This document shows positions 1 to 23,886 of a DNA stretch of 23,886 bases, piece after piece. The position numbers were made by a program, and so were the translations under genes. Origin of the DNA: a virus; IMG/VR virus record IMGVR_UViG_3300025674_000393, positions 1 to 23,886 of that record. One strand, given 5' to 3'. Numbering within the stretch: position 1 is the first letter of the stretch; each line of letters starts with the position of its first letter. A model generated the notes under the pieces. That model was given only the letters and a program-made list of their open reading frames with translations. It searched no databases and was not told the origin of the DNA.

Positions 1-83
1 TAGAGACAACGGACATCATTAAAGTTACGAGTGACACAGCATCCAGTGCAGACGTTATTGTGTCCGTACTAGAACAGTCATAA
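1..83 (+). CDS. C-terminal end of an upstream late gene (5' truncated)
   Basis: An open frame enters from the left edge (first whole codon at 3) and ends with TAA at 81-83, giving 26 residues that end in DVIVSVLEQS. The stop is followed by AAGGGAG and then the ATG of the next gene at 96, which is the spacing expected between two late genes of one transcript. The short piece is rich in Ser, Thr, Asp and Val, as in beta-structured tail proteins, but it is too short to assign to a family. Its position directly before fibre genes suggests a tail or fibre-related virion protein. That role is inference only. Confidence 0.55.
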   Translation, partial: ETTDIIKVTSDTASSADVIVSVLEQS

Positions 84-95
84 GGGAGAACACAG

Positions 96-893
96 ATGCC
101 TTATATTGGTAATCAACCTGCACCACAAAACGTTGGATCAGATAATATTACAGATGGTAGCATTGTAAATGCAGACATTAATGCTAGTGCAGCTATTGAT
201 ATTAGTAAACTTAATGGCGTTACAGCATCAGCGGCAGACCTGAACACAACTGATGTCACAACCCTTGGCACCGTAGAAGCGTCCAAGGTTGTCACTGCGG
301 ATGCGAACGGCGATGTTAAGTTCCCTGATAGTGAGAAAGCGTTATTTGGAACTGGGTCTGACCTACAAATTTTCCATGACGGTTCTGCAAGCTACATTCA
401 AAATAATAGTAATTTTAATATAACAAGTGCAAATGGATTAGACTTTTCAGTAACAGCGGTAAACAATGGTGCGGTAACTCTTTATTATGATGGGTCTGCT
501 AAAATTGCTACAACCACAGTAGGCGCAGACGTAACAGGCGAACTCATTGCCGACAGCTACAACGAAACCTACGCAGCGGTTACATCATCCTCTAACGCCA
601 CTACGGTGGACTGTGAGGCGGGTAACGCATTCAGCCACACACTGACAGAGAACACCACTTTCACGTTCTCTAACCCACCTGCCAGCGGCACTGCGTATAG
701 CTTCAGCATTGAAATCATTCAGGATGCCTCTGCGTCTGGGTTCACGGTCACTTGGCCAAGTTCAGTTGACTGGCCCAGCGCAACTGCACCTACCCTGACA
801 GCAACTGCATCTGCGAAGGATGTCTTCATCTTCACAACACGGGATGGCGGGACTAACTGGTACGGATTTACTGCAGGGCAAGCATTAGGATAA
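96..893 (+). CDS. Small tail fibre protein
   Basis: 265 residues. The start MPYIGNQPAP is the usual opening of tail fibre proteins in marine phages, and SD AAGGGAG stands just before the ATG. Residues ~20-50 (GSIVNADINASAAIDISKL) and the LQIFHDGSASYI and YYDGSAKIATTT segments are the repeat units seen in many cyanophage and pelagiphage fibres. The C-terminal part ends in FTTRDGGTNWYGFTAGQALG, a common fibre tail sequence. The protein has no cysteine-based motif or enzyme signature; one Cys lies near residue 172. Its job is probably structural in the tail or in receptor contact. Base composition changes inside the gene: AT-rich around 360-500 and clearly more GC-rich from about 540 to 890, as if two fibre pieces were joined. 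The next gene starts six bases after the stop. Fibre identity is fairly sure; the target is unknown. Confidence 0.75.
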   Translation: MPYIGNQPAPQNVGSDNITDGSIVNADINASAAIDISKLNGVTASAADLNTTDVTTLGTVEASKVVTADANGDVKFPDSEKALFGTGSDLQIFHDGSASYIQNNSNFNITSANGLDFSVTAVNNGAVTLYYDGSAKIATTTVGADVTGELIADSYNETYAAVTSSSNATTVDCEAGNAFSHTLTENTTFTFSNPPASGTAYSFSIEIIQDASASGFTVTWPSSVDWPSATAPTLTATASAKDVFIFTTRDGGTNWYGFTAGQALG

Positions 894-899
894 GCTAAC

Positions 900-3500
900 A
901 TGGCAACTAAAAAGAAACTCTTACAAGCTGCTGCAGGTAGTGCAGGTGGTGCTGCTGCGCTTAACGTAGAGGATGTGTTCTCAACGTATCTCTATGAAGG
1001 GAACAGTGATACTCAGGTTATTGAGAATGGGATTAACCTTGGTCAAGCTAATTACGGAAAGAGTATTTACTTTCCAGACGGTGATGGTGATTATTTAGCT
1101 ACTGCAACATTACCTCAATTTACAGGTGCGTTTACTTATGAATTGTGGTTCTATAGTTTTGATAATGATCGTGCTATTTATCTAATTGATAAAAATGATA
1201 GAGATAGTAATTTTTCAATAGTCACAAACTATCTTACCTCATTTGATCAAATGTTTGTAAGAATTGCAGGAACGTTACTTAACTACAGCTCAGTTGGATT
1301 TGATCCTGATGGATGGAACCATGTTGCTGTTGTTAGAGATTCTTCTAATAATGTTGCGACATTTGTAAATGGTACAAGAGTAACTACAACTAGTGTTGTA
1401 TCTGGCACTGTAAATGCGGATGCGTATTATATCGGAAGTAATAGTTCAGGAGCTGGTGCATCTGGTTATGAACTTATGTATGGGTATATGTCTTCTGTAC
1501 GTATATCTGACACAGATAGATATTCTACCAGTTCAACATCTATTACAACTCCAACGTCTGAGTTTACGTCAGATAGTAACACAGTTCTTTTGCTTGGTCA
1601 GGGTGACACGCCATTGGCTGACGCAAGTTCTAACTCATACAGTGTCACTGTTAATGGCAATCCAAGAGCATCAGAAGTCGGCCCCTTTGACGCAGCCGAA
1701 GCTGGCAAAGGTGGTTTGGTTTGGTTTAAAAACCGTAGCACTGCTGATGATCATCATCTTTACGACACTGAGCGTGGCACAGGCAAGCGAATTTCATCTA
1801 ACCAAACAACGGCCCAGTACACTGGTTCTTCTACTTATGGACTTACTTCATTTAACTCTAGTGGTTTTTCCGTTGGATCAACTGGTGCTGTAAACAACAG
1901 CGGTAGTGACCTTGCCTCTTGGACATTCCGCAAAGCCCCTAAGTTCTTTGATGTGGTGACTTATACTGGGGACTCAGTTGGCAGTTCAGCGCAAACTATC
2001 TCTCATGGGCTAGGTTCTAACGTTGGTATGATTATAGCAAAAAGAACTTCAACAGCAGATAACTGGGCGGTTTGGCATCGGTATAATGCAAATGGAACTG
2101 GTTTTCTCAACATTACTGACGCATTTTACACAAACGTTTCTTCTAGTTTTATATCTTCTGTTTCCTCTACTAGTTTTACGGTAGGAGAGTCTTTGAATAC
2201 AAACGGTGAGTCATTCGTCGCCTACCTCTTCGCCCACAACGATGGTGACGGTGAGTTCGGCCCTGATGGTGATGCTGATATTATCAAGTGTGGGAGTTAT
2301 ACTGGTACAGGGTCAGAGATGTTTATTGACCTTGGGTTTGAGCCTCAGTGGATTTTAACACGCAGAACAGATACCACAGACAACTGGTTTATGGTAGATA
2401 CTATGCGTGGTATTGTAAGTGGCGGGGGTGAAGATTACCTTTGGGCAAATACTAGCAACGCAGAGCAAGCGACAACTGCGGGTTGGGCGGTCAATCCGAC
2501 AGGGTTTACTGTAGAAAGTTCATCAAGGTATGTTAGTGGCGGCACCTACATCTACATAGCCATTCGCCGTGGCCCTATGGCTGTGCCGACTGATGCGACT
2601 GATGTGTTTACAGTACATGATCAAGTTGGTGAGCCTGACACTTCACCTTTATATTTTAATAATGATCATGTCATTGATATGGTATTATCACGCAATAGGT
2701 ATATTGGAGGTGGTTTTAACTATATCACAGATAGATTGCGTAGTGGCGGAACCATACTTTTTACCGATAACACAAACGCAGAAAGCTCTGGTTTAACTTA
2801 CATAGAATTTGACCACAACACTAATAACTACATTCCAGCGGGTGGCTATGGAAACAACTCTGGTGGAACATCTGAGAATAGTGTTTTCTGGCAATGGAAA
2901 CGTGCCCCCAACTACTTTGATGTCGTTGCTTACTTGGGGAACGGAACATCAGTGCGCAATATAAGCCATAACCTTGGTGTTGAACCTGAGATGATCTGGT
3001 TTAAAGTAAGAACCGACGCAGATAACTGGCAGGTTTATCATAAAGATGTGGGCGCAAATAAGGCTTTATTTTTAGATAATACAAATGCTGCGCAAACTTG
3101 GGGTTTTATGAACAACACAGCCCCTACTTCTTCAGTGTTTACGACAACTTCTGGTTATATAAACGCAGCAAGTCAAAGTTACATCGCCTACCTATTCGCA
3201 AGCCTAGATGGTGTGTCTAAGGTGGGGAGTTTTACTGCTGGAGTAAGTGATACTTTTGTGGACTGTGGCTTTTCAAGTTCTGCTAGGTTTGTTCTTATGA
3301 AGCGCAGTAGCGGCACAGGTGATTGGTTCGTTTACGACAGTGAGCGTGGCTATGCTGCTGGTGCTAATGATAAGCGTTTAAAAATTAATTCAACAGCTGC
3401 ACAAACTACCAATAACAATATAGACCCAACCGCTGGCGGCTTCACTGTCACAGGCAATACTATAGATGCTGGAACCTACATCTTCTACGCAATCGCATAA
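900..3500 (+). CDS. LamG-domain adhesin with a tandem duplicated C-terminal repeat (DUF7483-like)
   Basis: 866 residues, start with AGGA nine bases upstream inside the end of the previous gene. After a short basic N-terminus, residues ~50-240 form a concanavalin A-like LamG domain: YELWFYS, then GWNHVAVVRD and FVNGTRV. Residues ~270-866 contain two copies of a long unit. FFDVVTYTGD at 349 recurs as YFDVVAYLGN at 672, ISHGLG recurs as ISHNLG, AYLFA at 441 recurs at 763, and both copies have a following block ending in DNWFMVDTMRG or GDWFVYDSERG and then TYIYIAI or TYIFYAI. This block resembles the DUF7483 type found in marine phage virion proteins. LamG domains bind sugars, so a role in surface glycan binding by the tail is likely. 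It lies between a fibre gene and the chaperone-like gene, as expected for a receptor-binding protein. No enzymatic residues are visible. Confidence 0.7.
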   Translation: MATKKKLLQAAAGSAGGAAALNVEDVFSTYLYEGNSDTQVIENGINLGQANYGKSIYFPDGDGDYLATATLPQFTGAFTYELWFYSFDNDRAIYLIDKNDRDSNFSIVTNYLTSFDQMFVRIAGTLLNYSSVGFDPDGWNHVAVVRDSSNNVATFVNGTRVTTTSVVSGTVNADAYYIGSNSSGAGASGYELMYGYMSSVRISDTDRYSTSSTSITTPTSEFTSDSNTVLLLGQGDTPLADASSNSYSVTVNGNPRASEVGPFDAAEAGKGGLVWFKNRSTADDHHLYDTERGTGKRISSNQTTAQYTGSSTYGLTSFNSSGFSVGSTGAVNNSGSDLASWTFRKAPKFFDVVTYTGDSVGSSAQTISHGLGSNVGMIIAKRTSTADNWAVWHRYNANGTGFLNITDAFYTNVSSSFISSVSSTSFTVGESLNTNGESFVAYLFAHNDGDGEFGPDGDADIIKCGSYTGTGSEMFIDLGFEPQWILTRRTDTTDNWFMVDTMRGIVSGGGEDYLWANTSNAEQATTAGWAVNPTGFTVESSSRYVSGGTYIYIAIRRGPMAVPTDATDVFTVHDQVGEPDTSPLYFNNDHVIDMVLSRNRYIGGGFNYITDRLRSGGTILFTDNTNAESSGLTYIEFDHNTNNYIPAGGYGNNSGGTSENSVFWQWKRAPNYFDVVAYLGNGTSVRNISHNLGVEPEMIWFKVRTDADNWQVYHKDVGANKALFLDNTNAAQTWGFMNNTAPTSSVFTTTSGYINAASQSYIAYLFASLDGVSKVGSFTAGVSDTFVDCGFSSSARFVLMKRSSGTGDWFVYDSERGYAAGANDKRLKINSTAAQTTNNNIDPTAGGFTVTGNTIDAGTYIFYAIA

Positions 3501-3553
3501 CGCTACGCAACGTCCTAACGGACTACTCAAACTCATAAGAAAGGATCAATCAA

Positions 3554-4057
3554 ATGAGTGAATACAGAAACAGAACAACAGGTGTCGTAAAGACCCAAGG
3601 GCAGTGGCGCAATGAGTTCGCCAACATGTCCCTGCCACGGGTCTGGAAAGCAGCAACCCTAGACGCATTAGACCTAGACCCAGTGCTACGCAGCCCTGCG
3701 GCTACAGTAGGCGACTATCAGGTGTCAGTGCGTGATGGTGTTGTCCAAGATGCTAACGGTAACTGGGTGGAGAACTACGTTGCCCGTGACATGTTCCAAG
3801 ACACCACTGATGAGGATGGTGTTACAACTACTAAAGCTGAACACGAAGCTGCTTATCAGGCTACACTAGATGCACGTACAGCTACAGCTAACCGTGCTAC
3901 TCGTGATGCTAAACTAGCTGAAACAGACTTCTATGCACTCTCAGATGTAACTATGTCTGCTGAGATGACTACCTATCGTCAGGCTCTACGTGACATCACA
4001 AGCCATGCTAACTGGCCTAACCTAGAAGAAGCTGACTGGCCTACGAAGCCTGAATAA
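3554..4057 (+). CDS. Phage tail assembly chaperone-like protein
   Basis: 167 residues with a strong SD (AGAAAGGA) upstream. The C-terminal third shows the pattern of the phage tail assembly chaperone family (Pfam Phage_tail_APC as I recall it): an Arg/Ala-rich helix ANRATRDAKLAETDF, then SDVTMSAEMTTYRQALRDI, then an end with paired tryptophans and prolines, ADWPTKPE. In fibre gene clusters such proteins help fold or attach the fibre. The N-terminal half (SEYRNRTTGVVKTQGQWR) is a common marine-phage sequence of unknown role. The gene sits between two fibre genes. It is more GC-rich than the neighbouring fibre regions. Some relatives are annotated as virion proteins rather than chaperones, so the exact role is open. 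Confidence 0.65.
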   Translation: MSEYRNRTTGVVKTQGQWRNEFANMSLPRVWKAATLDALDLDPVLRSPAATVGDYQVSVRDGVVQDANGNWVENYVARDMFQDTTDEDGVTTTKAEHEAAYQATLDARTATANRATRDAKLAETDFYALSDVTMSAEMTTYRQALRDITSHANWPNLEEADWPTKPE

Positions 4058-4080
4058 GATATACTTGAAGGATACACAAT

Positions 4081-6411
4081 ATGAGTAAAGCAAGAGATTT
4101 AGCAGATTCAGTATCTACTGGTGGCATACTTGAAGATGGTGCTGTTAGTGTATCTGAGATAAGTGATCTTACAGTTACGGCTGCTGAGTTAAACAACGTA
4201 GCAGGGGTTAACTCTGACGTACAAACACAGCTAGACTTAAAAGCACCACTAGCAAGTCCTACGTTTACAGGCGATGCTACATTTGACACAGATACTTTAG
4301 TTATTGATAGCACAAACAATTATGTTGGGGTTGGAACTAGTTCTCCTCAATCTGAGCTTCATGTAAGTTCTCCTGACTTTACTTCAATACGTTTATCCAA
4401 CGATACAGTAGGAAATACTATATCAGATGGCCTAACTATAAGTATGGCTACAAGTGGTAATGTTAGTATTAATAATAAAGAAAATGCTTCCATGCTTTTC
4501 TATACTAACAACTCAGCACGTATGACTATTGACAGTTCTGGTAATGTTGGGGTTGGGACGACTTTGCCTAGCAGTGCGTTAGATGTAGATGTGTCTCAAA
4601 ACGCTGAAACAAACATAGAATTGACAAACACAAATACAGGTTCTGCGGCACAGGTTCGCACCAAGTACACAACGGATGGTGGTTTGTTTACTGTAGGTAA
4701 AACAAGTGACGCACATGCTTTTGGTGGTGATGCGTATCTTTATAACGTAGACAACACAAACATTCGTTTTGCTACTAATGACACAGAACGCTTCCGCATT
4801 GGCTCATCTGGTGAGCTAGGCATTGGTGGTGCAACATACGGTACATCTGGACAAGTTCTAACATCTGGCGGCTCTGGTGCCGCACCAACATGGGCTGATG
4901 CTGCTGCTGGTAGTGGTACAATCACTGCAACGGCTGATGGTGCAATTAGTGCGGGTGATGCTGTAGTGTTGCAATCAAATGGTACTGTTAAGGCTGTTCA
5001 AGAAACCGTTACAGAGCAAACACCTTTAATTGTTGGCTTTAACAGTAATGTAATAACTATTTCCCCTAACAACATTGACTATGGGTTTGGTGGAAATATG
5101 CATTATCACGAAGACACCAAAACAGTATTTTATTTTTGGAATACTGGTGGTGATGTGTATATGACCAGTATGATATATGATAGCAATAACGATACTTGGT
5201 CTACAAGACAAAGTAATGTTTTTATAGGTGATGGTTTTGCGGGTCAGTCTTTAACTTCTGATTATAACCCAAGTACAGGCTATGTTTTGGTGGCTTGGAA
5301 AGATAGCACTGGTTATAGCAGACTTGTCGCTTTATATGTTTATACAAGTAACAATTTATTTCAGTATGCTAAAACAAGTCAGACACAATATACAACAGTT
5401 AGAGCAAGTGGCCAAGAGCAAATGGCTATAGCTTCATCTACTACAGACAATCACTTTAGATTTGCTTGGATGGAAAATAATAGTACTTTGCAATGTATGA
5501 CTTTTAGTGTTTCAGGTACAACAAGTCCTACTCTTTCTAATGTTGGTTATGCTCAAGTTTCTCCTAGTGCTATAGGAAATAGTGAGTATTTAAGTATGGC
5601 TTGGGATAGTAATAACAACAGGTTTCTTGTTGTTTTGCGTAATGGTGCTGTGTCCGATTATGGGTATTACTATTACTTTTCAACATCAACATCTAATGGG
5701 GCGGTAACAAGTCACGCAACTAATACTTTTTATAATAGTGGTTATATAAATTATTCTTTTGTTGAGTTTAATCCACAAGATGCTTGTTTTGTGGTGATGT
5801 TTGATTACGCATCTGGTGCTGGAATTAAACAACTTGATGTAAGTGGTAGTTCTATTTCTGTTGTTGGTGGCTCAACAACTGTTGTAAACATTGATGGGTG
5901 GCACAGCCAGTGGTATCGTGATATGCGATATGACTCTGCTTCTAAGAAGATTGTCTATGGACGCAGATCACTAGGTGCTTCAACAAATATGATTGTTGGA
6001 AGAATAACAACAAGTGGTTCTTCCCCTACTGCGGCAAACACTGAATCTGATTTATATACAAGTGTGAACACAGGTGAAGCTCTTGCGATTGTTTCAATGC
6101 CAAATGTATCTAAGTTTGCAGGGATTATTGAGCCTAATAGTGGAAATATTCAGATTAAAGCATTTCAATCTGCTACAACAAGTTCAAACAACGCAGACTG
6201 GATTGGCTTTGCATCAGAAGCAATATCTAATGCAGCAAGTGGCGACATACTTGTAGTTGGGTCTACTGACGAAAACCAAAGCGGATTGACTGCTGGCTCA
6301 ACGTATTACGTTCAGACTGATGGCTCATTAGCAACGACAACAACTGATGCAATAAAAGTTGGCAGAGCATTATCAGCAACTAAGCTTCTTATTACAGAAG
6401 GAAACGCATAA
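4081..6411 (+). CDS. Tail fibre with sevenfold (beta-propeller-like) central domain
   Basis: 776 residues, SD GAAGGA ahead of the ATG. The N-terminus MSKARDLADSVSTGG is a conserved virion-attachment start of marine phage fibres. DLKAPLASPTFTG near residue 55 is the phage tail fibre repeat motif. Two copies of a GNVGVGT-type segment (NNYVGVGTSSP near 80, GNVGVGTTLP near 155) are typical of trimeric fibre stalks. Residues ~330-700 hold seven similar segments starting at 341, 394, 451, 507, 562, 616 and 672, each with a loop followed by a hydrophobic strand (for example DYNPSTGYVLVAW and EFNPQDACFVVMF). The 53-57 residue spacing suggests a seven-bladed propeller. The end (SGLTAGSTYYVQTDGS ... 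GRALSATKLLI) is another frequent fibre module. The propeller region is much more AT-rich than the ends, which suggests an exchanged receptor-binding domain. Fibre identity is sure; the fold is inference. Confidence 0.8.
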   Translation: MSKARDLADSVSTGGILEDGAVSVSEISDLTVTAAELNNVAGVNSDVQTQLDLKAPLASPTFTGDATFDTDTLVIDSTNNYVGVGTSSPQSELHVSSPDFTSIRLSNDTVGNTISDGLTISMATSGNVSINNKENASMLFYTNNSARMTIDSSGNVGVGTTLPSSALDVDVSQNAETNIELTNTNTGSAAQVRTKYTTDGGLFTVGKTSDAHAFGGDAYLYNVDNTNIRFATNDTERFRIGSSGELGIGGATYGTSGQVLTSGGSGAAPTWADAAAGSGTITATADGAISAGDAVVLQSNGTVKAVQETVTEQTPLIVGFNSNVITISPNNIDYGFGGNMHYHEDTKTVFYFWNTGGDVYMTSMIYDSNNDTWSTRQSNVFIGDGFAGQSLTSDYNPSTGYVLVAWKDSTGYSRLVALYVYTSNNLFQYAKTSQTQYTTVRASGQEQMAIASSTTDNHFRFAWMENNSTLQCMTFSVSGTTSPTLSNVGYAQVSPSAIGNSEYLSMAWDSNNNRFLVVLRNGAVSDYGYYYYFSTSTSNGAVTSHATNTFYNSGYINYSFVEFNPQDACFVVMFDYASGAGIKQLDVSGSSISVVGGSTTVVNIDGWHSQWYRDMRYDSASKKIVYGRRSLGASTNMIVGRITTSGSSPTAANTESDLYTSVNTGEALAIVSMPNVSKFAGIIEPNSGNIQIKAFQSATTSSNNADWIGFASEAISNAASGDILVVGSTDENQSGLTAGSTYYVQTDGSLATTTTDAIKVGRALSATKLLITEGNA

Positions 6412-6412
6412 C

Positions 6413-6454
6413 ATGACCAAAGCAAGAGACTTAGCCGACTTAATCAGTGCTTGA
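6413..6454 (+). pseudogene. 13-codon stub of a second tail fibre gene
   Basis: Directly after the stop of the 776-residue fibre there is an ATG (6413-6415) followed by codons for MTKARDLADLISA and TGA at 6452-6454. This matches the start of the upstream fibre (MSKARDLAD) almost residue for residue. It keeps a ribosome binding sequence, AGAAGGAA at about 6396-6403, inside the end of the upstream gene. The likeliest reading is the remaining head of a fibre gene whose body was lost, or a leftover of a recombination that swapped fibre genes at their conserved starts. A translated 13-residue peptide is possible but no function can be given. Confidence 0.6.
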
Positions 6455-6479
6455 CAAAGTATTACAGACGAGTTAAACT

Positions 6480-6734
6480 ATGAGTGACATCAAACTTTCT
6501 CCAGAAGAAATAGAAGATATGCTAGATCGTGCAGCTAGGCGTGGAGCTAAAGAAGCCCTACGTTCTATTGGCTTACTAGACGATGATGCACAAAGAGATA
6601 TTACAGAGATGCGTAGCTTGTTGGAAGCATGGCGTGACACTCGTAAGTCTATCTGGTCTACAATAGTAAAATTAGCTACCGTTGGAGTCCTGACGTTTAT
6701 CGCAGGTGCGGTATGGATGACGATGGGTAAGTAA
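6480..6734 (+). CDS. DUF6127-like small membrane protein (holin candidate)
   Basis: 84 residues. Residues 1-56 are charged and helical, with ARRGAKEALRSIGL and DITEMRSLLEAWRD, a pattern I recognise from DUF6127 proteins of alphaproteobacterial prophages and phages. Residues ~61-81 form one hydrophobic membrane segment (from TIVKLATVGV to GAVWM), and the protein ends MGK. The layout of a soluble helical N-terminus plus one C-terminal membrane span would fit a small phage membrane protein such as a holin or spanin partner, and the place in the late operon fits lysis or virion membrane contact. No endolysin gene is next to it, so the lysis role is only a possibility. The SD is weak (GACGAG). It begins 25 bases after the fibre stub. 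Confidence 0.65.
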   Translation: MSDIKLSPEEIEDMLDRAARRGAKEALRSIGLLDDDAQRDITEMRSLLEAWRDTRKSIWSTIVKLATVGVLTFIAGAVWMTMGK

Positions 6735-6746
6735 AGGTATAACAAT

Positions 6747-9700
6747 ATGTCAAGAATATATGATCCTATCGCAGGTAAAAATCTTACTGCATCTCAGATT
6801 CAGAATAGAATAAACTCCCCTAATCTTGGGGTTGCATATGCAGAGGCAGGGGTAACATCTGTGGATGAAGTAAAGAACTATAATCCTTCTGCTAACAGTT
6901 CTAGTTCTAGCTCTTCTTCGTCAAACACTACAAACAACAATAATAATAATAATTCAAATAATTTTAATGTAAACACAACTACATCAAGTTCTGGTCTACA
7001 AGTACAAGCTGAATATGCTCAATACGTAGGGCAAAAAGAAGGCCGTGTCGTTGACGGTATTGCTATCCCTAACTGGGTAGATGATGATTATCTAGGTAGT
7101 TATGTGCACTCTGCTAAACAAGGTAATCCACGTAAGCCTAACAGCCGTGAAATGACTGAAATGATTGCAGGTGTTCCTATTGAACAGTTGTACGGCACTA
7201 TGGATAGCTCTGAGTGGACAAAATACACCAATCAGAGTAGTGAGCTTTTGTATAGTGTTGTAGGTTCTAATCAAGACACACGTGATTGGAATGCGATTAC
7301 TACTGCTGCTATAGACCCTGATACTGGCTCGTTTAATTCTGATAGGTTTGTTGCAGCTACAAGAATTGCCACATCTCAAATGTATGGTGGCACTACAGTA
7401 CAGTATAAATCTGGTGGATATGAAGTAGATGAAGCTGGTAATACAATTATAGGAGCAGATGGTAATCCCGTACCTGTACCACCTGCTTTATTTATTGTAG
7501 GAAATAACGGAACTAATCTTAGGGTCATAAATCCTAGCCAACCTGAAATAATGAAACAAACACTAATAAATTTTGGTGTTCAAAACATTGATTGGGTTGG
7601 AGATGTTATGAACTCTATGAAACAATACGGAATGGATCAAGTTGATCTTGAACGTAATCTAAAAGTTTTTGGAGATTTACAAAACAGCTATACTCCTTGG
7701 AATAATTTTCAAGATATATGGGGTACAGAGGGTTTAATTACGGGTATTACTCCCACAATAGACAGCTATAAAATTATAACTGGACAAACACTTAGTGGCA
7801 CAGCAACAGGTACTGAAACAACTCAAGTTGGTACTGAAGGTACACAAGTAACAGGTGATCAAACACAGCAACAAACAGCTACAGATGCTGTATCTATGGC
7901 TGCTAATCAAGCTGTGACTACACCTCAGCAACTACCCCAGACTGTATCTTACCAAATGCCACAAGGTTATCAAGGTTCAGGGTTTATGCCTACATATATG
8001 AACCAAACAGGTATGGGTATGCAAACACCTACTATGACCCCTATGACAGGTACATTCACTAAACCTGCAGGTACAGGCATGTTGAGTACACAACCATCAC
8101 AGACATATACTATTGGTCAAACAACTACACCTACACCACAAGCTCCTGCACAACAGTCATATGATGTACGCATGTATCGTAATAATACAGGTATGACTAC
8201 AAGTATTACATTTGTAAATGGTAAACCACAGACACCAATTCCATCTGGGTTCTATCCTGTAGATCAACAACCTGCAGCGCAGATGCCATATCAACCACAG
8301 GTTCCTCAAGTGCAAGCACCTATACCACAACCAGTAACACCATATACACCTCAGTTTAACATGAACCAAGGGGGTATTGTACCACCAATTCCTACACCGT
8401 CAGGTAATAAGTTTGGTGGATTTAAACCAGAGGCATTGCAACGTATTGCACAGAACCTTGGTTACTCAGGTGACATGGGTGGCTTTGATCAGTACTTGAA
8501 TGACAATCCAGATAAGAAACAAAAGATGGATAACTACACTACTCGTGCTCGTCAAATGGCAGAGGGTGGCATGGTTCCTAAACAAGCTATGATTGGTGGT
8601 GAACCACATAGACTTGCTTATGTAAATCCAAATGAAGAAAAACTACTTAAAGCTGCAGGTGGAGCAGGTGTTCCTTCTTATGGTAATATTCCTGCATACT
8701 TTACTATTGGTCCAGGAAGCACTGTAGGACAAACTGTGACTGATCCTACAACAAATACTGTATATACTTGGAACGGTTCTAGTTGGACTACAGGTGATGG
8801 GTATAATGTAGGTACAGGTATGGGTACAGGTACAAACACAGCTACAGCATCTAACCCTTTAGTTAACTTTCCTAATGTTTTAGGTAATTTAAACACTAAT
8901 ACAACAACACAAGATACGTTTGCACAACAAACCTCTAATGCGGCAAATAATGTAACTACTGCAGCAACAACACCACCTCAGTCTACTACAGTATCATTAG
9001 GTCAATACGATCCTCGTGTACTAAATCAACAATATATTCCACAACAACCTGATTTAACAGGCATGAACTTAACACAAGTACAAGAGCAGATGGCTAAGAC
9101 CCCTGGGTTACCTACTGGTGCAACTGTAGTTCCAACTGGTACACAGCTAACTGCAGGTCAACTTGTGTCACCTTACTCAGGTCAGGTAGGAGGATCACTT
9201 GCACTACCTACCGCACTAGCCGCAACTGAACAGTCTATGATGCCTATGACAGGACAGGCAGCTTTGATGTCACCTGTTGAAGCTGCAGGTGCTATTGGTG
9301 CAACTGTAAATCAAACACAAGCTGCACAACTAGGGCAGGTAGCTGCTATTACTGCAGCACAACAAGAAGGTACATCTGTATCTAACGTAGAAGCTGCACA
9401 GGGTACAGGTATCTTGATGAATAATCCTGTACAACGTAAAATTGAAACTGATCCTGTGACAGGTGAAAGTGAGCTTATTTCTGGTGTAGCTAACGCACAA
9501 ACTGCTGCAGCATTTAACGAACAAATACAAGCTGCAACTGCTACACCTACTAAGCAAGCTACCGTACAAGGTCAGCTAGAAACACTTATGGCTCAGTTTG
9601 AAGGTGGTAATACACCTGCATGGGCAGCAGGTTCAATGCGTAATGCAATGGCTACATTGTCTGCACGTGGACTGGGAGCATCTAGCTTGGCAGGTCAAGC

Positions 9701-10760
9701 TGTAATCCAAGCTGCTATGGAATCTGCATTGCCTATCGCACAGATGGACGCACAGGTAACTGCACAGTTTGAACAACAGAACTTGTCTAACCGCCAGCAA
9801 CGTGCTATACTTGCTGCACAACAACGTGCACAGTTCTTGGGACAAGAGTTTGATCAAGCATTCCAAGCTCGTGTAGCTAACGCAGCTAAAATTAGTGATA
9901 TTGCAAACATGAACTTTACTGCTGAACAACAAGTAGCACTAGAGAACTCACGTATTGCAAATACAATGGAACTAAACAACCTGACAAATCGTCAGGCTAT
10001 GGTAATGGCAGAAGCATCTGCATTAGCTAACTTGGACATGTCTAATCTGAACAATCGTCAGCAAGCTGCTGTACAAAATGCTCAGAACTTCTTACAAGCT
10101 GATCTTACTAACTTGTCTAATCAACAACAGACAGAATTGTTTAAAGCACAACAACGTGTTCAGTCATTGTTTACTGACCAAGCCGCACTCAATGCGGCAC
10201 AACAGTTTAATGCTACGTCACAAAACCAAGTTGATCAGTTCTTTGCAAGCTTGCAGAGTAACACTGCACAGTTTAATGCGGCACAAGCTAATGCACAGGC
10301 ACAGTTTAATGCAGGTCAGGTAAACACAATTGAACGTTTTAACGCAGAGATTAACAACCAACGTGATCAGTTCAACGCACAGAACCGTTTGATTATTGAC
10401 CAGTCAAATGCACAATGGCGTAGAGAGATTGCAACTGCAGATACTGCAGCAGTTAACCGTGCTAATGAGCTTAACGCACAAGGCTTACTAGGATTATCTA
10501 GTTCTGCTTACAATAATCTATGGCAGTTCTACGCAGACAATATGGAGTGGGCTTGGACATCTGCAGAAAATGAAAGAGCAAGAATATCTCAACAGGCTAT
10601 AGCACAGCTACAAGCTGATACTCAGTTTGACATTGCTCAGTTTAAAGCTGATGCAGAATCTTCAAGTGGATTTGGTAATTTAATTGGTAAAATCTTTACC
10701 GCCGATTTGAGCAGTTCTATAGGTGGAAGTATTTTAGGCAAAGCATTTGGATTAGGATAA
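6747..10760 (+). CDS. Large Gln/Asn-rich virion protein with hendecad repeats
   Basis: 1337 residues, no cysteine seen. Residues ~50-72 are a run of Ser then Asn. Residues ~370-560 are rich in Gln, Thr, Pro and Met and look disordered. Around 607-632, GGMVPK and GGEPHRLAYVNPNEE match a segment I have seen in many large marine phage structural proteins. From ~980 on the chain is alanine/glutamine-rich helix: NLxNRQQ-like motifs at 1012, 1056, 1078, 1100 and 1122 have a 22-residue period, then 11-residue units run from 1132 to about 1230, several starting FNA and ending Q. The C-terminus is glycine-rich and hydrophobic (SSIGGSILGKAFGLG). I infer an internal or tail-channel virion protein, perhaps ejected with the DNA. 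No lytic enzyme motif is visible. It is the first of five consecutive virion-type genes with short gaps or overlaps. Confidence 0.65.
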   Translation: MSRIYDPIAGKNLTASQIQNRINSPNLGVAYAEAGVTSVDEVKNYNPSANSSSSSSSSSNTTNNNNNNNSNNFNVNTTTSSSGLQVQAEYAQYVGQKEGRVVDGIAIPNWVDDDYLGSYVHSAKQGNPRKPNSREMTEMIAGVPIEQLYGTMDSSEWTKYTNQSSELLYSVVGSNQDTRDWNAITTAAIDPDTGSFNSDRFVAATRIATSQMYGGTTVQYKSGGYEVDEAGNTIIGADGNPVPVPPALFIVGNNGTNLRVINPSQPEIMKQTLINFGVQNIDWVGDVMNSMKQYGMDQVDLERNLKVFGDLQNSYTPWNNFQDIWGTEGLITGITPTIDSYKIITGQTLSGTATGTETTQVGTEGTQVTGDQTQQQTATDAVSMAANQAVTTPQQLPQTVSYQMPQGYQGSGFMPTYMNQTGMGMQTPTMTPMTGTFTKPAGTGMLSTQPSQTYTIGQTTTPTPQAPAQQSYDVRMYRNNTGMTTSITFVNGKPQTPIPSGFYPVDQQPAAQMPYQPQVPQVQAPIPQPVTPYTPQFNMNQGGIVPPIPTPSGNKFGGFKPEALQRIAQNLGYSGDMGGFDQYLNDNPDKKQKMDNYTTRARQMAEGGMVPKQAMIGGEPHRLAYVNPNEEKLLKAAGGAGVPSYGNIPAYFTIGPGSTVGQTVTDPTTNTVYTWNGSSWTTGDGYNVGTGMGTGTNTATASNPLVNFPNVLGNLNTNTTTQDTFAQQTSNAANNVTTAATTPPQSTTVSLGQYDPRVLNQQYIPQQPDLTGMNLTQVQEQMAKTPGLPTGATVVPTGTQLTAGQLVSPYSGQVGGSLALPTALAATEQSMMPMTGQAALMSPVEAAGAIGATVNQTQAAQLGQVAAITAAQQEGTSVSNVEAAQGTGILMNNPVQRKIETDPVTGESELISGVANAQTAAAFNEQIQAATATPTKQATVQGQLETLMAQFEGGNTPAWAAGSMRNAMATLSARGLGASSLAGQAVIQAAMESALPIAQMDAQVTAQFEQQNLSNRQQRAILAAQQRAQFLGQEFDQAFQARVANAAKISDIANMNFTAEQQVALENSRIANTMELNNLTNRQAMVMAEASALANLDMSNLNNRQQAAVQNAQNFLQADLTNLSNQQQTELFKAQQRVQSLFTDQAALNAAQQFNATSQNQVDQFFASLQSNTAQFNAAQANAQAQFNAGQVNTIERFNAEINNQRDQFNAQNRLIIDQSNAQWRREIATADTAAVNRANELNAQGLLGLSSSAYNNLWQFYADNMEWAWTSAENERARISQQAIAQLQADTQFDIAQFKADAESSSGFGNLIGKIFTADLSSSIGGSILGKAFGLG
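10140..10436 (+). repeat. Tandem 33-base / 11-residue repeats in the large virion gene
   Basis: Nine consecutive in-frame 11-residue units run from residue 1132 to 1230 of the encoded protein. Five begin with FNA (units at 1154, 1176, 1187, 1198 and 1209), one with SNA and one with FFA, and most end with Gln. At DNA level the string CAGTTTAATGC recurs at unit borders. Upstream, a related 22-residue period is seen from residue 1012. Confidence 0.8.
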
Positions 10761-10764
10761 AGAC

Positions 10765-10971
10765 ATGAATATAGGATATCAAGTAATGAACAACTTGGTT
10801 TTGCCGAAAGAGGAAAAGCCAAGTAGTCGTAACACAAGTAACGGATTGCTTGCACGTAATCCTGTAAATAAAAAACAAAGTAAAGACCTGTCTGTTACAG
10901 ACAGAGTTGCTAGTTACGTGGCAGAGATACGTAAGGCAAGAGAAGGGTTAAAAAATGGCTCAAACACCTAG
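10765..10971 (+). CDS. Small conserved virion-associated protein
   Basis: 68 residues. It starts four bases after the stop of the large virion protein, with AGGATAAAG overlapping that stop as SD, and overlaps the next gene by 17 bases. The N-terminal half is basic and polar (KEEKPSSRNTSNGLLARNP). The C-terminal half, DRVASYVAEIRKAREG, is a predicted helix. Similar short proteins with a GLLAR or GLMAR segment and an AEIRKAR helix occur at this place in other marine phages, as far as I recall. The role is unknown. Close packing with the neighbouring structural genes suggests a minor virion component or assembly factor. Confidence 0.55.
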   Translation: MNIGYQVMNNLVLPKEEKPSSRNTSNGLLARNPVNKKQSKDLSVTDRVASYVAEIRKAREGLKNGSNT

Positions 10972-11479
10972 TCCACTTTTAGATGCACCTATTGCAGGAC
11001 AATCACTAACTGCTGAGTTAGGTAATCGTCCTTGGCAACAGCCTCCTCAATACTCAACTGTTGAAGAAGCATTAGAGTTTTATATCCCAAGACTAACTGA
11101 CCCAGACAATTTAAGTGATCTATTAGACGTAATGGAAAATGGTATTCCTCTTACCACAATTGCAAATGCATTACAAAGTAGTGGGGTTATGGAGGGTAAA
11201 CACAGTCTTGATGTAGGTATGTTAGTAATGCCTGTACTTATTGAGACTATGGCCTACTTAGCAGATGAAGCAGAAATAGAGTATACTGTTGGTTCAAAAG
11301 AAACAGAAGACCCAGACAAACCCTCTGATTCTGCTGTTGCTCTTTCTGTCTCTAAGGCACGTAAAGAACGTGGGGAACTTCCTGAAGAAGAAGAACTTAT
11401 GTCTAATGAAACAGATCAAATGGATACGGAACCACCTAGTGGTGGGTTAATGTCACGGAGAACACAAGATGGGGTTTAA
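10955..11479 (+). CDS. Conserved marine phage structural protein (function unknown)
   Basis: 174 residues. The opening PIAGQSLTAELGNRPWQQPP is a well-conserved start in a family of unknown proteins in marine podo- and myoviruses. It is followed by a helical region (TVEEALEFYIPRL, then DLLDVMENGIPLTTIANAL) and a segment VMEGKHSLDVGMLVMPVLIE. The C-terminal 60 residues are very acidic and probably disordered, ending with GGLMSRR, which echoes the GLLAR motif of the preceding small protein. It overlaps the preceding gene by 17 bases and the following one by 11. It is probably part of the virion interior or an assembly protein. No enzyme motif is seen. Confidence 0.6.
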   Translation: MAQTPSPLLDAPIAGQSLTAELGNRPWQQPPQYSTVEEALEFYIPRLTDPDNLSDLLDVMENGIPLTTIANALQSSGVMEGKHSLDVGMLVMPVLIETMAYLADEAEIEYTVGSKETEDPDKPSDSAVALSVSKARKERGELPEEEELMSNETDQMDTEPPSGGLMSRRTQDGV

Positions 11480-12689
11480 TTTTGGAGCATTTATAGGTGG
11501 AATGTCTACTGGAATAGTTAAAGGCATTGAGGATGCGGAAGAACGCCAGTTTAAATTTGATATGCTTGCGGAAGAAGAGGCCACACGTCTGCGTTTAGCA
11601 CGTGCTAGTGAACGTAGGGCTGATCGTAAGGCATTAGATGAACGTATTGCCTCTTTAAAAGCTATTGGTTTGTCTGATGCTAAAGCTGCATGGGTTGCAA
11701 AAGGTGGTAGCTCTGTAGTCTCTCAATACGTAGACTGGGGAGGAAAGGCTTTAGCAAAAGGAATTAATCCTGATACTATGCTAGACAGTAGTCTATTCTC
11801 TAGTGATCTACAAGACCCACGAAATGAAGCTGCTATGGCTGCAAGTCTAGGTCAACCTCTTAAACGTAAATATACTACAGCAGAACCTTTTGAATTACAA
11901 ACAGATATTATGACTAGTGTTTTGGGTGAAGATAAAGATAAAGAAGTAAAACAGTATGGAAGTATTGCTGCAGGATATGCAGGTACTTTTAGTTTATTGC
12001 AGGATGCTAAAGATAGAAATGATGCTGATGATATATCAAAATACACTACAGTACTAGGAGAATGGGAAAAACAATTAGAAGAAGAGATTGCTAGAAGTAA
12101 AGACGATACAGCAGATAATACTTCTTACTTTAATGATGACAGTTATGCACGAGTTCAAAAAGATGAACTAACCGAAGCCTACAGCTCTTATGATTTTGTC
12201 ACAGATATAAATGGTAATATCACAGCCAAGCTAGAAGGTAGAGAAGGTGTCAAATATGTAGCACAGCTTTCTGCCGCAAATAGAATAGAAGATATTGCAA
12301 CAATAGGAGACACAGGAGTTGTAGATAAACGAATGCTACAACGTGCTGAAAGCATTAGAGTGGAGGCAGACAGAAAATTGCGTACTTATGCCAGAGGTAT
12401 TGTTTTTAGTGACGGTGCGCCAGATCAAAAAACTAAAGAGTTTGGTTATTTAAAAGTACAGAGAGATGCTGATAACAATATTATTCCCATGAACTATAGA
12501 GATGCTATAGTTGATGGAGATAACGGAAAATATAAAGTCGGTGATGTTGTTGTTGCGAAAGTAAAAATAGATGGCAATGTCGTTAATAGAATTTTTGTTT
12601 GGACAGGTTTACCTACAGGCAATACTTATGATATTAATGGAAACACAATAGAAAGTGGTTGGGCTGATGCAGGAGTTTATGGTTCTTAA
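11469..12689 (+). CDS. Putative internal virion protein (406 aa)
   Basis: I do not recognise a named family. The N-terminus GFNFGAFIGGMSTGIVKGI is glycine-rich and hydrophobic, followed by a long charged helix (residues ~20-65, EERQFKFDML, EEEATRLRLARASERRADRK) likely to form a coiled coil. The middle and C-terminal parts are mixed helix and strand without cysteines or catalytic motifs; near the end DGNVVNRIFVWTGLPTG could be a small beta domain. The gene overlaps the previous one by 11 bases and is followed two bases later by the 1224-residue gene, so all three are probably translated together. By position, between other large structural genes, it is likely an internal virion or tail-interior protein. 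Confidence in the gene is high, in the role modest. Confidence 0.6.
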   Translation: MGFNFGAFIGGMSTGIVKGIEDAEERQFKFDMLAEEEATRLRLARASERRADRKALDERIASLKAIGLSDAKAAWVAKGGSSVVSQYVDWGGKALAKGINPDTMLDSSLFSSDLQDPRNEAAMAASLGQPLKRKYTTAEPFELQTDIMTSVLGEDKDKEVKQYGSIAAGYAGTFSLLQDAKDRNDADDISKYTTVLGEWEKQLEEEIARSKDDTADNTSYFNDDSYARVQKDELTEAYSSYDFVTDINGNITAKLEGREGVKYVAQLSAANRIEDIATIGDTGVVDKRMLQRAESIRVEADRKLRTYARGIVFSDGAPDQKTKEFGYLKVQRDADNNIIPMNYRDAIVDGDNGKYKVGDVVVAKVKIDGNVVNRIFVWTGLPTGNTYDINGNTIESGWADAGVYGS

Positions 12690-12691
12690 AC

Positions 12692-15600
12692 ATGGCAGAT
12701 TTTGAATTAATAGATGACGATGAAGAAACTGTTACTGAGTCTGCTCCTGTAACGTCTACTAATGATGAAGACGTACTAGAGTATACGACTACGGCAGATA
12801 ATGATCCAGTCTATCCTGATGAAAATCAAGTAGAGATACCCGAAGAGCAACGGGCGATTGAAGAATTGCCTGTTACCACTATTGATGATGCGTATGAATC
12901 TTTATATGAACGTCAAGATGCTGCTGATATGACTAAAATACTAGATTTTAAACGTCTTGATGCAGAAGAAAACTTACTTGCAGGATTTCCTTTAGATGAA
13001 ATGCAAGAGTTTTTATTACTTCCCCCTACAGAAAGAACAAAACAAGAAAGAGTACAAGCAAGAGAGGGTATGACTCTTCCCCAACTTATTGCTGACCTAA
13101 AACTAGAACGTTACGAAGCCATTGATAGTGGCGAGGGTATTATTGCAGAAGAAATGGATGCAGCTACTCAAGAAAAATTAGATTTTTATAATAAGTTTTT
13201 TGAAAATGCAAAAGAAAAATTAGACAAGGGTAATTGGACACAAGAAAAATATGATAACAAAGTGGCTGAAGCAATAGCAGATTACGAAGCAGGTTTAGGT
13301 GGTGATATGTTTGCTGCTACAGGAGCAGAGGCTGCTATACTTACTACTGACCAGAGAAAAGAGTTGGTAGATAGGGCATTTGAAAAGGCAGACTACTATT
13401 TAAACAACAGAAATGCTTACATGCGTGAGGTCGCACGTAATGCTTTTTTACCTGTAGAATTAGGCCACATGAGTGTAGAAACATTTAATCAGCTAATGTT
13501 TCAAGATGAATTTTGGGATCCAGTAAACGCCTTTATGGAAGTGCCACATAACTGGGGAGACATGCAAGAAAATATTCGTGCAGGTAACTATAAAGCTGCA
13601 GCATTTGATGCGTTAAATGCAGGACTAAACTTAGCTACTGCAGTCCCTGGTGCTAGAGTATTAACTAAAAGTGTAAACGCTGGATGGAAACGACTAAGTG
13701 GTGGAAGAGGCGCATACAATGATGTGATGGCGGCTATGGCTGCAGAAAACTCACGTGCTTACGACATTAAAAAGGCTACCCGTAGAATGGCACGGGACAA
13801 TCCAGACGTGCGTAATCAGATTATTAAAGAGTTTGAAGAACGTTTTAACGTCACTATATCTACAACAGATGATAAAGGTAATTTAAGGGTGGACCCAAAG
13901 CTTGTACGAGAAACAGGCAAGGCAAAAGTCAGCGATTATTTTATTGACATGGGGTTTGTTGGTACGGATAATAAGGCTGTTAAGTTAACAGACTACGCAA
14001 TTAACGATGAATCCTTAGCTATACCAATCCTTGATCCAGAAAAAATGGACATGTTTGTGTCTGTCGTTGTTGGCCTAAAGAAAAATGAAAAGTTTGCTGA
14101 AGCTTTAAAAACTAAAGGCGATGAAAGATTAGTTGATAAGTTGTTTGAGCTTACTATGAATGAAGACCTACTAGGTTCAGAAGAATTATTAGAACAACTA
14201 ACTAAAAACGGACTTGCTTTTGAGGAGTATGTGCTTGGTGTTGTTGGTTCAGGATCAGAAGCTGGCAGAATAATGAACCGTCTATCACAGATGGCTACAC
14301 ATAAACCAAAGAGTGTAAAAGAAGCACAGGAGCTAAAAGCAAAGATTGAAACACAACGTGCGTTTGGCAGATTGTGGTCAGGTACTGTGTTACGTGCTGA
14401 AAACCTACGTAGGGGCTTGATGGTTTCCTCTCTTGCTACAGCAGTACGGAACTACCAGTCAGGTTTGATTAGAGCACCTATGGAAAGTCTTGCAGATGTT
14501 ATGGACACTGCACTACTGACATATGGCAATGCTCGTACTGCAGGTGTAGGTAAGGGTGAGTCCTTATTGAAGTTTCATAATGCAGTGAACCCACTTATTC
14601 GTGATGGTACGTGGTCAGGTGCTTTCAGAAACATGCGATATATCATGGCTGATCAACAGAGAGCAGCAGAATTTACTGATTACATACTAGACAGACCTCA
14701 GTTTGCTGAACAGTTTGAACGTATGTTTAATCAGTTTGCTGAGATACAAGAGTATACACAAAAGGGCAAGGCACAAACTTTTGTTGGTAAACAATACGAC
14801 AAGGTTATGACACGAGCAGAAGACTTAGTATGGACTCTTAACGGCCCTAACCGTTGGCAAGAACACATGATTCGTCGTGCAACTTTTCTTGGAGAACTTG
14901 AACGTCAGGTAAAAGTAAACTGGAACATGGACCTACAGACTGCCCTGAAAGAGGGTAAGATAGAAGACATGATGAAGTCTGCACCTAGTGTAAGACCAAA
15001 CAAGGATGCACCTACATTTGAGAGTATGATAGAGACATCTGTAAATAAAGCATTAGATGTTACATATGCAAAACAACCAGACTTTGAACCTTTTAAAAGA
15101 ACTACAGAAATTATAACTAAAACAGGTTTGACTGCAGTTGTGCCTTTCCCACGTTTTATGTTTAATGCTATGGAGTATATGGCACAGAACACAGGCGGTG
15201 CTATGCTTGTGCCTATTCGTAAAGCTGTAAGTAAAGAGTCCCGTGATGCAGGGCTTACTGCTCGTGATAGGCAGGACATTACCCGTAACTTAGTTGGTAT
15301 TGCCACTATGTCGGCACTGTATCAAGTAAAACAACAGTATGGTACTAACGATTATACTATGGTTGCAGATGACCAAAACCAAGTCGATATATCCGCACAG
15401 TTTCCTTTGCGTCAAATGGGGTGGATCACTGATTTTATTGCACGTCAGCAGGAAGGGACACTTGAAACTTGGTATGGCATGAACGGGACAGAGCTTGCAG
15501 AAACGTGGCTTGGAACCACTGCCCGTACAGGTGTAGGTAACGTCTTCGTTGAAGAAATTGGTAATATCATTAAGGGTACAGAAGATATTATTGATGATGA

Positions 15601-16366
15601 AGCAAGAAAGAAAGCTATTGGACGTTTAGTAGGACAATATGCTGCAACATATATTACTCCTGCATTCCAGTTGACTGAAGCACAAAGGGTACAAGGCATA
15701 CGTGGAGAGGAAGCTAAGGACTTTAAGGGGAGCATACCAAGCGATGCAAATCTACCCTTTGCAGAGGATTCTGGTGTACGTGCTTTCTATGAAGTATTTG
15801 CTCAACGTGGTGCTGCGGCCCCATCATTTGAAGAAGAACTTAATCAACGTGTTGCTATTGACAAAGGTAAGATACAAAGACCAGACAGTGCTTGGCGACT
15901 TTACTTGGGTCTTACTATTACTAAAAGAGACAGTGATATTACAGACTACCTAAAAGAAATAGGGTATGAAGATGCAACATATGAATTGGGTAGTAAGTCT
16001 CTTGTAAATGCAAATAAAATAGCAGAGAATGAGTATATAAGTGCAGCATTTCCAACGCTAGTAGAGGTCGCAAAAGAGTTCGCTGAAGAAATGCATCCAA
16101 ATGATAAAAAAGAACAGCACCTTCTTGCTAGAAAAGAGATTCGTAATTCAGCTATTAAGCTAAGAGAACAGTTTAATGATCCTTATTTAGGTGACGTATC
16201 TCCCGTAGCTGTAGTTGTAGACGAACTGTCACGTCTAAGTAAAGAGGATAGACGTTATGGCATTGTAACGTTTAAAGATAACAATGATGGTAGGCTACCT
16301 GACATTACAAACCTAGAAGACTTGATGGAGTATGCCGAATACTGTAAGATACACTATCTTGATTAA
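12692..16366 (+). CDS. Large internal virion protein (1224 aa, DNA-ejection candidate)
   Basis: 1224 residues, last gene of the late block. The first ~70 residues are strongly acidic and Thr-rich (FELIDDDEETVTES), probably disordered. The rest is mostly helical. Two hydrophobic/amphipathic parts stand out: around residues 570-610 (RRGLMVSSLATAVRNYQSGL) and around 810-845 (LTAVVPFPRFMFNAMEYMA). PFPRFMFNA-like segments occur in large internal proteins of other marine phages as I recall. I see only one cysteine, seven residues from the end. No transglycosylase, protease or nuclease motif is visible. Size, amphipathic helices and position suggest a protein inside the head or tail that is ejected and may contact the membrane, comparable in role to the large T7 internal proteins, but this is inference. 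A terminator follows directly after the stop. Confidence 0.6.
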   Translation: MADFELIDDDEETVTESAPVTSTNDEDVLEYTTTADNDPVYPDENQVEIPEEQRAIEELPVTTIDDAYESLYERQDAADMTKILDFKRLDAEENLLAGFPLDEMQEFLLLPPTERTKQERVQAREGMTLPQLIADLKLERYEAIDSGEGIIAEEMDAATQEKLDFYNKFFENAKEKLDKGNWTQEKYDNKVAEAIADYEAGLGGDMFAATGAEAAILTTDQRKELVDRAFEKADYYLNNRNAYMREVARNAFLPVELGHMSVETFNQLMFQDEFWDPVNAFMEVPHNWGDMQENIRAGNYKAAAFDALNAGLNLATAVPGARVLTKSVNAGWKRLSGGRGAYNDVMAAMAAENSRAYDIKKATRRMARDNPDVRNQIIKEFEERFNVTISTTDDKGNLRVDPKLVRETGKAKVSDYFIDMGFVGTDNKAVKLTDYAINDESLAIPILDPEKMDMFVSVVVGLKKNEKFAEALKTKGDERLVDKLFELTMNEDLLGSEELLEQLTKNGLAFEEYVLGVVGSGSEAGRIMNRLSQMATHKPKSVKEAQELKAKIETQRAFGRLWSGTVLRAENLRRGLMVSSLATAVRNYQSGLIRAPMESLADVMDTALLTYGNARTAGVGKGESLLKFHNAVNPLIRDGTWSGAFRNMRYIMADQQRAAEFTDYILDRPQFAEQFERMFNQFAEIQEYTQKGKAQTFVGKQYDKVMTRAEDLVWTLNGPNRWQEHMIRRATFLGELERQVKVNWNMDLQTALKEGKIEDMMKSAPSVRPNKDAPTFESMIETSVNKALDVTYAKQPDFEPFKRTTEIITKTGLTAVVPFPRFMFNAMEYMAQNTGGAMLVPIRKAVSKESRDAGLTARDRQDITRNLVGIATMSALYQVKQQYGTNDYTMVADDQNQVDISAQFPLRQMGWITDFIARQQEGTLETWYGMNGTELAETWLGTTARTGVGNVFVEEIGNIIKGTEDIIDDEARKKAIGRLVGQYAATYITPAFQLTEAQRVQGIRGEEAKDFKGSIPSDANLPFAEDSGVRAFYEVFAQRGAAAPSFEEELNQRVAIDKGKIQRPDSAWRLYLGLTITKRDSDITDYLKEIGYEDATYELGSKSLVNANKIAENEYISAAFPTLVEVAKEFAEEMHPNDKKEQHLLARKEIRNSAIKLREQFNDPYLGDVSPVAVVVDELSRLSKEDRRYGIVTFKDNNDGRLPDITNLEDLMEYAEYCKIHYLD

Positions 16367-16371
16367 AACAA

Positions 16372-16392
16372 AGGGGGCCATTACAGCCCCCT
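16372..16392. terminator. Bidirectional intrinsic terminator between convergent blocks
   Basis: The perfect stem AGGGGGC / GCCCCCT (16372-16378 with 16386-16392) has a seven-base loop. On the + strand it is followed by AATTTTT, and read on the - strand it is followed by TTTGTTTT. It starts six bases after the stop of the 1224-residue late gene and ends six bases before the stop of mazG on the other strand. It can therefore end both transcripts. The stem is G/C-only apart from one A-T pair. Confidence 0.9.
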
Positions 16393-16397
16393 AATTT

Positions 16398-16763
16398 TTA
16401 CCGCTTGTCTCCACTACCAGAGAGGACACCCCTTACCTTTCGGTCATGTAGCTTACGTAAATTATTCTTCGCAAGCTCAGTCATGTCTACATTTAGATCA
16501 CGACATAGTGCAGCAATGTACCACAGACAATCTCCCACTTCGTCTGCTATTGCTTCACGATCAAACTTCCCATCACGTAAAATCTTTTTGACTTTATTAG
16601 CAACCTCACCTGCCTCTGCCGCCAAACCTAGTGCAGGGTAGATTACTTGATGTTCATGCTTATAGATCGCAGTCTCCGATGCCATATCTTGATATGACTT
16701 GAAGTTTAGGTTCTCGTATTTACTTTCCATAAATGCTCTAGCCTCTTCCTGTAAGTTGTTCAT
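16398..16763 (-). CDS. mazG: MazG-like nucleoside triphosphate pyrophosphohydrolase
   Basis: 121 residues, a single MazG domain. The metal-binding pattern of the family is complete: E50-A-G-E53 in [15 protein letters not shown], then E75-V-G-D78 in [14 protein letters not shown], i.e. ExxE followed by ExxD. MazG enzymes hydrolyse NTPs or dNTPs to the monophosphate and pyrophosphate; phage versions have been proposed to tune nucleotide pools or ppGpp during infection, but substrate preference cannot be read from the sequence. It is the last gene of the replication block and ends at the shared terminator. Its start overlaps the preceding Rmf-like gene by 26 bases; an AAGGAG lies only one base before the ATG, so a start at Met12 is a less likely alternative. 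Family assignment is firm. Confidence 0.9.
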
Positions 16764-16962
16764 ACTCCTTCACCCGTTTTAACTGCTCGTAGTAGGCTTT
16801 GTTAAACCCACGTTCCCACTCCCTGTGTTGCATTGTATCATCAGGGAATGGATTAACGACACGCCCCTGCCGAAAATCCTTGTAGCCTTTCTCGTGTTGA
16901 AATTTTAACGGTGCATCATATTTGCCAAGACCACGTTGTTTGCGAGTTAGTTGTTTGTTCAT
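16738..16962 (-). CDS. Ribosome modulation factor-like small protein
   Basis: 74 residues from the chosen ATG at 16962. The core [17 protein letters not shown] followed by [15 protein letters not shown] has the GY..G ...(N/C)P(F/Y)...W..G(F/W)..A layout of Rmf-like proteins that are common in phages. True RMF binds the 30S subunit and inactivates ribosomes in stationary phase; phage relatives have no established role. A second ATG six bases upstream (16968) is in frame, but the AAGGAG is only one base from it and seven from the ATG at 16962, which favours the shorter form. The protein is basic and has no cysteine. It overlaps mazG by 26 bases, so the two are likely coupled. Assignment is by motif only. 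Confidence 0.55.
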
Positions 16963-16969
16963 ATGCATT

Positions 16970-16975
16970 CTCCTT
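16970..16975 (-). promoter_or_regulatory. Ribosome binding site deciding the start of the Rmf-like gene
   Basis: On the - strand AAGGAG is followed by A and then ATGCATATG. The first ATG is one base away and cannot be used well; the second, at 16962, is seven bases away. The site also contains part of the stop codon of the preceding gene (TAAGGAG), so the two genes are tightly joined. Confidence 0.6.
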
Positions 16976-17420
16976 ATGCTACGTTGATTAATTCTGCTTC
17001 TGTGTACGGAATGTGATAGAACAGTTCGCCCTTGAGGATGTTACGTCCATGTGCCTCACGTAGACGATCCTCTGTCAAGCTAGTATCCTTGATACGCCAA
17101 GCTTGCTTCATATCTTTACGGAAGATGTAGAAGTTAAGCACCCCATTCTCCCCCTCATACTTTGCAAGTAAACGTCCCTTACGTTCAGGAATACGAATGT
17201 CCTTCCAGTCGGTAGGCCAGTCACCTTTCCATGCAAGCTTTACTTCAGCTTCATTAAAGTATGTATAATCTTTTTTCGTTGATACAATATCCACATTATA
17301 ATTCTCCTTCATGTCTGTTATCTCATGCCCTGCACTTGTTAGATACTCTGCAAGTTTTTCTTTTGCAGGTGCATCATATGCTTCGTATAGTGCACGGCTA
17401 AATTGTTTACGTGTTCCCAT
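16974..17420 (-). CDS. Conserved phage protein, possible PD-(D/E)XK nuclease-like fold
   Basis: 148 residues with a good SD (GGAGG, about eight bases from ATG). The N-terminal helix RKQFSRALYEAYDAPAKEKL leads to NYNVDIVSTKKDYTYFNEAEV, where D44 and the E59-V-K61 pair sit on two predicted strands. That is the spacing of the D ... (E)xK active site in PD-(D/E)XK nucleases, but the evidence is thin. The rest, KGDWPTDWKDIRIPERK, then LNFYIFRKDMKQAWRI and GELFYHIPYTEAELINV, is a conserved block I recall from unnamed phage proteins. It overlaps the DUF1289 gene by 14 bases and its stop forms part of the SD of the Rmf-like gene. The function is unknown; a role in DNA processing is a guess. Confidence 0.5.
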   Translation of the reverse strand: MGTRKQFSRALYEAYDAPAKEKLAEYLTSAGHEITDMKENYNVDIVSTKKDYTYFNEAEVKLAWKGDWPTDWKDIRIPERKGRLLAKYEGENGVLNFYIFRKDMKQAWRIKDTSLTEDRLREAHGRNILKGELFYHIPYTEAELINVA

Positions 17421-17601
17421 TGTCGGCCCTCCATATTAGTTCAAATAAAAGTTTCTGTTGTTCGTACTCTGACATTATACACCAATCCCGTATCTCGTCA
17501 ATAGTTCTTTTACACCCCACGCAAAAGCCATCGTTGTCTATACGACAGACCTTCACGCAGGGTGATGGCACAGTGCCTAGCTGCTTACGATTTCTACTCA
17601 C
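17407..17601 (-). CDS. DUF1289 small cysteine-rich protein
   Basis: 64 residues from GTG at 17601. The core PSPCVKVCRIDNDGFCVGC carries four cysteines (C15, C19, C27, C30 by this start) and is followed by the helix KRTIDEIRDWCIMSEYEQ, the signature of DUF1289 proteins, widespread in proteobacteria and thought to bind an iron-sulfur cluster or zinc. The open frame extends to an ATG at 17649, but that would add a hydrophobic leader wholly inside the reductase gene, without a well-placed SD, so I prefer the GTG, which overlaps the reductase stop by eight bases. Neither start has a strong SD; coupling to reductase translation is likely. The link to ribonucleotide reduction is positional only. Confidence 0.65.
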   Translation of the reverse strand: MSRNRKQLGTVPSPCVKVCRIDNDGFCVGCKRTIDEIRDWCIMSEYEQQKLLFELIWRADNGNT

Positions 17602-19339
17602 ACTGACGTAAGCCAGTGGCAGGATCAAAGTAACAAGCACCACCTTCATCTACATAGTCTTGCGTTTCCTCTACTGGTTCCTCTTCTACTATGTCCTCAG
17701 AGGCAGATGCATTCAGGATACCATACCGCTTACCTGCTGCACGGAATGTTGTACACCCTGATGCACCACCATCGTATGCATCCATGTACACCTGCTTAAA
17801 CTCTTCCCACGTTACATCATCCCCTGTGTTACATGTCTTTGAACACGCAGAGTCAACATACCGTGATGCTACGTTCAGTACCTTGACGTGATCAAACACT
17901 GACAGTTCATCTGCAGTCTTACCTTTTACACCAAACACACGATAGCCGTAGTCTTCTACTCGTTCAACCTTGGGTCCATCAAAGGTTTGGATAGTTCTAT
18001 CGTAGTAATGGGAGAAGACTGGTTCAATCCCAGAGGATACGTTGTCGGCTGACAAGCTGATAGTTCCTGTTGGTGCAACCGAAAGAAGATGACTGTTGCG
18101 AATACCGTGAGTGCTAATGAGATCACGTATATTAGTAGGCAAAGACTTAGCAAAGTCAGACCCAAGGTATGCTTGACTAAAGAGAGGAAACGGACCTTTC
18201 TCAATAGCAAGCTCAACTGACGTAGTATATGCAACATCCCTGATCACTCCCATAATTTCTTCTAATGTCTGTAGGAAACGATCACTACCATACTCAAATC
18301 CTAATGCTTCAATGGCATTAGCTACTCCTGTTACCCCTAAACCCATACGGCGTTTGCTAATTGCCTCTGCCTTTTGTTCTACCAGTGGATAAGTAGCACG
18401 ATCCACAACGTTATCCATAGCACGTACCACATGAGGAATATCATTACGTAGTTGGTTCATATTAAATACGTACTTACCATCATGCTCTAGTACATACTTT
18501 GTTAGATTAAATGAACCTAGTAGACACGCACCATTGGGCGGTAGTGGTTGCTCACCACAGGGGTTTGTGGCTGCAATAGTTTCTACGTAATGCAGGTTGT
18601 TCTTTTTATTAATACGATCAATGAATAGAATCCCAGGTTCTGCCCAGTCCCATGTACTGCGTAGTATCTGATCCCATAATGCACGAGCACTTACCGTTTT
18701 GTATACACGTCCATCAAACTTTAGGTCAAAGTCTTTATCCTCTTTTACCGCAGTCATGAACTCATCCGTCACACCTACAGAGATGTTGAACTGTGTTAGT
18801 GTATCAGAGTTATTCTTGGCAGTAATAAACTCTTCAATGTCTGGATGATCCACACGTAGTACACCCATCTGTGCACCACGACGATGCCCTGCAGATGCAA
18901 TGGTACGACACACAGCATCAAAGATACCCATGAATGACACAGGACCAGATGACTTACTGTCCAGTGACTTGATCAGTGTACCACGTGGACGTAGTGTACT
19001 GAAGTCATAGCCAATGCCACCGCCAAGGCGCATTGTCTCTGCTGCACGACGAGCAGCTTCCATGATACCGTCCATGCTATCTTCAATTGTCATTGACACA
19101 AAGCAGTTGTACGGTGTTACACGACGAGGTGCACCCATTGCTGATTGCACACGTCCTGCAGGTAGAAAGCGTTGTTCATACAGGATTGTACGGAAGTTAT
19201 TAAAATGTGTTTCAGTATCTTTTAGTGCTTCAGCTACACGTGTCATTGCTTCACGAAATGTTTCACCCTTGCTACGGTATTTCATTGCATGAATCTCTTC
19301 TGATATTTTTAGTGTTGGTCCATAAGTTTCCATAAGCAT
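17594..19339 (-). CDS. nrdJ: Class II (adenosylcobalamin-dependent) ribonucleotide reductase
   Basis: 581 residues. It converts ribonucleotides to deoxyribonucleotides with a B12-derived radical. C79 in PYNCFVS is the first redox cysteine. N259, C261 and E263 in [11 protein letters not shown] form the catalytic triad with C261 as the thiyl-radical site. C272 in [10 protein letters not shown], 11 residues later, is the second redox cysteine. The SKTCN segment near 500 corresponds to the SKTIN substrate region. Two C-terminal cysteines (C569, C580) would shuttle electrons from thioredoxin or glutaredoxin. No ATP-cone is present, and the chain is shorter than most bacterial NrdJ proteins, as is usual in phages. 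The first ATG at 19339 overlaps the previous stop (TAATG); another in-frame ATG at 19333 is better spaced from GGAG (eight bases), so the true start is one of these two. No NrdB subunit is nearby or needed. Assignment is firm. Confidence 0.95.
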
Positions 19340-19497
19340 TACTCCGTTATTATTTTAATTGCTTTGATTGACATACCATCAATGTCATAAATAAATTCCC
19401 GCAAACTTTGGTCAATTTCTTCATCAACTTCTCCGTCTACAGGAACTGGGTATTCATCTTCATCTATGTTCAGGGTTAAGAATACTTTAACTATCAT
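19339..19497 (-). CDS. Small conserved acidic phage protein (52 aa)
   Basis: A short gene fills what would otherwise be a 150-base gap. It starts with ATG at 19495-19497, reads MIVKVFLTLNIDEDEYPVPV at the N-terminus and SIKAIKIITE at the end, and stops with TAA at 19339-19341. SD GAGG lies six bases upstream. It overlaps the DUF3310 gene by 11 bases and shares TAATG with the reductase, so all three genes are tiled together. Beta strands at both ends around an acidic centre (DGEVDEEIDQSLREF) suggest a small compact fold. I have seen similar small proteins in marine phage genomes but no function is known. Its place between DUF3310 and the reductase hints at nucleotide metabolism only by association. 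Confidence 0.75.
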   Translation of the reverse strand: MIVKVFLTLNIDEDEYPVPVDGEVDEEIDQSLREFIYDIDGMSIKAIKIITE

Positions 19498-19702
19498 CTA
19501 CATCCTCAATAAGTTTGGTCAAATACCACTGTGCCTTCTTTAGGTCTTCTGCGCCATTCTTATATCGGTATCGCCACAGATACTTCATAATGTTTCCCTG
19601 TAGATAGTACTGATATCCATCACCAGTGGCGGCACGAATGGCATCAATGCATTCAATACCTGCTTGATTATAGTGTGGTGGGTTGTTTACATTGTCTACC
19701 AT
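19487..19702 (-). CDS. DUF3310 protein
   Basis: 71 residues, almost entirely the DUF3310 domain: VNNPPHYNQAGIECIDAI, then YYLQGNIMKYLWRYRYKNG and DLKKAQWYLTKLIE. The family is very common in phages and is sometimes labelled a nucleotide kinase without good proof. The SD is excellent (AAAGGAG, six bases from ATG). It overlaps the downstream 52-residue gene by 11 bases. Its repeated presence in phage nucleotide or replication clusters, as here before the reductase, supports a role there, but the biochemical activity is unknown. No P-loop is visible, which argues against a classical kinase. Confidence 0.85.
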   Translation of the reverse strand: MVDNVNNPPHYNQAGIECIDAIRAATGDGYQYYLQGNIMKYLWRYRYKNGAEDLKKAQWYLTKLIEDVDDS

Positions 19703-19715
19703 TCGTATCTCCTTT

Positions 19716-20036
19716 CTAAAAGTTTACTTTAACTACGTTACCGTCACGTTCTTCAACTAACGGTTTCTCTTCTGCCATTCCATCCGCATCAATCTGATCA
19801 ACTAACTTGAATAGCTTACGCCTTACATCATGATCCTGTTCCATTAAAGGTATAGCAGCAATCAACATGTCAGTCAACACTTTCAGATGTGCAAAGTCAT
19901 CTGTTTTCATTGTGTTATCATCTGTTGTCAGCATACCTACTGTAAGGTCACCTGTCCAATCTCCATTGTCATCCACTTCTGGTGAGATACGGATAACGAA
20001 ATCATTAGGGTTAAAGTTTATTAGTGAATTTAGCAT
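19716..20036 (-). CDS. Hypothetical early phage protein (106 aa)
   Basis: I do not recognise this protein. The first half is strand-rich (NDFVIRISPEVDDNGDWTGD, then LTVGMLTTDD); the second is helical (DFAHLKVLTDMLIAAIPLME, then HDVRRKLFKLVDQ). It is acidic, has no cysteine and ends VVKVNF. SD AAAAAGGAG lies eight bases upstream of the ATG, and only four bases separate it from the preceding endonuclease gene. It belongs to the replication transcript by position and spacing. A similar acidic two-part layout is seen in many small unknown phage early proteins. Confidence 0.6.
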   Translation of the reverse strand: MLNSLINFNPNDFVIRISPEVDDNGDWTGDLTVGMLTTDDNTMKTDDFAHLKVLTDMLIAAIPLMEQDHDVRRKLFKLVDQIDADGMAEEKPLVEERDGNVVKVNF

Positions 20037-20040
20037 ATGT

Positions 20041-20493
20041 TTAGCTCCTTTTTATTTTGTCATAAGGAAATACTACTAAGTCTGGATGATTGTCAACACC
20101 TTTCTCTTTCAACCATTCTTCTGGAATAACCCTATCTGCATATAAGAATTTATTTCTTTCACACCATATGGCGTATGTTGTCTTTGCCCCTTTGCTTAAC
20201 TTACGTTTACTGTTTTCAAATACAAATCGTATGTCAAGATCAGGGTGCTGCTTCTTTACTGCTACGTGTTTGCGCCTATCATCTGATGTGAACCTTCCTT
20301 TCACTTCTACGATGATACCATTTGCAAGTATAAAGTCAGGGGTATAGGTGCGGTACATCAAATCTTCCCATTCAATCTTGATGGCTTCATACTTGAACTT
20401 GACTTTCTTCTCCTTCAAGTAATCTTTTACTTTGATCTCTAGCCCACTCCTATACCCATGCTTTAACGCAGCCTTGAACTGCTTACCGTTCAT
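20041..20493 (-). CDS. T7-type endonuclease I (Holliday junction resolvase)
   Basis: 150 residues, nearly the length of T7 gp3 (149). It cuts branched DNA and may help degrade host DNA and resolve replication intermediates. The active-site pattern of phage endonuclease I is complete: E19 in YRSGLEIKV, D53 in YTPDFIL, E63 and K65 in IIVEVKGRF, corresponding to Glu20, Asp55, Glu65 and Lys67 of T7. Other family features are FTSDDRRKH, HPDLDIRFVF, KLSKGAKTTYA and IPEEWL. The ATG overlaps the stop of the previous gene as TAATG, so translation is coupled. It works beside the exonuclease and polymerase encoded just upstream in the transcript. Assignment is firm. Confidence 0.92.
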   Translation of the reverse strand: MNGKQFKAALKHGYRSGLEIKVKDYLKEKKVKFKYEAIKIEWEDLMYRTYTPDFILANGIIVEVKGRFTSDDRRKHVAVKKQHPDLDIRFVFENSKRKLSKGAKTTYAIWCERNKFLYADRVIPEEWLKEKGVDNHPDLVVFPYDKIKRS

Positions 20494-20699
20494 TAGATAA
20501 ACGGATGCCAGTTCACACGGCGTACACCTAATGCCTTGAGTTCTTCACTCAATAGCTGATCTGCTTCCTTACGTGCTTCCATTGCTGCACGTAAACCTGC
20601 GTATCGTTTCTCACTGAGTTCACGTTTACGTTCACGCAGTTGTTCTTCAAGCATTTTGATTTCATCTTGAAGTTCTTTAATTTCATCATCACCTAACAT
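20493..20699 (-). CDS. Small coiled-coil protein
   Basis: 68 residues. Residues 4-55 are a continuous charged helix (IKELQDEIKMLEEQLRERKR, then GLRAAMEARKEADQLL) with heptad-spaced Leu, Ile and Met, so it is probably a coiled coil. A short C-terminal tail VRRVNWHPFI follows. SD GAGGA lies in the end of the exonuclease gene, whose stop is two bases from this ATG, and the stop overlaps the endonuclease start as TAATG. Its position between exonuclease and endonuclease I suggests an accessory of one of them, but no function is known. Confidence 0.65.
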   Translation of the reverse strand: MLGDDEIKELQDEIKMLEEQLRERKRELSEKRYAGLRAAMEARKEADQLLSEELKALGVRRVNWHPFI

Positions 20700-20701
20700 A
20701 A

Positions 20702-21553
20702 TTAATCCTCTATGTATGCCACCGTCTTGGGGTCTTTTGCTTTACTTACCCGTGATGGTTCTTCAACCATGTTGGGCCAACACTCGTATCTGAAATCACA
20801 GAAACGACAATTATCATTTAGTACCTTATTTCCTGTGGGTTTACCACGGAAGAACTCGGGTACAGGACTGAAGCAACGTTTGAACTCATTGTTGTTCACC
20901 GTTTCAACAGTTGACTTAATTTTATCAAGTTCTTTGTCGAGGTCAAGACCATCAGCAGGTACGTATTTAAACTCACCATTGCCTTTGTTCACGACCCACC
21001 ATCCACCTACACGTTTGCCAGATGCTTTGGCATAACCTGCAAGCTGCCCTACATAACCAAATCCGTCACCCTTTGCTAGTGTGTCAAAGGAATCAAACTT
21101 GTTTGCGTAAGACCAAGGCGATGCTGACTTCACGTCATCAACAGCACCATCTAGTACAAGATCATAAGAGCCAGAAACCCTAGTATCATTACTATCTCCC
21201 ACTGTAAGGCTAACTTTATCAGTGTCTTCAAACTCCACGTTAGCAGCTTTAAGCAGACCTTTAAAAACAGCCTCAACAATGTCTCCTATCATCATGTTCA
21301 TTACAAATGTAGTCGGCTTAGGTAATGCCTTATCGGGTTGGTTCTTTTGAAACCAGAGTTGACAAGTAGGACGCCCAATGTTGGACATCCTAAGTGTAAA
21401 CTCATCCCGTGACTTACCACTGCCGAACTGACGAAGTACTGCATCAGCGACCTCTGCACCAATATCCTTAGCTTGTTCCTCAGTGAACGTACTCTTTCCA
21501 TTGGCAGCATCAGTCATAAACTGGTGCAGCTTTAGTTCAGCAGGGTGGTTCAT
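20702..21553 (-). CDS. Cas4/RecB-like PD-(D/E)XK exonuclease
   Basis: 283 residues. The nuclease core is visible in order: MIGDIVEAVFKGLL (motif I helix, residues 88-101), GSYDLVLDG with D131, DDVKS with D140 and K142 (the D/ExK pair), and GQLAGY with Q170 and Y174 (the QxxxY motif of RecB-type nucleases). Four cysteines, C64 in RPTCQLW and C249-x2-C252-x5-C258 in CRFCDFRYECW, are placed as in Cas4 and AddB, where they hold a 4Fe-4S cluster. Such enzymes degrade DNA ends; here it probably replaces the T7 gp6 exonuclease and supports host DNA breakdown or recombination. The ATG overlaps the stop of the ssDNA-binding candidate gene as TAATG. No CRISPR is present, so it is not an adaptation protein. 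Assignment to the superfamily is firm; polarity of digestion is unknown. Confidence 0.88.
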   Translation of the reverse strand: MNHPAELKLHQFMTDAANGKSTFTEEQAKDIGAEVADAVLRQFGSGKSRDEFTLRMSNIGRPTCQLWFQKNQPDKALPKPTTFVMNMMIGDIVEAVFKGLLKAANVEFEDTDKVSLTVGDSNDTRVSGSYDLVLDGAVDDVKSASPWSYANKFDSFDTLAKGDGFGYVGQLAGYAKASGKRVGGWWVVNKGNGEFKYVPADGLDLDKELDKIKSTVETVNNNEFKRCFSPVPEFFRGKPTGNKVLNDNCRFCDFRYECWPNMVEEPSRVSKAKDPKTVAYIED

Positions 21554-22443
21554 TACACGAAATCCTCTGCGTCAATGTCTACAAATGACTCAACAGTATC
21601 TGTATCTGTGTCATCATTCTTGTACGCATTGTCATTCCAAGCACCCTTGATGTACTCGTTGTAATTCTCCACCCATGCTAGGAAGTTGGCAAATGTTTCC
21701 TGCTCTGCGTCTTGCACATCAAGTGTTTCGTTCAGATCAAGAGCCAATGTAGGCAGATAGAACTTACTACCATTAGGTAATGCACGTTCTTCAGTTGCAG
21801 CTTTGATGTTGTGCTGCACTGGCAAACGGCGCATCTTGCCTAGCTTGTTGAACAGTGTTCCCGCAGTTTTAAATGCATCACGGTTTTCAATCTCCCAGAT
21901 GAATGCCTGTTCATCTAGTTCAACTGGATTACCTTGTGCATCAGTAACGTCATGCAGTTGCACTGTACCGAACATAACACGAACACGTTTGATCTGACGG
22001 ATCAACTCTTGTGTTTTCTCAGGCAATGCTTTGAAGTCTTCAATGTAACCTGCAGGTTTACCACAGTTGAAGCCACCATCATTGTCCTTCATGTCATTGT
22101 TCAAATCGTTAGCCATTAATGTTTTGACATAACGATTAGGTGTAGTATCACTACCCTTGATGAAACGCTTGTACATGAAGCGTTGTAGGTATGGACGAAT
22201 AGTCGCAGTAGGTGCATAGTATGTTGGCCCATCTGGGATTTCCAACTTGTACGTACCGCCTGATACAACTTCCATCTTTACCTTCTTGCCGTTCACTGTT
22301 TCCTCACCCATGATAGCTGAGTGATTGATACGTAAACGTGCAAGTGTACTTGCCTGTGACTTCTGATTGTTGTCAACAGACATGCCCATTGCTTCTGCCA
22401 TTGCGTTGAAGTTACCAGTGTTAATTGTTGCTACTTGATTCAT
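21553..22443 (-). CDS. Putative ssDNA-binding protein
   Basis: 296 residues, SD AAGGAG eight bases before ATG. There is no clear named motif, but the layout fits a phage single-strand binding protein: a mixed beta core (residues ~35-235; for example KVKMEVVSGGTYKLEIPDG, then VRVMFGTVQLHDV) and a very acidic tail (NDDTDTDTVESFVDIDAEDF then V). T7 gp2.5 and bacterial SSB also end in acidic residues with a terminal aromatic, used to bind partner proteins. Genes for the polymerase and exonuclease lie on either side, matching the T7 set 2.5, 3, 5, 6. Its stop overlaps the exonuclease start (TAATG). It could instead be another replication accessory; confidence in the gene is very high, in the role moderate. 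Confidence 0.6.
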   Translation of the reverse strand: MNQVATINTGNFNAMAEAMGMSVDNNQKSQASTLARLRINHSAIMGEETVNGKKVKMEVVSGGTYKLEIPDGPTYYAPTATIRPYLQRFMYKRFIKGSDTTPNRYVKTLMANDLNNDMKDNDGGFNCGKPAGYIEDFKALPEKTQELIRQIKRVRVMFGTVQLHDVTDAQGNPVELDEQAFIWEIENRDAFKTAGTLFNKLGKMRRLPVQHNIKAATEERALPNGSKFYLPTLALDLNETLDVQDAEQETFANFLAWVENYNEYIKGAWNDNAYKNDDTDTDTVESFVDIDAEDFV

Positions 22444-22481
22444 TATAAATCTCCTTTTCTGTTTGCGAGTTCTTAGTTATA

Positions 22482-23886
22482 TCACGACACGTCTTTTGTG
22501 TCAAGCCAATTCGGGCCGATTTTTGCTTCTAATAAAAGTGGTACATTGAAATCCAGTTTCCACTTCTTATTGACGATAGCAAGCAGTCGGTCATTGGCTG
22601 CTGTTATTATCCGTAATACTTTGTCCTTTTCGTTGGGATGCACATCAATCACGATGGAGTCGTGTACGGTATTGACGATGCATGATTGCATTTGATTAGC
22701 CCCTAATAGCTTGTCGATGTATATCAGGGATATAGGTACAATGTCAGCCGTGGCAAACGATTGTACAGGAAAGTTTTTAATCTGTGTGAAAAATGTCACA
22801 GTACCATTAGCACGTCGAGTAACATCAGGGAAAGAGAACTCACGACCAGATGGTGTTTTGATCTTACCCGTAGCCAGAGCCTCACGTGCAAGCTCTTTAT
22901 GCCACTTGCCTATACCTGAGTACTTCTTAGTGAACTGCTCATAGTACGCAGCCTCAGCAGGTGTACGACCAAATCCACTGGCACCATATAACGGAGCAAA
23001 TGTATGTGCCTTGGCTTCTTGGCGTGACATGTTCTGTCCTGCATCAGTGATAACCTGTGCAGTATACGAGTGTACGTCAAAGCCTGTGGTCACCTCGTCA
23101 ATGGCAGTCTTGTCCTGTGATAGGAATGCAGCCACACGAAACTCTAACTGTGCAAAGTCAGCTTCCATGATTTCACCACCATCCCAACGTGACTTGAACA
23201 CACGTTTTACGGGGAACGTACCACCACGTGGCATGTTCTGCATGTTAGGATCAGCACCAGACAAACGCCCAGTAGCAGTGCGGTGTTGTAGTAACCTGAC
23301 GTGCAGCTTACCATCTTGTTTTACATGTGTTGAGATACCTTCCACAAAGCTTGAGAGATATGTGTCAACGGCAGACAAACGGCGTACTCGTTGTAAGAAC
23401 AACACTGCGTCTTGCATATCACGTTCTCTAGCGACACCTTCAAGGTATTCAAGCTTATCTTTACTCGTTGCGAAACCGTTGGCTGAAGCCCATTTTGAAG
23501 TTGGAGCATTGAACTTTAACCCAGCAACAGTCGAAACAATATTAACATAAATAAAACCCGTGCTATCGCAGTTGCTGCATCGGTTAGTTCTGGCGTATAG
23601 TGTTCCATCTTTCTTTACCTTTCTGATCTGACCAGTACCATTACATGTACGGCACTGTTTTGCTTTCTGTTTGTACAATGTCTCAGTATTCTGACGCACC
23701 GTACTACGATACTCCGTATCTGTCATACGGAAGTCTTCAAACAGTCCTGCCCATACTTTCTTGTCCTTGGGTTTCTTACTGTAGATAACCCATGACAATT
23801 GTTCTGGACTGTTCAAGTTGATTGGACGATCACCCATCAGTTCACGTACCTGTTCCTCAAGGTCAGCAACCAACTGGTCACGTTCC
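22482..23886 (-). CDS. polA: Family A DNA polymerase with DnaJ-like zinc finger insert (5' end outside window)
   Basis: The frame runs to the right edge, so the N-terminus (and any 3'-5' exonuclease) is missing; the TTG at 23873 is not a real start. Counting from that codon: GDRPINLNSPEQL (14-26) opens the polymerase domain. C74, C77, C99 and C102 form a DnaJ-type zinc finger (CRTCNGTG ... CSNCDSTG) within the thumb region. TATGRLSGADPNMQNMP follows at ~199-215, motif A is ADFAQLEFR with D239, motif B R284-x3-K288-x3-F292-x3-Y296-G, motif C VHDS with D405. Phe at the position of E. coli F762 is the common dNTP-selective form. Motif C has Ser where most have Glu. The DnaJ-like part is a hallmark of HMO-2011-type phages. 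It copies the phage genome. It is 38 bases upstream of nothing else on this strand: the ssDNA-binding candidate gene starts 39 bases after its stop. Confidence 0.95.
   Translation of the reverse strand, partial: ERDQLVADLEEQVRELMGDRPINLNSPEQLSWVIYSKKPKDKKVWAGLFEDFRMTDTEYRSTVRQNTETLYKQKAKQCRTCNGTGQIRKVKKDGTLYARTNRCSNCDSTGFIYVNIVSTVAGLKFNAPTSKWASANGFATSKDKLEYLEGVARERDMQDAVLFLQRVRRLSAVDTYLSSFVEGISTHVKQDGKLHVRLLQHRTATGRLSGADPNMQNMPRGGTFPVKRVFKSRWDGGEIMEADFAQLEFRVAAFLSQDKTAIDEVTTGFDVHSYTAQVITDAGQNMSRQEAKAHTFAPLYGASGFGRTPAEAAYYEQFTKKYSGIGKWHKELAREALATGKIKTPSGREFSFPDVTRRANGTVTFFTQIKNFPVQSFATADIVPISLIYIDKLLGANQMQSCIVNTVHDSIVIDVHPNEKDKVLRIITAANDRLLAIVNKKWKLDFNVPLLLEAKIGPNWLDTKDVS
23556..23654 (-). other. 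DnaJ-type zinc finger segment within the polymerase gene
   Basis: The segment encodes CRTCNGTG, a 16-residue basic linker (QIRKVKKDGTLYARTN plus R) and CSNCDSTG. Two CxxCxxxG knuckles that bind zinc in DnaJ (Hsp40) are thus present as one pair rather than the four repeats of DnaJ. It lies between the NLNSPEQL segment and the TSKDKLEYL helix that leads to the TGRLS motif, i.e. in the thumb region, the same general place as the thioredoxin-binding loop of T7 polymerase. Confidence 0.8.

Follow-up and report, generated by a model that had tools for sequence, protein, structure and literature searches.

A DnaJ-like zinc finger between two thumb helices of an HMO-2011-type phage DNA polymerase: a putative DNA-holding arm that changes fast in the CRP-1 lineage

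The polymerase gene and its neighbours

The window, as we call the whole 23,886-nucleotide stretch of viral DNA analysed here, ends within a gene encoding the C-terminal 467 aa (thumb, palm and fingers) of a family A DNA polymerase (positions 22482..23885, minus strand), which is open through the window end; the 5' end of the gene, with the exonuclease domain, lies beyond it. The window protein matches DNA_pol_A (PF00476, 5.5e-56), and the 3'-5' exonuclease domain (PF01612) is found at 2.4e-8 in a relative, L001, in the part that is cut off from the window's protein. The full-length polymerases of L001 and of roseophage CRP-1 consist of 683 aa each. Across the 467 residues, the window protein is 98% identical to L001, 93.8% to CRP-1, 80.3% to CRP-345 and 66.2% to HMO-2011, followed by CRP-2 (58.2%), HTVC033P (44.8%) and others down to CRP-738 (36.9%), all of them HMO-2011-type phages. 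The window polymerase is the replicative enzyme of a marine phage of the HMO-2011 type that is close to roseophage CRP-1, and it is the same protein, with the same architecture, as in HMO-2011, CRP-1, CRP-2, CRP-3 and HTVC033P. PMC9038755 describes HMO-2011-type phages as a dominant group with a broad distribution across the ocean. HMO-2011-type contigs (L289-L297), some of which appear twice under two names, were also found in marine MAG bins of Flavobacteriales, Neomarinimicrobiota, Euryarchaeota and others, a placement most likely due to binning contamination.

The gene next downstream of the polymerase (positions 21553..22443, minus strand) encodes a beta-rich protein of 296 aa with a disordered acidic C-terminal tail ending in DIDAEDFV, and is syntenic in the HMO-2011-type genomes examined. 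The tail carries a mean of 8.4 acidic residues in the last 25, its acidity being conserved as a property. The window's 296-aa protein gave no Pfam or PHROG match, and its model gave no significant Foldseek match (best E 0.033, TM 0.12); it could be a candidate ssDNA-binding protein of unrecognised fold. Further along the window lie genes for a 283-aa Cas4-type exonuclease (20702-21553, minus strand; phrog_1990, 4.8e-36), a neighbouring 150-aa endonuclease (20041-20493; phrog_945, 1.5e-50), the 581-aa large subunit of a ribonucleotide reductase (17594-19339, minus strand; phrog_84, 1.7e-131), copies of which are annotated as adenosylcobalamin-dependent in relatives, and a 121-aa MazG-like pyrophosphatase (16398-16763, minus strand; phrog_229, 5e-38).

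The zinc finger and its place in the thumb

Sequence, Pfam, profile and conservation all locate a zinc finger at C78-G110 of the window polymerase (positions 23556..23654; all polymerase features are on the minus strand), comprising a CxxCxGxG and a CxxCxxTG knuckle. Residues 78 to 110 (CRTCNGTGQIRKVKKDGTLYARTNRCSNCDSTG), which read C78-RTCNGTG...CSNCDSTG110, map exactly onto 23654..23556, and the coordinates and motifs of the initial annotation were right to the base. The protein contains only five cysteines, at positions 78, 81, 103, 106 and 402; in 200,000 shuffles of its sequence the CxxC..CxxC arrangement arose twice and the full pattern 0 times. The cysteine pattern is not due to chance.

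The finger is an already published feature, seen here in a new sequence from a known phage group. According to PMC6918029 and PMC9038755, a partial DnaJ domain lies between the exonuclease and polymerase domains of HMO-2011-type polymerases, an architecture that is a published hallmark of these phages, and the annotation of the HMO-2011 record (GU557055) carries a Pfam note on the partial DnaJ domain. The initial annotation's reading of the finger as a DnaJ-like zinc module within a family A polymerase thumb, with precedent in HMO-2011-type phages, is supported. Neither paper tests any function of the finger, which agrees with the view of the initial annotation that its role was not settled, and the literature searched yielded no experimental work on the finger of an HMO-2011-type polymerase. 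PMC9038755 uses two CXXCXGXG motifs as a criterion for HMO-2011-type membership. Against this strict pattern, the first motif of the window protein is exact, whereas the second is CSNCDSTG, with Ser for the middle Gly; of 97 relatives, 63 have G at this middle position, 22 have A, 10 have S and 2 have T.

Four queries yielded 280 polymerase reading frames; all four cysteines were present in 272 of them, which includes every relative that covers the site (272/272), and the other eight were four outgroup polymerases and four fragments starting past the finger. As the patterns used included some from the finger linker, the search was redone with palm-only patterns in viral and genome collections, which again gave four cysteines in every frame covering the site (82/82); in one of these, L374, the final Gly of the finger is lost with the four cysteines kept. 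Cysteine occupies all four positions in 255/255 aligned sequences while its codons mix TGT and TGC at each position, indicating that these residues are under purifying selection. In the 97-sequence alignment, C294, C297, G299, C319, C322 and G326 are invariant (L001 numbering, that is, the window number plus 216). The basic linker between the knuckles (residues 86-102, QIRKVKKDGTLYARTNR, positions 23580..23630), defined from the alignments, carries K or R at 305 in 247/255 and at 307 in 255/255 sequences (window residues 89 and 91; 97-100% of relatives). The distance between the knuckles is 21 residues in 85/97 relatives and 33-34 in 11/97, the extra length of the latter being confined to the basic hairpin (e.g., KVKTKIKLGKKYR). 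The CRP738-like polymerases L093-L172 have a linker of 33-34 residues in which only the basic hairpin is extended (e.g., KFKVKTKIKLGKKYRVQGDPYKNRTKC). Gut-phage and VpV262 polymerases lack the finger despite good overall scores, and a tblastn search of 50,697 phage records with the finger as query returned only HMO-2011-type phages above noise, which led us to reject its presence in polymerases outside this group.

The Pfam family DnaJ_CXXCXGXG matches the window protein at 1.4e-5 (25.7 bits, under the gathering cut-off of 32.7) and 26 of 33 relatives with E values of at most 0.01. Furthermore, a profile of 22 fingers finds the Cys-rich domain of E. coli DnaJ (1exk) at 1.5e-4, on motifs II-III. 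The finger shares two CxxCxGxG-type knuckles with this DnaJ (Hsp40) module, but it has two such motifs instead of four, the other zinc module being absent; it has a linker of 21-34 residues with a conserved basic hairpin, and it is embedded in a polymerase. No J-domain (HPD, PF00226) was matched in the window protein or among the families of the 33 relatives, most of which are full length. By its motifs, the finger is one DnaJ-like zinc module and not a DnaJ protein; its common descent with the DnaJ module is possible on modest evidence. That it retains a DnaJ-like chaperone or thiol-reductase activity is scarcely credible, since the likeness to the DnaJ Cys-rich domain extends to one of the two zinc modules, and both the J-domain and the substrate-binding domain are absent.

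As had been noted, the finger lies between the NLNSPEQL segment and the helix before TGRLS, a placement that alignment and motif spacing both support. The thumb helix past NLNS, equivalent to helix H1 of Pol I, spans residues 27-35 (positions 23781..23807), as assigned from helix 243-251 of the L001 model and the Klenow alignment NLSSTKQLQTILFE; the helix past the insert, equivalent to H2, spans residues 142-154 (positions 23424..23462; helix 358-370 of the L001 model). By motif spacing, the insert occupies the H1-H2 loop between them (residues 37-136, positions 23478..23777); among the 97 relatives its net charge is +6 to +19, and that of the finger +3 to +13.

The insertion site was judged by the distances between fixed motifs, from the start of helix H to NxxS (the start of H1) and from H1 to H2; an automatic alignment that placed the NPSS of T7 inside the insert was not used for this assignment. 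From H1 to H2 there are 106-130 residues in the four HMO-2011-type polymerases measured, against 20-22 in Pol I, 21 in VpV262 and 19 in T7, the latter being a loop of normal length. From H to H1, in turn, there are 40 residues in HMO-2011-type polymerases, 35-36 in bacterial Pol I and 104 in T7, and an insert of the T7 type between H and H1 is absent here. Given these spacings, the thioredoxin-binding domain of T7 polymerase, which we take to be residues 258-333, precedes H1. The proposal that the finger sits in the thioredoxin-binding thumb region of T7 was therefore not supported: a shared position is rejected on the spacings, the T7 loop lying between H and H1 and the finger between H1 and H2. 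Judged from motif spacing, these are separate insertions that lie next to each other at the thumb tip. They resemble each other in insert length, in basic residues and in their location in the thumb of a phage family A polymerase, but the T7 insert has no cysteine knuckles, and no sequence similarity to the finger was seen. From its neighbouring site, the finger could nevertheless serve the same job as the T7 loop.

Large H1-H2 inserts occur in further phages. A tblastn search with the thumb of the Scott polymerase matched 888 phage records, and in the eight polymerases sampled (Scott, Titan-X, RHEph02, KpV71, K380, LKD16, Petty and OWB) the insert measures 111-144 residues, with no CxxC pairs in any of the eight. 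Since several phage lineages carry such inserts, the H1-H2 site tolerates and retains arms. These phiKMV-, KP34- and Scott-like inserts share the thumb place of the window's insert but are Cys-poor, lack zinc knuckles and show no detectable homology to it. A common origin with the Scott/phiKMV-like inserts, suggested by a likeness seen by eye (WASA, and SGKNKG vs KKDG), was rejected at an insert-only hhalign probability of 0.2%.

AlphaFold2 was run on full-length L001 (683 aa, 97 sequences) as protein alone and gave a model with a mean pLDDT of 89.9 and a pTM of 0.82, which was read for its confidence and secondary structure. In this model the finger (294-326, block pLDDT 86-90) lies between strands 287-293 and 327-336, which are flanked by helices 272-282 and 358-370. 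The first ribbon strand carrying the finger corresponds to window residues 71-77 (positions 23655..23675; block pLDDT 90-94) and the second to residues 111-120 (positions 23526..23555). The prediction thus has thumb helices flanking a two-stranded ribbon, at whose end the finger sits. Foldseek matched the whole L001 model to Pol I large fragments, mostly DNA-bound entries, and also to phage PolA models.

The finger as the fastest-changing stretch in the CRP-1 lineage

The window protein differs from its close relative L003 by 14 amino acids over 450 aligned residues, 13 of them inside residues 75-120 and 12 inside residues 96-119 (positions 23529..23600), the most variable part among close relatives. 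Likewise, 22 of its 27 differences from CRP-1 fall inside residues 75-120. At the nucleotide level, 22 of 60 bases differ between the window and L003 in codons 101-120, against 0-5 in most later blocks. Across 123 pairs with palms at most 3% different, drawn from the HMO-2011/CRP-1 group and not independent of one another, the 46-residue stretch 291-336 (L001 numbering) changes fastest by far, differing by a mean of 25.9%, against 2.9% for the median stretch. Finger and palm distances are only loosely related (Spearman coefficient 0.37), and fingers are up to 54% apart where palms are at most 2% apart. Nonsynonymous change in close pairs is highest at 321-332, where it affects 30.6% of codons, and their synonymous change roughly doubles at 273-308. 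The pN/pS ratio is 0.30 in the finger vs 0.05 in the palm. The four cysteines never change in the CRP-1 lineage despite this rapid change.

The raised synonymous change around the finger suggests an exchange of segments beyond point mutation alone, and the large nonsynonymous component suggests that the second-knuckle side is diversifying or weakly constrained. Chimeric contigs do not explain the pattern, because the isolate genome CRP-1 shows the same contrast. A hot spot shared by the whole HMO-2011-type group was rejected, since the finger does not clearly rank first among the stretches in an independent set of 61 relatives or in the HTVC033P-, CRP3- and CRP738-like groups; the rapid change is specific to the window's lineage. 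The available text of PMC6918029 and PMC9038755 makes no mention of a fast-changing finger, and we regard this as a new part that is worth following.

Relaxed constraint on a structural plug without a special role would also produce fast change, and the nonsynonymous fraction is highest or joint highest in the finger in each of four groups. We nonetheless consider a plug very unlikely, as the four cysteines, two glycines and basic positions of the linker stay fixed in relatives as distant as about 35% identity, and no finger-less relative was found among the frames covering the site in either retrieval. A more speculative and, in our estimate, unlikely reading of the CRP-1-lineage finger is that of an exchangeable allele cassette, in which a fixed zinc scaffold and basic hairpin would carry a surface that phages exchange with one another through recombination and whose diversity the hosts maintain, either through docking of a host-specific factor or through host defences or inhibitors that recognise the finger.

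Fast surface change on a fixed scaffold would also fit a partner-facing surface. The finger might be a docking site for a host protein (such as DnaK or thioredoxin) or a phage replication protein, providing processivity or replisome coupling. DnaJ zinc modules bind proteins, which counts for such docking, and the product of the adjacent downstream gene, beta-rich and with an acidic, disordered tail, is a possible, putative partner of the basic arm. Moreover, the tail of the T7 ssDNA-binding protein (gp2.5) also docks on the T7 thioredoxin-binding domain (PMC7699545). Against docking, however, a J-domain to stimulate DnaK is absent, neither a family nor a fold was matched by the 296-aa protein, and the palm tracks the phage replication proteins better than the finger does. 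Where the palms of a pair differed by at most 3%, finger distance correlated with the distances of the helicase, primase, 296-aa protein, exonuclease and endonuclease I at 0.38, 0.70, 0.26, 0.40 and 0.37, respectively, and palm distance at 0.55, 0.81, 0.76, 0.56 and 0.78, stronger each time; in 22 pairs the finger was more than 30% different while the 296-aa protein was less than 3% different. No co-variation of the finger with the five proteins beyond that of the palm was detected in these pairs, and nothing indicates co-evolution of the variable face with them; the test bears on these five phage proteins, not on a host partner or a nonspecific contact of the hairpin. The 296-aa product as an SSB docking on the finger was accordingly rejected, on the missing family and fold match and the missing co-variation beyond the palm, and docking in general is for us a tentative and somewhat unlikely alternative.

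A putative zinc-stapled arm at the thumb tip

The reading that we prefer, at about an even chance (roughly 0.5), is that the thumb tip carries a basic beta-ribbon arm, stapled by zinc, which grips the primer-template with no need of thioredoxin. This reading sets a predicted fold and an inferred function beside the observed sequence, conservation, insertion site, charge and lineage-specific fast change. The core of the H1-H2 insert would be the predicted two-stranded ribbon, its end held by one zinc ion, presumably bound by the two cysteine knuckles, which resemble DnaJ zinc module II, with the conserved basic hairpin KxKKDG sitting between them. Stapled by zinc, the arm could let the hairpin reach over the newly made primer-template duplex, and might thereby raise DNA affinity and processivity without thioredoxin.

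The arm is favoured by the fixed cysteines and glycines, the basic insert, the H1-H2 site, the ribbon model and the parallel inserts in other phages, as well as by work on T3 and T7. A DNA-holding role of the H1-H2 loop is supported by a Klenow thumb-tip deletion (Minnick and others, 1996), which presumably covers what is counted here as this loop and which reportedly lost DNA affinity and processivity. The thioredoxin-binding domain of T3 gave a higher processivity when put into the Taq thumb, where it replaced residues 480-485, a site that agrees with a position before H1 (PMC4215692), and basic residues of the T7 domain touch the DNA backbone in simulations (PMC5984650). Two points weaken the arm model: in the window's lineage the second knuckle and the following strand change fast, which is unexpected if the whole finger touches DNA, and the Scott-like inserts share no detectable homology with this one, some of them not being basic.

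An arm of this kind could instead alter strand displacement, lesion bypass or primer grip rather than processivity, in the manner of the thumb and finger inserts of plant organellar polymerases. In Arabidopsis organellar polymerases, insertions 1 and 3, with key lysines, contribute to lesion bypass, lyase activity and end joining (PMC7699545), but HMO-2011-type phages need a replicative enzyme first, and such a role for their finger seems to us quite improbable.

If the zinc-stapled arm is a built-in processivity element, it would represent a second route to the effect that thioredoxin has in T7, at a neighbouring site of the thumb. The corrected insertion site shows experimenters what to delete and what to transplant. 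Furthermore, the rapid change of the finger in one lineage makes host-driven diversification of a core replication enzyme testable.
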